Below, piece by piece: positions 1 through 64,000 of a stretch of DNA of 64,000 nt (position 1 is its first letter; each line of letters starts with the position of its first letter). Both the position numbers and the translations under genes were made by a program. Under the pieces are notes generated by a model. That model did no database searches, had not been told where the DNA came from, and saw only the letters and a list, made by a program, of their open reading frames with translations. The stretch lies in the NCBI GenBank assembly GCA_028135785.1, contig JAOIHS010000002.1:89386-153385 (forward strand). Direction: 5' to 3'. The DNA is from SAR86 cluster bacterium. Lineage in GTDB: Bacteria > Pseudomonadota > Gammaproteobacteria > Magnimaribacterales > AG-339-G14.

Positions 1-1107
1 TTAAACATTAGAGCTCAAGAAAGTTTTAATGGTTTTAACATACCTATCATCAGGAAATAAAAATCCATCATGACCTTGATAAGAGTCTATGTTGACATAG
101 CTGACGGATTTCTTTGCGGCAATCAATGAATTAACTATTTCTTTTGATCTTTTAGGAGAAAATCTCCAATCGGATGAAAATGAGACAACAAGAAATTCAG
201 ATTTAGTATTTTCTAAAGTCGATATTAAATCACCTTCAAAATATTTTGATGGATCAAAATAATCTAATGCCTTGGTCATGAGTAGATAAGTATGAGCATC
301 AAACTTATCCGAGAAGTTATCTGCTTGGTATCTTAAGTAGCTTTCAACTTCAAATTCAATGCCATAGCCATATTCAATTTTATCTTTTTTTAAATCTCTA
401 TCGAACTTTTCTTTCATAACTTCTTCAGATAGATAGGTAATGTGTCCAAGCATTCTTGCTAACCCTAAACCTCTTTTAGGATGATGAGTGCCTTTTTCAA
501 AATTTGGGTCAGTTACAATGGCTTGTCTTGCCACTTCATTAAAAGCTATGTTTTGAGCACTTAATTTCGGAGCTGCCGCTATGACCACAGCTTTTTTAAT
601 TTTTTCAGGGTAGTCTATTGACCATTGCAAAGCCTGCATGCCTCCTAAACTTCCACCGGCGACAGAATGCCAGCAGTCTATTTGAAGAAATTCTCTCAAA
701 ATATTTTGACTATTTATCCAGTCTTTAACGGTAACCAGAGGGAAATCTTTTCCAAATTTACTGCCTGTTTCTGGATCTATACTGGATGGGCCAGTAGAGC
801 CATGGCATCCGCCTAAATTATTAAGAGAAACGATAAAAAATTTATTTGAATCAAATGCTTTGCCTGGACCGATTAATTCATTCCACCATCCAGGTTTTTT
901 ATCATCATCTGGAGCAAATCCTGCAGCGTGGTGATTTCCACTCAAAGCATGACATATTAAAATAGCATTATCTTTACTTTTAGATAATTCGCCATAAGTC
1001 TCATAGATTAAATCAAACCCTTTAAGATTTTTCCCCGATTCAAGGGGGAAATTTTCTTTATATGAAAAGATTTCCGGTTTAACGATACCCAAAGATTTAT
1101 TGCTCAT
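1..1107 (-). CDS. metX: homoserine O-acetyltransferase / alpha/beta hydrolase MetX family
   Basis: Translation with NHHAAGF...NELIGPGKAFD...SLNNLGGCHGSTGPSS, AGGSLGGMQALQW nucleophile elbow, C-terminal GHDGFL. Confidence 0.9.
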   Translation of the reverse strand: MSNKSLGIVKPEIFSYKENFPLESGKNLKGFDLIYETYGELSKSKDNAILICHALSGNHHAAGFAPDDDKKPGWWNELIGPGKAFDSNKFFIVSLNNLGGCHGSTGPSSIDPETGSKFGKDFPLVTVKDWINSQNILREFLQIDCWHSVAGGSLGGMQALQWSIDYPEKIKKAVVIAAAPKLSAQNIAFNEVARQAIVTDPNFEKGTHHPKRGLGLARMLGHITYLSEEVMKEKFDRDLKKDKIEYGYGIEFEVESYLRYQADNFSDKFDAHTYLLMTKALDYFDPSKYFEGDLISTLENTKSEFLVVSFSSDWRFSPKRSKEIVNSLIAAKKSVSYVNIDSYQGHDGFLFPDDRYVKTIKTFLSSNV

Positions 1108-1661
1108 TAATATAGTGCGGGAAATCCTAGTGAAAACCTTAAATTCTCTAGGACTCTATCAAATTGGATTAAAATAAAAAATACAATTATCGGAGAAAAA
1201 TCAATCCCACCGGCAGCTGTAAACCTCTGAAAGGGCTGAAGAAGAGGTTGAGTAATATTATGACAAATACTTAAAAAGGGACTATTGCTAGTTGGAGAAA
1301 CCCAACTACCAATGATAGATATAAAAAGAGAAAATCTTAAAATTTGAGAAATTACAAAAAATAAACTTAAAGCAGCCCAACCAAAAGCATTGAAAAAATA
1401 AAATTCTAAATCCTTACTTATGCTGAATAAATAGTAAGAGAGAAATTTCAAATCAACTATCCACGCTATGCAAGCAAGATCAATACCAAAGAAAATTGGC
1501 AAAGCAAAACGAAAAGGTTTGCAAAGTGGATCTAAAGTTGCAAAAGAAGTTTTCACTAAGGGATTCAGCATGCTCACTTGAAAGAATCTAAATAAGAGGT
1601 AAAAAGTAAACAAAATAGCTATAAGGTTTGTTAAGACGGATGAGGCGTATAATGGATCCAT
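1107..1661 (-). CDS. YggT family membrane protein
   Basis: Hydrophobic two-repeat protein directly adjacent to proC/yggS; IIGSWVSP and ITQPLLQPFQR motifs. Confidence 0.85.
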   Translation of the reverse strand: MDPLYASSVLTNLIAILFTFYLLFRFFQVSMLNPLVKTSFATLDPLCKPFRFALPIFFGIDLACIAWIVDLKFLSYYLFSISKDLEFYFFNAFGWAALSLFFVISQILRFSLFISIIGSWVSPTSNSPFLSICHNITQPLLQPFQRFTAAGGIDFSPIIVFFILIQFDRVLENLRFSLGFPALY

Positions 1662-1664
1662 TTG

Positions 1665-2450
1665 TTAGTCTCCTAGAGATTTAGATTTTTTGATGGCATC
1701 GTTGATGGCTTCACGCCAAATATCCTTTAACCCAGAAGAATCAATTTTCTTTAGAGCTGCTTCTGTAACTCCTCCTTTTGATGCAACCATGGTTTTTATA
1801 TCTTCAAATTTTTTAGAGCCTTCATTAGATTTATGAATAAAAGAAGTGCCATCGAGCATATCTCTTATCCATGGCTCAGGTTCTATAAATCCATGTTCTT
1901 TGGCTATCTCAGCAAGCGTATCTGAAAGATGGCTTATATAAGCAGGACCTGCTCCAAATATTGAAGTAAAAGCATCAAACTGATGCTCATCAATATGCAA
2001 ACATCTGCCTAATAGATTTAAAACGCTCATTACCGAAGATTCATTGATATCGACCTCTGAGTGGATAGCAATAGGACTAGAACCGCTGCTTATCCCTAGT
2101 GTAGGCATTGCTCTATAGATGTTTTCATAATTATTGAGTAATTTTTTTAATGTATTTAATTTTAAACCCGCTACAAATGAGATGACTGACTGGGAAGAGA
2201 GAAGTTTAGATATATCGAAAGCAATTTCTTCTACTTTATTTGGTTTGATAGTTAAAAAAATTATTTCCGAACCATTAACTAACTCATTAATATCAACATA
2301 ATTAACGCCAAAGTTAAGCATCTTTTTATCTTCAATTGGATCAAAGGCTAATATGTTATGGCTAGGCGCAAGTCTTTCTATGGCATGTTTGCCTAAATTT
2401 CCTGCCCCAATAAAACCTATAGTGTTGATTTCTTTAATTTCTTTCACCAA
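1665..2450 (-). CDS. proC: pyrroline-5-carboxylate reductase
   Basis: GFIGAGNLGKH Rossmann start; SIFGAGPAYI; VASKGGVTEAAL. Confidence 0.92.
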   Translation of the reverse strand: MVKEIKEINTIGFIGAGNLGKHAIERLAPSHNILAFDPIEDKKMLNFGVNYVDINELVNGSEIIFLTIKPNKVEEIAFDISKLLSSQSVISFVAGLKLNTLKKLLNNYENIYRAMPTLGISSGSSPIAIHSEVDINESSVMSVLNLLGRCLHIDEHQFDAFTSIFGAGPAYISHLSDTLAEIAKEHGFIEPEPWIRDMLDGTSFIHKSNEGSKKFEDIKTMVASKGGVTEAALKKIDSSGLKDIWREAINDAIKKSKSLGD

Positions 2451-3114
2451 ATATACCTGTTCCTATCCTAATCATTGTAGAACCATTTTCTATTGCAAGA
2501 CTATAATCACTACTCATTCCCATAGAAATCTCACCGGCAGTTTCAAATTTCATCATTAGTTTCTTTGATAATAAAAAAGTTTTTTTAAAACTTTCACTTA
2601 GATCATATTTATTTCCTTTATTTTCCGGTATCACCATTATCCCTTTTAAGTTTAAGTTAGGCAGGCTATCAATTTCCATTGCAATATCTAATAATTGATC
2701 TTCAGATATACCAGATTTAGTTTCTTCAGAATCAATATTTATTTGGATTAAAATATTAATTTCTTTTCCAGCAGGACAAAATTTAGACAAAAGCTTCGCA
2801 GTCTTTATTCTATCAACTGTATGAACCCAATCAAAATTTTCAGCAATTTGTTTACATTTGTTAGACTGAATTGAACCAATAAAGTGCCAAATAATTTTAC
2901 TATTTTTAAAAAAATTAATTTTCTCTATAGATTCCTGTAGATAGTTTTCTCCAAAATTCAATATTCCAGCTTCTAGGGCTTGAGAAATCAGTTCTATTGG
3001 TTTTTTTTTGCTTACTGCTATTATTTTTAATGTTCTATCTTCTCTATTAGAGAGACTTAATGTTTCTTGAACGGACTTTTGTGTCATTGAAATTTTTTTA
3101 TGTATTTCGTGCAT
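2434..3114 (-). CDS. YggS-family pyridoxal phosphate homeostasis protein
   Basis: IAVSKKKP, FGENYLQE, WHFIGSIQSNK, GMSSDYSLAI, MIRIGTGIFG motifs. Confidence 0.92.
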   Translation of the reverse strand: MHEIHKKISMTQKSVQETLSLSNREDRTLKIIAVSKKKPIELISQALEAGILNFGENYLQESIEKINFFKNSKIIWHFIGSIQSNKCKQIAENFDWVHTVDRIKTAKLLSKFCPAGKEINILIQINIDSEETKSGISEDQLLDIAMEIDSLPNLNLKGIMVIPENKGNKYDLSESFKKTFLLSKKLMMKFETAGEISMGMSSDYSLAIENGSTMIRIGTGIFGERN

Positions 3115-4823
3115 TACATTTTTTCAGGAGCAGATACAGATAGTATTTCTAAACCACTTTTTATGGTTTTCTTGGTAGCCAGAAGAAGGGCAAATTTAGC
3201 GTTTCTCTTCTTTGGATCATCATCAATAATTACTTCAGAATTATAGAAAGTGTGAAATTTTGAAGCTAAATCTCTCAAGTAAAAACATATCGGATGTATT
3301 TCTAAATCTCGATATGATTGTTCTAAAATATCTTGATAATGCTCAATAAAAGAAATCATTTCAGATTCTTGTGGCTGATTTAATTGATATAAATTTTCGC
3401 ATCCCTCTTCAATATCAAAATGCATTCCTCTTTTAATCAATTCTTTCTCTAAACTACAGATTCTTGCGTGAGCATATTGAATATAATACACAGGATTATT
3501 TTTATCCTCTGAGGTTGCAATATTTAGATCAAAATCTAAAGATTGATCTCCTTTTCTAGCCAAGAAAAAAAACCTAGCAGCATCAACACCCACTTCATCT
3601 ATAAGACTACTCAATGTTATAAATTCACCAGCTCTTGTAGACATGGATACTAGCTTTCCGTCTCTTATTAAAGAGACAAACTGAATAAAAATAGTTTTTA
3701 AAATATCTTTATTTAGACCTAGAGCCTCAACTGCTCCTTTTATTCTAGGTAGGTAGCCGTGATGATCGGCCCCCCATATATTTATAAGTAAATCAAAGCC
3801 TCTATGATACTTTGAGTCGTGATAAGCAATATCCGAGGCGAAATATGTAGGCTCACTATTTTCTCTAATAAAAACTCTATCTTTTTCATCACCATAATTT
3901 GATGATTTAAACCATGTAGCTCCATCTTTTATCGATAAATTATTAGACGCCTTCAATTTCTCGCTAGTTTTTAAAAAATTACTCTTTTTAGTTGATTCAT
4001 AAAGGGATGACTCGTTAAACCAAGTATCATGATTTACTCTAAACTTTTTTAAATCAGATTTTATTTTTTTAATCTCAAAATCAATAGAAAAGTTAATCAG
4101 CAGGCTAAATTCTTTAAAATTTTTATTAATAAATTTTTTCATTTCTTCTGATTCATCAATTTTTAAAAACGTATCTATCTCTCTGATAAGAAATTTATCC
4201 TGAAAAGATTTTTTAAGTTCTTCTGCCGTATTTTTGATGTAATCACCTTGATAACAATCTTCGGGAAGACTTATATCAACACCAAATAATTCTTGATATC
4301 TTAAGAAGACACTTAGGCCTAAAGTCTCAGATTGGAGACCTCTGTCATTAATGTAATATTCTTGAATGACATCATTACCCGCCTTCATTAATAAATTAGT
4401 TAAAGCAGATCCGAAAGCAGCCCCTCTTCCATGGCCAACATGTATGGGGCCAGTAGGATTGCAAGAAACGTATTCTATAAGAATTTTTTTTGGGGCATCT
4501 TCTGCAAAAGGAAAATAAGAATCTTTACTCTTTATTAGTTTCTTTAAATAAGCTAAGGACGCATCATTGGAAAGAAAAAAATTAATAAACCCAGGACCAG
4601 CGATTTCAACTTTATCAATCCATTCATGATCTCCTAGAGCAGAAATTATCTCATATGCTAAATCACGAGGATTTTTTTTTAATTCTTTAGCTAAAATCAT
4701 AGCCACATTAGTAGTCCAGTCTCCGTGAACTTCTGATTTTGTTCTAAGAACCTCCATCGAAATACTGGTTTTAGTTATTGTAGAGATAGTTTTTTCTAAC
4801 AAATCTTGAATATCTTTTTTCAC
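3114..4823 (-). CDS. argS: arginyl-tRNA synthetase
   Basis: EYVSCNPTGPIHVGHGRGAAFG signature; class I aaRS architecture; length 569 aa. Confidence 0.95.
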   Translation of the reverse strand: MKKDIQDLLEKTISTITKTSISMEVLRTKSEVHGDWTTNVAMILAKELKKNPRDLAYEIISALGDHEWIDKVEIAGPGFINFFLSNDASLAYLKKLIKSKDSYFPFAEDAPKKILIEYVSCNPTGPIHVGHGRGAAFGSALTNLLMKAGNDVIQEYYINDRGLQSETLGLSVFLRYQELFGVDISLPEDCYQGDYIKNTAEELKKSFQDKFLIREIDTFLKIDESEEMKKFINKNFKEFSLLINFSIDFEIKKIKSDLKKFRVNHDTWFNESSLYESTKKSNFLKTSEKLKASNNLSIKDGATWFKSSNYGDEKDRVFIRENSEPTYFASDIAYHDSKYHRGFDLLINIWGADHHGYLPRIKGAVEALGLNKDILKTIFIQFVSLIRDGKLVSMSTRAGEFITLSSLIDEVGVDAARFFFLARKGDQSLDFDLNIATSEDKNNPVYYIQYAHARICSLEKELIKRGMHFDIEEGCENLYQLNQPQESEMISFIEHYQDILEQSYRDLEIHPICFYLRDLASKFHTFYNSEVIIDDDPKKRNAKFALLLATKKTIKSGLEILSVSAPEKM

Positions 4824-5390
4824 TTATTTGGCTCTACTTTGATATTCGTTATTTCTTGTATCTATCTTTATTACATCACCTTGGTCAATAAATAAGGGCA
4901 CTTTAACTTCTAGACCATTAGCCAACTTAGCTGACTTAAGAGTATTTGTTGTTGTGTCTCCCTTGAATCCTGGTTCTGTTTCTAAAATTTTAATTTCAAT
5001 AAAAGTATCAATATCCACTGAAACTAGAGTATCTTCCCAAAGGGCAATTTCATAAGTTTCACCTTCCTTGATCCAAAGGCTTTTATAACCCATTAACTCA
5101 AGATCAAAATTTATTTGCTCATAACTATCAAGATCCATAAAAACGGCACTATTAGCCTCTTTATAAAGATACTGCATATTTGAAGTAGAAATATCAGCTT
5201 TTTCGACAGACTCACCAGTTTTGAAAGTCTTATCTAGAACTCTTCCAGTTATTAAACTTCTATATTTGACACGCATTACAGCCTGTCCTTTCCCTGGCTT
5301 GTGGAATTGGTTGTCTACGATTTCACAAAGCTCATTTTCTATAAGTACTTTTAAACCTGGTCTAAACTCATTTGTGCTGATCATTGCCAT
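4824..5390 (-). CDS. efp: elongation factor P
   Basis: NEFRPGLKVLIENELCEIVDNQFHKPGKGQAVMRVK; C-terminal EVKVPLFIDQGDVIKIDTRNNEYQSRAK. Confidence 0.95.
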   Translation of the reverse strand: MAMISTNEFRPGLKVLIENELCEIVDNQFHKPGKGQAVMRVKYRSLITGRVLDKTFKTGESVEKADISTSNMQYLYKEANSAVFMDLDSYEQINFDLELMGYKSLWIKEGETYEIALWEDTLVSVDIDTFIEIKILETEPGFKGDTTTNTLKSAKLANGLEVKVPLFIDQGDVIKIDTRNNEYQSRAK

Positions 5391-5573
5391 AAAAAACTTC
5401 CTTGAAACTTTGCTAAAATATCACGATTATGTTTTGCAAAATCGACATAATGTTGCAATATATTATGCAAAATTTTAAAGTACCTGCATTAAAAGATTAG
5501 TTTACCTAAGGAGATACAAGTTTTTCTTGTTTTTTTTTACAAATTTACATTTATTTCAAGAGAAGGGGATTTC

Positions 5574-6338
5574 ATGATTAGACATTTAACAAAATTGATA
5601 CTTATACCTTTGTTGGTAGTGTTTTCTTTATCTACGATGAGTCAATTAGATTCTGTCATGGATGAAAATAAAGACAGAACAAAAGCTGCTGCAGTTTCAC
5701 AAGCAAAAATTGATTCAACACAAATTAAAACAGATAAAGCATCTACAGAATATAAAAGCGTAAGTAAACAAATAGAAGGCTTAAAAGTCTATAACGCCCA
5801 AAAAAGAAAACAGATAAGAAGACAAATTGAACGCATGCGCGAAATAGAGAAAACTATGAAGTATGCATCTGTCTTACAGAGACAAATTCCACCTTTAGCC
5901 AGAAGAATGCATGCTGGCTTAGAGCAATTTGTTGCTCTAGATCTTCCTTTTAGTTCAGGCGAAAGGACAGAAAGACTTAAATTCATTAAAGACGCGCTTG
6001 ATAATCCTACTGTATCTCCTGCTGAAAAACTAAGACAAGTACTAGAAGGGTTTGATATTGAAGCTGAATATGGAAGAAAAATAGATACCTATAAAGATAC
6101 AATTTTAATCGGCGATAAAGAAAGAGATGTAAATATTCTTCGAGTTGGAAGATTGGTTCTTGCGTATCAAACCTCAGACCAAGATAGAACGGGAATTTGG
6201 AATAAAGAATCTAAAACATGGGAAAGACTGCCTGGCCGATATAGGGGAGTCGTAAGAGATGGCATTAGTATGGCTAAAAAACTTAAAACAGTAGACATGC
6301 TTGAACTTCCAGTTCCAGCAGCGGAGATAGTTAAATGA
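5574..6338 (+). CDS. DUF3450-like periplasmic coiled-coil protein of TonB2-type operon
   Basis: N-terminal signal segment, coiled-coil, WERLPGRYR near the C-terminus, operonic with MotA/TolQ/ExbB genes. Confidence 0.75.
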   Translation: MIRHLTKLILIPLLVVFSLSTMSQLDSVMDENKDRTKAAAVSQAKIDSTQIKTDKASTEYKSVSKQIEGLKVYNAQKRKQIRRQIERMREIEKTMKYASVLQRQIPPLARRMHAGLEQFVALDLPFSSGERTERLKFIKDALDNPTVSPAEKLRQVLEGFDIEAEYGRKIDTYKDTILIGDKERDVNILRVGRLVLAYQTSDQDRTGIWNKESKTWERLPGRYRGVVRDGISMAKKLKTVDMLELPVPAAEIVK

Positions 6339-7732
6339 GAAATATAATGTTTAAAATTTTATTAGTAGTTTCAATTTCTTTTGGATCATTCAATGCAATT
6401 GCAGAAGATAAAAAACCTCAATCAGAGGCTTTGAACTTAGACGAACTTCTTGAATTAGTAAAATCTGGAAAGTTTGCTGAATCGGAAGAGGCAACAAAAA
6501 GAGAAAATAGATTCTCAAAAGAAAGAAACAGACAACAAACTCTTTTAGCTAACGCAAAAATAGAACGAGCAAAGTTAGAAGCCACTGCTACGACTTTAGA
6601 AACTAGATTTGAAGCGAATGATGCAAAATTAACCCTGTTAGAAGAACAATTGAAAACTAGATTGGGCTCTTTGTATGAAACTTTCGGACATCTGCAAGGG
6701 GTAGCTTCTGATACAGAGGATTATTTTAAGACAGCAATTACTTCAGGACAGTTTGGTAAAGAAAGAGAAGTTTTCTTAGGTGATTTAGCTAGGAAAATGG
6801 GTGAAGGAGTAAGTGTTGCAACTATTGAGGAGATAGAGCAGCTTTGGTATGAGCTTTCAAGAGAATTAGTTGCATCTGGAAATGTTCAAAGATTTTCAGC
6901 TACTGTCATTGACAATGAAGGCGAGTCTTCAGTTGAAGACGTCGTAAGAGTTGGAAACTTTAATGCTGTAGCAGAAGGCAGATATTTAACTTATCTTTCT
7001 AAAAGAGGCGCGTTTGAGACTCTTCCAAAACAACCAGGAAGATACCTAGACGGAACTTATGATGTATTTGACGAAGATTCAGGTTTTGTTCAATTTGCTG
7101 TAGATCCTACTGGTCCTCAAGGCGGAGCTTTATTAGTCAATCTTATTTCTCTTCCGTCTTTCTTTGAACAAATTCAATATGGAAGAATAACTGGTTATAC
7201 AATTATAGTTTTATTCTTAATCGCCATTGGTGTTTTTGGATGGCGTTTTTATGCTTTATTCACGATAAATGGAAATGTTAAAAAACAGGCAGCTGGAGAA
7301 TCAGCTGATGAAAATCCATTATCAAGAATATTCGATGTAGCGGATAAAAATAAAACCGATACTGAAACGTTAGAGCTTAAATTGTCAGAACAAATTCTTA
7401 TTGAGAGAGCCGATATAGATCAATATATTTGGGTTGTTAGATTAATTTCAGTTGTATCTCCTTTGCTTGGTTTATTTGGAACCATCATAGGAATGATAAA
7501 TACTTTTCAAGCAATTACTTTATTCGGAACTGGAGATCCCAAAACAATGGCTGGGGGTATATCAGAAGCGTTAGTTACAACTATGCTTGGACTAATGTGT
7601 GCTATTCCAACGACCTTTATGGCAGCAGCATTATCTAATTACTCTAAAGGAATCTTAGCTATTTTAGAAGAGCAAAGTACGGGTATGGTAGCAGTCAGGT
7701 CTGAAGAAACTCATGCGGGAAGTTCTGTCTAA
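6335..7732 (+). CDS. MotA/TolQ/ExbB proton channel family protein (TtpC-like, long periplasmic N-terminal domain)
   Basis: C-terminal LISVVSPLLGLFGTIIGMINTFQAI...GGISEALVTTMLGL channel motif. Confidence 0.88.
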   Translation: MRNIMFKILLVVSISFGSFNAIAEDKKPQSEALNLDELLELVKSGKFAESEEATKRENRFSKERNRQQTLLANAKIERAKLEATATTLETRFEANDAKLTLLEEQLKTRLGSLYETFGHLQGVASDTEDYFKTAITSGQFGKEREVFLGDLARKMGEGVSVATIEEIEQLWYELSRELVASGNVQRFSATVIDNEGESSVEDVVRVGNFNAVAEGRYLTYLSKRGAFETLPKQPGRYLDGTYDVFDEDSGFVQFAVDPTGPQGGALLVNLISLPSFFEQIQYGRITGYTIIVLFLIAIGVFGWRFYALFTINGNVKKQAAGESADENPLSRIFDVADKNKTDTETLELKLSEQILIERADIDQYIWVVRLISVVSPLLGLFGTIIGMINTFQAITLFGTGDPKTMAGGISEALVTTMLGLMCAIPTTFMAAALSNYSKGILAILEEQSTGMVAVRSEETHAGSSV

Positions 7733-7737
7733 AAACC

Positions 7738-8262
7738 ATGAGTTGGTTTTTTAATTTACAGGACACTCTATTTTCCTTCCTTGAAAAGGGAGGTGGGGTG
7801 GTTTTATTAATAAGCCTTTTAGTCGTATTGATGTGGTTTTTCATTTTTGAAAGGATTTGGTATTTTTCTCTAGTGCATCCTTTAGTTGAGAAAGAAACAA
7901 TTCAAGAGTGGTCAAATGTTCCAGAGCATAAATCATGGAAAGGGCACATGATCAGGTCAATGCTCGTTTCCAAAGCAAATTTACAGATAAGAAACAACCT
8001 TGAATTGATAAGAGTTTGCGTTGCAATTGCTCCTTTGTTTGGATTACTAGGAACCATAGTCGGTATGATCGAAGTTTTTCACATTCTTGCTGTAACTGGA
8101 GGAGGCGACGCCAAAGCAATGGCAGGCGGAGTAGCTAGATCAACTATTCCTGCGATGGCAGGTCTAATGGCTGCCATACCAGCAAGTATTGCTGCTAGAT
8201 GGCTAGAAAATAATGCAAAAAAGAAATCAGATTTATTATCAGAACGTTTAACATATGAGTAA
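7738..8262 (+). CDS. ExbB-like biopolymer transporter
   Basis: VAIAPLFGLLGTIVGMIEVF...GGVARSTIPAMAGLMAAIPA. Confidence 0.9.
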   Translation: MSWFFNLQDTLFSFLEKGGGVVLLISLLVVLMWFFIFERIWYFSLVHPLVEKETIQEWSNVPEHKSWKGHMIRSMLVSKANLQIRNNLELIRVCVAIAPLFGLLGTIVGMIEVFHILAVTGGGDAKAMAGGVARSTIPAMAGLMAAIPASIAARWLENNAKKKSDLLSERLTYE

Positions 8263-8268
8263 AGAGAA

Positions 8269-8679
8269 ATGAGAAGATCTTTAATAAGCCAAGCAGTAGA
8301 AGAAGTAGATGAGCCGAATATAACTCCCATGTTGGATGTTGTATTTATTCTTTTAATATTTTTTATAGTCACAGCAAACTTCATCAAAGATCCTGGTTTA
8401 GAAATAAATAGGCCGGATTCTGAGACTGCAGAAATAACCGAGAATGCTGCAATTTTAATTGCTATAGGTCCTGCTGGAGAAATATATATGGATGGCAGAA
8501 GAATAGATGTCCGCCAAGTGAAAGCAAACGTAATTCGACTAATGGCAGAAAACCCTCAAGGAGCTGTTGTTATGCAAGCAGATAAAAAAGCGACAGCTGA
8601 AAAAATAATTGCCGTTATGGATGAAGTTAGAGAAGCTGGCGTTATTGATATTTCAATTGCATCAGAACCTAATTTTTAA
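8269..8679 (+). CDS. ExbD/TolR biopolymer transporter
   Basis: EPNITPMLDVVFILLIFFIVTANF. Confidence 0.93.
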   Translation: MRRSLISQAVEEVDEPNITPMLDVVFILLIFFIVTANFIKDPGLEINRPDSETAEITENAAILIAIGPAGEIYMDGRRIDVRQVKANVIRLMAENPQGAVVMQADKKATAEKIIAVMDEVREAGVIDISIASEPNF

Positions 8680-9398
8680 TGTTTCAAAACTTACTAAATT
8701 TATTTAAAAAATATATTCCTATTGATATAGAAGCATTTATTTCAGGCTCTCTAGATGACTCTAATATATATCAAAAATATGGGATAGCCGCCGCAGCAGC
8801 AACTGCAGTTGCCTTATTTTCGCTATTACTAATGGCTTTTCTAATCGCAACCGGCGAAGTTAAGTTAGATGAAATTAAAACAAGAAAAATAGCAGATATC
8901 GTTATGCCTCAAAGAGACCCGGAGCTTCTTGATAATGTTGAGCGTCCAGATGAAGCCGAGCCAGAACCAGACCAAGTTCCTCCTGAGGTAGATATAGAAC
9001 AAATAGATCAGGTACTTGATGATTCTTTAAACCTGAATTTTAAATTCAAAGCAAAAAGACAGGGAGTCTTTGCTGACGGATCATATGTTCCTATTTTTCA
9101 AGTACCACCTCAATATCCAAGAAGAGCAGCTGAGAGAGGTATAGAAGGATGTGTTTTATTAGAATATACCGTTACTCCCTCTGGAGCTGTTAGCGAACCA
9201 ACAGTTCTAAATGCCATTCCCAAAGGACTTTTTGATAGAGCAGCAACGAGAGCTGCGTTAAGATATAAATATAAGCCTTTAATAAGAGACGGTGTTGCTG
9301 TTGCTGTTGAAGGCGTGAGGCAAAGAATAACTTTTATCTTGGAAGGCGAAAATAAGGGAGCTGGGTATATTCCAGAGAATTGTAGAGGCATGATGTAA
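8679..9398 (+). CDS. TonB family energy transducer
   Basis: Single N-terminal TM, Pro/Glu-rich linker, C-terminal PPQYPRRAAERGIEGCVLLEYTVTPSGAV TonB domain. Confidence 0.92.
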   Translation: MFQNLLNLFKKYIPIDIEAFISGSLDDSNIYQKYGIAAAAATAVALFSLLLMAFLIATGEVKLDEIKTRKIADIVMPQRDPELLDNVERPDEAEPEPDQVPPEVDIEQIDQVLDDSLNLNFKFKAKRQGVFADGSYVPIFQVPPQYPRRAAERGIEGCVLLEYTVTPSGAVSEPTVLNAIPKGLFDRAATRAALRYKYKPLIRDGVAVAVEGVRQRITFILEGENKGAGYIPENCRGMM

Positions 9399-10789
9399 TG
9401 AAATTAAATTATTTATACATAACGTTACTTTTATTGAGTTTTAATTTATTTGTAAATTCTGCTGAGGAAGAAAAAGAAGAATTTAATTTTCCGGGGTTTA
9501 CTCTTTCAAAATGTCTAAAAGATTACGACATAAAAAAACAATCAGGAAGAAGAGTAGCAAAACTTCCAAGTAGAAGCGCTCAAAAACATTTAAAAACTTT
9601 ATTTCCTGTTTTGGAGGAAGATGATCTACCAAAAGCTTTAGAAATTCTAGATAGAATGAAAGCCGATAAAGAATTACAGGAAAGAGATAAAGCTCAGATG
9701 TATTATTACTATGCATACGTTTATTTCAGTCAAGAAAATTTAAGAAAAGCAAAATCAGCTTATAAAGACTTTTTAAATATTGATGAAGCAGATCCAAGGC
9801 TAAGATCTAATGTAATTTTTAGCTTGGCTCAAATTGCTTATTCAGAAGAAAAATATAGAGAATCTATTTCTAAAATGAAAGAATGGCTTTCTATGGAAGC
9901 GAACCCAAGTTCAACAGGATTTGACATCATGGCCGCTTCATACTGGCAGCTAAAGGATAAAAAAAGAGCTTTGAAAAATGCACAAACAGGATTGTGTGTG
10001 GCGAAGGCCAACAAATCAAAACCTAGAGAATCGACCTACAATTTGCTGTTAGCTTTGTACAATGAAAAAAAACAAACAAAAAAAATGCTCCCTCTTTATG
10101 AAGAGCTAGTTAAATTTCATCCTAAGAAAAAATATTGGACCCAGCTATCTGGAATTTATGGAGAGTTAGAGCAAGAAGATAACCAACTTACTTCTTTGGA
10201 AGCAGCATTTGATCAAGAGTTGCTTGACAAAGAAAATGAATATATCGCTTTATATCAGCTTTTAATGAGAGCAGAAGCTCCTCTGAAAGCAGCTAAAGTA
10301 ATGAGTTATGGTTTAAATAAAGAATTTGTAAAGGATAATGAAAAGCACTTAAAAATGTTAGCTCAAGGTTGGCATTTGGCACAAGAATTAGAAACAGCAG
10401 AACCCATTTATGAAAAAGCGGCAAAGAAATCTGAAGAAGGTGAGCTTTATGTTTTTTTAGGTCAAATATATCTGGCTACTGATAGATATGACCTCGCTAT
10501 GGATACATTAAAATTAGGATTAAAAAAAGGAAAGCTTAAAGACCCAGTCACAGTTAATATTCTACTAGGACAAGTTTCTTATGAAATGCAAAATTTTGAA
10601 GATGCTACTAAGTTTTTTAGGACTGCATTAGATAGACTTTCTGATTTAAAAATTAAAGATAAAGAACGCTTAGAAAAAAGACAAGATAAGCTAAGAACAC
10701 AAGCATTGACCTGGCTAACATATACAGAGAAAGAAGCTAAAAGGGTTAAGATGCTAGAGCTAAGAAGAAAAGATTTAGAAAAAAGTTAA
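9398..10789 (+). CDS. TPR-repeat secreted protein of the TonB2-type operon
   Basis: Signal peptide and repeated helical TPR-like units; end of operon 5574-10789. Confidence 0.75.
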   Translation: MKLNYLYITLLLLSFNLFVNSAEEEKEEFNFPGFTLSKCLKDYDIKKQSGRRVAKLPSRSAQKHLKTLFPVLEEDDLPKALEILDRMKADKELQERDKAQMYYYYAYVYFSQENLRKAKSAYKDFLNIDEADPRLRSNVIFSLAQIAYSEEKYRESISKMKEWLSMEANPSSTGFDIMAASYWQLKDKKRALKNAQTGLCVAKANKSKPRESTYNLLLALYNEKKQTKKMLPLYEELVKFHPKKKYWTQLSGIYGELEQEDNQLTSLEAAFDQELLDKENEYIALYQLLMRAEAPLKAAKVMSYGLNKEFVKDNEKHLKMLAQGWHLAQELETAEPIYEKAAKKSEEGELYVFLGQIYLATDRYDLAMDTLKLGLKKGKLKDPVTVNILLGQVSYEMQNFEDATKFFRTALDRLSDLKIKDKERLEKRQDKLRTQALTWLTYTEKEAKRVKMLELRRKDLEKS

Positions 10790-11277
10790 ATCTTTCTATG
10801 ATAAATAGTTAGCCGGCAGTTAATTTGACTTTTTTCGTCAAAAAACTTTTCTTCACTTTTTATCTTCCATCTAGACCAATTAAAATCAGGAAAATAAGAG
10901 TCACCTTCAAATTCTTTTTCTATATGTGTTATGGCTAATTCATCTGCATCAGATTCAAATAATTTATATATTGAGGAGCCGCCGATAATAAAGATTTCTT
11001 CATTTAATTTTTTTATAAGATTTCTAGCTTCAATAAAACTATTTGTTATATCAATTCCTTTGAAAAAATATTTTTCATCACTTGTAAGAACTATATTTTT
11101 TCTATTTGGCAAAGGCCTACCTATAGATTCGAATGTTTTCCTTCCCATTAAAATATGATGACCTGAAGTCATAGCTTTAAATCTTTTTAAATCTTCAGGA
11201 ATATTCCAAGGCAGAGCATTATTTATACCAATGACATTATTTTTAGCTATCGCAGCAACTAAAGTGATTTTCATCAA
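10786..11277 (-). CDS. folA: dihydrofolate reductase
   Basis: [52 protein letters not shown]. Confidence 0.95.
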
Positions 11278-12068
11278 ACTGCAATCGGAGCAGAAATGCC
11301 AGGATGAGATTCATAATTTATAATTTCAAAATCTTCAAACTTAAAATCAAATAAGTCCTTAATTTTTGGATTAATTTTTAATTCAGGAAGAGCTATAGTA
11401 TTTCGAGATAATTGAAGTTTAGCTTGTTCAAGATGATTGGTATAAAGATGAGCATCTCCTAAAGTATGAACAAACATGCCCGCTTTCAAATTACAAACTT
11501 GTGCGATCATATGTGTCAAGAGAGCATAAGAGGCAATATTGAAGGGGACGCCTAAAAATACATCAGCACTTCTTTGATAAAGCTGGCAAGAAAGTTCACC
11601 ATTAGCAACATAGAATTGGAAAAGAGAATGGCAGGGAGGCAATGCCATGTTATCTACTTCTGCCGGATTCCAAGCACTGACAATATGTCTTCTTGAATCA
11701 GGATTTAGATTAATACTATTTATTAAGTTTTGAATTTGATCTATAGACCCGTTATTACCATCGGGCCAAGATCTCCATTGAGCTCCATATACAGGACCAA
11801 GATCTCCATTTTCATCTGCCCATTCATCCCAAATAGAGACTCCATTTTCTTTTAGATATGAAATATTGGTAGAACCTTGCAAAAACCAAATTAATTCATG
11901 AATAATAGATTTTAAGTGCACTTTTTTTGTTGTTACTAGCGGAAAGCCTTCTGTGAGATCAAATTTCATTTGATGACCAAAAATACTTAAGGTTCCTGTT
12001 CCCGTTCTATCAGACTTTCTCTGACCTTCGGATAAAACCTTTTGCATTAAATCAAGATACTGTTTCAT
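11274..12068 (-). CDS. thyA: thymidylate synthase
   Basis: [32 protein letters not shown] active-site Cys; [18 protein letters not shown]. Confidence 0.97.
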
Positions 12069-12855
12069 TTTTATTTCTATTACTTAAAGTTATTAAAAAT
12101 AGACCAACTAGGACCATAGGAATGGATAGCAATTGACCTCGTGTAATTATATCTAAAAAATCGAAGCCTATATGAGCATCTGGCATTCTAAAAGTTTCCG
12201 TGATGATTCTAAACACTCCATAGACTGCCAAAAATAATCCAGATAAAAACATTCTAGGTCTAGGCTTTCTAGAAAACCAGAATAAAATAATAAAAAGTAT
12301 TAATCCTTCAAAAAATGCTTGGTAGAGTTGAGAAGGGTGCCTATTCAATTGAAGAGGATCACTCCAAAATGTCATTCCCCAAGGCAGATCTGTAGGCCTA
12401 CCTAGCAATTCGCCACCCAGAAAATTCCCTATTCGAACACTACCTAAACCAATAGGAAATGCTAATGCTATGTGATCTGATAATTGAAAAAAATTTATAT
12501 TCAATTTCCTTGTAAACAAAAGGAATGATGTGAGAACCCCTATTAACCCGCCATGAAAGGAAAGACCTCCTTCCCAAACTTTAAAAACACTTAAAGGATC
12601 ATAAAAGATTTGATCAGTTCCATAAAAAAGCATGTATCCAAATCTGCCTCCAATTATTGCACCAAGTACTCCATAAAAAAGAAAGTCTTCAATATCATCC
12701 TTTGTAAATGGAGAGCTATTTGTAACTGTTTTTTTTGCATACCAATGAATGCCCAGAATTCCTGAAAGCCATGAAATACCATACCAATGGACAGGCCACC
12801 ATCCCAAAAAAGGAAAAGGTATATAAAAAGCTACTGGATCTATTAAGATGTTCAT
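12052..12855 (-). CDS. lgt: prolipoprotein diacylglyceryl transferase
   Basis: [51 protein letters not shown]. Confidence 0.95.
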
Positions 12856-13652
12856 ATAAAATTTTTAAGGAATATCCTTGCAGCGCCTATAATTACTAGT
12901 AAAGCAAATGCATACCTAAGAGTTTTATCTTCGGATTTAGAAGATAAGTTTGCTCCAACCTTAGCGAAATAAATACTAGTTAAGCCGACAATTAAAATAG
13001 CTGGCACATAAAGAGAACCGAACGCATAGGGTATATCTTCTTCAGTTTCTGGATAAACAAAAAAAGCAGTTATAGTCATAGTTAAGGCTATGAACCAACC
13101 AAGAGTTGAGGAATTTCCAATCGCTTTGTGCATAGTTGAACCTCTATACTTGAAGTAAGGAACCATAATAATACCTCCGCCAATCCCAACTATAGAAGCC
13201 AAAAAACCCATAGACGAAGACCCGATAGTTTTTTCAAACACAGAAGAATTAACACTCACCTTTTTGGGTTCAAAATTAAGAGCAAGTTGAAAGGCTACAG
13301 CTATTAGAAAGATTGATATTAATAAATTAACATTTTCAAATCCTATTTCTAGAGATGCAAACCTTCCGAGAATAGTCCCAATAATAATTCCAGGGATCAT
13401 AAATTTTATAATATTTAATTCGACATTTTTATTGCTGTTATGAACATAAGCGCCGGATGAAATTGCGAATACCATGGTTGCCCCGGAAGATCCAGTTGCC
13501 ATATACGGAATTATTTCAGGAGGAAAACCTAAGTGCTCAAAAAGAAAAATATAAGCTGGTACTAAAATAATTCCACTTCCAATTCCAAAAAAACCGGAAA
13601 GAAGACCGGAAAATATACCAAGAGTTATTAAAGGAAGAATTAGCTCAATCAT
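12852..13652 (-). CDS. TauE/SafE (TSUP) family permease
   Basis: SGFFGIGSGIILVPA and SIVGIGGGIIMVPY duplicated motif. Confidence 0.9.
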   Translation of the reverse strand: MIELILPLITLGIFSGLLSGFFGIGSGIILVPAYIFLFEHLGFPPEIIPYMATGSSGATMVFAISSGAYVHNSNKNVELNIIKFMIPGIIIGTILGRFASLEIGFENVNLLISIFLIAVAFQLALNFEPKKVSVNSSVFEKTIGSSSMGFLASIVGIGGGIIMVPYFKYRGSTMHKAIGNSSTLGWFIALTMTITAFFVYPETEEDIPYAFGSLYVPAILIVGLTSIYFAKVGANLSSKSEDKTLRYAFALLVIIGAARIFLKNFI

Positions 13653-13707
13653 GAATATGTCATTATCTCTTATCTATAAGCTCTGATAAACTTATGTTTT
13701 TCCAATT

Positions 13708-14463
13708 ATGTGTTTAATTTTGCTTGCTCAAAAGCCTACAGATGAATTCAAGTTTGTTATGGCATCAAATCGAGATGAATTCTATTCTCGAGCAACCACT
13801 CCTACACATTGGTGGCCAGATATAAAACATCTTCTAGCTGGTAAAGATCTTGAACAAGGTGGTACTTGGATGGGCGTGTCAAAGAGTGGAAAATTTGCTG
13901 CGGTAACTAATGTTAGAGATTTTTACGCTGACAATTATTTAGAAAAAAATTACTTATCTAGAGGAGACCTAGTTAAAGACTTTTTTATCTCTTCACAATC
14001 TCCAGAAGATTACTTAAGCGAACTTAATTATAATGATTATCTTGGATTTAATTTATGTCTTTATGATCGAGGTAAACTTTCTTTTTTTTCATCAAAAGGT
14101 AAGGAAAACTTAGAAAAAGAAAGTCTTTTCGTAATAGGAAATAAAAGAATTGGCGAAAAATCTAAAAAAATTAACTTGGCAAAAGAAGACTTCAAAAATA
14201 TTTTGAAAAAAAATTTTAAAAATACTGATCTTTTGAAATTAATGCAATCTCCAGAAGAGGAATATGAATTCAAAGAAAATACTCTCAAGTCCAATCATGG
14301 AAATGAATTTTCAGCTAGATTCATCAAATCAAAAATATATGGAACTAGATCTACAACAGTAATGACAATAAACAATGACAATATTGTTTCTATATCTGAG
14401 CAAGTTTATGAAAAAAGTGGATTGTATGGACCGATTACTAATTTTGAGTTTCAAATTAAATGA
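13708..14463 (+). CDS. NRDE (TANGO2-like) family protein
   Basis: MCLILLAQ...FVMASNRDEFYSRAT N-terminus. Confidence 0.88.
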   Translation: MCLILLAQKPTDEFKFVMASNRDEFYSRATTPTHWWPDIKHLLAGKDLEQGGTWMGVSKSGKFAAVTNVRDFYADNYLEKNYLSRGDLVKDFFISSQSPEDYLSELNYNDYLGFNLCLYDRGKLSFFSSKGKENLEKESLFVIGNKRIGEKSKKINLAKEDFKNILKKNFKNTDLLKLMQSPEEEYEFKENTLKSNHGNEFSARFIKSKIYGTRSTTVMTINNDNIVSISEQVYEKSGLYGPITNFEFQIK

Positions 14464-14933
14464 ACATGAAAATTAAAGAAGGTTATAGACCAAATGTAGC
14501 AATGGTTGTCATCAATAGTGAAAATAAAGTTTTAATTTGTAGAAGAAGAAATACTCAAACTTGGCAATTTCCTCAAGGAGGAATAGATGCTGATGAAGAT
14601 ATTAAGGAAGCAATGTATAGGGAATTATTTGAAGAAGTAGGACTTTCTAAACAAGACATAGAAGTTATTGGAGAGTCAAAAGCTACTATAACTTATGACA
14701 TACCCAAAACTTTAAGGTCATTAGTTTTAGGGGGTAAATTTAAAGGTCAAGATCAAAAATGGTTTCTTTTAAGAATTAAAAATGATGAATGTAATATAAA
14801 TTTGGAAAATGAAGCTTTACCTGAATTTGAAGAGTTTGAATGGGTTTCTTATTGGCGCCCCTTAGACAGAATAATAGACTTTAAAAAAGAAGCTTATCGC
14901 CGTGCTTTAATGGAGTTGAGGCACTTGCTATGA
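14460..14933 (+). CDS. rppH: RNA pyrophosphohydrolase (Nudix)
   Basis: GYRPNVAMVVIN...WQFPQGGID...AMYRELFEEVGL Nudix box. Confidence 0.93.
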   Translation: MNMKIKEGYRPNVAMVVINSENKVLICRRRNTQTWQFPQGGIDADEDIKEAMYRELFEEVGLSKQDIEVIGESKATITYDIPKTLRSLVLGGKFKGQDQKWFLLRIKNDECNINLENEALPEFEEFEWVSYWRPLDRIIDFKKEAYRRALMELRHLL

Positions 14934-15574
14934 AATTAGCTATATATGACTTGGACGATACATTACTTTGCGGAGACAGCGAGTTTAAATGGGCTCAATT
15001 TACTGTAAAAAAAGGCCTTATAGCTGAAGAAGTTTATATAAAAGCAATATCACAATTTGAAAAAGAATATAGAAGTGGAAATCTTGACTTTGAGGCTTAC
15101 TGTAAATTTTTAATTAACCCTCTTATTGGTAAACACATCGCAGAAGTTAAAAATCTTGTAAGAGAATTTATATCCGAATGCAAAGACCAATTAATTGATC
15201 AACTGACTTACGATCTATTGGCTAGACATAAAAAAGATGAGGTGATCATCGCTTCTGGCTCCTTGGATTTTATTGTTGAGGGGTTTTCAGAGATATTTTC
15301 GGTAAATAATACCTTAGGCTCTCCAGTAGAGTTAAATGAAGGATTGGTTACAGGAAATCTAGGAGGAACTCCTACTTTTGCGGAAGGTAAATTAACGGCA
15401 GTGACTAAATGGTGCCAAGAAAAAAATTATATTTTAAGTGATGCATACTTTTATACTGATTCCATTAATGATTTGCCTCTCGTAAAAGCATGTAAAAATA
15501 GTATTATTATTTCACCCGATAAAAAATTAAGAATTTTTGCTGAAAATAATTCTTTAGAAATTGTAGAAAGATAA
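14930..15574 (+). CDS. HAD-IB family hydrolase (phosphoserine phosphatase-like)
   Basis: YDLDDTLLCGDSE motif I, IIASGSLDF motif II, YTDSINDLPLV motif IV. Confidence 0.87.
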   Translation: MKLAIYDLDDTLLCGDSEFKWAQFTVKKGLIAEEVYIKAISQFEKEYRSGNLDFEAYCKFLINPLIGKHIAEVKNLVREFISECKDQLIDQLTYDLLARHKKDEVIIASGSLDFIVEGFSEIFSVNNTLGSPVELNEGLVTGNLGGTPTFAEGKLTAVTKWCQEKNYILSDAYFYTDSINDLPLVKACKNSIIISPDKKLRIFAENNSLEIVER

Positions 15575-15582
15575 AATTTAAA

Positions 15583-16800
15583 ATGATGAAATTAAGTAAA
15601 TCAGAACTACAAAAAAAATATAAAGCTTTTCAAAAGTTAAGATTGAATTTAGATTTAACTAGAGGCAAACCTTCCGAAGAGCAATTGAACCTTTCTAATT
15701 CAATGCTGACAAATTTATCTATAGCAAGAAGCTATAAATCAAATGGAATTGATATTCGAAACTACGGAGAAATTGATGGGCTTCCAGAAGCAAAAAAATT
15801 GGGAGCTGCCTTTCTAGGCATTAAACAATCAAATGTAATCGTGAATGGAACAAGCAGTTTAAATTTAATATCTGCGATGATGCAGACATTATTTTTTAGG
15901 GGAAATAGAGATTTGCCTTGGAAAGAAAGAAAAAAAGTATCTATTATTTGCCCAGTTCCAGGATTTGATCGTCATTTTTCTCTTTGCGAAGAAATGGGAA
16001 TTAATATGATCAATGTTCCTCTTACAGGCAATGGTCCTGATATGGACAAAGTTGAAGCTATTGTCAAAAAAGATAAATCCGTGAGAGGCATAATCTGCGT
16101 TCCAAAAAATTCAAACCCTACAGGAGAAACGTATTCAGGAGACGTCGTAAAAAGATTGGCAAAATTGCCCAAGTTAGGAAATAAGGATTTTATGATTTTC
16201 TATGATAATGCGTATGCTGTTCATGATTTTTCAAAATCAAAAAAATTGGCAAATATATATAGACTTTGTGAAAAGTTTAAAACAGCAAATAATATTTCAC
16301 TATTTGCTAGTACTAGCAAAGTTACTTTCGCTGGATCGGGAATAGCTTTTATGGGTGGTTCAGAAAAGACATTAAAAAACTTCTTATCTTTCTTTAGTAA
16401 AACCATAGTGGGCTCAGATAAGGTCAATCAAGCAAGACATATTAACTTTTTAAAAGACACGAAAGCTCTAAAAAAGCACATGGAAAATTTAGGCACATTA
16501 ATTAAACCAAAATTTGATATTGTTGAATCATACTTAGCGAAACTTCCAAAAGGGATAGCAGAATGGAGCAGGCCTAAAGGAGGATATTTTGTATCTTTCA
16601 ATGCTAAACCAGGAAAAGCTTCTAAGATTTATAAACTTTGTTTTGAAGCAGGGCTCAAATTAACTCCGGTTGGAGCAACCTTTCCTTACGGAATAGATCC
16701 TGATGATCAAAATCTACGTTTATCACCCACCCAAGTAAAAAATTCAGATTTAAAGAAATCGATGGAAATTTTTATATTGGCAGTTCTTTTATCAGAATAA
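15583..16800 (+). CDS. PLP-dependent aminotransferase class I/II (MocR-type aspartate/alanine aminotransferase family)
   Basis: LDLTRGKPSEEQL; CPVPGFDRHFSL; CVPKNSNPTGETYS; ASTSKVTFAGSGIAFMG. Confidence 0.85.
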   Translation: MMKLSKSELQKKYKAFQKLRLNLDLTRGKPSEEQLNLSNSMLTNLSIARSYKSNGIDIRNYGEIDGLPEAKKLGAAFLGIKQSNVIVNGTSSLNLISAMMQTLFFRGNRDLPWKERKKVSIICPVPGFDRHFSLCEEMGINMINVPLTGNGPDMDKVEAIVKKDKSVRGIICVPKNSNPTGETYSGDVVKRLAKLPKLGNKDFMIFYDNAYAVHDFSKSKKLANIYRLCEKFKTANNISLFASTSKVTFAGSGIAFMGGSEKTLKNFLSFFSKTIVGSDKVNQARHINFLKDTKALKKHMENLGTLIKPKFDIVESYLAKLPKGIAEWSRPKGGYFVSFNAKPGKASKIYKLCFEAGLKLTPVGATFPYGIDPDDQNLRLSPTQVKNSDLKKSMEIFILAVLLSE

Positions 16801-16859
16801 AAAGGTAGATTAACCGACAATAAGTCGGTAACCTTACACTATTAAGATTTGGAGCAGTT

Positions 16860-17765
16860 ATGTTTAGAAAATTAGGAACACTAATAGCGGTTATGGGAAT
16901 AAGCGGCCTAGCTTTTGCTGGCGGCGGAGAATTGGCATTAAAAGAAGCGGCTAAATCAAAAATAGAGTCCGCTATTTCAAAAAAAATTACAAATACCGCG
17001 AAATCATATTTGCCAAGTATAGAGATTTCAGGAATAAATTTTGATGCTTCAGCTTCTCAATTTGAAATGTTTCTAGTTCAACCTCTGATTGATGATGAGT
17101 TAAATGGTAAAGCAGTTTTTTTTCAAGGAAGCCTTATTTCACAAGATCATCGCAATACTGCCAATCTTGGAATAGGTGCAAGAAAAATAGCGGATGACGG
17201 CAAACGAATTTTTGGAATAAATGCATTCTATGATCAAGAATTTAAATATGACCACAAAAGAGTTAGTCTTGGAGGAGAGTATCTAACAAGTGTAGGAGAC
17301 TTTAGAGTAAATAAATATTGGGCCATAAGTAATTCTTTAACTACTAGGCATGGAATTGAAACAGCTCTCGATGGCTATGATTTAGAGTTTTCTTTGCCTA
17401 TTCCTTTCATGCCAACAACCAGATATGCAGCAAAATTATTTAACTGGTCTGGTACAGGTTCAAACGTTGATATAGAAGGCGAAGTTCATTCAATAATTAT
17501 TAAAATGCCTTTTGGAACACACAATCTAATTTTAGAAGCTGGAAAAAAACATTTTGACGCTTCTTCAATTTTAGATGAAGAATTTTTTAGATTTTCCTAT
17601 TTAATAAACCTAGGAAGTGTAAAACCAAAGCCGATGAACTTATTCTCTGAGCAAGCATTTAATCTTACTGAAATAAAAGATCGTCGTTTTGAAAAGGTAA
17701 GACGAACAAATACTATCGTTAAAGAAACTGCAGCAAACAACCAAATAATAATTAGCGGGTACTAA
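16860..17765 (+). CDS. inverse autotransporter (intimin/invasin-type) beta-barrel domain protein without passenger
   Basis: Signal peptide; NLGIGARKIADDGKRIFGINAFYDQEFKYDHKRVSLGGEY typical of inverse autotransporter beta domains; ORF ends at 301 aa. Confidence 0.75.
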   Translation: MFRKLGTLIAVMGISGLAFAGGGELALKEAAKSKIESAISKKITNTAKSYLPSIEISGINFDASASQFEMFLVQPLIDDELNGKAVFFQGSLISQDHRNTANLGIGARKIADDGKRIFGINAFYDQEFKYDHKRVSLGGEYLTSVGDFRVNKYWAISNSLTTRHGIETALDGYDLEFSLPIPFMPTTRYAAKLFNWSGTGSNVDIEGEVHSIIIKMPFGTHNLILEAGKKHFDASSILDEEFFRFSYLINLGSVKPKPMNLFSEQAFNLTEIKDRRFEKVRRTNTIVKETAANNQIIISGY

Positions 17766-17767
17766 TC

Positions 17768-18709
17768 ATGAATAAATTAAAATTAATAATATTAACGACA
17801 ATTTTATCTTTATCGGCATCCATTGCCTCTGCACAAAGCTCTGAATCGTGCACTAAAAGCTCTGGTACTATCATAAAAATAGAAAATGGAGCAACAACCT
17901 ATCCTTTTAAAGTTTCAAGTGGTCTTAATACGGATGCATGCTCAGAGATTCCTGATAATTATCGTATTAACATATTTAAATTTGGGCTTTGTACAGCTAA
18001 TCCTATGACAGCAAATGACTTTTCTAGTTGTTCTTTATTGATTGATAGCGATACTGCGGTTACTCAAGTAATTTCAGGAGTAGGGGTAGGTAGCGCTTTA
18101 AACACTAATAAGACTATAGCTCCAGGTACCTACGGTTATTTGGTCACATTAATGACTAATAAATTAGAAATAGAACATACTCAAACATATAACGGAACTA
18201 TTTATGCTAAGCCTAACGGAGGCACAGAAACTTCTGGAGTTAAATGCTGGTCTCTTGCAGATTATGGCACTTCTTTTGGTAACTGGGGAACTGAATTCGA
18301 TGACAAAGGATCTCCAGATAACTCTGGCCTAACTTGTGGTGATGCAGATGCTACTCTTGTCAATCATGGATATACTAGTGAAACTTTTGACACCATGGGA
18401 CCTGGTGAAGGAGAAGGATCTTGGACGGCTGAAATTGATGAAGGTTTTCAACAGGAAGCTGGAACAATGAATGGCAAATTATTGCAAATTGATAATGCTA
18501 CTACAGCCACTTCTTATGCAGATGCAAAAAGAATGTTAATAGTACTAGATTTCACTACTGATAAAGTTGTCACCCCAAATAGTAAACTTGAACTAAAATT
18601 TAAATTAACTGACGCAGTAAGTGTTGATCATTCATTATCTGATAGCAAAATTTATGCAGTTAAATTGGGTGCAGACCCTATTCAAGTTGATTTTGTGGTC
18701 ACAAATTAA
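17768..18709 (+). CDS. secreted protein of unknown function
   Basis: Clear signal peptide (LIILTTILSLSASIASAQ), starts 3 nt after the barrel gene stop; followed by a terminator. Confidence 0.6.
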   Translation: MNKLKLIILTTILSLSASIASAQSSESCTKSSGTIIKIENGATTYPFKVSSGLNTDACSEIPDNYRINIFKFGLCTANPMTANDFSSCSLLIDSDTAVTQVISGVGVGSALNTNKTIAPGTYGYLVTLMTNKLEIEHTQTYNGTIYAKPNGGTETSGVKCWSLADYGTSFGNWGTEFDDKGSPDNSGLTCGDADATLVNHGYTSETFDTMGPGEGEGSWTAEIDEGFQQEAGTMNGKLLQIDNATTATSYADAKRMLIVLDFTTDKVVTPNSKLELKFKLTDAVSVDHSLSDSKIYAVKLGADPIQVDFVVTN

Positions 18710-18724
18710 AAAAGACTAATAACC

Positions 18725-18756
18725 AAAAAAGGCATTTTTATAAATGCCTTTTTTTG
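18725..18756 (+). terminator. intrinsic terminator after 17768-18709 (potentially bidirectional)
   Basis: AAAAAAGGCATTTTTATAAATGCCTTTTTTT: GGCATTT/AAATGCC stem with T tract. Confidence 0.85.
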
Positions 18757-18769
18757 TTTCAAGGATTAA

Positions 18770-19102
18770 TTAATTTCTAGCGCCCTGTAATATCTCGTAT
18801 GAATTATCCTTGTAAGGACCAAAATTATCCATGACATCCGGATGCGAGACAGGTTCGTTTGAACTATCAGCTAGAAGATTCTGTTGTGACACATAAGCCG
18901 TATAGAAAACGTCATCATTCTCTGCAAATACGTGATAAAACGGTTGCTCCTTCTTTGGTCGCATTTGAGCAGGAATGCTTTGATACCACTCTTCGGTATT
19001 ATTGAATTCTGGATCTACGTCGAAGATTACTCCTCTAAAATCTAAAAACTTATGTCTTATTACTTGCCCAATGGCAAAATTTGTTTCAATAATTTCATTC
19101 AT
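18770..19102 (-). CDS. hspQ: heat shock protein HspQ
   Basis: FAIGQVIRHKFLDFRGVIFDVDPEF; QPFYHVFAEND. Confidence 0.9.
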   Translation of the reverse strand: MNEIIETNFAIGQVIRHKFLDFRGVIFDVDPEFNNTEEWYQSIPAQMRPKKEQPFYHVFAENDDVFYTAYVSQQNLLADSSNEPVSHPDVMDNFGPYKDNSYEILQGARN

Positions 19103-19151
19103 TTTATATTCTCATCTTACACTATTATATTTGGTGTCACTTAAATAAAAT

Positions 19152-20207
19152 TCAAGGTTTATGAGGCTCACTTAAGTAATTTTTTGATTGCATTTCTATT
19201 AATCTACTAACGGTTCTTTTATATTTATCTATTAATTTAGGCATTGAATAAAGTTCTGGAAAATGAGTTTCCGACGAGACAATTACCTTAACTTTGCGGT
19301 CATAACATTCATCTATCAAACTTATAAATCTTCTAGCTTCATCATCAGATTTAATTATAGGAATATTTGAAATTAGAACATTGTGAAATTCACGAGCAAT
19401 TTCAATATAATCAGCAGAGCTTCTTGGCGAAGAGCATATTTCTTTAAAATCAAACCAAATTGTTCCTTCAGAGCTCCTTATTATGCTGATCTTCCTATCC
19501 AATATTTTGATAGACTTTTCATTATGTTCTGAAGCTTTAGACAATGTTTCATAAGCTTTAGACATATTTTTTTCTGCGTTAGTTCCTAGCGGCATAAAAA
19601 ATAGATCGGTTTGTTCCAAAGCTCTCAACCTATAGTCATTTTCAGAATCTAAAAAAAATATTTCACAGTTCTCTTCGATAGATTGAATTGCAGGTAGAAA
19701 TAATTTTCTCTGTAATCCATTGAGATAGAGATTTTTAGGCTCTATATTCGATGTTGTGACTAAACTTACCCCAGTGGCAAATAGTTCAGTCATAAATCTA
19801 CCTAAGAGCATTGCGTCTCCAATATCTTCAACAAAAAATTCATCAAAACAAAGTACTGAATATTTCTTAGAAAGACTTTTCACTATTTTTTTCACAGGAT
19901 CTTTTTGCTTATCTAAAGAGTGCAAGTCTCTATGCAAATTATTCATGAACCTATGAAAATGGAGACGTATTTTTCTTTCTGTTTTTAAGTGATCAAAAAA
20001 TAAATCCATGACAAACGTTTTACCTCTTCCCACTTCTCCATGAATATATAAACTCCTTGGTTTCTTATCTTTTTTTAAGAAACTAAAAAAGTTTGAAGAG
20101 GCATCCAATATTTCAACTCTTTCTTGAAGTCTTTCAATCAATGAAAGCTGGAATTCATCCAGCTTAATCTGCCCATTATTGACAGCTTTTAAGTATGTAT
20201 CTTTCAG
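19152..20207 (-). CDS. zapE: cell division ATPase ZapE (AFG1-like); start extended to a probable CTG
   Basis: LYIHGEVGRGKTFVMDLFFDHL Walker A, FDEFFVEDIGDAMLL; in-frame upstream codons give LKDTYLKAVNNGQIKLDEFQLS, resembling the ZapE N-terminus; ORF track begins at a TTG at 20141. Confidence 0.85.
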   Translation of the reverse strand: MKDTYLKAVNNGQIKLDEFQLSLIERLQERVEILDASSNFFSFLKKDKKPRSLYIHGEVGRGKTFVMDLFFDHLKTERKIRLHFHRFMNNLHRDLHSLDKQKDPVKKIVKSLSKKYSVLCFDEFFVEDIGDAMLLGRFMTELFATGVSLVTTSNIEPKNLYLNGLQRKLFLPAIQSIEENCEIFFLDSENDYRLRALEQTDLFFMPLGTNAEKNMSKAYETLSKASEHNEKSIKILDRKISIIRSSEGTIWFDFKEICSSPRSSADYIEIAREFHNVLISNIPIIKSDDEARRFISLIDECYDRKVKVIVSSETHFPELYSMPKLIDKYKRTVSRLIEMQSKNYLSEPHKP

Positions 20208-20491
20208 TTGATGCTTTTATGAACTGTTATCTCAGGAGCACCAGCCATAAATGGAGCTAGGGCCATTCCAAGAGTCTTGAAATGTTCAGTCTGCACATGA
20301 TTTGCATGAGCTTCTTCAGTTTTATACAACTCAATCATCATTATTGTTAAAGGATCTTCTGTTTCATGCATTTCATAATAAAAGCAATCTGCTTCATTAG
20401 CCGAAACTGCTTGAACCAGTTTCTCCATTGCTTCAATAAAATTATCTCTTTCTCCTTCTTTTATTTTTAATTTTGCTATAGCTCCAATCAT
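20204..20491 (-). CDS. antibiotic biosynthesis monooxygenase (ABM) domain protein
   Basis: IGAIAKLKIKEGERDNFIEAMEKLVQAVSANEADCFYYEMHE. Confidence 0.85.
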   Translation of the reverse strand: MIGAIAKLKIKEGERDNFIEAMEKLVQAVSANEADCFYYEMHETEDPLTIMMIELYKTEEAHANHVQTEHFKTLGMALAPFMAGAPEITVHKSIN

Positions 20492-20562
20492 TTTTATCCT
20501 CTTTTTTGTTATGATTATTGATTAAGGTTTTAGTATAACCATTTAATTCCAGAGGAGAAATC

Positions 20563-21177
20563 ATGATTAAAATATGGGGAACAGAAAATTCAAGAGCAAT
20601 GCGACCAATATGGACAGCTGAAGAAATGGGGCTGGATTACGAGCTAAATATGATGCCTTTTCCACCGAGAGTTTTTATGAAAGAGTACTTAGATATAAAT
20701 ATGTTGGGAACGATTCCATACATGATTGATGGGGATATAAAAATGACTGAGTCAGTTGCAATGTCTCAATATTTAGTAGAAAAACATGGACCAACTGCTT
20801 TAAGAGTAACGCCTGAAGAAAAAGATTATCCTACTTATTTAAATTGGCTTTACCATTCCGATGCAACTTTAACTTTTCCACAGACAGTTGTACTGAGATA
20901 TAAACTGCAAGAACCTGGCGTTGCTGATGCTGCAGTAGAAGGCTACAGCAGATGGTTTGTTTCAAGATTAAAACTTTTAGAGACAGCTCTGGAAGATAGA
21001 GAATACCTTTGCTCGGATAGATTTACCATTGCGGATATCTGCGTTAGTTATGCAATTAATTTGGCAGATTCCTTGGGGATTCATCAGGCTTTTAAACCTA
21101 ATATTAAAAGATGGACAGATTTGCTCTTTGAAAGAGATGCATTTAAGAAATCGAAGAGTTATAAGTTTGAAGAATAG
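20563..21177 (+). CDS. glutathione S-transferase family protein
   Basis: N-terminal thioredoxin-like segment (IKIWGTENSRAMRPIWTAEEMGL), GTIPYMIDGDIKMTESVAMSQYLVEKHG, C-terminal FTIADICVSYAINLA. Confidence 0.88.
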   Translation: MIKIWGTENSRAMRPIWTAEEMGLDYELNMMPFPPRVFMKEYLDINMLGTIPYMIDGDIKMTESVAMSQYLVEKHGPTALRVTPEEKDYPTYLNWLYHSDATLTFPQTVVLRYKLQEPGVADAAVEGYSRWFVSRLKLLETALEDREYLCSDRFTIADICVSYAINLADSLGIHQAFKPNIKRWTDLLFERDAFKKSKSYKFEE

Positions 21178-21184
21178 GTTAAAG

Positions 21185-22054
21185 CTATTTTTTTGGCGGT
21201 AAAGGAATTAGAACTGAAGTTCTTTCAAGATAAGCCATGTATTCAGAGTTACCTGACCATCTTTTTAAACCTCGAGCCTCCAGCAGATTTACTCCGCTAA
21301 CCCTTGTTAACAGAAAGATAATAAAAACAGGCGAAATATAAGCAACAGATTGCCATCCGCTTATGGTGGGAGCTGCAATTATGGCTATTCCAATCCAAAG
21401 TGTAATTTCTCCAAAATAGTTCGGGTGACGAGACCAAGACCATAAACCACTGGTAATAAAAGAATCTCTATTATTTGGATTCAATTTAAAATTAGATTTT
21501 TGTTGATCGGCAACAACCTCCATCAAAAATCCTGAAATCCAAACAATCGAACCTATTAAAGCAAACAGATCTAGGGCTTGTTTATCAGAAGACGTAATCG
21601 CTGCTAAAGCCATTGCTGAAGTTAAAAAGACCCATAGACCTTGAATTGTCCAAGTCATCAAAAACCACCAAAAGTCTAATTTCATTCGATCAAATCTGCC
21701 GTCCTTGCCATCCCTTTTAACTCTCGAAAAGAGAAAAGATCCTAGTCTAGCTGCCCAAATCCAAATTAATAATGTTAAAAGAATATCTCTTAACGAAATA
21801 TCAATCGTTATCAACATAGCTAATAGAACTACTGATAAGTAAGTTAAAGATCCTGTTAAATCAAAATAATGTTCAGTTGAATAAATATAAGATGGGATGA
21901 AGACGATCCATTGGATTATAAAGATCATAAAAAAACATGCAAAAATTAAAGAAACACCTGAAACAGAAACACTTCCTTGGTGTATGCCCAGAGCCACCAA
22001 AGCTCCAATTAAAACGGATATTATTGTTGAGGGTATTGTTACTTTAGGAGACAT
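21185..22054 (-). CDS. DUF1295 / steroid 5-alpha-reductase-like membrane protein
   Basis: FITSGLWSWSRHPNYFGEITLWIGI. Confidence 0.87.
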   Translation of the reverse strand: MSPKVTIPSTIISVLIGALVALGIHQGSVSVSGVSLIFACFFMIFIIQWIVFIPSYIYSTEHYFDLTGSLTYLSVVLLAMLITIDISLRDILLTLLIWIWAARLGSFLFSRVKRDGKDGRFDRMKLDFWWFLMTWTIQGLWVFLTSAMALAAITSSDKQALDLFALIGSIVWISGFLMEVVADQQKSNFKLNPNNRDSFITSGLWSWSRHPNYFGEITLWIGIAIIAAPTISGWQSVAYISPVFIIFLLTRVSGVNLLEARGLKRWSGNSEYMAYLERTSVLIPLPPKK

Positions 22055-22126
22055 ATTTATTAAAAGTATATATTGATTTAAGTTTTTTTTTAATAGATAT
22101 TAACCATATAAAAAAATGGAGTCAAA

Positions 22127-23272
22127 ATGAAATCACCAATATGTGAAATGCTCGGAGCAGAATTCCCACTAGTAGCATTTAGTCATTGTAAAGATGTAGT
22201 AGTAGCTGTATCAAAAGCTGGGGGAGTAGGCGTTCTTGGAGCGGTAGGAATGTCACCTGAAATTTTAGAGCAAGAACTTAAATGGATAGATGAAAGAATC
22301 GATGGAATGCCTTACGGAGTTGATGTCTTGATTCCAAATAAAATGTTGGGCAAAGGTGAAGAATTTAATGCACAAAAGCTTGTAGATATGATTCCACAAG
22401 AATATCGAGATTTTAGAACAGATGTTTTAAAAAATCATGACATCGATGCGCCAGAATTAAGAACAAATGAAGATGATTTATCTTCTTCTGGTTTTGCAGA
22501 AAATACTGCAGACGAGGGGGCAAAAGCGTTACTGGATGTTGCCTTTTCTCATCCTATAAAATTGATAGCAAACGCTTTAGGTGTTCCGCCAGAATGGATG
22601 ATTAAAATGGGTAAAGATAATGATGTAAAAGTTGCAGCTCTCTTAGGAACTAAAGAACATGCAATAGCTCAGGTAAAAGCAGGCGTGGATATTTTAGTTG
22701 TATCCGGCACTGAAGCTGGAGGGCATTGTGGAAGCGTTTCAACTATGGTCTTAGTCCCCGAAGTGCATAGAGCAATACAACCTTATGGAGATGTCCCCAT
22801 ATTAGCAGCAGGTGGAATAGTTACCGGAGAACAAATGGCTGCTTCAATGGTTATGGGGGCCTCAGGAGTCTGGACAGCATCTGTATGGCTAACAACTGCA
22901 GAAGCAGAAACACATCCCATTGTTAAAGAAAAAATGTTGAAAGCTAGCTCAAGCGACACCGTAAGGTCTAGAAGTAGGACTGGTAAACATTCAAGACAAC
23001 TAAAATCTTCTTGGACAGATGCTTGGGAAGCGGAAGGTGCTCCAGAACCTTTACCAATGCCTCTACAACCAATTGTTGCGGAACCAGCACTGCGAAAAGT
23101 TAATCAACTTGCCGAAGGTGGTCATGATGGGGCAGTCGATCTAGCTACGTATTGGGTTGGACAAGGAGTTGGTATGATGACTGAAAGCTTATCAGCAGGA
23201 ACAGTCGTTCAAGAATTTAAACAAGATTTTATAAACGCATACGAGAGATTTGAGGGTTTTCTTCAAGAATAA
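22127..23272 (+). CDS. nitronate monooxygenase / 2-nitropropane dioxygenase family
   Basis: VSGTEAGGHCGSVSTMVLVPEV; ILAAGGIVTGEQMAASMVMGASGVW. Confidence 0.87.
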   Translation: MKSPICEMLGAEFPLVAFSHCKDVVVAVSKAGGVGVLGAVGMSPEILEQELKWIDERIDGMPYGVDVLIPNKMLGKGEEFNAQKLVDMIPQEYRDFRTDVLKNHDIDAPELRTNEDDLSSSGFAENTADEGAKALLDVAFSHPIKLIANALGVPPEWMIKMGKDNDVKVAALLGTKEHAIAQVKAGVDILVVSGTEAGGHCGSVSTMVLVPEVHRAIQPYGDVPILAAGGIVTGEQMAASMVMGASGVWTASVWLTTAEAETHPIVKEKMLKASSSDTVRSRSRTGKHSRQLKSSWTDAWEAEGAPEPLPMPLQPIVAEPALRKVNQLAEGGHDGAVDLATYWVGQGVGMMTESLSAGTVVQEFKQDFINAYERFEGFLQE

Positions 23273-23815
23273 TTAAGAAGAAATGGTTCCTGACCATCTA
23301 AGTTTAGGAACCATTCTATCTTTTTCATTGAGAATCTCGATTCCATATTCCTTTCTCAAATCAGATATTTTTCTTTCCATATAAAATTCAGGGGGAGTAA
23401 AAGGCCACTTTTTTTTCATTTTTTTAATTTTTTTAAAAATCTTAAAGTGAGTAGGAATAATTTTTATATATAAAGAAACGAACTTACGATAGCCTATTTC
23501 CTTAGCTAAATATTTAGTGAGCCCTTTTAGTTCAGGTAATTTTGTATAAGATAGTAAATATCTTAATTTGTAAGAACAGCCAAATATAAGCCAAGAATCT
23601 AAAAAAGACTCTTCCTCTAAAGAAGTATCTAGTCCAAAAATTACATGTGAAGCGTCATGATCCCTAATTAGGGTGGAGTTGTCTTTATCTACTAATAGTT
23701 TTTTATTATTATCTAGTAGATATTGGTCATAAACCTCAATTCCTTCTTTCAAAGTCAAAGAACAGTTTTGTTCTTGAAAAGCTAGCATCTTAAGTATTCC
23801 ACCAAGCCTGATCAC
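23273..23815 (-). CDS. Coq4-like protein
   Basis: IRDHDASHVIFGLDTSLEEE fits HDxxH-x11-E; C-terminal DLRKEYGIEI. Confidence 0.6.
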   Translation of the reverse strand: MIRLGGILKMLAFQEQNCSLTLKEGIEVYDQYLLDNNKKLLVDKDNSTLIRDHDASHVIFGLDTSLEEESFLDSWLIFGCSYKLRYLLSYTKLPELKGLTKYLAKEIGYRKFVSLYIKIIPTHFKIFKKIKKMKKKWPFTPPEFYMERKISDLRKEYGIEILNEKDRMVPKLRWSGTISS

Positions 23816-24554
23816 TAAAAGATCTAATATCTATTTCATGAGTCCACGAGGATCTATGCTGTTGGGCAATATGCCAATAAGTTTCAGCAATTTTTTCAGG
23901 AACCAATAATCCATCGTTTTCCATGCCTTTAGTTTCTCTCAGTTTTTGGAAATTTTCTTCACCAAGCATTTTTCCCAGAGTATCTGGAGCATCTACAGCT
24001 CCGTCTATAATAATATGAGCAATATGAATATTTTTTGAGGCAAATTCTGCATTCAAAGATTGGCAAATCATTCTTCTTCCTGCCATGGCTGACGCATGCG
24101 AAATTTGACCTTTATTCCCTCTAACGGCAGAAGTTGCTGATGTTACTAAGATAGTTCCAGATTTTCTTTCTTCCATGAGTGGAGTCAAAACTTGAGCTAA
24201 ACGAAATAAACCAAAAGTTGCCATTCTCCAGCCCATCTCAAAAGCTTTATACGAAGTATCTTTTAGGTCTCTATTACCTATCTGAGCTCCAATGTTATAA
24301 ACAGCTACTTCGATAGGGCCTATTTCTTTTTCGATATGATTAACGATATCTTCGATACTATTTTCATCTATTACATTAAGTAAACTCCCAGATGCGACAC
24401 CGTCATCTGCTTCAATTTCATTGATGAGTTTATTTAATCCATCTTGATCAGTTCTGCGACATAGATAAACATGAAATCCTTCTCTAGCGAATCTCTTCGC
24501 AACATTTCCTCCAACACCAGCTCCAGAACCTATTACCAAACAAACTTTTTTCAA
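23790..24554 (-). CDS. short-chain dehydrogenase/reductase
   Basis: VIGSGAGVGGNVAKRFAREG nucleotide-binding motif; SDR fold, although the catalytic YxxxK is atypical (SHASAMAGRR). Confidence 0.85.
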   Translation of the reverse strand: MKKVCLVIGSGAGVGGNVAKRFAREGFHVYLCRRTDQDGLNKLINEIEADDGVASGSLLNVIDENSIEDIVNHIEKEIGPIEVAVYNIGAQIGNRDLKDTSYKAFEMGWRMATFGLFRLAQVLTPLMEERKSGTILVTSATSAVRGNKGQISHASAMAGRRMICQSLNAEFASKNIHIAHIIIDGAVDAPDTLGKMLGEENFQKLRETKGMENDGLLVPEKIAETYWHIAQQHRSSWTHEIDIRSFSDQAWWNT

Positions 24555-24568
24555 TTTATGTACTTCTT

Positions 24569-25615
24569 TTAGTCGTGAGTTAATGAAACCAGACCCACAA
24601 GCTTTCCTGCTTTCATTTCCTCAAGAGTTCTATTAGCCTCAGAAGCATTTCTCGATTCCACCTTTACAGGTTCTATTTTGCCTTCGGCAACGAGCGTCAT
24701 CAATTCCTTCATTTCTCCTAGACTGCCCACATATGATCCAAGTAATCTTTTTTCAGTAAGTGTGTGTATTGGTAAAGGAATAGTTATTTGACCTCCAAAT
24801 AATCCAACCACTACTTGAATACCACCTCTAGTAAGGTTGTTGTATCCAAAATTTACCGATGCTTCAGCTCCTACAAAATCGACAATAGCTTTTGCTCCAC
24901 CGCCGGTAAGTTCGGTAAGTTTTGCAGCAGCATCTTCAGAAGCAGAATTAATTACATGTGAAGCACCAAGATCTTTAGCAATCTTCAACTTGTCATCATC
25001 TATATCCATGACAATAGGGTTGATGCCGTATGCCGCTCTTGCAATTTTAAGCGCCAACAAACCTAAACCTCCGGCACTAATAATTACTAAGGAATTATCT
25101 GTTGTAAAAGGCTCAGCTTTTTTAAGAGCACTATAAGCAGTTAAACCTCTACAGGCATAACTTCCGGCTAGACTATCAGGAGTATCTCCTGCAGCAAATA
25201 AATATTGTTCTCCTGGAACTAAAACATGATCTCCATAACCACCGCTCACATTTATACCCAGATTTGAATTATTCATGCAGTAATGAGTTTTATCAGAGTC
25301 ACAAAGCTCACAGTTTCCGCAACCTATCCAGGGATAAGCTACATATCTTTCTCCAATACTTACGTTCGAAACTTCATCACCAATAGCTACGACTTCGCCA
25401 AAAATCTCATGCCCCATAGTTAACGGATCATTTACAGGAGTTGGAAGTTGAGCTCCTCCACCTAGATCAAAGTAACCATCAAGAATATGTACATCTGAAT
25501 GACAAACTCCGCACGATATAGTTTTTATTAGGACTTCTTTCCCCTTTGGCACTGGAGTTTCCAATTCCATTTCTTTTAGGGGCTTGCCATTTTCTACTAC
25601 CTGATATGCTTTCAT
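24569..25615 (-). CDS. zinc-dependent alcohol dehydrogenase
   Basis: CGVCHSDVHILDG, GHEIFGEVVAIG, CGNCELCDSDKTHYC structural Zn motif. Confidence 0.9.
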   Translation of the reverse strand: MKAYQVVENGKPLKEMELETPVPKGKEVLIKTISCGVCHSDVHILDGYFDLGGGAQLPTPVNDPLTMGHEIFGEVVAIGDEVSNVSIGERYVAYPWIGCGNCELCDSDKTHYCMNNSNLGINVSGGYGDHVLVPGEQYLFAAGDTPDSLAGSYACRGLTAYSALKKAEPFTTDNSLVIISAGGLGLLALKIARAAYGINPIVMDIDDDKLKIAKDLGASHVINSASEDAAAKLTELTGGGAKAIVDFVGAEASVNFGYNNLTRGGIQVVVGLFGGQITIPLPIHTLTEKRLLGSYVGSLGEMKELMTLVAEGKIEPVKVESRNASEANRTLEEMKAGKLVGLVSLTHD

Positions 25616-25630
25616 TTTCTCTCCTTATTA

Positions 25631-26605
25631 TTAATTTATTAAAGATGCATAAGCTCTATTAACTAAAACTAATGAATTTTTGCCTAAAATATCCTCAAAC
25701 TCCTTGGCTGGGTTTATTTCTAGTACCTCTTCCAAAGATATTCCTTTGTATATTAAAGAAGCAATTCTATCTCTTACTATTATCAATTTTTCTAAATAAA
25801 TTTTAACTGTTTTTTTATCCGATAATTTACCATGTCCAGGCACAATAATAGTTTTATCGTCTATGATTTTTAAAATCTCACTGATAGAGTCAATCATTCC
25901 ATTAATTGAGCCGCCATTATCTGCATCTATAAATATAAAATCTCCGGATAAATTAATTATATCTCCAGCATGCAAAACATTCGATTTAGAAAAGTACACG
26001 AAAGCATCTCCAGTAGTGTGAGCGGGTCCAAAATTCATAATCTTAATTTTTTCTTTATTTAAAAATAATTCCATAGAATCATTGAATGTAATATTTGGAA
26101 GAGCCGAACTTTCAAAAGCTTGTTGTGGATATTTTAAAATTACCAAATTCACTAGGTTATCTCTCTTCATAAATTCCCGAGAATTTTGATGAGCAATTAT
26201 TTCTGCTCCTAATGGCCCAAAAGCTCTATTGCCTTCAGCATGATCATAATGCCAATGAGTATTAATTACGTAGTCAACTTCTTCCCCGCCTAACTCTGAG
26301 ATCGCTTTCAAAACTTTTTGATGATATTGCGGATATTGATCATCAACTATTACTACACCGTCCTCACCAATAGAAACAAGAATATTTCCTCCAACGACCG
26401 GACCTTCAGCAAACAAAACAGACAAACTATTATTAATTTTGACGACTTTTATCTCATTTTTATCGAAACCAGGAAATTGAATAGCTTCAAATAATTTTTC
26501 TTGATCTTGAGTAAATTTTGTAAAGTCTGGCAATGGGTCTTGAGTACAAGAGAAAATTAGATTAACAATTAAAAGCAGTGTTAAATTTTTAATCATTTTT
26601 TTCAA
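25631..26605 (-). CDS. MBL-fold metallo-hydrolase (exported)
   Basis: NTHWHYDHAEGN metal-binding motif; signal/lipobox-like LIFSC. Confidence 0.9.
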   Translation of the reverse strand: MKKMIKNLTLLLIVNLIFSCTQDPLPDFTKFTQDQEKLFEAIQFPGFDKNEIKVVKINNSLSVLFAEGPVVGGNILVSIGEDGVVIVDDQYPQYHQKVLKAISELGGEEVDYVINTHWHYDHAEGNRAFGPLGAEIIAHQNSREFMKRDNLVNLVILKYPQQAFESSALPNITFNDSMELFLNKEKIKIMNFGPAHTTGDAFVYFSKSNVLHAGDIINLSGDFIFIDADNGGSINGMIDSISEILKIIDDKTIIVPGHGKLSDKKTVKIYLEKLIIVRDRIASLIYKGISLEEVLEINPAKEFEDILGKNSLVLVNRAYASLIN

Positions 26606-26622
26606 TCTAGATTTCTAAAAAA

Positions 26623-26937
26623 TTATCTACCAGGCATGCTATGAACAACAGTTAAATTGAGCAATTCGGTAGCAGGTCTTCTATATGTATCTGATAATTT
26701 TTGATAGTTTTCTGAGTTATACCAATTATTTAAATCTTCTTCGTTTGAAAAAGACCAGAGAATAACTCTACCTTGGATTGGAGAAGTTCCTTCCAAATGC
26801 TGAGTACTATCGTCCATAGTAATGAATTCTCCGTTATGTTCTTTAATGGTTCCGAAAAAGCCTTTTTCATAACCTCTGAATACTTCAGCATCTTTAATGT
26901 GAACATTAGCTATACAAATTACTTTCTGATCTGACAT
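26623..26937 (-). CDS. DUF1330 family protein
   Basis: Short ABM-like fold; GRVILWSFSNEEDLNNWYNSENYQKL. Confidence 0.82.
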   Translation of the reverse strand: MSDQKVICIANVHIKDAEVFRGYEKGFFGTIKEHNGEFITMDDSTQHLEGTSPIQGRVILWSFSNEEDLNNWYNSENYQKLSDTYRRPATELLNLTVVHSMPGR

Positions 26938-26970
26938 TTTTTACTCCTAATTTCTTTATTACTAATATAT

Positions 26971-26999
26971 ACGAAAAAGCCCCGCGTAAGCAGGGCTTT
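26971..26999 (-). terminator. intrinsic terminator downstream of 27113-27604
   Basis: AAAGCCCcGCgtaaGCaGGGCTTT hairpin, followed on the minus strand by TTTTT. Confidence 0.75.
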
Positions 27000-27112
27000 C
27001 CTCAAAAATCCTTTTCGATTAATCCCAAATCCTTGGGGGAAAAAATATTATAAAAAAAAATAAACACTTTTGTTGAAAAATCAACCGTATGAAATGTGCA
27101 TATTTTTTTTGC

Positions 27113-27604
27113 TTAGTCGCGCACGAGATTATTTAATGTCTCATCCATTTCTTTTCTCGAAATTCCGGCTTTATCAAAAAATATATTTGCATCATCACCA
27201 ATCATAAACATAACTTTATCTAGGACATCAAAATGAGCTTTGATTAAGCCAAAAGATCGATCGGTAGGAAAATATTCAATAACTCTCTTATCTTTTCCGG
27301 GTTTTTTAATATAGTAACCTTGTTGAGTTGATCGACTTATCAATCTTTCAATGCTTCTAGTGTTCAGATTCGTTACTCCAGTCAAATCACTCATTGTGAA
27401 GAAGCCTTTTTGTATCCAGCAAGTTAGCATAACCAGACGAATTAACTCATAACGTGTATCGTTTACATAAATATCATTCCAATCATCGGAATTTCCAATA
27501 TCCTGAAATGTTTTATATTTTTCCAATTCAAAATTAAGAATTAAGGCAGCAATTCCTTTTAGCTTAGAAAGTCCTTTTATTTTTTTGGGGTTAGATTTAT
27601 CCAT
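27113..27604 (-). CDS. winged-helix (MarR-like) transcriptional regulator candidate
   Basis: FFTMSDLTGVTNLNTRSIERLISRSTQQGYYIKKPGKDKRVIEYFPT resembles wHTH recognition helix and wing. Confidence 0.55.
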   Translation of the reverse strand: MDKSNPKKIKGLSKLKGIAALILNFELEKYKTFQDIGNSDDWNDIYVNDTRYELIRLVMLTCWIQKGFFTMSDLTGVTNLNTRSIERLISRSTQQGYYIKKPGKDKRVIEYFPTDRSFGLIKAHFDVLDKVMFMIGDDANIFFDKAGISRKEMDETLNNLVRD

Positions 27605-27638
27605 AATTAAAGTCTAATTATTCTAATACATTTTAGTT

Positions 27639-30194
27639 TTAAAAAGAGTTGGTGAAGTTAATGCCTGCTTCTCTTGGCGGCTGATAAAAACGAAAGATAA
27701 ACCCAGCAGCCGAACCATCATTGTTACTTCTTGCATAAACTTCATCGGTTGCGTTTTTTATATAAAACGAAGCAGACGAACTTTCGTTAAAACTCCACTT
27801 AGCATTAATATCTACTAAGCTATATGAAGGAGTTACTAAGTTTCTTGATGCAGTGAATAAAGGAATCGAAGTTGGAGTGGTTATATTATCCTCAGTAATA
27901 TCGGCTCCATAATATTTCCATGTGACGCTTGAAGATATCATTTCATTGGGACTATAAGTCAAGACGACACCAAACTGTTCTGGAGTTCCAGGAAGCTCTA
28001 CTTCATCAATTTTATATGCGGCATTACCATTAAGAAAATCATATCTAGTTCTCGGAACAGGGTATCTCCCTTCGATGACTGAGCCAAAGACTCTGAGACT
28101 TAAAGTGTCGTTAATAAATGCTGTTGCATCTAATTCGATTCCTTCGATATCAATCTCACCGATATTAGTTTGAGTACAGACAATTGCACCAGTTGCGTCA
28201 ACCTGACAAGAATTATCCTGTCTATTGTTATAAGTTGAAGTAAAAAAAGAAGCGTTAACTCTTAGCAGGCCATCAAGATAATCGCCTTTATGGCCTATTT
28301 CATAAGATTTAATATCTTGAGGTTTTGTAACAGTTATAGGAGGTGAATTATTCACATTTCCGGAAGTATAAGCTTCGGAATAAGATGCAAAGATCATATT
28401 ACCGTTATCAAAAGTGTAGTCAGTTATGAAACGTCCAGAAGTATTACTAAAACTTTGATAAACCTTGCATTCGCCATTTGCGTAAGTTCCTGCTGAACAC
28501 TTAGTTGCTAAACCTCTGCCTGCTGTAGAAGCAACTTTGTTTGAATTTGCCCAAGATCTGATATTAAAAGTTTTATCATCATCAGAACTTCGCATGCCAA
28601 AAGTAATATTCATCTTATCGTTATATTTATAGACCACTTCAGCAAATAAGGCTTGAGATTCATTTACTACATCATATTCATCGTATCTGCTTCCTACAAA
28701 AGAAGCTCCAAAAGGTGCTTGAGCTGCCGCTGCTATAAGAAAGTTTGTGTATGCTGTTGTTGTGGCGCCAGATCCTCCCTCATTTCCAAGTTGAGTGGCT
28801 AAAGCTATAGTTCCAGAAGTCGCCCCTGTTCCGGAAACGGCAATACTCGGGGCTGTTATCGCAGCAGTTGTGCCATTAAGTGCCGCACCTGCATTAGCTA
28901 ATAAAGCTGCAGAGGAACCAGCTAATATGCCTCCCGCAGTTGAAGCTGCAGATGAATATAGAGTACTGACGTCTATCTCAGGATAGAGTTGAACATCAGT
29001 TTGAGAATATCCGGTTTCTTCCGATTCAAAATACCCTAATGTGTAGGTAAATTTGTCAATACTGCCAGTTAATCTTAGTTCTAAAGAATTGCTTTCAGTA
29101 TCTGATATCAGCGGACCCACATTTGCGTATTCTGCGGTTGAAGCTCGATGAATTCCCATATTCCAGGTGCTCTGTAAAACATGTTCAGTACTATCTGCAT
29201 AAATTAGTGTTGCTAACCCATAATCAGTATCAGAGTTTAATTCTATAATCATTCTATCGGCATCTACTTTGTTAACTCCTCTAGACTCATCCGCGTAAGA
29301 AGCAAATGGTGTAGAAGTATTACAAGTATTGAACTGATCATCTGCTATTCCAGCGATGCTATTGACCCAAGGAATAGAAGCCGCAGGTGCGCGATTTTGA
29401 GTATCATAAGAAAAGTCATTACAGTCTGCTAAGTATCCTCGACTATGGTCTTGGTAATTGTGACTGGTAATGGTTAAGTCGGTTTTATCATCAATTTCTG
29501 TATAAATAGAGGCACGGTAAGTAGCAGTATCTTCGTTACCATAATTATTTCCGGTATCTATATTTCTTACAAAACCATCCTGATCATTTTTGACAGCTAC
29601 AAATCTAGCAGCAGTGCTTTCAGTCAATGGCAAATTTAGCATTAGTTTTCTACCTTCTTTCTCTCTAGATCCCAGGGTGATACTAACTTTCCCATCAAAA
29701 CCTTCTAAAGAGGGCTTATTATAAAAAACTTGAAGGGCGCCACCTGTCGAATTTTTCCCAAAAAGTGTTCCTTGAGCTCCTCTTAAAATTTCAACTTGTC
29801 TTACATCAAATAAATCAGAAAGCAGACCAGTATTTCTATGCACATATGCTCCATCTAAATAAATACCAACAGCATTTTCAATATTTATTGAGTATCTCGA
29901 ACTTCCAATACCTCGAATAGAAACCATCGCAGCAGAAGAGTTGCGACCATCTCTTCTGACAAAAAGACTAGGTGAAGTAGCCTCAATTTGAGTAAAGTCT
30001 TGCATAGCATTATCTGCTAAAAATTCACCAGTTACTGCTGAAAGCATAATGGGAACGTCTTGTGAACTCTCTTCTCTTTTTCTTGCTGTTACTGTTACTT
30101 CTTCTAGAACAACTGATTGAGCAAAGCTTATTGGAGTAAATGAAAAAGTTAAGCAAACAGCTAGACTTAAGAAAAAAAGATTAAATTTATACAT
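27639..30194 (-). CDS. TonB-dependent receptor with Ala/Gly-rich extracellular insertion
   Basis: EEVTVTARKREESSQDVPIMLSAVTGEFL plug; DVRQVEILRGAQGTLFGKNSTGGAL; likely start MYKFNLFFLSLA at 30194 (ORF extends to 30242). Confidence 0.92.
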   Translation of the reverse strand: MYKFNLFFLSLAVCLTFSFTPISFAQSVVLEEVTVTARKREESSQDVPIMLSAVTGEFLADNAMQDFTQIEATSPSLFVRRDGRNSSAAMVSIRGIGSSRYSINIENAVGIYLDGAYVHRNTGLLSDLFDVRQVEILRGAQGTLFGKNSTGGALQVFYNKPSLEGFDGKVSITLGSREKEGRKLMLNLPLTESTAARFVAVKNDQDGFVRNIDTGNNYGNEDTATYRASIYTEIDDKTDLTITSHNYQDHSRGYLADCNDFSYDTQNRAPAASIPWVNSIAGIADDQFNTCNTSTPFASYADESRGVNKVDADRMIIELNSDTDYGLATLIYADSTEHVLQSTWNMGIHRASTAEYANVGPLISDTESNSLELRLTGSIDKFTYTLGYFESEETGYSQTDVQLYPEIDVSTLYSSAASTAGGILAGSSAALLANAGAALNGTTAAITAPSIAVSGTGATSGTIALATQLGNEGGSGATTTAYTNFLIAAAAQAPFGASFVGSRYDEYDVVNESQALFAEVVYKYNDKMNITFGMRSSDDDKTFNIRSWANSNKVASTAGRGLATKCSAGTYANGECKVYQSFSNTSGRFITDYTFDNGNMIFASYSEAYTSGNVNNSPPITVTKPQDIKSYEIGHKGDYLDGLLRVNASFFTSTYNNRQDNSCQVDATGAIVCTQTNIGEIDIEGIELDATAFINDTLSLRVFGSVIEGRYPVPRTRYDFLNGNAAYKIDEVELPGTPEQFGVVLTYSPNEMISSSVTWKYYGADITEDNITTPTSIPLFTASRNLVTPSYSLVDINAKWSFNESSSASFYIKNATDEVYARSNNDGSAAGFIFRFYQPPREAGINFTNSF

Positions 30195-30263
30195 TGATTT
30201 TTCTCCACAGAAATAATTAAAAATGATGTAAGTATGATACATGACTAATTGTCATCTTCTAAT

Positions 30264-31310
30264 TTAAAAGGATTTTTGATATCCAAATTGAATTTTATAG
30301 TCACTTTTCATTTGAAGACCATTTTTATTTTCATAGATAGGAAATAGAATTTCTAAACCAAATCTATCTCTATGCTCGCCACCTAGTAAATTGAAAAGGG
30401 TGTTAAAACCGAAACCTAAATTCATAGTTCTTCCTCCATAATTCATAGGATTAGCTGACTGTACTGGACCACTAATTTCAATATTTCTTCCAGATATTTT
30501 TCTTTGGTTTATAAAATGTAACCTAGTTGATAATGCCACGTTGTCATTCAAAGATTTCTGAACCCAGGTTGAAATTTCATACTTATTTCCAAAAGACCAT
30601 ACTTTATCGTCGATCACAGTTTTCATTCTAAATTGCGAGCCAAAGATAAAATTTTTAAAACTGAGGCTATTTGTTAATCCAAAAATTAAGCGTGTTGAAT
30701 TATCATTTTGCATGGCATAGGGCATAACCATATTCATGACCGCATTCATTGGCGTAAGTATTTTATGTTTTCTATTATTATCCCCAATCGATTTATCAGC
30801 TCCAATTTCTAAATGCATTCTAGATTTATCACTTTGATTCAGCCTGTAGAGGACTGAAAAAGAAATATTCGATATATCTTCAGTACTAGTTTGAAAACCT
30901 CCTAAAAACTCTCTTCCCATCATGCCTCGAAAGGTCTTTAGATCCATTTCATTTTTCATAAACATAAGCATTCCCATCAAAGTAATATCATTTGAAGGCG
31001 CATACATACCGCCCAGCATAAGCATCTTCATATTCATTTTTTGCGGGACAATACTCAACATGCTAGGAGCACCAGACATTGCAGCGTATGGATTACTTTG
31101 AGTAGTAATTAAAGATTGATCGTTGATGCTGTCACCATGCAACGCATTTCCATTCATTTGCATATTAGAAAATCTAGCAGAAACCATTTTTTCTCCAGAG
31201 CTGTGAAAATGATCAGCCATGACTCCTATTGGCGCATGGCCAATAGCGATATCGTTGGAAGCTATAAAATTACAAAATAAAACCGATATAAAAAAATAAA
31301 AAGTTTTCAT
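30264..31310 (-). CDS. Met-rich outer-membrane beta-barrel/transporter-like protein
   Basis: Signal peptide MKTFYFFISVLFCNFIAS, then HAPIGVMADHFHSSGEKMVSARFSNMQM; many Met residues; ORF track extends upstream to 31418. Confidence 0.6.
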   Translation of the reverse strand: MKTFYFFISVLFCNFIASNDIAIGHAPIGVMADHFHSSGEKMVSARFSNMQMNGNALHGDSINDQSLITTQSNPYAAMSGAPSMLSIVPQKMNMKMLMLGGMYAPSNDITLMGMLMFMKNEMDLKTFRGMMGREFLGGFQTSTEDISNISFSVLYRLNQSDKSRMHLEIGADKSIGDNNRKHKILTPMNAVMNMVMPYAMQNDNSTRLIFGLTNSLSFKNFIFGSQFRMKTVIDDKVWSFGNKYEISTWVQKSLNDNVALSTRLHFINQRKISGRNIEISGPVQSANPMNYGGRTMNLGFGFNTLFNLLGGEHRDRFGLEILFPIYENKNGLQMKSDYKIQFGYQKSF

Positions 31311-31541
31311 GTAAATAAGAAGATTTTGAAAAAAACATTCTATCTTTTTTATAAAATTATTAAAGAAATAGTTGATAGAAATTTGTTCAGATGTTCGAAT
31401 TGGTAGCATGAAATACATTTACATGTTTTTGTCTCTCATTTTGCTCACCATACTCATCAATCATGAGTACACCCAATATAAAAAGTTTAAATATATTGAA
31501 GAAATTCTAGATGTAGATTTAAAAGAAGCGAAAAAACTATA

Positions 31542-31988
31542 TTAATTTATAGATTTTATATCGTGACATTCACAGTCTATATTTTTACATATTTTATAAT
31601 TTTTATAATGAGAAGTAGCAACAATTAACGATCCAACTAAAGTTAAAGTTTTTTCTCCAAATTCTCCTAAGAAACTTTCACCAAGGACTGCTGCTAACAC
31701 AAGCAATATGAGCCCTGCGGCGCCATTAAGAAAAATAGTATAGTTTTTGTGATTTGAGTGACCTGAAATCAAAGCGAATAAACTTATTGGAACTGCCAAA
31801 ATTAAAATCAATTTGTGAACCATCTCGTTATCAAGCGACAAAGAAATGAAGCCAGATGAAAGAATCAGAAAAGATGGAACAAAAAAACAGTGTGCCACAC
31901 AAATTAGCGATAATGATATCGCTAATTTGTCAGACATAAATTTTACATTCATATGATCATTTAAACTCATTAGACGCCAAAGTTTCAA
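31542..31988 (-). CDS. MerC family membrane protein
   Basis: SLICVAHCFFVPSFLIL N-terminal Cys pair, four hydrophobic segments, Cys-rich C-terminus CKNIDCECHD. Confidence 0.8.
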   Translation of the reverse strand: MKLWRLMSLNDHMNVKFMSDKLAISLSLICVAHCFFVPSFLILSSGFISLSLDNEMVHKLILILAVPISLFALISGHSNHKNYTIFLNGAAGLILLVLAAVLGESFLGEFGEKTLTLVGSLIVATSHYKNYKICKNIDCECHDIKSIN

Positions 31989-32032
31989 CTTATTTGACGT
32001 CTAATTAACTTTAAAAAAATATTACTATTATC

Positions 32033-34048
32033 TTAAAGTTGAATGGCTAGTTTTAAGCCTAAGTTTTTACCTGGTAAAGGTAATTCATTTTTAACAATAG
32101 AAGAATGATTTCTTGCGATTTCATTTAGCAGATTGTCAGCAAAAAATACTACCTTAAAGTTTTCGATACCTTCAACTGCAAAAGTTTGACTAATACTAAA
32201 ATCAAGCATTTCATAGCCAGCTGTAGCAGTCTCACCCGCACCTAAATCATTTTGAGGCTTAACATTGGTTAAACCTAAATCAATTGATAAGTTGTCTTCT
32301 TCATAAGAAAGCGAATAAAGAACTCTAGCAGGCAAAACTCGAAGAACATTTTCACCATTAGCAAAAGTACCTTCTACTTGGTCTCTTCCAATTGAAAGGT
32401 CTAAGCTTCCGTTATAGAAATCCATTTGAGTGCCAAATTGAATCTCATAGCCTGAAAACTCAGCATCTTTTTGGAGGTAGTTAGCAACTACAGTTCCACT
32501 GATTGTCTCGGAAGAATCTTTGAGATAGATGTAGTTATCAATATCATTTTGATAAAAATTTATTGATCCATAAAAATTATCATTATCAAAGTTTAAAGAA
32601 AGATCGATATTTTGAGTTTCTTCAGATTTAAGATTGGGGTTTCCTTTTTCGAATCTGTTTATGGCAGCATGTTTTCCATTCATAAACATTTCCACTGACG
32701 AAGGGGCTCTTTCTACTGAACCAAAACTAAGGTTTAAATCTGCTATCGCACTAAGCTCGTAACACAAACCCAGAACGTAACTGGTAAGATCTATATCTTT
32801 GTCATAAGCAGTAGAGCTAATTAAACTTTTTCTATTTACTTCATCTCTTCTGACTCCAAAATCCAAGTGAATTGAAGAAAATTGTTTAGCTAAGTAATAC
32901 CCAATACTCGTTTCCTCGCTTTGAACAGGCTTCATAAAAGCTTCATCACCAAGAATAGCAGTATCTTCATCCATAGATCGCATTACAATTTTTTGCGTTA
33001 GGGAATTATCTGAAGTTATGTCTAATATTGCTCCATATTCTTTAGCATCGTTTGTAAAAGTTGTTTCTTCTCCATCTTCATCTCCACCTATATGACCTTC
33101 AATAAGAGAGTAATCAGAATCGCTGTAAAAATAATCTATTTTATTTAATAGATCACCTGAAACTAAATAAGAACCTTTAAGACTAGAAGTATCTGAGTCA
33201 GTAGAAGAAAAAATTCTTTCATCTTCTTCAGGAGGAGAGCCGGGGGCAGGGTCTTCATGCACACCGTGAAAAGGAATTCCATAGAGATTTTCTATATTTT
33301 TAAAAGATAAACCAATGTAGCCCCAATCTTCCACTACTGAAAAGCCAGCTTTATACGCAGACGATTTTGAATCGGAATTAGACATATGATCTTTCTCTTC
33401 TTCGTCATGACCTTCTTCGTGAATAACTGCTTCAGCTGGTATTTCAAAATTATTAAAGTTTGAATGAGCGTATGAAAGACTCAAATTAACACCTTGAAGA
33501 TTATCGCTAAAGTTAATGTTATGAACTTTCCCATCGTTGACCGAATTATGCTCAACGCCAAGATTGATGATTTGTTCAGAAAAATCTTTTGCAGTGATTG
33601 AATTATCAACAACGTTGACAATTCCTCCAAGAGAACCATTAGAGTAAAGCAAAGACATTGGACCTCGCACAATTTCTATTTGTTGAACATTACTCAATTC
33701 AACGTCATTTTGATGGTCCGAACCAATTCCAGAAACATCACGTATTACCAAGCCATTTTCTAGAACCTTAACTCTAGGACCTGAAAGGCCTCTGATGACT
33801 GGTTGTCCAACAGCGGAACCATAATCAGAAGAAGCGACTCCTAAAAGGTTATCTAGAGATTCACCCAAACTTAAAGTTCCTGTTCTAGAAAGATCTTCTC
33901 CAGTGATTACATGAATTGGATTTTCGATTTGATTTTCTGTTAAGCCTAATATCGATGAATTTACAGTTACGTATTCAATGTCATCTGCAAAGGCTAGATT
34001 TGTTATAAAGATGCTCAGAATACTGAGCAAAAATGCTGATTTTTTCAT
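32033..34048 (-). CDS. TonB-dependent receptor, ZnuD-like with His/acid-rich loop
   Basis: NPIHVITGEDLSRTGTLSLGESLDNLLGV plug; GQPVIRGLSGPRVKVLENGL; EEGHDEEEKDHM loop. Confidence 0.88.
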   Translation of the reverse strand: MKKSAFLLSILSIFITNLAFADDIEYVTVNSSILGLTENQIENPIHVITGEDLSRTGTLSLGESLDNLLGVASSDYGSAVGQPVIRGLSGPRVKVLENGLVIRDVSGIGSDHQNDVELSNVQQIEIVRGPMSLLYSNGSLGGIVNVVDNSITAKDFSEQIINLGVEHNSVNDGKVHNINFSDNLQGVNLSLSYAHSNFNNFEIPAEAVIHEEGHDEEEKDHMSNSDSKSSAYKAGFSVVEDWGYIGLSFKNIENLYGIPFHGVHEDPAPGSPPEEDERIFSSTDSDTSSLKGSYLVSGDLLNKIDYFYSDSDYSLIEGHIGGDEDGEETTFTNDAKEYGAILDITSDNSLTQKIVMRSMDEDTAILGDEAFMKPVQSEETSIGYYLAKQFSSIHLDFGVRRDEVNRKSLISSTAYDKDIDLTSYVLGLCYELSAIADLNLSFGSVERAPSSVEMFMNGKHAAINRFEKGNPNLKSEETQNIDLSLNFDNDNFYGSINFYQNDIDNYIYLKDSSETISGTVVANYLQKDAEFSGYEIQFGTQMDFYNGSLDLSIGRDQVEGTFANGENVLRVLPARVLYSLSYEEDNLSIDLGLTNVKPQNDLGAGETATAGYEMLDFSISQTFAVEGIENFKVVFFADNLLNEIARNHSSIVKNELPLPGKNLGLKLAIQL

Positions 34049-34092
34049 AATACCTCCTATGAAAAATTAAAATTTAAATTAAAACGAGAAAT

Positions 34093-34365
34093 TTAAATTT
34101 TTGGAGGCGCTCTAGATTGAAAGTTTTTTTGATCTTGAGGGAGAACAATTATTTTTTTTTCAAAAACAAAAACATTGCTTACATAAAAATTTTCATCAAG
34201 AGAACATGCTGAAAGGAGATTAGTAAGTTCATTATTATAGAATTGACATGCTATTTCAGAAGATTCTTCTGAAAAATGATCATGAACTATAGGATCTAAA
34301 GATGCTGTTGCAACTAGTAAAAGACCAGATAATAATAAAAAGTTTGTATTGGAAAAAATTTTCAA
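34093..34365 (-). CDS. small exported protein upstream of the ZnuD-like receptor
   Basis: Signal-peptide-like N-terminus; IVHDHFSEE; same strand as the receptor with a 44-nt gap. Confidence 0.5.
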   Translation of the reverse strand: MKIFSNTNFLLLSGLLLVATASLDPIVHDHFSEESSEIACQFYNNELTNLLSACSLDENFYVSNVFVFEKKIIVLPQDQKNFQSRAPPKI

Positions 34366-34422
34366 GTGATTATAGTAATGTAATTTTACAAAAAATAAAG
34401 TTTTAATGATTTAAAAAAATAA

Positions 34423-35388
34423 TTATTTTTCTTCACTAAATTTATCCGTTGTTTCAATAAGCATTTTCGTTATTTCTTTCTCGAAAGCAGAATGTCCAGA
34501 AAAAGGAGCAATTCTTAGTTCCGCCTCAGGCCATTTAGAGTAGAGTTCGTAGGCAGTTGTTGGAGGACAAACAACATCATATCTTCCTTGAATAATTACA
34601 GCAGGGATATGTCTAATCAAATCTATATTGTCTAAAAGTTGATTTTCATAATCTAAAAATCCTTTATTTACAAAATAGTGATTTTCAATAAGAGCAAAGG
34701 CTAAGGCAAACTCTGCATTCACAGAATCTTTTATTGCATTAGGATTGTGATTGATAAAACTTGCTGATGCTTCCCATTTAGACCAAGCTTGCGCAGCAGA
34801 TAATTTTTTTTCTTTATCTTCGCCATTGAAGATTTTCCTATAAGCATTTATTAAATCCAATCTTTGATCTTCTGGTATTTGGCTAATGAATCCCTGCCAT
34901 GCTTCAGGATATATTTCACTTGCTCCATATTGGTAAAACCAACTAAGTTCTTTGTCTCTAAGCATAAAGATACCTCTTAAAACAAGTTCCGTAACTCGTT
35001 CTGGATGACTTTGAGCATATGCAAGCGCAAGGGTACTTCCCCAAGAGCCACCAAATACAAGCCAATTATCTATCTCTAATTTTTTCCTAATAGATTCAAT
35101 ATCCTCAACAAGATGCCAAGTAGTATTTTCCTCGAGGCATGTATGAGGTTTGCTCTTACCACAACCCCTTTGGTCGAAAAGAATTATTCTATATTTTTTT
35201 GGGTTGAAAAATCTTCTCGAAAGTTTTCCTGCGCCACCACCAGGACCTCCATGTAGAAAAATAGCTGGCTTGCCTTTTGGATTACCACACTGCTCAAAAT
35301 AAATTTCATGAATTCCTTCTTTGATATAGCCCGAGTCATAAGGTTCTATGGATGGGTATAATTTTTTTTCTTTATTAAAAAACTTCAT
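34423..35388 (-). CDS. pip: proline iminopeptidase (alpha/beta hydrolase S33)
   Basis: AIFLHGGPGGG, LFDQRGCGKSKPH, VFGGSWGSTLALAYAQSHP. Confidence 0.93.
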   Translation of the reverse strand: MKFFNKEKKLYPSIEPYDSGYIKEGIHEIYFEQCGNPKGKPAIFLHGGPGGGAGKLSRRFFNPKKYRIILFDQRGCGKSKPHTCLEENTTWHLVEDIESIRKKLEIDNWLVFGGSWGSTLALAYAQSHPERVTELVLRGIFMLRDKELSWFYQYGASEIYPEAWQGFISQIPEDQRLDLINAYRKIFNGEDKEKKLSAAQAWSKWEASASFINHNPNAIKDSVNAEFALAFALIENHYFVNKGFLDYENQLLDNIDLIRHIPAVIIQGRYDVVCPPTTAYELYSKWPEAELRIAPFSGHSAFEKEITKMLIETTDKFSEEK

Positions 35389-35447
35389 AGTATTATTTTA
35401 CTTTAAGTTTTCGGCTTAGACTTTAAAAGAAATTTCGAGTTAAAGTT

Positions 35448-35491
35448 GTGCCCAGAGGTGGAATCGAACCACCGACACAAGGATTTTCAGT
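35448..35491 (-). repeat. att-like direct repeat: 3' fragment of tRNA-Phe (left end of element)
   Basis: GTGCCCAGAGGTGGAATCGAACCACCGACACAAGGATTTTCAGT identical to 38397-38440. Confidence 0.95.
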
Positions 35492-35566
35492 TCTAGTCTC
35501 TTATTGATATAAGCTTTTCGAAATAATAATATTAGGTAATGAGAATTAATTTTAAGGTCTTTAAAT

Positions 35567-36286
35567 ATGCCAAAGAAGATTAAGGGTATAAATGTCTCAG
35601 TCTATTCAAAGAAGATTGAATCGCTCAAAAAAAACTTCAGCATTCTTAGTGTTGACGCAAATAAAATATTAAATAAATACGAAAATATATCTTTTGAAGA
35701 CACATATTTATCAAAAAAAGAATCTTTTATTTCATTAATGAGATTAAACCCAAGCATGGCACTTATAAGGTATCTTGACTCAAAGACAGACCTTTGGCAC
35801 TTCAAAGATAAAAGAACAAACATTGAATATGCAATTGATTTAGTATTAGGTTGGTTAAGTGAAGATATAATTATTTCTCATCTAAGAGAAAAAAGCATTA
35901 AATGTGATTTAAATGGCAGAGATAAGTATAGAGAGTTTCTAAGTCCAAAATATATCTCTGCACAACCTGACATAAAGATAAAAATTAATGAACGATATAG
36001 AACACTTGAAATTGCGAATGATTGGAATGACTACTGGATTAGGTCAGATATGCTGGATCTAAGAGATAACAAGTTTCTAAAACTAAGAAATGAAAAATCA
36101 TTATTTCTTGGAATTGCGCCACTATCCTCAAAGGGAATCTTCTTAGATTTCTCTGAAAAATTAGATTTTATTAAGAGATTTAATCCCGCATACGGTAAGA
36201 GCGCTTATACTTTAAAAAAAATTCGAAATAGAATGAATAATATTGATATATCGATACAAGAATTGTTATCAGTAAAATATGAATGA
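35567..36286 (+). CDS. uncharacterised protein, possible PD-(D/E)xK-like restriction endonuclease
   Basis: AQPDIKIKINERYRTLEIANDWNDYW...LDLRDNKFLKL pattern; overlaps start of HNH gene by 8 nt; opposite a m5C methylase. Confidence 0.4.
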   Translation: MPKKIKGINVSVYSKKIESLKKNFSILSVDANKILNKYENISFEDTYLSKKESFISLMRLNPSMALIRYLDSKTDLWHFKDKRTNIEYAIDLVLGWLSEDIIISHLREKSIKCDLNGRDKYREFLSPKYISAQPDIKIKINERYRTLEIANDWNDYWIRSDMLDLRDNKFLKLRNEKSLFLGIAPLSSKGIFLDFSEKLDFIKRFNPAYGKSAYTLKKIRNRMNNIDISIQELLSVKYE

Positions 36287-36896
36287 TACAGAATTTAAAA
36301 AGTATGCAAAAATTTTAAAAGATAGTTATGTTGAACATCTTGAGAAAGAACAAGTAAAGTTTCCAAGTGGAATCAAGTTATATGAGCTTTGTTATTTATA
36401 TAAAAATTTTAAAAAACCATTAGCGATAAGTGAAATATCAAATGCAGTTCAAAAAAAATACCCTAACCAGGATGGCAAACAAGCAAGACACTTAGCAGGG
36501 TCTGGTTGGTATCTAAAGACTGGAACAAAGACAGCAACAATTTTTCAATATGATGAAAATATACCTCATGCTCACCTGATGTTATTTTCAATAAAAGAAA
36601 AAAATCCAAAATATAATCCAAAAAAAAGGGATGACATAATTAATGCAACAGAATGGGAAGATATTTTGAAGTTATTCAATAAAAGAGGTTGTGCAGTATG
36701 CGGCATTAAGGATGTAAGTTATGACAAAGGACATTTAGATGATGAAAAAGGATACAGAGATAATGTTGTACCAATGTGTAGATCTTGCAATAACTGGGGC
36801 ATGAAATACAAATTAAAATTTGAATTAGATAAAAATAATCCTCTTATTGCAAGACCAGTTCTCAAAGGAAGAAATTTTAAGTTTTCAGAGATTTAA
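36279..36896 (+). CDS. HNH endonuclease, probable restriction enzyme
   Basis: CAVCGIKDVSYDKGHLDDEKGYRDNVVPMCRSCNNW: two Cys pairs with an HNH core. Confidence 0.8.
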   Translation: MNDTEFKKYAKILKDSYVEHLEKEQVKFPSGIKLYELCYLYKNFKKPLAISEISNAVQKKYPNQDGKQARHLAGSGWYLKTGTKTATIFQYDENIPHAHLMLFSIKEKNPKYNPKKRDDIINATEWEDILKLFNKRGCAVCGIKDVSYDKGHLDDEKGYRDNVVPMCRSCNNWGMKYKLKFELDKNNPLIARPVLKGRNFKFSEI

Positions 36897-37950
36897 ATAT
36901 CTCTTTACCTAGCGCCTTTGCTAGATGAAATGGAACTGCATTTCCAATTTGAAGATTTTTACTAGTTTTACTTCCATAAAATATATAACTATCTGAAAAT
37001 CCTTGTAATCTTGCTCCTTCTCTTGTTGACAGCGCTCTGTTTTGAAAAGGATGTATACATCTAGATGATGAAGGCGTACCAAAATTCCTTGTTATTGTTG
37101 GCGAAGGCAAGTCACTATCAAGTCTTGCATAAGTATTACCAAAATAACTCTTGGGTCTCAGTTGGTCTGGCAAATCTTTGATGGAACCATTTTTAGGAAC
37201 TAAAGACATTATAAGTTTCATTTTCTCGCCATAATTAGTTGAATTATGTTCAGAAAGAATTTTTTCCTTGCCTCTTAATTCTTTTTGCAGCGTAGTTTTT
37301 GGTTCTAAGTATGTATCACTTTTATCATTAGAGCCTAACGGCGGGAGGTCAGAGATTGCATCCGAAAGAATATTATATTTCTTTGTAAAAAGATTCCCAT
37401 CTTTGCTGTGGGTAGGCACAGGAAAGTCAAAAATTATTCCATCTTTGTAACCTACTACAATTGTTCTCTTTCTATGTTGTGGAGAACCATAATTTGCTGC
37501 ATCAAGAATCCCACTTTTTACTTTGTAACCAATATCGCTTAGTTCAGAAACAAGCGTATTAAATGCTATTCCTTTATAAAGTTTTTTGAACCCTGAAACA
37601 TTTTCAAACAAAACCATTCTAGGATTGATTTCTTCAACCGCTCTAAGAAATTGCCAAAATAAAGAATTCCTTTTGTCTTTCTCATTTTTCTTTCCAACTG
37701 TGCTGAAACCTTGACATGGCGGACCTCCGCATACCAGATCAAGTCTTTCAGGATGAATATGTTTTAAGACCTCAGAATAATTTACATTTCCTATGTCCTC
37801 ACTAATAACTAGGCACTTCTTATGATTTCTCTTAAATGTTTCTGCGAAATCTTTATTAATTTCTACTGCAACCAAAGATCTAATACCTTCTTGTAGTAAC
37901 CCACAAGACAATCCTCCTGCACCTGAAAATAGATCTATTGAATTAAACAT
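36877..37950 (-). CDS. DNA (cytosine-5-)-methyltransferase
   Basis: LFSGAGGLSCGL (I), CGGPPCQGFSTVGK (IV), LFENVSGF (VI), QHRKRTIVVGY (VIII), RLQGFSD (IX), QIGNAVPFHLA (X). Confidence 0.95.
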   Translation of the reverse strand: MFNSIDLFSGAGGLSCGLLQEGIRSLVAVEINKDFAETFKRNHKKCLVISEDIGNVNYSEVLKHIHPERLDLVCGGPPCQGFSTVGKKNEKDKRNSLFWQFLRAVEEINPRMVLFENVSGFKKLYKGIAFNTLVSELSDIGYKVKSGILDAANYGSPQHRKRTIVVGYKDGIIFDFPVPTHSKDGNLFTKKYNILSDAISDLPPLGSNDKSDTYLEPKTTLQKELRGKEKILSEHNSTNYGEKMKLIMSLVPKNGSIKDLPDQLRPKSYFGNTYARLDSDLPSPTITRNFGTPSSSRCIHPFQNRALSTREGARLQGFSDSYIFYGSKTSKNLQIGNAVPFHLAKALGKEIFKSLKT

Positions 37951-38073
37951 AAATTATTTTATTAAGTAATCTTAGGAATAATAACTTAACCTAAAATATT
38001 AGTAGTGGATACATCTAGAAGAGATTTTTTAAAAGTAATTCTGGCAGGTGGGATTTAAATTCCAACTTTCTCA

Positions 38074-38334
38074 ATGGCAGAAAGTTTTTTATTAAATAAC
38101 AAAAAAGATCCAAATATCAGTGAAGTTATTATCACTTCTGATGCTTTACAAAGAAGTTATAGCGATCTTGACGAGATAAATCTTAGTTTTGTATTTTATT
38201 CTTTACTGCTTGAATATTCAGAATACCTATATTCATTTATGATCATTGTTCTTGCCTTGCTGGTATTCTCAATTAGCGGCATTCCAATGATAGATACTCT
38301 TTATCTTGGTATTGAAGAACACTTTAAAATATGA
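38074..38334 (+). CDS. hypothetical protein with one hydrophobic segment
   Basis: 86-aa ORF inside the island; LYSFMIIVLALLVFSISGIPMI TM-like stretch. Confidence 0.4.
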   Translation: MAESFLLNNKKDPNISEVIITSDALQRSYSDLDEINLSFVFYSLLLEYSEYLYSFMIIVLALLVFSISGIPMIDTLYLGIEEHFKI

Positions 38335-38394
38335 ACACTCAAACTAATGTTCATAAGTGTTCATAAAACTCTAATTTAAGAAATGCTTTAAGAG

Positions 38395-38470
38395 TGGTGC
38401 CCAGAGGTGGAATCGAACCACCGACACAAGGATTTTCAGTCCTTTGCTCTACCAACTGAGCTATCTGGGC
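38395..38470 (-). tRNA. tRNA-Phe (GAA), CCA encoded
   Basis: Minus strand GCCCAGATAGCTCAGTTGGTAGAGCAAAGGACTGAAAATCCTTGTGTCGGTGGTTCGATTCCACCTCTGGGCA-CCA folds as a cloverleaf; anticodon loop CTGAAAA. Confidence 0.97.
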
Positions 38471-38572
38471 AAAAAGAAGTTGGATTTTATATAAGTTTAG
38501 CTAAATAACAAAGCATAGTTTTTATACGATCGGTAAAGTAGAGTGATAATTAAATTATAGATCTTAAAACCT

Positions 38573-39916
38573 ATGAACAAACTTTCACTATCTAATAAAG
38601 TAAGAGCTGGATACGGCATTGGCGATTTTGCAATATGTCTTTATTGGAGTGGTGTAGGTCTATACCTTTTATATTTTTATACAGATGTAATAGGCATTTC
38701 CCCGTTATTGGCAGGCTGGATCTATGCTTTAGGAATAGCTTGGGATGCAGTCACTGATCCATTTATGGGTTACATAGCTGAAAGAACCAGAACTAAAATG
38801 GGAAGTTATAGGCCTTATATGTTTTACGGATCCATACCCTTGGCTTTTTCATTTGTTTTGCTTTTTTGGGCACCTCCTTTTGAAGGAAATTTATTATTCT
38901 TCTTTTTGCTAATCGTTAATCTTTTCCACAGATCTTGCTTCACTATTGTTAGTGTTCCTTATTCGTCACTTACAGCTCGTATGACAGATGATAGTGACGA
39001 GAGAACAAAGTTAACTACAGCAAGAATGATCGCAGCTTCTTTTGGAACTCTCTCTATGTCTGCATTAGGTTTTCCAATAGTGGCTTGGTATGGAGAAGGT
39101 AATGAGGCGTTAGGGTTTGTATTTTTAGGAGCTATTTCAGGCTTAATAGCTTTAGTTGTTCTTGGGGTTACCATTAAATCTGTTCAAGAAAGACAGTTTA
39201 AATTCAATAAAGAAAGCCTTCCTAGCTTTTCAAAAGTTACAAAATCAGTTGCCAATAATTATCCATTCTGGATTGTTTTTAGTTCAATTTTAATTCTTGG
39301 TTCAACTTCAATTATGTTCAATAAAAACTTAATCTATTACGTTAAATATGCTTTGGATATGCATGATTCTCAAGGATTGATTTTAGGAGTATTGAGTGCC
39401 ACTGCATTTTTATCAATTCCCTTTTGGTCGTTTTTGGCTTTAAAAATAGGAAAAAAGAATGCTTGGCTTGGCTCTATGACAATATTATTTTCAGGGCTTA
39501 TAATTTTTTATTTATACCCAATTAAGGGAATTTCTGAGTTACTTATAATTCTAGGCTTTATCGGGATTGGTAATGGAGCTACGGGAGTGCTTTTTTGGTC
39601 GATGTTGCCAGACACAATAGAATATGGCGAGTGGAAAACGGGCATAAGAACCGAATCCTCTTTGTATGGATTTATGACATTTGCTCAAAAAGGAGCAATA
39701 GCAGTTGCCGCGCTCAGTCTAGGATGGATTTTAACCATAATTGAATTCACTCCTAATACTATTCAATCAATAGAAACCATAGAAAATTTAAAGTTCATTA
39801 TGGCTTGGATTCCTATAGCTGGGATATTTATAAGTTTTATTTTAGTCTGTTTTTATCCAATAGATTCAAGCTTTCATAAAAAGCTAATAGAGGAAATTAA
39901 TGAAAAAAGTGAATAA
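38573..39916 (+). CDS. GPH-type MFS sugar:cation symporter
   Basis: VRAGYGIGDFAICLYW, AWDAVTDPFMGYIAERTRTKMGSYRPYM, MLPDTIEYGEWKTGIRTES. Confidence 0.88.
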   Translation: MNKLSLSNKVRAGYGIGDFAICLYWSGVGLYLLYFYTDVIGISPLLAGWIYALGIAWDAVTDPFMGYIAERTRTKMGSYRPYMFYGSIPLAFSFVLLFWAPPFEGNLLFFFLLIVNLFHRSCFTIVSVPYSSLTARMTDDSDERTKLTTARMIAASFGTLSMSALGFPIVAWYGEGNEALGFVFLGAISGLIALVVLGVTIKSVQERQFKFNKESLPSFSKVTKSVANNYPFWIVFSSILILGSTSIMFNKNLIYYVKYALDMHDSQGLILGVLSATAFLSIPFWSFLALKIGKKNAWLGSMTILFSGLIIFYLYPIKGISELLIILGFIGIGNGATGVLFWSMLPDTIEYGEWKTGIRTESSLYGFMTFAQKGAIAVAALSLGWILTIIEFTPNTIQSIETIENLKFIMAWIPIAGIFISFILVCFYPIDSSFHKKLIEEINEKSE

Positions 39917-41900
39917 AGTAAAATGGGGCATCATAGGAACCGGCAGTATAGCTAGCTCGTTTGCGCATTCCATTAAAAGTAGTAAAAATGCAGATTTAAC
40001 AAGTGTTTATGGTAGAAGCAAATCAAAACTTCATGATTTCTCTCAAAAATTTAATTTAAAAGATTTTAATTCTTTAGATCATTTTTTGTCTTCAAAAGAG
40101 ATTGACGCAATTTATATAGCAACTCCTCATAGCTCACATTTTCTATATTCATATGAGGCAATAAAAAATAAAAAACACGTCTTGTGCGAAAAGCCAATAG
40201 CCCTTAATTCTTCAGAAAGCATGGTGCTTGTAAATGAAGCAAGAAAGAATGAAGTTTTTTTAATGGAAGCTTTTATGTATCGAACCCATCCTCAAACTCA
40301 AAATATAATTGAACTTACCAAGAAAGAATTTTCAGGTAAAAAAATCAAAATAGAATGTTCTTTTGGATTCAATGCAAAGGTATCAGAAGATCATAGGCTG
40401 AGAAATTTAAATCTCGCCGGCGGAGCCATTTTAGATGTTGGTTGTTATCCATTATCAATGGTTAGATTGATAGCTGGAGCATTAAGCGATAAAAAATTTA
40501 TAGAGCCTTTAGAAATTAAAGTATCAGCAGAAATAGACAAAACAGGAGTTGATATTAGCTCAACAGCTGAATTAATTTTTTCAGAAAATATTAGCGCTGA
40601 AATAAAGACAGCAATCAATAATGATCTGCCTAACAATTTAATTATTAAAAGCAGTGATAAAACTTTAGAGGTTAGCCAGCCCTGGCATTGCGGTCAATTT
40701 CAAGATGGAAAGTCTTCAATTTCTCTCTCAGTAGCCGGCAAAGAAACAAAAGAATTTCATGTTAAAGATGAAACTGGTTTATTTACAAGAGAAATTAATC
40801 ATGCTTCTGAAGCTATCTTAAGTAGACAGATAGAGTCAGATTTTATGTCTCATGGCGATACTTTAGGAAATATGATCTCGTTGGAAAACTGGTATAAATC
40901 GGCTGGAGTAATTTACCCTCAAAATTTTCCAGAAAATTCTCCTATTTTTTTTCCGATCGATAAATCAAAAAAAATTATTGATAAAGTGAATATTGATGAA
41001 ATCGATAAAGTAGGCTCAAGAATAGTTTTTGGATGCGATAATCAAACCTCATCTCTCCATGCTTCAACCATGTTTGATCATTTTTTTGAACACGGTGGAA
41101 ATATTTTCGATACAGCATATATCTATAATTCTGGTAAATCTGATTCATATTTAGGGGAATGGATTTCTTCTAGAAAATTATCTAATGAAGTAATTGTTAT
41201 AGGGAAGGGCGCTCATACGCCTGAATGCGATCCAAAATTCATAAGGCCGCAATTAGAAGAATCTCTAGATAGGCTTAGACTTGATGCCTTAGACATTTAT
41301 TGTTTGCACAGAGATAATTTGGAAATCCCAGTTTCTGAATTTATAGATGCTTTAAATGAACTAAAGGATGAGGGATTAATAAAATCTTTTGGTGCATCTA
41401 ACTGGACTTTCGAAAGATTTAAAGAAAGCACGGACTATTCAGAAAAGAGTAACAAAGTAGGTTTTAAAATTCTTAGTAATAATTTTAGTCTAGCAGAGAT
41501 GATAAGCCCCGTATGGCCAGGATGTATTCATTGTGATGAAGACTATCTATCTTATTTAATCAAAAAAAATGTTTTGCTTTTTCCTTGGTCAAGTCAAGCA
41601 AGAGGGTTTTTTATACAAAGAGACTTATTTCCAAAAAAAGATCATTTTTCAAATCCCACATCAGAAGAAGAAAAAAGAGTCTGGCACAACGAAATCAATC
41701 TAAGAAGAAGAGAAAAGTGCTTTAAGCTTGCTAAAGATCTAAATTGTACTTCTATTGAATTAGCTCTGGCATATGTTCTTAACAAAAATAAAAATATTTT
41801 TCCATTAGTTGGACCAAGGACATTGTTTGAGTCGGAAAGTTGCATGAAAGCAACGAAAATAGAATTATCTCAAAGTCAGATGGATTGGCTTGTTGAGTAA
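39900..41900 (+). CDS. Gfo/Idh/MocA oxidoreductase fused to aldo/keto reductase
   Basis: N-half: WGIIGTGSIASSFAHSI, HVLCEKPIALN; C-half: GGNIFDTAYIYNSGKSDSYLGEWI, LDALDIYCLHRDN, IKSFGASNW. Confidence 0.88.
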   Translation: MKKVNKVKWGIIGTGSIASSFAHSIKSSKNADLTSVYGRSKSKLHDFSQKFNLKDFNSLDHFLSSKEIDAIYIATPHSSHFLYSYEAIKNKKHVLCEKPIALNSSESMVLVNEARKNEVFLMEAFMYRTHPQTQNIIELTKKEFSGKKIKIECSFGFNAKVSEDHRLRNLNLAGGAILDVGCYPLSMVRLIAGALSDKKFIEPLEIKVSAEIDKTGVDISSTAELIFSENISAEIKTAINNDLPNNLIIKSSDKTLEVSQPWHCGQFQDGKSSISLSVAGKETKEFHVKDETGLFTREINHASEAILSRQIESDFMSHGDTLGNMISLENWYKSAGVIYPQNFPENSPIFFPIDKSKKIIDKVNIDEIDKVGSRIVFGCDNQTSSLHASTMFDHFFEHGGNIFDTAYIYNSGKSDSYLGEWISSRKLSNEVIVIGKGAHTPECDPKFIRPQLEESLDRLRLDALDIYCLHRDNLEIPVSEFIDALNELKDEGLIKSFGASNWTFERFKESTDYSEKSNKVGFKILSNNFSLAEMISPVWPGCIHCDEDYLSYLIKKNVLLFPWSSQARGFFIQRDLFPKKDHFSNPTSEEEKRVWHNEINLRRREKCFKLAKDLNCTSIELALAYVLNKNKNIFPLVGPRTLFESESCMKATKIELSQSQMDWLVE

Positions 41901-41954
41901 TTACACTTTAGCTGTAAAATTATTATATAAGTATTTTTAATTTAAGGAGAAATT

Positions 41955-42347
41955 ATGACTAATAAAGAATTTATTTTTTTAGGAATCAACATAGAAAAAA
42001 TTTCCATAATCTATGGAGCTTTTTTAATTCTATGGGGAGTTTCCGTTTCTTTTCTTTCTGGGAGTGAATCAGTAACCTCTTTTATACCTTCTTTTTTTGG
42101 TATACCCATCTTAATATTTGCTGTTTTGACGATACTTTTTCCAGAAAGAAAAAAACTTTTTATGCACATAATCGTACTAATTGGATTAATTATTTTTCTA
42201 GGTGGTTTAGATTTTTTAAGAAGCCTATCTAATCCGTTTGAAAATATCTGGGCAGATTCTTCAAAACTTATGTTACTTGTTACCGGACTGATTTTTACTT
42301 ATATAAACGTCAAGTCATTTATTTTTATTCGCAAAAATAGAGATTAA
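41955..42347 (+). CDS. small integral membrane protein, unknown
   Basis: 130 aa, about four hydrophobic segments; preceded by AAGGAG. Confidence 0.55.
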   Translation: MTNKEFIFLGINIEKISIIYGAFLILWGVSVSFLSGSESVTSFIPSFFGIPILIFAVLTILFPERKKLFMHIIVLIGLIIFLGGLDFLRSLSNPFENIWADSSKLMLLVTGLIFTYINVKSFIFIRKNRD

Positions 42348-42349
42348 AA

Positions 42350-44782
42350 TTAATCAATAATTAGAGATTGTTCCAATTGAATTTGATTACTAGATGAGCC
42401 GATCAAAATTTTATAATTTCCTTTTCTTACTTCCCATTTTTTTGAATTAATATTCCAAAAAGAAAAATTTCGGCTCTTTAATACAAATTTTAAATTACAG
42501 CTTTCATCTTGCCTAATCATAGGCTTTTCAAAAGCTTGAAGGCCTTTAATAGGTTCATTTTCATCACCATCTAAATAACTTACGTAACATTGAGCAACTT
42601 CCTGACCATCCATTAGACCAGTATTTTTGATAACCAAAGAACACGATACATCTCCTGAATCTTCTTTAGTAATAGACAAATCTTTATATTGAAAAGAAGT
42701 ATAAGAAAGACCATGGCCAAAAGGGTATAACGGATTTATATCCTTTCTTTCGTACCATTTATAACCAACTAACAGTTTTTCTTCATAATTCATTTGTAAA
42801 TCTTGGCCGGGATATGAAGAGAAGGCGGGAGTATCTTTAATGCTAATTGGGAAAGTAGTAGGAAGTTTTCCAGATGGGTTCACATTACCAAATATAATAT
42901 CAACTAGTGCATTCCCATGCTCTTGCCCGCCAAACCAAGATTGAATTATTGCGCGGGTATCTTCTTGCCAAGGCATAGATACTGGAGCTCCCGAATTAAT
43001 GACAACTAAAGTATTAGGATTAGATTTTAAAACTTCCGCAATTAATATATCTTGATCAGCTGGCAAATCTAGATTTTCTCTATCATGACCCTCTGTTTCC
43101 CAGTCTGAATTTGTACCTATAATAAGAACCACCGCATCACTTCGGCTTGCAGTTTTTTTAGCTTCATCAAGTAAATTGAAAGAATCAGGAACAGCGCACC
43201 CAAAGTGAATTGCTGGAAATCTGCCCTCAAAATAATATTCTATTTCTATTTTATAAATTTCTCCTTTCACTAAACTTTGTTTTTTTCTTATTGGTTTGGA
43301 TGCGAATGAAAAGAAAGCTTCTCCGGGTTCTGTTTTGGTCCAGTTATCTATTATTTCGTTTCCATTTATTTTTAATCTGCTTTTGCCAATAGCAAAAACC
43401 TCAAATTCAAATTCTCCAGAAATATCAGGAACATAGTCACAGGAAAATTTAACGGATACATCTGGCCTCTCAGATTTATTAATAATATCTTTAGCGAAAC
43501 CATCGAACACCCAATATTTATTACCTGTCAAAATTTCAGAATCAATAAGGATATTTTTTTCTATTTGACCTTCAAAGTATTCAACTAAAAAGCCTTTAGT
43601 ATTTTTGAATAATCTCTCATCAAGTTTAGGAAGATATTTGTAAGTATGCATTCCTTTTGCATAATTTATTTCGACAGAATTTCCTACAAAGTTTTCTATT
43701 GATTGAAGAGGGTGAGTCTCATAATGAGGTTTTAAGCTGGCACTTCCTCCCCCAATTATTTGACTAAATTTCGAGTTTGGCCCGATAACAGCAAGGGAAT
43801 TAATTTTTTCCTTATCTAAAGGTAAAAAACTTTCATTTCTCAAAAGAACCATTCCTTCACAAGCTACTTTTTTTAATAATTTTTGATGACTTGATCTATT
43901 ATTTTCTTTTTCAGCTTTATTTTCTGGATGTGTAAATCTTTCTGTAAATGAAGCCATGGAAAGTATCCTTTTGACTTTGTCATCAATTAAAATTTCTTCA
44001 ACATTTCCTCTTTTAATTTCTTCTATTAGTTTTGCACCCCAAGTTCCACCCGGACCAGGCATTTCCATATCCAATCCACCATTTGCATTGTCTATTGTTT
44101 CTAATGCGGCTCCCCAATCACTCACAACATAACCATCGAAATTCCATTCATTTTTTAAAATATCGATAAGAAGTTCCTTATGAGAGCTACAGTAAATATT
44201 ATTTAGCTTGTTATAAGCAGACATAACAGATTTTGCATTCCCTTCTTTTATACTCATCTCAAAAGGTAGAAGGTATATCTCTCTTAACGTCCTCTCATCA
44301 ACATTTGAGCTCACAGTATGTCTTTGATATTCAGTATCATTTGCTATGAAATGTTTAACGCAAGCAGCAACTTTTTGCGACTGAACTCCTTTAACATAGC
44401 TAGTGGCGAGAATTCCTGTAAGAACAGGATCTTCAGAATAACTTTCAAAATGTCTTCCACCCAAAGGATGTCTATGAATATTTATCGTTGGACCTAATAA
44501 AACATCTACATCCTTATCTTTTGCTTCTTCACCAAGTGCAATACCTACTTTATTCATCAAGTCAGAATTCCATGTAGCTCCCATTAAAATAGGACTCGGG
44601 AAACAAGCCGATCTTTTATTCGATGTAGAGTCTCCTCGAACCCCATTAGGCCCATCAGACATTTTTATGGATGGAATAGACAGTCTTTCAACTTTATTTG
44701 AATACCAAGAATTAAACCCGCTCAATAAAGAAACTTTCTCTTCTAAAGTTAAATCATTTACTAGATTATCTATATCAGGCAT
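42350..44782 (-). CDS. glycoside hydrolase family 3 beta-glucosidase with PA14-like insertion
   Basis: GPTINIHRHPLGGRHFESYSEDP, VVSDWGAA nucleophile motif, GFLVEYFEG...GEFEFEVFAIGKSRLKINGNEIIDNW PA14-like, HGLSYTSF C-terminal domain. Confidence 0.9.
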   Translation of the reverse strand: MPDIDNLVNDLTLEEKVSLLSGFNSWYSNKVERLSIPSIKMSDGPNGVRGDSTSNKRSACFPSPILMGATWNSDLMNKVGIALGEEAKDKDVDVLLGPTINIHRHPLGGRHFESYSEDPVLTGILATSYVKGVQSQKVAACVKHFIANDTEYQRHTVSSNVDERTLREIYLLPFEMSIKEGNAKSVMSAYNKLNNIYCSSHKELLIDILKNEWNFDGYVVSDWGAALETIDNANGGLDMEMPGPGGTWGAKLIEEIKRGNVEEILIDDKVKRILSMASFTERFTHPENKAEKENNRSSHQKLLKKVACEGMVLLRNESFLPLDKEKINSLAVIGPNSKFSQIIGGGSASLKPHYETHPLQSIENFVGNSVEINYAKGMHTYKYLPKLDERLFKNTKGFLVEYFEGQIEKNILIDSEILTGNKYWVFDGFAKDIINKSERPDVSVKFSCDYVPDISGEFEFEVFAIGKSRLKINGNEIIDNWTKTEPGEAFFSFASKPIRKKQSLVKGEIYKIEIEYYFEGRFPAIHFGCAVPDSFNLLDEAKKTASRSDAVVLIIGTNSDWETEGHDRENLDLPADQDILIAEVLKSNPNTLVVINSGAPVSMPWQEDTRAIIQSWFGGQEHGNALVDIIFGNVNPSGKLPTTFPISIKDTPAFSSYPGQDLQMNYEEKLLVGYKWYERKDINPLYPFGHGLSYTSFQYKDLSITKEDSGDVSCSLVIKNTGLMDGQEVAQCYVSYLDGDENEPIKGLQAFEKPMIRQDESCNLKFVLKSRNFSFWNINSKKWEVRKGNYKILIGSSSNQIQLEQSLIID

Positions 44783-44796
44783 ATAAATATATTTTC

Positions 44797-45063
44797 TTAA
44801 GTTGGTTGATAGCCTTCTGGTTGATCTGTAATTTTATTATCTAAAAAATTTTGAAGCTGTTCGTTAAGATATTTTCTCGTTTCACTATCGGCTAAACTCA
44901 ATTGCTTCTCATTGATTAACATTGTTTGAAAAGAAAGCCATTCTTGCCATGCTTTTTTTGAAACATTATTGAATAAATCTACTCCATTTGGACCAGGAAA
45001 TGGAGCTCTGTCCATTCTAGGGAGATCTTTTTTATATTTTCTACAAAAAACAGTACTACTCAT
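44797..45063 (-). CDS. YggX Fe(2+)-trafficking protein
   Basis: VFCRKYKKDLPRMDRAPFPGPNGVDLFNNVSKKAWQEW. Confidence 0.95.
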   Translation of the reverse strand: MSSTVFCRKYKKDLPRMDRAPFPGPNGVDLFNNVSKKAWQEWLSFQTMLINEKQLSLADSETRKYLNEQLQNFLDNKITDQPEGYQPT

Positions 45064-46073
45064 AAATAATTATTAATAATTTCTTTAACGGGTTTGGGTA
45101 AACCCATCTTACCTGAATCAGATTTTTTAACCCAAGCAAAAGAAGATCTATCAATTTTTAGTCGATCTCTCTGTTCTATTGAATATTTCATAGTAGAGAT
45201 TGTTAATTTTTGATGAGATAAATTATGGGTCAGAAGCGGAAGAACTTCTTTTTTTTCTAATAAATTTAGATTGCTTTTGCTAAACATATTCTTTTCAGGA
45301 AAAAGCCAAAGATTTTGCCATATTCCCTTTTTTTCATTTCTTCTTAGTAAAACCTTATCTTTTGAAAAAATAAAAAACCAATTTATGTCTCTTTCTTTTT
45401 TTGGCTTAGAAGGAACTTTAAAAGGAATCTGATTTTGAAAATTTAGTTCTTTGGCTAAACAGTTTCTTTTAATCGGACACTCACAACATGTAGGATTTTT
45501 AGGTTTGCATAATAATGAACCTAAATCCATTATTCCTTGCGAATAAGATCTGAAATTTTTTTCAGGCAGTAGATTTTCCGCGAACTTTAATAAGTTTTTT
45601 TGAGTCTTAATATTATTGATTGGCGATTGATCTCCTGAATACCTAAGTAAGACTCTTTTTACATTCCCATCAAGAATTATTCCTGGTTTTTCGAAGGCAA
45701 GACTTAAGATTGCTCCAGCAGTTGATATACCAATTCCTGGAAGCTTTATTAAATCTTCATAATAATTTGGAAGAATATTATTAAATTCTTTCTGAAGGAT
45801 GATCGCAGTTTTATGAATATTTCTAGCTCTTGAGTAATAACCTAGTCCTGACCATAAAGCTAAAACTTTTTCCGGTTTTGCTTTGGCTAGCGAGTCGATG
45901 TTAGGAAAATTTTTAATAAATTTATGAAAATAAGGAATTACGGTCTTAACTTGAGTTTGTTGCAACATAATTTCCGATATCCATACATGATATGGATTTT
46001 TTGTTTGCCATGGCAGATCATTTCTTCCATCTCTTTTTTGCCAATTAATAATTTTTTTTGAGAATGTTGTCAT
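45060..46073 (-). CDS. mutY: A/G-specific adenine glycosylase
   Basis: [30 protein letters not shown]; FeS cluster CxxxxxxCxxCxxxxxC ([17 protein letters not shown]). Confidence 0.95.
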
Positions 46074-46128
46074 CTTGCTTATTTTAACCTTTTCCGTCCG
46101 CTATAATGATCCTTTAGAAGAGATAATT

Positions 46129-46716
46129 ATGAGAAATACAAGTATTGAAAGAAACACAAAAGAAACTCAGATTTCATTGAGTTTAGAATTAGACGGAATA
46201 GGCAAAAGTTCCCAGGATATAGAAATTCCTTTTTTTGCTCACATGCTAGATCAAATCGCAAAACACGGAGACTTCGATATAGATCTTAAAGCAACAGGAG
46301 ATTTGGAAGTGGATGCTCATCACACAGTTGAAGATGTCGGAATTACCTTAGGCGAAGCTTTTAATAAAGCTCTGGGCGATAAAAAAGGAATCACGCGTTA
46401 TGGATATGCTTATGCTCCCTTAGATGAAGCTTTATCTAGAGTAGTGATAGATTTTTCTGGGAGACCTGGTTTGATGTGGGATGTTAATTTTACTAAACAA
46501 ACTATAAATGATTTTGATTTGCAATTAATTAAAGAATTTTTTCAAGGCTTTACTAACAAATCCTTGGCAACGATACATATTGATAATTTAAAAGGTGATA
46601 ATGCTCATCACCAAGCTGAAACGATCTTCAAAGCTTTTGCACTAGCTTTAAAACAATCTTGTTCATTAGATGAAGCAAAATCTGGTCAGATTCCTTCAAC
46701 TAAAGGATGTCTCTAG
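46129..46716 (+). CDS. hisB: imidazoleglycerol-phosphate dehydratase
   Basis: [47 protein letters not shown]; start chosen at [10 protein letters not shown] (ORF track begins 46075). Confidence 0.95.
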
Positions 46717-46731
46717 AAAGGCACAAATATT

Positions 46732-47349
46732 ATGAAAATTGGCGTCATTGATTATGGTGCAAGTAATATCTTTTCTGTTGTCAGAGCTTTAAACAGCCTT
46801 GGTGCAAACACTTCAGTTGTAAAAAAACCAGAAGATTTTAATGGAATTGATAAGTTAGTTTTCCCTGGTCAGGGTTCTATGGGTTCTTGTATGTCGAGGC
46901 TTAATAAAGCCGAAATGGTTATTCCTATAAAAGAATTTATAGAGGAAAAACCTTTTCTAGGAATCTGTTTAGGGCTTCAAGTTTTATTTTCAGGTAGTCA
47001 AGAAAGTATAGAAGAGAAAGGGTTGGGAGTGTTTTCTGAAGAAATAAAAAAATTTGAATCCCCAGAAAATACTAAACTTAAGATTCCCCATATGGGATGG
47101 AATCAAGTTGACTTTAGCCAAGATCATTTTTTATGGAATGGATTGGAAAGTGGAGCAAATTATTACTTTGTGCATTCTTATCTTTCTTGCAAACTCAAAG
47201 AAGAGTTTATTTATTCAAAAACTGAGCATGGTCAAATTTTTAATTCAGCTATTTCAAAAGATAATATATTTGCAACTCAATTTCATCCCGAAAAAAGTGG
47301 AAAGCTGGGTTTAAAGTTCCTTGAAAATTTTTTAAATTGGAGGCCTTAA
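46732..47349 (+). CDS. hisH: imidazole glycerol phosphate synthase glutaminase subunit
   Basis: IDYGASNIFSVVRAL, FPGQGSMGSCM, FLGICLGLQVLF, ATQFHPEKSGKLG. Confidence 0.95.
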   Translation: MKIGVIDYGASNIFSVVRALNSLGANTSVVKKPEDFNGIDKLVFPGQGSMGSCMSRLNKAEMVIPIKEFIEEKPFLGICLGLQVLFSGSQESIEEKGLGVFSEEIKKFESPENTKLKIPHMGWNQVDFSQDHFLWNGLESGANYYFVHSYLSCKLKEEFIYSKTEHGQIFNSAISKDNIFATQFHPEKSGKLGLKFLENFLNWRP

Positions 47350-48075
47350 TTGATTCCTATACCAGCGATTGACATTCAAAATGGTAGATGTGTGAGACTA
47401 AAAATGGGAGATTTGAGTAGCGCTACTACTTACTACGAAAACCCTTTAGAAGCCGCAGAATTTTGGTTAAATAAAGGCACAAAAAAAATTCATATTGTAG
47501 ATTTGGACGGAGCCTTGGCTGGCGATTCTTCTAATTCAACTTCGGTAATTTCAATTCGAGAAACCTTCCCTGAACTTGATATTCAATTAGGAGGAGGAAT
47601 AAGAAATATGAAAACTTTAGAAAATTATTTTGAAAAAGGCATCGACTCCTTAATTTTAGGAAGTGTTGCTATTAAAAATAAAATTTTTTTTACAGAAGCT
47701 TGCAAGAAATACCCTAAAAAAATAATCTTAGGAATAGATGCAAGAAAAGGGTTTGTCTCCACTGAAGCCTGGACAGAATCCTCACAAATTTTAGCTACTG
47801 ATATTGTGAAAAGTTTCTCAGATTTGCCAATAAAAGCTCTGATTTATACAGATATAAGCAAAGATGGAATGATGCAAGGACCAAATATTGAAGAAACAAA
47901 GCAAATTTCTTTGAGTACTCAGATACCTGTTATAGCATCTGGCGGAGTAAGAAATTTAAACGATTTAATAGAGCTTTCTAAAATAAATAATATCTATGGA
48001 GCAATTTGTGGAAAATCATTATACGAAGGAACCCTTGATTTTTCTGAAGCCACTGAGTATTTTAAAAAAATATGA
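47350..48075 (+). CDS. hisA: phosphoribosylformimino-5-aminoimidazole carboxamide ribotide isomerase (TTG start)
   Basis: IPAIDIQNGRCVRL; IQLGGGIRN; starts at TTG immediately after the hisH stop. Confidence 0.93.
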   Translation: MIPIPAIDIQNGRCVRLKMGDLSSATTYYENPLEAAEFWLNKGTKKIHIVDLDGALAGDSSNSTSVISIRETFPELDIQLGGGIRNMKTLENYFEKGIDSLILGSVAIKNKIFFTEACKKYPKKIILGIDARKGFVSTEAWTESSQILATDIVKSFSDLPIKALIYTDISKDGMMQGPNIEETKQISLSTQIPVIASGGVRNLNDLIELSKINNIYGAICGKSLYEGTLDFSEATEYFKKI

Positions 48076-48830
48076 GCTTAACTATAAGAATAATTCCATG
48101 TTTAGATGTTCGAGGAGGTCGAGTAGTTAAAGGAATAAACTTTAAAGATATCATAGACGCTGGAGATCCAGCCGAAGCAGCATTGAGATATGATCAAGAA
48201 GGAGCAGATGAAATATGTATGTTAGATATAGATGCTTCATATGAGGCTAGATCTACTACTTTAGAAACTGTAGAAAAAATAGCTAACCAAGTATTTATAC
48301 CGTTTACTGTTGGCGGGGGAGTCAAAAGCATTGAAGATGTTGAAATTTTATTAAAATCAGGTGCGGATAAAGTTTCTATAAATACCTCTGGAATTACTAA
48401 TCCTAAACTTATTTCAGAAGCTTCAAAAGAATTTGGATCGCAATGCATTGTTGTAGCAATAGATGCTAAGTACGATTCTGAAAACTGGCATGTTTATACG
48501 CATGGAGGTAAAAACAAAACAAAATTAGAGGCTTTATCATGGGCAAAAGAAGTAGAACAATTAGGGGCAGGAGAGATTCTAATGACCTCTATGGACAAAG
48601 ATGGAACCAAGTCAGGATTTGATAATGCGCTCAATAGTAAGTTAGCTAGCATATTAAAAATTCCTCTTATTGCATCTGGAGGAGCTGGAAAACTAAATCA
48701 TCTAGTTGATGCTGTTAAATTAGGAAAAGCAGATGCCGTTCTCGCTGCTAGTATTTTTCACTATCAGGAAATATCTATAAAAGAAGTTAAAAAAGCTCTT
48801 CAAGAAGAAGGTTTGAGTACAAGATTATAA
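48072..48830 (+). CDS. hisF: imidazole glycerol phosphate synthase cyclase subunit
   Basis: [38 protein letters not shown]. Confidence 0.96.
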
Positions 48831-49454
48831 TTCACTTCTCTGGAATTTCATTTCTTCATTGGAGTAATTAAAGACAATAGGTTCTCCTGTCCCTATTTCT
48901 AGTTTTACTATCTCCTCAGGTGAAATATTTTCTAGTGACATTATTAAAGACCTTAAAGAGTTTCCATGTGCGCAGACCAAGACATTTTTTCCAGTCTCTA
49001 CTAATGGTTTAATTACCGCTTCAAAATAAGGCAAAACTCGCTCTGAAGTATTTTTAAGACTTTCGCCGCCTGGTGGAGGAATATCATAAGATCTTCTCCA
49101 AATATGAACTTGATCTTCGCCCCATTTTTCTCGAGCATCATCTTTATCTAAACCTGATAAATCTCCATAATCTCTTTCATTTAAATCTTGGTTTTCAATA
49201 GTTAATAAATTTATTTGATCTAATCTTTTTAGAATAATTTCGCCAGTTTTCTGAGCTCTAATGAGTTTTGAAGTGAAGTGAATATCAAAATTTATATTTA
49301 AACTCTTAATTTTAATTCCTGCATTTTCAGCTTCGATTATTCCTTTTGGTGTTAGAGGAGGGTTCTTCCAACCAGTAAAAAGATTTTTTTCATTCCATTC
49401 ACTTTGCCCATGACGAACTAAAATAAGATGAGAATTTTTTTTTTCCATATGCAT
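48825..49454 (-). CDS. gpmA: 2,3-bisphosphoglycerate-dependent phosphoglycerate mutase
   Basis: [38 protein letters not shown]. Confidence 0.93.
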
Positions 49455-49491
49455 AGTTAATAGGTTTATTTCAGTTTATGATACCCGACCT

Positions 49492-49899
49492 ATGGGTTAT
49501 TTTATTCAGTTTTTATTAGATAATTGGTTTATTGTTATACCTCTAATTATTTCAATATTTATCTTTTTCAAACTAGAAGGTATAAGAAATTCCTTTCTAT
49601 TAGATCCTCAACAGATGGTCTTTTTTCTAAATAGAAAAAATGCTGTTTTGATAGATATTAGAAATGAGAAAGATTTTTTAAAAGGTCATATTAGTCAAGC
49701 TGTTCATACAGGTCCAGATATAGATTCGTGTAAAAAAGAGATCAAAAAATCTCCAGAGCAACCCATAATTATTGTTTGTCAAAATGGAAATTACTCATCT
49801 CGAATGGCAAGTGATTTAAAAAAAGAAGGTCAACAGACCTTTATTTTGAAAGGCGGAATAAATTCTTGGACCAGTGAAAAATTACCTCTAATCAACTAA
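49492..49899 (+). CDS. membrane-anchored rhodanese-like domain protein
   Basis: N-terminal TM; LIDIRNEKDFLKGHI; IIVCQNGNYSSRMA catalytic Cys. Confidence 0.88.
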   Translation: MGYFIQFLLDNWFIVIPLIISIFIFFKLEGIRNSFLLDPQQMVFFLNRKNAVLIDIRNEKDFLKGHISQAVHTGPDIDSCKKEIKKSPEQPIIIVCQNGNYSSRMASDLKKEGQQTFILKGGINSWTSEKLPLIN

Positions 49900-51296
49900 A
49901 GATCTAATTCATTCATTTTTCTAGCTAAAGTATTTCTTCCCCAGCCAAGGAGATTGGCGGCTTCACTTTTTTTCCCTTTAGTGGCTTTCATGGCAACTTT
50001 AATCATAGTTCTCTCAAATATAGGAATTGTAGAATTAAGTAGATGATCGTCACCCTTAGAAAGTTTTTCAGCTGCCCAAATTTCTAATAAATCATTCCAA
50101 TTCATTTCAGGCCCTCTCTTTTGAAGCATTAAATCATTTGGAAGGTCAGATGTTTGGATTTCTTGACCAGAAGAAAGAACAGTAAGTGAATGGCAGAGAT
50201 TCTGCAGTTGAAGAACATTTCCCGGCCAAATTAATTTAGAAAATAACTCTTCCACTTCAGAGGATAAGATTTTTGATTCTGAGCCAATCTCTTCTGAAAA
50301 CTTTTCAAAAAAGTAATTAGTAAGTAGAGGGATATCTTCTTTTCTTTCCCTTAATGCAGGAAGGGCAATTCTAATAACATTAAGCCTATGAAAAAGATCT
50401 TCTCTAAATGCACCACTACTAACTTTATCATTCAGATTTTGATTAGTTGCAGCTATTATTCTTACATCTACCTTTACAGGGTCACTACCACCTATTCTAT
50501 AAAACTCACCGCTTGAAAGAACTCTAAGAATTCTTGTTTGAGTTTCGTATGGCATATCACCAATCTCATCTAAAAAAAGAGTAGCATTATGAGCCTGTTC
50601 AAATCTTCCAATTTTTTTATGGTCTGCCCCAGCAAAGGCTCCTTTTTCATATCCAAATAATTCTGATTCTAAAAGTTCAATAGGAATATCTGCCATGTTT
50701 AGAGAAATTAATTTTTTCTCAGCTCTGTCGCTATGCTCATAGATAGCTTGAGCAACCAATTCTTTACCAGTCCCTGATTCACCTACTAATAAAACCGTTG
50801 AACTAGAATGCGATAACTTTCCAATCGAATTAAAAAGATCTTGCATTGCTGGAGACTTACCTATAATTCTGCCTTTCTCTAAATGAATTTCTTCGTCGCT
50901 GATTACTTTTTTCGATCTAATTTTTTTTTGTTCTAACGCTTTAGAAATTTTTGAAATTGCATCATTGATATCAAAAGGTTTCGCAATATAGTCCCATGCT
51001 CCATTTTCAAAAGCATCTACAGTTGTTTCAAGATCTGAATGAGCAGTCATCATTATTACAGGAATATTTGAATGTTCACTTTTAAAAGTATCTAAAAGAT
51101 CCATGCCATCTCTTCCTGGCATTTTCAAATCTGTTAGAAGAACATGAGGTTTTTCTATATCAAGTTGATTAACGACCTCATTTCCATCTTCAAAAACAGA
51201 TACATTAAAACCGGCATCAATAAGTCCTTTTTTAAGGACAAACCTTATTGATTCATCATCATCAGCTATCCAAACTTTTTTTAATTTAGGCATCAT
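49896..51296 (-). CDS. glnG: nitrogen regulation response regulator NtrC
   Basis: Receiver WIADDDESIRFVL, sigma54 AAA+ GESGTGKELVAQAIYEHS, GAFAGADHKKIGRFEQA, Fis-type HTH. Confidence 0.93.
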   Translation of the reverse strand: MMPKLKKVWIADDDESIRFVLKKGLIDAGFNVSVFEDGNEVVNQLDIEKPHVLLTDLKMPGRDGMDLLDTFKSEHSNIPVIMMTAHSDLETTVDAFENGAWDYIAKPFDINDAISKISKALEQKKIRSKKVISDEEIHLEKGRIIGKSPAMQDLFNSIGKLSHSSSTVLLVGESGTGKELVAQAIYEHSDRAEKKLISLNMADIPIELLESELFGYEKGAFAGADHKKIGRFEQAHNATLFLDEIGDMPYETQTRILRVLSSGEFYRIGGSDPVKVDVRIIAATNQNLNDKVSSGAFREDLFHRLNVIRIALPALRERKEDIPLLTNYFFEKFSEEIGSESKILSSEVEELFSKLIWPGNVLQLQNLCHSLTVLSSGQEIQTSDLPNDLMLQKRGPEMNWNDLLEIWAAEKLSKGDDHLLNSTIPIFERTMIKVAMKATKGKKSEAANLLGWGRNTLARKMNELDL

Positions 51297-52377
51297 ATGC
51301 TCCTATATCCTTTGTTTTATAGCTATCTTCTAAAATTGGAATGAGTATTGAAAAATTAGTTCCAGTTGAGTCACTAGAACAATCTATAGAGCCGTTATGC
51401 TGATTAATTATTCCTCTAGCTATTGCAAGTCCTAAACCCGAAGAAACTTGTTTTGTTGAAACAAGGGGAAAAAAAATTGAGTCAATAAAATCTTCAGAAA
51501 TACCAGGGCCATTATCGATAAAATCAATTTCACAGGCGGTTTTATAAAACTTACCATTTATATGAACTTCATAAGCAACTCTAGTCCTAGCTATTATTTT
51601 ATTTCCAGTGTTAGTTTTCTCCATTGCTTCAATAGAATTTCTAGTAAGGTTATAAAAAACTTGCATGATTAGAGATGAATCAATTTTAATTAAAGGAAGG
51701 CTTGGATCGTAATCACGTTCGAAATCTATATCCTTGAAATCTAATGAATTTATAAAATCTGGAAGTTTCTCAAGAACACTATGAATATTCTCCATTGCCA
51801 AGGTTAATTTAAAATTCTTCTCCGAAACTTGATTAACTATATCCGTGATCCTTTCAGTTTCTCTCAGAATAATATTTAAAAGATCCTGATTGTCTCTCGC
51901 TTTTAATTTATTGCTTAATAATTGTGCAGCTCCTTTGATGCCACTTAGAGGGTTTTTAATTTCATGAGCAAGACCTTTAGAAAAAGCTGCAGTCACAACT
52001 CCTCCAGCTGATTTTCTTCGGCTTCTTTTTGCCATAGCTTGTTTATCTGCATCAAAAAACTCAAATACGATGAATTCTTCAGCTTCGTCATAATATGTTG
52101 CTAAAAATGAACATTTTTTTTTCAAATTATTATTTAAAAATAAAGTAGTTATATGTCTCTTAAGATGAGTTTTGGATGCAGCTAATTCAGAAAATTCAAG
52201 GCTGTTATCAGGCTTTTCGGTAAAAATTTTATTAACTGACTTTCCTTCACATTCAGAAAAATTAATATTAAGGAAATCTTCAGCTGAACTATTTATAAAA
52301 ACTATATTGAAACTTTTGTCTGTTATTAAAAGTTTCGAAGAGATATTTTTAAGTGCTGTATCAAATGAATTTTGCAT
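51286..52377 (-). CDS. glnL: nitrogen regulation sensor kinase NtrB
   Basis: GLAHEIKNPLSGIKGAAQLL H-box, FYNLTRNSIEAM N-box, DNGPGISED. Confidence 0.92.
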   Translation of the reverse strand: MQNSFDTALKNISSKLLITDKSFNIVFINSSAEDFLNINFSECEGKSVNKIFTEKPDNSLEFSELAASKTHLKRHITTLFLNNNLKKKCSFLATYYDEAEEFIVFEFFDADKQAMAKRSRRKSAGGVVTAAFSKGLAHEIKNPLSGIKGAAQLLSNKLKARDNQDLLNIILRETERITDIVNQVSEKNFKLTLAMENIHSVLEKLPDFINSLDFKDIDFERDYDPSLPLIKIDSSLIMQVFYNLTRNSIEAMEKTNTGNKIIARTRVAYEVHINGKFYKTACEIDFIDNGPGISEDFIDSIFFPLVSTKQVSSGLGLAIARGIINQHNGSIDCSSDSTGTNFSILIPILEDSYKTKDIGAYDA

Positions 52378-52396
52378 ATCTCTAAATTAATAAAGA

Positions 52397-53803
52397 CTAG
52401 ACACTGTAGTACATATCAAATTCTACAGGACTAGTCGTTTGGTTTAAGTAAGTAACTTCTTCAGATTTAAGAGCAATGTATCCGTCAATCAAATCATCTG
52501 AAAAAACATCTCCTTCTTTAAGAAATTCTCTATCTTTATCCAAGGCATCAAGAGCCTCTTCAAGAGATCTTGCAACGGTTGGATATTTTTTAGCCGACTC
52601 TTCGGGGTTTTTAAAAAGATCTTCATCTCCAGGACCAACAGGATCTATTTTATTTTTAATTCCATCTAAGCCAGCCATTAATAATGCTGAAAAGCATAAA
52701 TAAGGATTAGCTGTTGAATCAGGAAATCTAACTTCTATCCTTCTTGCTTTCGGAGAATCAACCCAAGGAATTCTTACTGCTGCTGATCTATTCCTAGCTG
52801 AGTAAGTAAGGACTGTAGGCGCTTCAAAACCAGGCACTAATCTTTTATAGCTATTAGTTGAGGCATTGGTGAAAGCATTTAGCGCTTTACCATGTTTTAT
52901 AATTCCTCCGATATACCAAATTGCTTCTTTAGACAATTCAGAGTAACCATTTTCATCATAGAAAACAGGCTCACCGTTTTTAAATAATGATTGATGAACA
53001 TGCATTCCGTTTCCATTATCTCCTACTAAAGGTTTGGGCATAAAAGTAGCAGTTTTGCCATATGCAGCAGCAGTATTATGGACGCAGTATTTATAAATCT
53101 GAACTTCATCAGCTTTCCGAACCAAAGTATTAAACTTTGCACCAATTTCGCATTGACCAGCATTAGCTACTTCATGATGATGAACTTCTATGCCAAGACC
53201 CATTTCTTGCATGGTTTCACACATAGAAGACCTTATTTCGTGAAGAGAATCGACTGGAGGTACTGGAAAATAACCGCCTTTGATACCTGGTTTATGAGCT
53301 AAATTTCCACCATCATACTTTTCTCCAGTTTCCCAAGCGGCTTCTTCAGATCCAATTTCAAAAAAATTACCTTTCATTTGAACATCAAATCTAACATCAT
53401 CAAAAATAAAAAATTCATTTTCAGGACCGAAGTAAGCTGTATCTCCTACGCCACAATCTTGCATATATTTTTCTGCTTTTTCAGCGGTAGACCTTGGACA
53501 TCTTGAATATCCTTTCATAGTAGATGGCTCTACTACGCTACAAGTAATGTTGAGGGTAGGAGTCTCAAAAAAAGGATCCATTACGGCCGTATTTTTATCT
53601 GGCATGAGAATTTGATCAGACTCATCAATTGACTTCCAACCAGCCACTGATGAGCCATCAAACATTTTTCCTGATCTTAGGAAATTAGCGTCCACTTCTT
53701 CTGAGGCAACAGTCACATGCTGTTCTTTGCCTTTCGTATCTGTAAATCTTAGATCAACCCATTTAACACCATTCGATTTAATCAGATCTATAACTTTGGA
53801 CAT
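52397..53803 (-). CDS. glnA: glutamine synthetase type I
   Basis: [33 protein letters not shown], adenylylation-site-like [17 protein letters not shown]. Confidence 0.97.
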
Positions 53804-53820
53804 ATTTCTCTCATGAAAAT

Positions 53821-54801
53821 TTACTTAGTTAATGTTCCAACAATATGTGTAAGAATCTTGTATGGATCTGCATTAGAGGCAGGTCTTCTGTCTTCTAAGT
53901 AACCATTCCAATTATGTTCAACAGTGTAGACAGGAATACGAATGCTTGCTCCCCTGTCACTAACACCATAAGAAAACTGATCAATGCTTTGAGTTTCATG
54001 AAGACCCGTAAGTCTCATTTCGTTATCTGACCCATAAGCTTCAATTCCATCTTTATGAACTTCGCCTAACTTTTCGCACATTGATGAAAATAGTTCTTCA
54101 GAACCACCTGTTCTCATTGCTTCATTTGAAAAATTGGTATGCATTCCTGATCCATTCCAATCTCCTGTTTTAGGTTTTGGATGAATATTAACGCCAACGC
54201 CATATTCTTCTGCAATTTTGTATAAGAGATATCGGCTAACCCATAAGTCATCAGCTGCTTTAATGCCTTTTCCAAGACACTGGTATTCCCATTGACCAAG
54301 AGCCACCTCAGCATTTGTTCCGGTTAAAGTTATTCCAAGATCTAAACATGCTTGAAGATGATCATCAGAAATCTCTCTTCCAACAACATTTCCCGCACCA
54401 ACTCCACAATAGTATTCTCCTTGCTCTTTAGGATCGCCATCTTCCCAACCAAGAGGTTCGCCAGTTTTTGGATCGGTAAAAAAGAACTCTTGTTCAAACC
54501 CGAACCACCATTCATCAGTGACAACTTCAGCAGCAGCTGCCCTAAAATTCGTAGGATGAGTTGTATGATCGGCTGACTGAACTTGAGTCATTACTAAATC
54601 ATGACCATTCGGATTAGAGTATGTTTCAACTGGTATAAGAAGACAGTCAGAGCTTCCGCCCTCTGCTTGTTTTGTTGATGATCCATCGAAAGACCAATCA
54701 GGTGGAGTCTTATCATCTGTTGCTTTTACCTTGCTTCTCATGAAAGGCTCTGGCTTGTATCCATCTAACCATATATATTCGTACGTTTTGTAATCTGACA
54801 T
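53821..54801 (-). CDS. glutamine synthetase type II (eukaryotic-type GSII)
   Basis: [11 protein letters not shown]...[57 protein letters not shown]. Confidence 0.93.
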
Positions 54802-54870
54802 TTTTTCTCCTAAAATTTAACAAATCCTCTAAATGAGGTTAGTTGATTTTATCAAAATAAATGTATTCAA

Positions 54871-54924
54871 ATAGTGCAGAAATTGTACTATTTTAGAGCA
54901 ATATTTGCACTAATTTAATGCAAA
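54871..54924 (-). promoter_or_regulatory. candidate NtrC-type palindrome and adjacent weak sigma54-like promoter upstream of the GSII-glnA-ntrBC cluster
   Basis: TTTGCACTAATTTAATGCAAA (54904-54924) is a near-perfect palindrome with TGCA-N9-TGCA; TAGTACAATTTCTGCA (minus strand, 54875-54890) has AG-N10-GC. Confidence 0.45.
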
Positions 54925-55481
54925 AAATCTAGAATAAAGGGTATTTTTGATTCAAAGTCAGAATATTCATGAGTTCCTTGTTGATCTATGTTCATGATTG
55001 CTTTATCAAAATAATTAATAGTTTTTTTATGATCGAGAACCTCATCCTTAAGTTTGATGAGGCATAAATGATTTAATGGCTCTTCTAAAGTTTCAACTTT
55101 TAAATGTAAAAGTTCATTAAACATCTTAGTAGTAAATTTATATTTTTTATTACTATGATAATTTGTTTGAGGTCCAATTAAATCTTTCATATTTTTAAGA
55201 TGTGAATAAATAACTGGGTTAATGGTGACCGATCTGAGATTATATTTATTTGATAAAAAACTTGCATAGAGCCCACCCAAAGAACTTCCGATAAGAGAAA
55301 TATTTTCCGAGTTAATTTTAATTACTTTTTCTATTTCTTGAATAGCTTTACTAGGCGAATTTGGAAGATCAATAAGAATAATTTCAAATCCAAGGTTTTT
55401 AACAACTTCAGAATTTTTTAAAATTTGTGCTTTTTTTGAATTAGAGGATGAATTAAATCCGTGTAGGTAAATAATTTTCAA
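54915..55481 (-). CDS. YqiA-like alpha/beta esterase
   Basis: IIYLHGFNSSSNSKKA; LIGSSLGGLYAS; QQGTHEYSDF. Confidence 0.87.
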   Translation of the reverse strand: MKIIYLHGFNSSSNSKKAQILKNSEVVKNLGFEIILIDLPNSPSKAIQEIEKVIKINSENISLIGSSLGGLYASFLSNKYNLRSVTINPVIYSHLKNMKDLIGPQTNYHSNKKYKFTTKMFNELLHLKVETLEEPLNHLCLIKLKDEVLDHKKTINYFDKAIMNIDQQGTHEYSDFESKIPFILDFLH

Positions 55482-55902
55482 GAGATCTTCCAGAATTAAT
55501 GCTGTGAGTAAGAAAATGACTTAAAAAAGAGTTCCACTGAAACCTCTCATCTTTTGTAAATCCAAACCTTTTATAAACTGGAAGGATTGAAATTAAACTA
55601 TTATGGAATCCTTGAAATTTCATTACTTCTGCCATTTTTGCTTCTTGATAAAGCCTAACTTCGATTTCTATATTTCTATTTAAGGAAGAATCTTTAAAAT
55701 ATATATTTATATCAGTAGTGAATTTAGAGATTTTTTTTGAAGTAATTTTTATTTCATGAACTTCGAAGTCTTCTTTTGGCAGTCCATATAAAAATTCATG
55801 ATCTTTACATAAATTTGGTAAAAGCTTAGATAACAACAAGAAATTCTTTTCATAAGTAAAATGAAGTTCTTTAAGAGATAGATATTTTTTATTCGATTGC
55901 AT
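55453..55902 (-). CDS. DUF1249 family protein
   Basis: Adjacent to the yqiA-like gene; VRLYQEAKMAEVMKFQG...RFQWNSFLSHFLTHS. Confidence 0.8.
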   Translation of the reverse strand: MQSNKKYLSLKELHFTYEKNFLLLSKLLPNLCKDHEFLYGLPKEDFEVHEIKITSKKISKFTTDINIYFKDSSLNRNIEIEVRLYQEAKMAEVMKFQGFHNSLISILPVYKRFGFTKDERFQWNSFLSHFLTHSINSGRSLENYLPTRI

Positions 55903-55939
55903 TTTAGATTAGTCTACTTATAAAAACATATTATTCAAA

Positions 55940-56572
55940 TCAGTCGTAAGAAGCCCATAGCACATTAGCAACTATTGATCTATAAGGCTCCCAAGGCTTT
56001 GCTAATAAAATCATTTCTTCCTCGTTCGGTCTTTTTTTTAACTTTTTAATGCCATGAAGAGCAGCTTGTAGTCCTAAATCTTTAATAGGCCAAATATTTT
56101 TTCTTGATAGTGAGGCCAGCATATAGCATTCTGCAGTCCAATCTCCAATTCCTTTGATCTCACAAAGTTTCTTCCTTAATTTATCATCATCAAGTTTATG
56201 CAAAGATCGAAAAGATAACTCTCCAGATAAAATACTTTTAGCAAGGATTTGACAGTAATTAATCTTTTGTCTGCTTAAGCCCGTCTTCTGCAAATCCTCA
56301 TTAGTTAAATTTAAAAATTCTTTGGGATTAAATTTAGTGAGTAGTTTTTTTATTCTCAAGAAAATAGCTTTTGCTGAGGCTACAGAGAGTTGCTGTTCAG
56401 TTATAAGCCTTACTAAACCTTCAAAACCCTTAGGCCTTCTAAAAGGCCCAAAGTTTGGATTCTCTGCAAATAATTTCTTTAAATCATCATCTTTTTTTGA
56501 AAGAAAAAGCACTTCCTTTTTATAAGGATGATCTTTAAATAGTTTTGAAAGGGAGATATTTTTTTGCTTCAT
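55940..56572 (-). CDS. DNA-3-methyladenine glycosylase (HhH-GPD, AlkA-like)
   Basis: GLVRLITEQQLSVASAKAIF; LCEIKGIGDWTAECYMLAS; PWEPYRSIVANVLW. Confidence 0.88.
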   Translation of the reverse strand: MKQKNISLSKLFKDHPYKKEVLFLSKKDDDLKKLFAENPNFGPFRRPKGFEGLVRLITEQQLSVASAKAIFLRIKKLLTKFNPKEFLNLTNEDLQKTGLSRQKINYCQILAKSILSGELSFRSLHKLDDDKLRKKLCEIKGIGDWTAECYMLASLSRKNIWPIKDLGLQAALHGIKKLKKRPNEEEMILLAKPWEPYRSIVANVLWASYD

Positions 56573-57680
56573 TTACGTATTTTCTTATATGTGATTCTTC
56601 TCTTATTACGAAGTCATCTATTGCAGATCGAAATCTTTCGTCCGCAATCCAATGAGCCGAGAAAGTCTCAGTAGGCTTAAATCCTCTTTTAATTTTATGT
56701 TCTCCTTGAACCCCAGGATCAAATTTTTTAAGATTATTTTTAATGCAATAATCGATACCTTGATAATAACAACATTCAAAATGGAGACAATCAAACTCCT
56801 CCAAACACCCCCAATATCTTCCATATAAATTTTCTTTATCTTTAAAAAAGAAAGATCCGCCAACTATTCTACCCGATGACTTTTCCGTTGCCATCATCAG
56901 AACAATATTTTGAGAGAGGTTGTTTATAGCCTGTTTAAAAAAATTTTCAGTTAAATATCCTTCGTGCCCGCTTCTCTTTAAATTTGTTGAAAGATAAAAA
57001 TTATAGAAATTATCCATTAAATTTTGATTTAGATCTTCACCTGAATAATGATTTATTTCTAGATTTTGTTGAGATAGCTTCTCTCTTTCTTTTTTTACAT
57101 TCTTTCTATGTCTAGCTCTAAAAGAATCAAGGTAATCATCAAAATCTTTATAATTCTCGTTAAACCAAATGAATTGCGCATTCTTTCTCACACTTAAAGA
57201 AGATTCTTGATATGCATCTAGTTCGAGTTCTTCAGGAAATAAAATATGCCAAGATGAAATACTATTTATTTCTGATATTGATTTAATTGCGTCTAAAATA
57301 ATAGGTACTATTTCTTTTAATTTATAACTATTTTTAATGAGTATTCTAGGCCCTGTTGCAGGTGTGTGAGGAATCGAACTTACTAATTTAGGATAATAGT
57401 CTAGACCGTGCTGATAAAATGCATTTGCCCAGGCATGATCAAATACAAACTCTCCTTGAGAGTGATTTTTGAGATAAAGAGGCACAGCAGCAATGATTTT
57501 ATCCTTATCTTCTAAAGTTAAATGCATGGGTACCCAACCCGAGTCTTGACCGACAGAATTTGAGGACTCGAGTAAATTTAAAAAATCATATTTAAGAAAG
57601 GGGTATTCATTTTGAGGTATTAATGAATCCCAATCATTCTTTTTAATTTCACTTACAGATTTATTAAAGATTATTTTCAA
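56535..57680 (-). CDS. GNAT/FemAB-like (DUF482) acyltransferase
   Basis: ARHRKNVKKEREKL; LYGRYWGCLEEFDCLHFECCYYQGIDYCI; FDPGVQGEHKIKRGFKPT. Confidence 0.88.
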   Translation of the reverse strand: MKIIFNKSVSEIKKNDWDSLIPQNEYPFLKYDFLNLLESSNSVGQDSGWVPMHLTLEDKDKIIAAVPLYLKNHSQGEFVFDHAWANAFYQHGLDYYPKLVSSIPHTPATGPRILIKNSYKLKEIVPIILDAIKSISEINSISSWHILFPEELELDAYQESSLSVRKNAQFIWFNENYKDFDDYLDSFRARHRKNVKKEREKLSQQNLEINHYSGEDLNQNLMDNFYNFYLSTNLKRSGHEGYLTENFFKQAINNLSQNIVLMMATEKSSGRIVGGSFFFKDKENLYGRYWGCLEEFDCLHFECCYYQGIDYCIKNNLKKFDPGVQGEHKIKRGFKPTETFSAHWIADERFRSAIDDFVIREESHIRKYVNEAKKYLPFKTI

Positions 57681-58568
57681 TTAATTTAGACCTATTAAAA
57701 CAGTAAAGAAGATCAGAGCTCCAACCCAATTATTTTTTTTAAAAAAATTTAAGCAAGAATCTTCGTGATTAAAATCAGTTGAAGATATTAAATGAATTAC
57801 ATAGATACTTGTTAAAAACATTCCTAAATAAAAGGATAAATTAATTTCTTTAGAAAGGCCCACCATAAAAATTATCAATAAATTGAGCAAACTTCCTAAC
57901 CAGATAATATTTTCTTCTTTGCCTTCAAAATAAATTGCCGAGCTTTTTATGCCGATTGAAAGATCATCTTTTTTATCTGTCATTGCGTAAGAAGTATCAT
58001 AAGCGAGTACCCAAAAATAATTTCCAATAAATAGTAAAAAAGCTGGAATTGACAAATTATTTGAAGTTGCAGCGAAAGCCATTAATATTCCTCCTGAGAA
58101 AGCTAGTCCCAAAACTAATTGAGGAACTTTAAAAAAACGCTTTGCTAAAGGGTAAAATAGAACAATACAAAAAAGGCTTAACGCTACTTTTAAAGCCAAC
58201 ATATTTAAAAAGGTTAAGAGCAAGCAAGAAAGAATGATTAAAAAACAAAATAAAATTAATGCTTCTTTTCTTGAGACAGCTCCAGAAGCAATAGGTCTAG
58301 TGCTAGTTCTCAATACCTTTTTATCAAAATCTCTATCAAAATAATCGTTGATGACACAACCCGCAGATCTCATTACTAAAGTGCCTAAACAAAAAACAAT
58401 AAGAAGATCAGTTCTAATAAAGCCATTTCCTGCATAAATTAAAGCAATTAAAGTTGGCCATAAAAGTAAAAGAGTACCTGTCGGCCTATCTAACCTCATA
58501 AGATAATAATAGTTTTTAATAGAATTAAGCACAGTGTTATATAATTTACAAAAATTATAACTTACCAA
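57681..58568 (-). CDS. ubiA: 4-hydroxybenzoate polyprenyltransferase
   Basis: MRLDRPTGTLLLLWPT; INDYFDRDFDKKVLRTSTRPIASG; YDTSYAMTDKKDD. Confidence 0.95.
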   Translation of the reverse strand: MVSYNFCKLYNTVLNSIKNYYYLMRLDRPTGTLLLLWPTLIALIYAGNGFIRTDLLIVFCLGTLVMRSAGCVINDYFDRDFDKKVLRTSTRPIASGAVSRKEALILFCFLIILSCLLLTFLNMLALKVALSLFCIVLFYPLAKRFFKVPQLVLGLAFSGGILMAFAATSNNLSIPAFLLFIGNYFWVLAYDTSYAMTDKKDDLSIGIKSSAIYFEGKEENIIWLGSLLNLLIIFMVGLSKEINLSFYLGMFLTSIYVIHLISSTDFNHEDSCLNFFKKNNWVGALIFFTVLIGLN

Positions 58569-58578
58569 GATTTACATT

Positions 58579-58770
58579 ATGGAAGAATATAAAAAATGGG
58601 AATGTATCGTATGCGGTTGGATATACGACGAAGAAGAAGGGTTGCCTGAAGAAGGAATAGCGCCTGGAACTAAATGGGAAGATGTTCCAGTAGATTGGGT
58701 CTGTCCTGATTGCGGAGTAGGAAAAGAAGACTTCGATATGGTTCCTTTTGAAGGTGGGAAAAGCTACTAG
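58579..58770 (+). CDS. rubredoxin
   Basis: WECIVCGWIYDEEEG...WEDVPVDWVCPDCGVGKEDF. Confidence 0.97.
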   Translation: MEEYKKWECIVCGWIYDEEEGLPEEGIAPGTKWEDVPVDWVCPDCGVGKEDFDMVPFEGGKSY

Positions 58771-58775
58771 AAGTT

Positions 58776-60029
58776 ATGTCTTTTACAGCTAAGATTTTGC
58801 TAGCTATGTTTTTGGGCATAGCCTTAGGCAGTTTATTGAATAGTTTGCAGGGCTTTGCTTATACTAATTTTATTTATGACTATTTAGTGTTTGGTCTTTT
58901 CGATGGATTGGGGCAAATCTTTATAAATTTATTAAAGCTACTCGTTGTCCCTCTAGTTTTTGTTTCTTTGGTTTGTGGAGTAGGGCAAGTTAAATCAGGC
59001 TCCCAATTAGGTTCTATTAGCATTAAAGCAGTTTCTTTATATCTTCTCACCACTGCTTTTGCTATTTTTAGTGCTTTATTGATTGCATCTTTTTTTAATC
59101 CCGGAAAAGGTATGAATATTGAAGGAGCCAATTCGTTCATTGCCCCAGCAGCGCCTTCTCTAAAAGAGACATTTATAAATATTTTTCCTTCTAACCCAAT
59201 TAGTTCCATGGCAGAAGGAAATATGCTTCAAATAATTGTCTTTGCGCTTCTTTTTGGTTTTGGACTATTAAAATTAGGAGATTCAGGTCAAAAAATTAGA
59301 TATTTTTTTGATGATATCTACAAGGTAATACTAGAAATTGTAAACGTTGTTATTTGGATATCTCCATTAGGAGTTTTTTGTTTATTAATTAACATTTTTG
59401 CATCTCTAGGGATCAGCATTATCTTGGATTTAATAAATTACTTTTTAGTCCTTTCTTCAATTTTAATTTTTCATGCTTTCTTCACCTACAGCTTGTTGTT
59501 AATTGGTTTGAGTAATTTAAGCCCATTTACCTTTTTTTCAAAAATGCGTGAGACCATGTTGTTTGCCTTTAGCACCTCGTCAAGTAGTGCAACTATGCCT
59601 ATTACGTTAAAAACTGTTGAGGAAAAATTAGGCGTAGGAAAATCGATCAGTTCATTTTGTATTCCTTTAGGCACAACAATCAATATGGACGGAACTGCAA
59701 TAATGCAAGGAGTAGCTACCGTATTTATTGCTCAGGCGTATTCCATCGATTTAACTCTGGCTGAATACTTAATGGTAATTCTAACAGCAACGTTAGCTTC
59801 AATTGGAACAGCTGGTGTACCCGGAGTAGGCCTTATTATGCTTGCAATGGTTCTTCAGCAAGTAGGTTTACCTGTTGAGGGAATAGCTTTAATAATTGGA
59901 GTGGATAGATTGCTGGATATGCTGAGAACCGCGGTTAATGTTTCGGGAGATGCTATGGTTGCATGTGTCATTGCTAAATCTGAAGGGCAATTGAATGAAA
60001 GTATTTTTGTAGAGAATAGTAATCGTTAA
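58776..60029 (+). CDS. dicarboxylate/amino acid:cation symporter (DAACS family)
   Basis: FSTSSSSATMPITLKTVEEKLG; GTTINMDGTAIMQGVATVFIAQ; DRLLDMLRTAVNVSGD. Confidence 0.93.
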   Translation: MSFTAKILLAMFLGIALGSLLNSLQGFAYTNFIYDYLVFGLFDGLGQIFINLLKLLVVPLVFVSLVCGVGQVKSGSQLGSISIKAVSLYLLTTAFAIFSALLIASFFNPGKGMNIEGANSFIAPAAPSLKETFINIFPSNPISSMAEGNMLQIIVFALLFGFGLLKLGDSGQKIRYFFDDIYKVILEIVNVVIWISPLGVFCLLINIFASLGISIILDLINYFLVLSSILIFHAFFTYSLLLIGLSNLSPFTFFSKMRETMLFAFSTSSSSATMPITLKTVEEKLGVGKSISSFCIPLGTTINMDGTAIMQGVATVFIAQAYSIDLTLAEYLMVILTATLASIGTAGVPGVGLIMLAMVLQQVGLPVEGIALIIGVDRLLDMLRTAVNVSGDAMVACVIAKSEGQLNESIFVENSNR

Positions 60030-60085
60030 TGAATGAAATTGACCATATTTTCTGTTAAATTAGCGTTCTTTTAAGGAGAAATTTT

Positions 60086-62083
60086 ATGGAATCAATGTTG
60101 TTTATTCCTCCAATATTTGGAGTAGTAGGTTTACTAGTTGCACTTTTTATTTACTTTTTGCTACTTCAGTATGATGGAGGCACGGATAAGGTAAAAAAAA
60201 TAGCTGATCAAATTCATTTAGGCGCAATGGTATTTATGCGTCGAGAATATACATATTTATTCTATTTCGTTTCTATTTTAATTATTCTTTCTTATTTTGC
60301 TCTCGGAGCTAATACTGCTATTGCAGTAACAGCTGGAGCTATTTCATCTGCTCTAGCCGGATGGTTGGGAATGTTTTCTGCTACAAAAGCAAATTCTAGA
60401 ACTGCTACCGCAGCGTCTGATCATGGAGCAAAAACAGCTCTTTCGGTAGCTTTCTATGGCGGTTCAATAATGGGATTATGCGTAGCTTCTCTTGGTTTAG
60501 TTGGATTAGGAGGTCTGTATTTTTATTTTGGTGGAGATCCAGACACAGCAAGATCCATTGAAGGTTTTGGAATGGGAGCATCTTGTGTTGCCTTATTCTC
60601 GAGAGTTGGCGGAGGAATTTTTACTAAAAGTGCCGACGTTGGGGCCGATTTAGTAGGAAAATTAGAAGCAGGGATTCCTGAGGATGACCCCAGAAACCCT
60701 GGAGTAATAGCAGATAATGTTGGCGACAATGTTGGCGATGTCGCTGGAATGGGTTCAGATATATTCGAATCATATTGTGGAGCAATGATTGCTTCGATAG
60801 CGATTGCTGCGACTCTGGATGATTCAGGAAGAATGCTTTTGCCTTTAGCATTAGCATCAATAGGTTTGATAGCCTCTATACTAGGAATATTTATTGTTAA
60901 AGCTGTAGCTTCTTTAGATGCTGCAACAGCATTAAGAACCGGAACAATAGGCTCAGCAGTTTTATTTATAATTGCAGCATATTTCTTAACCGAGGCAATG
61001 CTTGGAGAAGATGGTTTGAATGTATGGCTTGCCGTCTTAACAGGAGCAGTTGGAGGAGTTTTAATAGGATTAATCACCGAGTATTATACTGGAAGCGCTC
61101 CTGTCGTTAAAATTGCAGAATCTGGAGAAACAGGTGCTGCGACAGTTATGATTACAGGATTAGCAGTAGGCATGCAGTCTGTTGTTTTACCTATTTTAGT
61201 TTTAGCCTCAATTATTTGGATATCCACTGCTTTAACTGGACTGTACGGAGTAGGAATTGCAGCAGTAGGAATGTTAGCTACAGTCGGTATAACTATGGCA
61301 ATCGATGCATACGGACCAGTTGCAGATAATGCAGGTGGTATTGCTGAAATGGCCGGCATGGGAGAAGAAACAAGGAAAATTACGGATTCATTAGATGAAG
61401 TTGGAAATTCCACTGCAGCTATTGGAAAGGGTTTTGCAATTGGAGCTGCTGCATTAGCCGCACTGGCAATCATCGCAGCTTTTGTAGAAACAGTTACTCA
61501 CAATAGAGAGTTACAAAATCTTCCAGAATTTGTATTACTCCTTTCAGATCCAAAAGTGTTAGTTGGAATGTTTATTGGAATTTCAATCCCTTTTTTAATT
61601 TCATCAATCACTATGACCGCTGTTGGCGACGCAGCTTTTGAAATGATCAATGAAATTAGAAGACAATTTAAAGAAATTCCAGGATTGTTAGAGGGAACTG
61701 CTGAGCCTGATACTGCAAAATGTGTAGATATAGCAACTTCAGCAGCCTTAAAGAAAATGCTTCTTCCAGGTGTTATAGCGGTTGGAGCACCAGCTGTAGT
61801 AGGTTTTGGATTAGGAGCAGAGTCCTTAGGAGGAATGCTTGGTGGAGGCTTAGTTGGTTGCGTTTCTATGGCTTTAATGATGGCTAACGCAGGGGGTGCA
61901 TGGGATAACGCTAAAAAATATATTGAAAAAGGAAATCTTGGTGGAAAGGGAACAGAGACTCATGCAGCTGCAGTTGTTGGAGATACTGTTGGAGATCCAT
62001 TCAAAGATACCTCAGGACCAGCGATGAATATCCTTATTAACGTTATGGCAATCGTTAGTTTGGTGATTTCTCCACTTCTTTGA
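60086..62083 (+). CDS. hppA: membrane-bound cation-translocating pyrophosphatase, K+-dependent type
   Basis: [76 protein letters not shown]. Confidence 0.95.
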
Positions 62084-62100
62084 GAAACATAAAAATAAAA

Positions 62101-62131
62101 AAAAGCCGGCTCAAACACCGGCTTTTTTATT
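62101..62131. terminator. bidirectional intrinsic terminator between convergent hppA and recG
   Basis: AAAAGCCGG-ctcaaaca-CCGGCTTTTTT; overlaps recG stop at 62127. Confidence 0.9.
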
Positions 62132-64000
62132 GAGCTGCAATTAATTTTTGTTTATGACCAATCCATCTATTCATTAAAATATTCATTTCTTTTGGATGGT
62201 TAGAAATAACATCTGCTAATTCCTGAGCTACTTCAAGATAATGAGCATCTCTAATAAGATCTGCGATTCTTAATTCCATTCCGCCAGATTGTTTTGTTCC
62301 TAAAATTTCTCCAGAACCTCTTAATTTCATATCTATTTCAGAGATTTCAAACCCATCATTAGTTTTCTTCATCGCTGACATTCTTGCTTCTGCTATATCC
62401 CCAAGACTTCCTTGGTAAAGTAGAACACAATGAGCATTCATATCTGGGCCTCTTCCAACCCTTCCTCTAAGTTGATGAAGTTGAGATAACCCAAGACGTT
62501 CAGCATTTTCAATTATCATTAGGCTTGCATTAGGAACGTCCATTCCAACCTCAATAACTGTCGTACAAACTAAAACATTTGTTTTGCCTTTTCGAAAATC
62601 TTCGATAGCTAAATCTTTTTCTAATTTATTAAGTTTGCTATGAACTAATCCAATATTTAAATTCTGACTTTTTTTCTCTATCCATTCTTTAGCAGATTCT
62701 GCAGCCTGAACATCCAAGCTTTCCGATTCTTCTATCATGGTGCATAGCCAAAAGGCTTGATTTCCACCTTTACAGATAACTTCGAGACGTTCAATTAAAT
62801 CATCTCTTTTATCATTAGACATTACGGAAGTTATGACAGGATTCCTTCCAGGAGGCATTTCATCTATTTTAGAAACACTAAGATCTGCGAATATTGTCAT
62901 TGCTAAAGTTCTAGGAATTGGTGTTGCCGTCATAAATAATTGATGAGGTAAAAGATCATCATTAGTTTTTTGAAGCATCTCATATCTCTGTTTGACGCCA
63001 AATCTTTGTTGTTCATCAACAACTATTAAAGAGAGATTATTCATTTTAACTCTTTCTTGAAATACAGCATGAGTACCTATAAGAATTTTTATCTCTCCCG
63101 ATTTAAGTTTTTTATCAATTAATTCCCATTCCTTTTTTTTTGTCTTTCCTGTTAATAATTCGACACTTATTTTTTCACTTTTAAACCAATTGGAAAAATT
63201 CTTGAAATGCTGTTCAGCTAGAACTTCAGTAGGACAAAGCAGAACAGATTGTAAATTATTTTTTGCACAAGTAAGCATTGCACCAGCTGCCACAACAGTT
63301 TTTCCAGAACCAACATCACCTTGCACAAGTCTCCTCATGGGTTTAGAGCTATTAATATCTTTTTGAATTTCATTAATCACTCTTTGTTGAGCATTGGTAA
63401 GAGAGAAGGGAAGTTGCTTATAAAAACCGTCTAGAGTTTCTATATCACTCTTTACTTTAGGCGCAGTCATTCTATCTATTTTATCTGTTGAAATCTTTAC
63501 ACCTATCAAATTGGTAACGAGCTCTTCGATAATTAATCTTTTTTGTGCAGGATGTTCGAAATTTTTTATTTTTAAAATATCATCTTCAAGAGAAGGGTTG
63601 TGGATAATTTTCAGAGCATCTTTAATATTGAGATCTGAAATTTCTTTTTTTAAAAATATCTTATCAATCTCTTCTTCCTCTAAATTTGATTCATTTATTT
63701 GTTTCAGGCAATTAGAAATAACTGTTCTTAATCTATATTGAGTTATTTTATTTGATCCAAGCGAATATATTGGAGTGAGCGTGTCATCTAATGGAGGTCT
63801 AAATTTAGAGTTGAATATTTTATAACTTGGATGAATAACTTCTAATTTATTTCCTGAATTCCTTACAATTCCATAAATTCTAATGGAAAGGCCTTTCTCA
63901 AAAGATTTTGCTTGAGTTTGAGAAAAAAAGAAAAGTCTAATTTGCATGTATCCAGTGCCATCAGTAATTTTTGCATAAAAAGATCTTCTGCCTGGGTAAT
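62127..64000 (-). CDS. recG: ATP-dependent DNA helicase RecG (5' end beyond window)
   Basis: [56 protein letters not shown]; frame remains open upstream of 63947 ([17 protein letters not shown]). Confidence 0.95.

What the first reader, a model, noticed from the sequence alone, without database searches (positions are those of the whole stretch)
35567..37950. R-M-like module with two different candidate nucleases against one m5C methylase
Two + strand ORFs overlap by 8 nt (ATG 36279 precedes TGA 36284-36286), and the second converges with the methylase with a 20-bp tail overlap (36877-36896). The second ORF has a clear HNH core. The first has a PD...(x)LEIAND...LDLRDNKFLKL pattern that could be a divergent PD-(D/E)xK fold. 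A typical type II system needs one endonuclease. Two coupled nucleases suggest a heteromeric enzyme, a nicking pair, or a nuclease plus an accessory specificity protein. I cannot name a characterised family for ORF 35567-36286.
Basis: partly seen in the sequence, partly recalled or inferred. Interest (0 to 1): 0.65.

Follow-up and report, generated by a model that had tools for sequence, protein, structure and literature searches.

The report
Integrase-less tRNA cassette carrying restriction-modification
A streamlined marine-type bacterium carries a 2.9-kb DNA cassette lodged in its phenylalanine tRNA gene that encodes a DNA methylase, an HNH nuclease and a third, nuclease-like protein; it is one of many such cassettes that fill this tRNA site in related genomes, mostly with restriction genes and mostly without any integrase of their own.

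Summary
The three genes exist as described, overlaps included. The methylase is an intact m5C enzyme. ORF2 is an HNH-type protein with conserved zinc and catalytic residues. ORF1 matches no family; its predicted topology and D135/E148 fit a PD-(D/E)xK fold, but the canonical catalytic lysine is Ala and the model is weak. A SAR11-like alphaproteobacterium (L068) has the same three genes in another order. A second (L071) has methylase plus HNH without ORF1, so the HNH protein alone is probably the cognate endonuclease and ORF1 an accessory or second nuclease. Methylases 90% identical to each other carry three different nuclease sets, so partners are swapped.

The module is a 2949-bp cassette between a 44-nt duplicate of the tRNA-Phe 3' end and the intact tRNA-Phe. 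Of 36 related genomes carrying this tRNA sequence, 12 hold such cassettes (15 segments, 2 with an integrase), with much R-M cargo. Unrelated cassettes share end sequences and cassette-specific paired repeats at fixed distances from the core, like integrase arm sites. The window's right arm is 89% identical to that of a different R-M cassette in another genus; its left arm is missing. Helper integrase and enzyme activities are untested.

The parts
35448..38396 (.). The cassette: 2949-bp unit inserted at the 3' half of tRNA-Phe
   Evidence: Exact 44-nt direct repeat 35448-35491 / 38397-38440; in cassette-free relatives the left flank runs on into the intact tRNA
35448..35491 (-). Duplicated 3' part of tRNA-Phe (3' end up to the anticodon loop), the left attachment core
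   Evidence: 44/44 identity with the intact tRNA gene; identity stops in the anticodon loop
35567..36286 (+). ORF1, 239 aa; PD-(D/E)xK-like protein without the canonical lysine; one homologue known
   Evidence: 38% identity, E 1e-40 to L068; topology from AlphaFold at mean pLDDT 60; no family hit
36279..36896 (+). ORF2, 205 aa; HNH nuclease with Cys4 site; probable cognate restriction endonuclease
   Evidence: 40-44% identity to HNH genes beside the same methylase in L068 and L071; invariant CxxC, DKGH, CxxCNN
36877..37950 (-). m5C DNA methyltransferase, 357 aa, motifs intact
   Evidence: PF00145 E 8e-71, TIGR00675 E 5e-60, PADLOC MTase_II E 1e-104; 59-62% identity to SAR11-type loci
38002..38334 (+). 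Remnant of a Tat-signal protein (SRRDFLKVILAGGI, then an in-frame stop), passenger
   Evidence: Reading frame seen; not followed further
38326..38399 (+). Conserved right end of the cassette
   Evidence: 89% identical over 74 nt to the right end of an unrelated R-M cassette in G307, another genus
38330..38338 (+). Inverted arm-type repeat TATGAACAC
   Evidence: same position in the G307 cassette
38348..38366 (+). Paired arm-type repeats TGTTCATAA-g-TGTTCATAA
   Evidence: p about 0.002 against shuffles; the paired word occurs only at these two cassettes in 40 genomes
38395..38470 (-). Intact tRNA-Phe (GAA), the integration site
   Evidence: ARAGORN

Best explanation
This is a small mobile cassette that carries a Type II-like restriction-modification module and sits in the 3' half of tRNA-Phe. 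Inferred mechanism: the m5C methylase marks its target in the host genome; the HNH protein (ORF2) cuts unmarked incoming DNA; ORF1, a translationally coupled PD-(D/E)xK-like protein, assists as a second nuclease or as a specificity partner but is dispensable in principle. The cassette has no integrase. It was probably inserted by a tyrosine integrase supplied in trans that recognises the tRNA-Phe core plus the TGTTCATA arm repeats still present at its right end. Because the left arm is missing it is now probably fixed or hard to excise. Shown: gene content, conservation of the trio, recurrence of cassettes at this site, shared ends. Inferred: enzymatic roles, integrase in trans.
For: Methylase family assignment. 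Same three genes in L068 in a different order and orientation; methylase plus HNH only in L071. HNH residues invariant in three proteins. 44-nt duplicate of tRNA-Phe, and left flank plus intact tRNA contiguous in cassette-free relatives G290, G291, G292 and G276. 12 of 36 related genomes have 1-2 cassettes at the same site with mostly unrelated cargo; integrase in only 2 of 15 segments. Right end shared with the G307 cassette; paired arm word present 3 times in 40 genomes, all at these two cassettes, none in the reversed control. Fixed-distance paired repeats in other cassettes. An integrase-less metal-resistance-like cassette is 99.0% identical in DNA between G294 and G176 of different genera, while the neighbouring peptidase is about 85% identical in protein in a comparable cross-genus pair, G294 and G279. 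G176 is a single contig, 97% complete, with two integrase-family genes of 300-309 aa, Xer-like in size.
Against: No enzymatic or mobility data. ORF2 and ORF1 have no significant match to any characterised nuclease. The left arm of the window cassette is absent. No cassette-encoded integrase with TGTTCATA arms was found. The window genome is only 65% complete. HNH and ORF1 could be inactive.
Confidence: 0.6

Rival explanations
1. ORF1 and ORF2 form one obligate heteromeric restriction enzyme (like BbvCI or BslI), neither working alone.
For: Overlapping genes here and directly adjacent genes in L068; ORF1 never seen without ORF2. Heteromeric Type II enzymes are known (PMC4081073).
Against: L071 has the same methylase type (59%) and the HNH gene with no ORF1 in its genome. 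Type IIT enzymes usually come with two methylases or a fused one (PMC4081073); here there is one.
Confidence: 0.2
2. ORF1 and ORF2 are two independent endonucleases of the same specificity stacked on one methylase, so that loss or inhibition of one leaves the other.
For: The methylase family is paired elsewhere with an HNH gene alone (L071) or with unrelated nuclease-like genes alone (L069, L070, L072, L073, L074, L080). L068 ORF1 shows weak similarity to the L070 protein (2 of 300 shuffles reach the score).
Against: Profile-profile comparison finds no homology (hhalign E 0.34); the window ORF1 itself scores like a shuffle; catalytic lysine not at its usual place.
Confidence: 0.15
3. ORF1 is a non-restriction accessory, for example a Vsr-like mismatch nicking enzyme that repairs damage from m5C deamination.
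For: Vsr-type genes accompany some m5C methylases (own knowledge).
Against: No match to the Vsr model or any other in Pfam or NCBIfam; size and motifs differ.
Confidence: 0.07
4. The cassettes are not trans-mobilised units but decayed integrative elements (CIMEs) that each lost their own integrase after arrival.
For: CIMEs in tandem at tRNA genes are well known (PMC5704250). Window, G293_1, G307_1 and G278 lack left arms.
Against: The integrase-less metal cassette moved recently between genera (99.0%); arms and core are kept in several integrase-less cassettes while cargo is compact.
Confidence: 0.35
5. The flanking repeat arose by R-M insertion with long target duplication (Kobayashi model), not by site-specific recombination.
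For: R-M insertions with long target duplication are described in the literature (phrase found in 17 papers).
Against: The same tRNA-Phe core bounds non-R-M cargo too, with fixed-position arms, and two cassettes encode tyrosine integrases.
Confidence: 0.03

Closest known systems
tRNA-direct-repeat gene cassettes of additive flexible genomic islands (Ca. Actinomarinales PMC7771536; Methylophilaceae fGI-2 PMC10872708)
   Same: Small cassettes inserted at tRNA genes, marked by repeats of part of the tRNA, stacked, in streamlined aquatic bacteria; transfer between genera reported for Actinomarinales
   Different: Here conserved end sequences and fixed-position, cassette-specific paired repeats are seen; the passages of those papers read here do not mention them
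CIMEs (cis-mobilizable elements, PMC5704250)
   Same: attL and attR kept, no integrase or transfer genes, tandem accretion at a tRNA gene
   Different: Several cassettes keep arm-type repeats and an integrase-less one has moved recently between genera
Tycheposons and tmRNA-linked islands (PMC10872708, PMC12595487)
   Same: tRNA or tmRNA site, cargo-rich, defence genes, no self-transfer genes
   Different: Those encode a tyrosine recombinase, shown to be needed for excision in the tmRNA case; the window cassette does not, and is smaller
Type II R-M systems with m5C methylase and HNH endonuclease
   Same: Methylase beside HNH nuclease
   Different: A third conserved gene of unknown family overlaps the HNH gene
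Type IIT / heteromeric Type II enzymes (BbvCI, Bpu10I, BslI; PMC4081073)
   Same: Two adjacent nuclease-like genes with a methylase
   Different: Two unrelated fold types are suggested here, one methylase only, and a relative without the second gene exists

Membership tests
Type II restriction-modification | Intact DNA methyltransferase | tested here: met
   PF00145 full-length with motifs I, IV, VI, VIII, IX, X
Type II restriction-modification | Cognate endonuclease gene linked to the methylase | tested here: inconclusive
   HNH gene linked in three genomes; cleavage not testable here
Type II restriction-modification | Endonuclease cuts the sequence the methylase protects | not testable with these tools
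   Recognition sequence unknown; no REBASE access
HNH (beta-beta-alpha-metal) nuclease, ORF2 | Conserved His/Asn core with Cys4 zinc site | tested here: met
   C138, C141, D149, H152, N162, C167, C170, N171 invariant in 3 proteins; family models below cut-off
PD-(D/E)xK nuclease, ORF1 | Alpha-beta-beta-beta-alpha-beta core | tested here: inconclusive
   Predicted order H85-108, E112-116, E135-140, E143-151, H165-176, E179-183, but pLDDT below 50 from residue 150 to 225; best fold hits E 0.2 and worse
PD-(D/E)xK nuclease, ORF1 | D...(D/E)xK catalytic triad | tested here: not met
   D135 and E148 present; lysine position is A150 (Met in L068). K169 and K172 invariant downstream
Type IIT heteromeric endonuclease | Two different subunits both required | tested here: inconclusive
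   L071 has HNH plus methylase without ORF1, which argues against obligate pairing
CIME | Flanked by attL and attR, lacks integrase and transfer genes | tested here: met
   44-nt repeats, no integrase ORF in 35448-38440
CIME | Derived by decay of an ICE or IME | tested here: inconclusive
   No conjugation or relaxase remnants noticed; origin unknown
tycheposon | Own tyrosine recombinase next to the tRNA | tested here: not met
   None in the window cassette; present only in G286 and G282 cassettes
tRNA-repeat cassette of an additive genomic island | Cassette at a tRNA gene marked by a duplicated tRNA part, empty in relatives, variable cargo | tested here: met

The most novel reading that the evidence does not exclude
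A class of helper-dependent gene cassettes in streamlined marine bacteria: compact cargo (largely R-M and other defence genes) framed by a tRNA-Phe attachment site whose arm repeats differ between cassette lineages, so that each lineage is moved in trans by a different integrase and the tRNA site works like an integron-like dock for defence genes. Within it, a restriction module with an HNH enzyme and a new nuclease-like partner around a methylase that swaps nucleases.
Probability: 0.4. Interest if true: 0.75.

Novelty: new variant of a known kind. Interest (0 to 1): 0.55.

Why it matters
Streamlined ocean bacteria carry few prophages or plasmids, yet their defence genes turn over fast. Small integrase-less cassettes with recognisable arm sequences at one tRNA gene would help explain how, and make the carrier testable: the arm word predicts which integrase moves which cassette. 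For restriction biology, a methylase that seems to keep its specificity while its nuclease partner is exchanged, including a two-nuclease set, is a natural experiment in how restriction enzymes are replaced.

Tried and rejected
ORF1 and ORF2 against Pfam, NCBIfam, PADLOC, PDB sequences, phages, plasmids and IMG/VR: nothing significant. Larger genome searches found no convincing further homologues (one search gave one short partial match, one search had no positive control and shows little). Homology of ORF1 to the L070/L073 proteins: aligned by MAFFT but not supported by hhalign or hmmsearch against shuffles; only L068 vs L070 stands out. ORF2 structure prediction failed (pLDDT 43) and was not used. 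Looking for the helper: the core in IMG/VR gave only a tRNA-Phe gene inside a tRNA cluster on a 111-kb contig; the arm word gave none; the G286 integrase has no phage or IMG/VR relative detected. Extra integrase loci in G289, G274 and G284 have neither the core nor paired arms. The methylase recognition site could not be named.

Full report
1. Observation. All coordinates of the finding are right. ORF1 35567-36286 and ORF2 36279-36896 overlap by 8 nt; ORF2 and the methylase 36877-37950(-) converge with a 20-nt overlap. The methylase is an intact m5C enzyme (PF00145 E 8e-71; TIGR00675). ORF1 and ORF2 have no significant family, PDB, phage or plasmid match.

2. The module is a conserved unit. 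A scan of GTDB contigs with the methylase gave 13 loci. L068, a SAR11-like alphaproteobacterium, has an ORF2 homologue (2678-3262), an ORF1 homologue (3262-3963, E 1e-40) and the methylase (3983-5068, 62% identity), all on one strand: the same three genes in another order. L071 has the methylase with a convergent ORF2 homologue, the window's arrangement, but no ORF1, and none elsewhere in its genome. ORF1 and ORF2 are rare: no other full-length homologue turned up in several hundred genomes of related groups searched with each (one search had no positive control).

3. Nuclease swapping. The methylases of L068, L069 and L070 are 90% identical to each other in protein and 87-90% in DNA, with the alignment around the module confined to the methylase gene and a few flanking bases. 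Their partners differ: HNH plus ORF1; a 300-aa protein; a 229-aa protein. More distant methylases (L072, L073, L074, L080) carry relatives of the 229-aa protein. The target-recognition part of the methylase is strongly conserved, so one specificity seems to be served by several unrelated nucleases. That is inference from sequence; the partner proteins of L069, L070 and L072-L080 match no family model and are called nucleases by position only.

4. ORF2. C138/C141, D149, H152, N162, C167/C170 and N171/N172 are invariant in three homologues, the layout of an HNH fold with a Cys4 zinc site. Since methylase plus ORF2 stand alone in L071, ORF2 is the best candidate for the cognate endonuclease.

5. 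ORF1. AlphaFold with six sequences gave mean pLDDT 60, good in the N-terminal half only. The element order and the placing of D135 and E148 fit PD-(D/E)xK, and several weak fold hits are PD-(D/E)xK nucleases or similar (Hjc, Kpn2I, McrBC, EcoO109I), but none is significant. The lysine of the motif is Ala here and Met in L068; K169 and K172 in the following helix are invariant, so a relocated lysine is possible but untested. The alignment used for folding includes four distant proteins whose homology is not established.

6. The mobile cassette. The only tRNA in the window is tRNA-Phe 38395-38470(-). A 44-nt exact copy of its 3' part, up to the anticodon loop, lies at 35448-35491, 2949 bp away. 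In cassette-free relatives the window's left flank continues straight into the intact tRNA-Phe (G290, 82% over 441 nt; likewise G291, G292, G276). No integrase lies in the interval. GC content is similar to or slightly below the surroundings.

7. A hot spot. Of 40 genomes of the family, 36 have the tRNA-Phe core; 12 of these have one or two extra copies in direct orientation on the same side. The 15 segments between copies are 0.9-8.5 kb. Cargo: m5C methylase plus endonuclease VII-type nuclease (G307); m5C methylase plus 299-aa protein (G298); Type I R and M/S genes (G287); MvaI/BcnI-type nuclease plus methylase plus integrase (G286); ResIII helicase with an Mrr-like domain (G280); HNH_4 nuclease plus HIT protein (G294); a CsoR-like/MerT-like cassette in five genomes; a satellite-like element with integrase (G282); two others. 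Only G286 and G282 encode an integrase.

8. Mobility without an integrase. The metal cassette is 99.0% identical between G294 and G176, which belong to different genera. The neighbouring peptidase, compared across the same two genera in G294 and G279, is 84.7% identical in protein. G176 is one contig, 97% complete; its only two PF00589 matches are ORFs of 300 and 309 aa, presumably XerC and XerD (the Xer names are inferred).

9. Arm sites. Just inside the core, the cassettes carry paired direct repeats at a fixed place: left end +48 to +52 with spacing 12 in nine segments (p 0.007 or less each against shuffles), or +63 to +65 with spacing 11 in G282 and G280; the repeated word differs by cassette lineage (TGTGCAC, TGTTCACC, TGTTCATA, GGGGACA, TGTTCAA, TGTTAAA, GGTTCAC). 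The nine segments include the metal cassette four times, so the independent lineages number about six. Unrelated cargo shares ends: window and G307 right ends 89% over 74 nt; G282 (integrase) and G280 (no integrase) left ends 74% over 122 nt; G307_1 and G287 right ends 97% over 31 nt. The paired TGTTCATA word occurs three times in 40 genomes: window right end and both ends of the G307 R-M cassette; the reversed control gives none. This is the pattern expected of integrase arm-type sites. The window cassette lacks a left arm, as do G293_1, G307_1 and G278, so it may be stranded.

10. The same methylase in tmRNA cassettes. In L069 the tmRNA 3' end is repeated at 1727-1788 and 3075-3105, and the partner-methylase pair starts right at the second repeat. 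L068 and L071 also lie within about 3 kb of tmRNA. So this methylase family is found in tRNA- or tmRNA-linked positions in two bacterial classes.

11. Known or new. tRNA-repeat cassettes in streamlined aquatic bacteria are described (PMC7771536, PMC10872708), as are CIMEs (PMC5704250) and tmRNA islands that need their own integrase (PMC12595487). I found no report of the arm architecture or of this hot spot, but the library held is partial and the original tycheposon paper was not available. I found no description of the R-M trio. The taxon is not named by the tools; a SAR86-like gammaproteobacterium is my guess from genome size and gene content.

Noticed in passing
L033, L034, L041, L048, L052 (G293, G294, G278, G176, G279), also L051 (G275) and L046 (G295) next to tRNA-Phe: A 1.8-1.9-kb integrase-less cassette with CsoR-like regulator, MerT-like protein, heavy-metal-associated protein and a 199-aa exported protein; 91-99% identical across genera.
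   Followed up: partly
L068, L069, L070: Methylases 90% identical with three different partner sets, DNA similarity ending at the methylase gene: partner exchange at one specificity.
   Followed up: partly
L069:580-5080: Tandem cassettes behind tmRNA with repeats of the tmRNA 3' end at 1727 and 3075; the first start codon of the partner ORF (3073) lies in the repeat, so its true start is probably further downstream.
   Followed up: partly
window 38002-38334: Remnant of a Tat-signal protein with one in-frame stop inside the cassette, next to the right arm.
   Followed up: no
L039 (G282), 8.5-kb segment: Satellite-like element at tRNA-Phe with a PF00589 integrase and many small ORFs; its left end resembles the integrase-less G280 cassette, a candidate helper-hitcher pair.
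   Followed up: partly
L038:10918-12066 (G286): 382-aa integrase with SAM-like N-terminal domain, no phage or IMG/VR relative detected, beside an MvaI/BcnI-type R-M pair.
   Followed up: partly
L034 (G294) and L039 (G282): HIT-family protein next to (G294) or apparently fused with (G282) an HNH nuclease in two cassettes.
   Followed up: no
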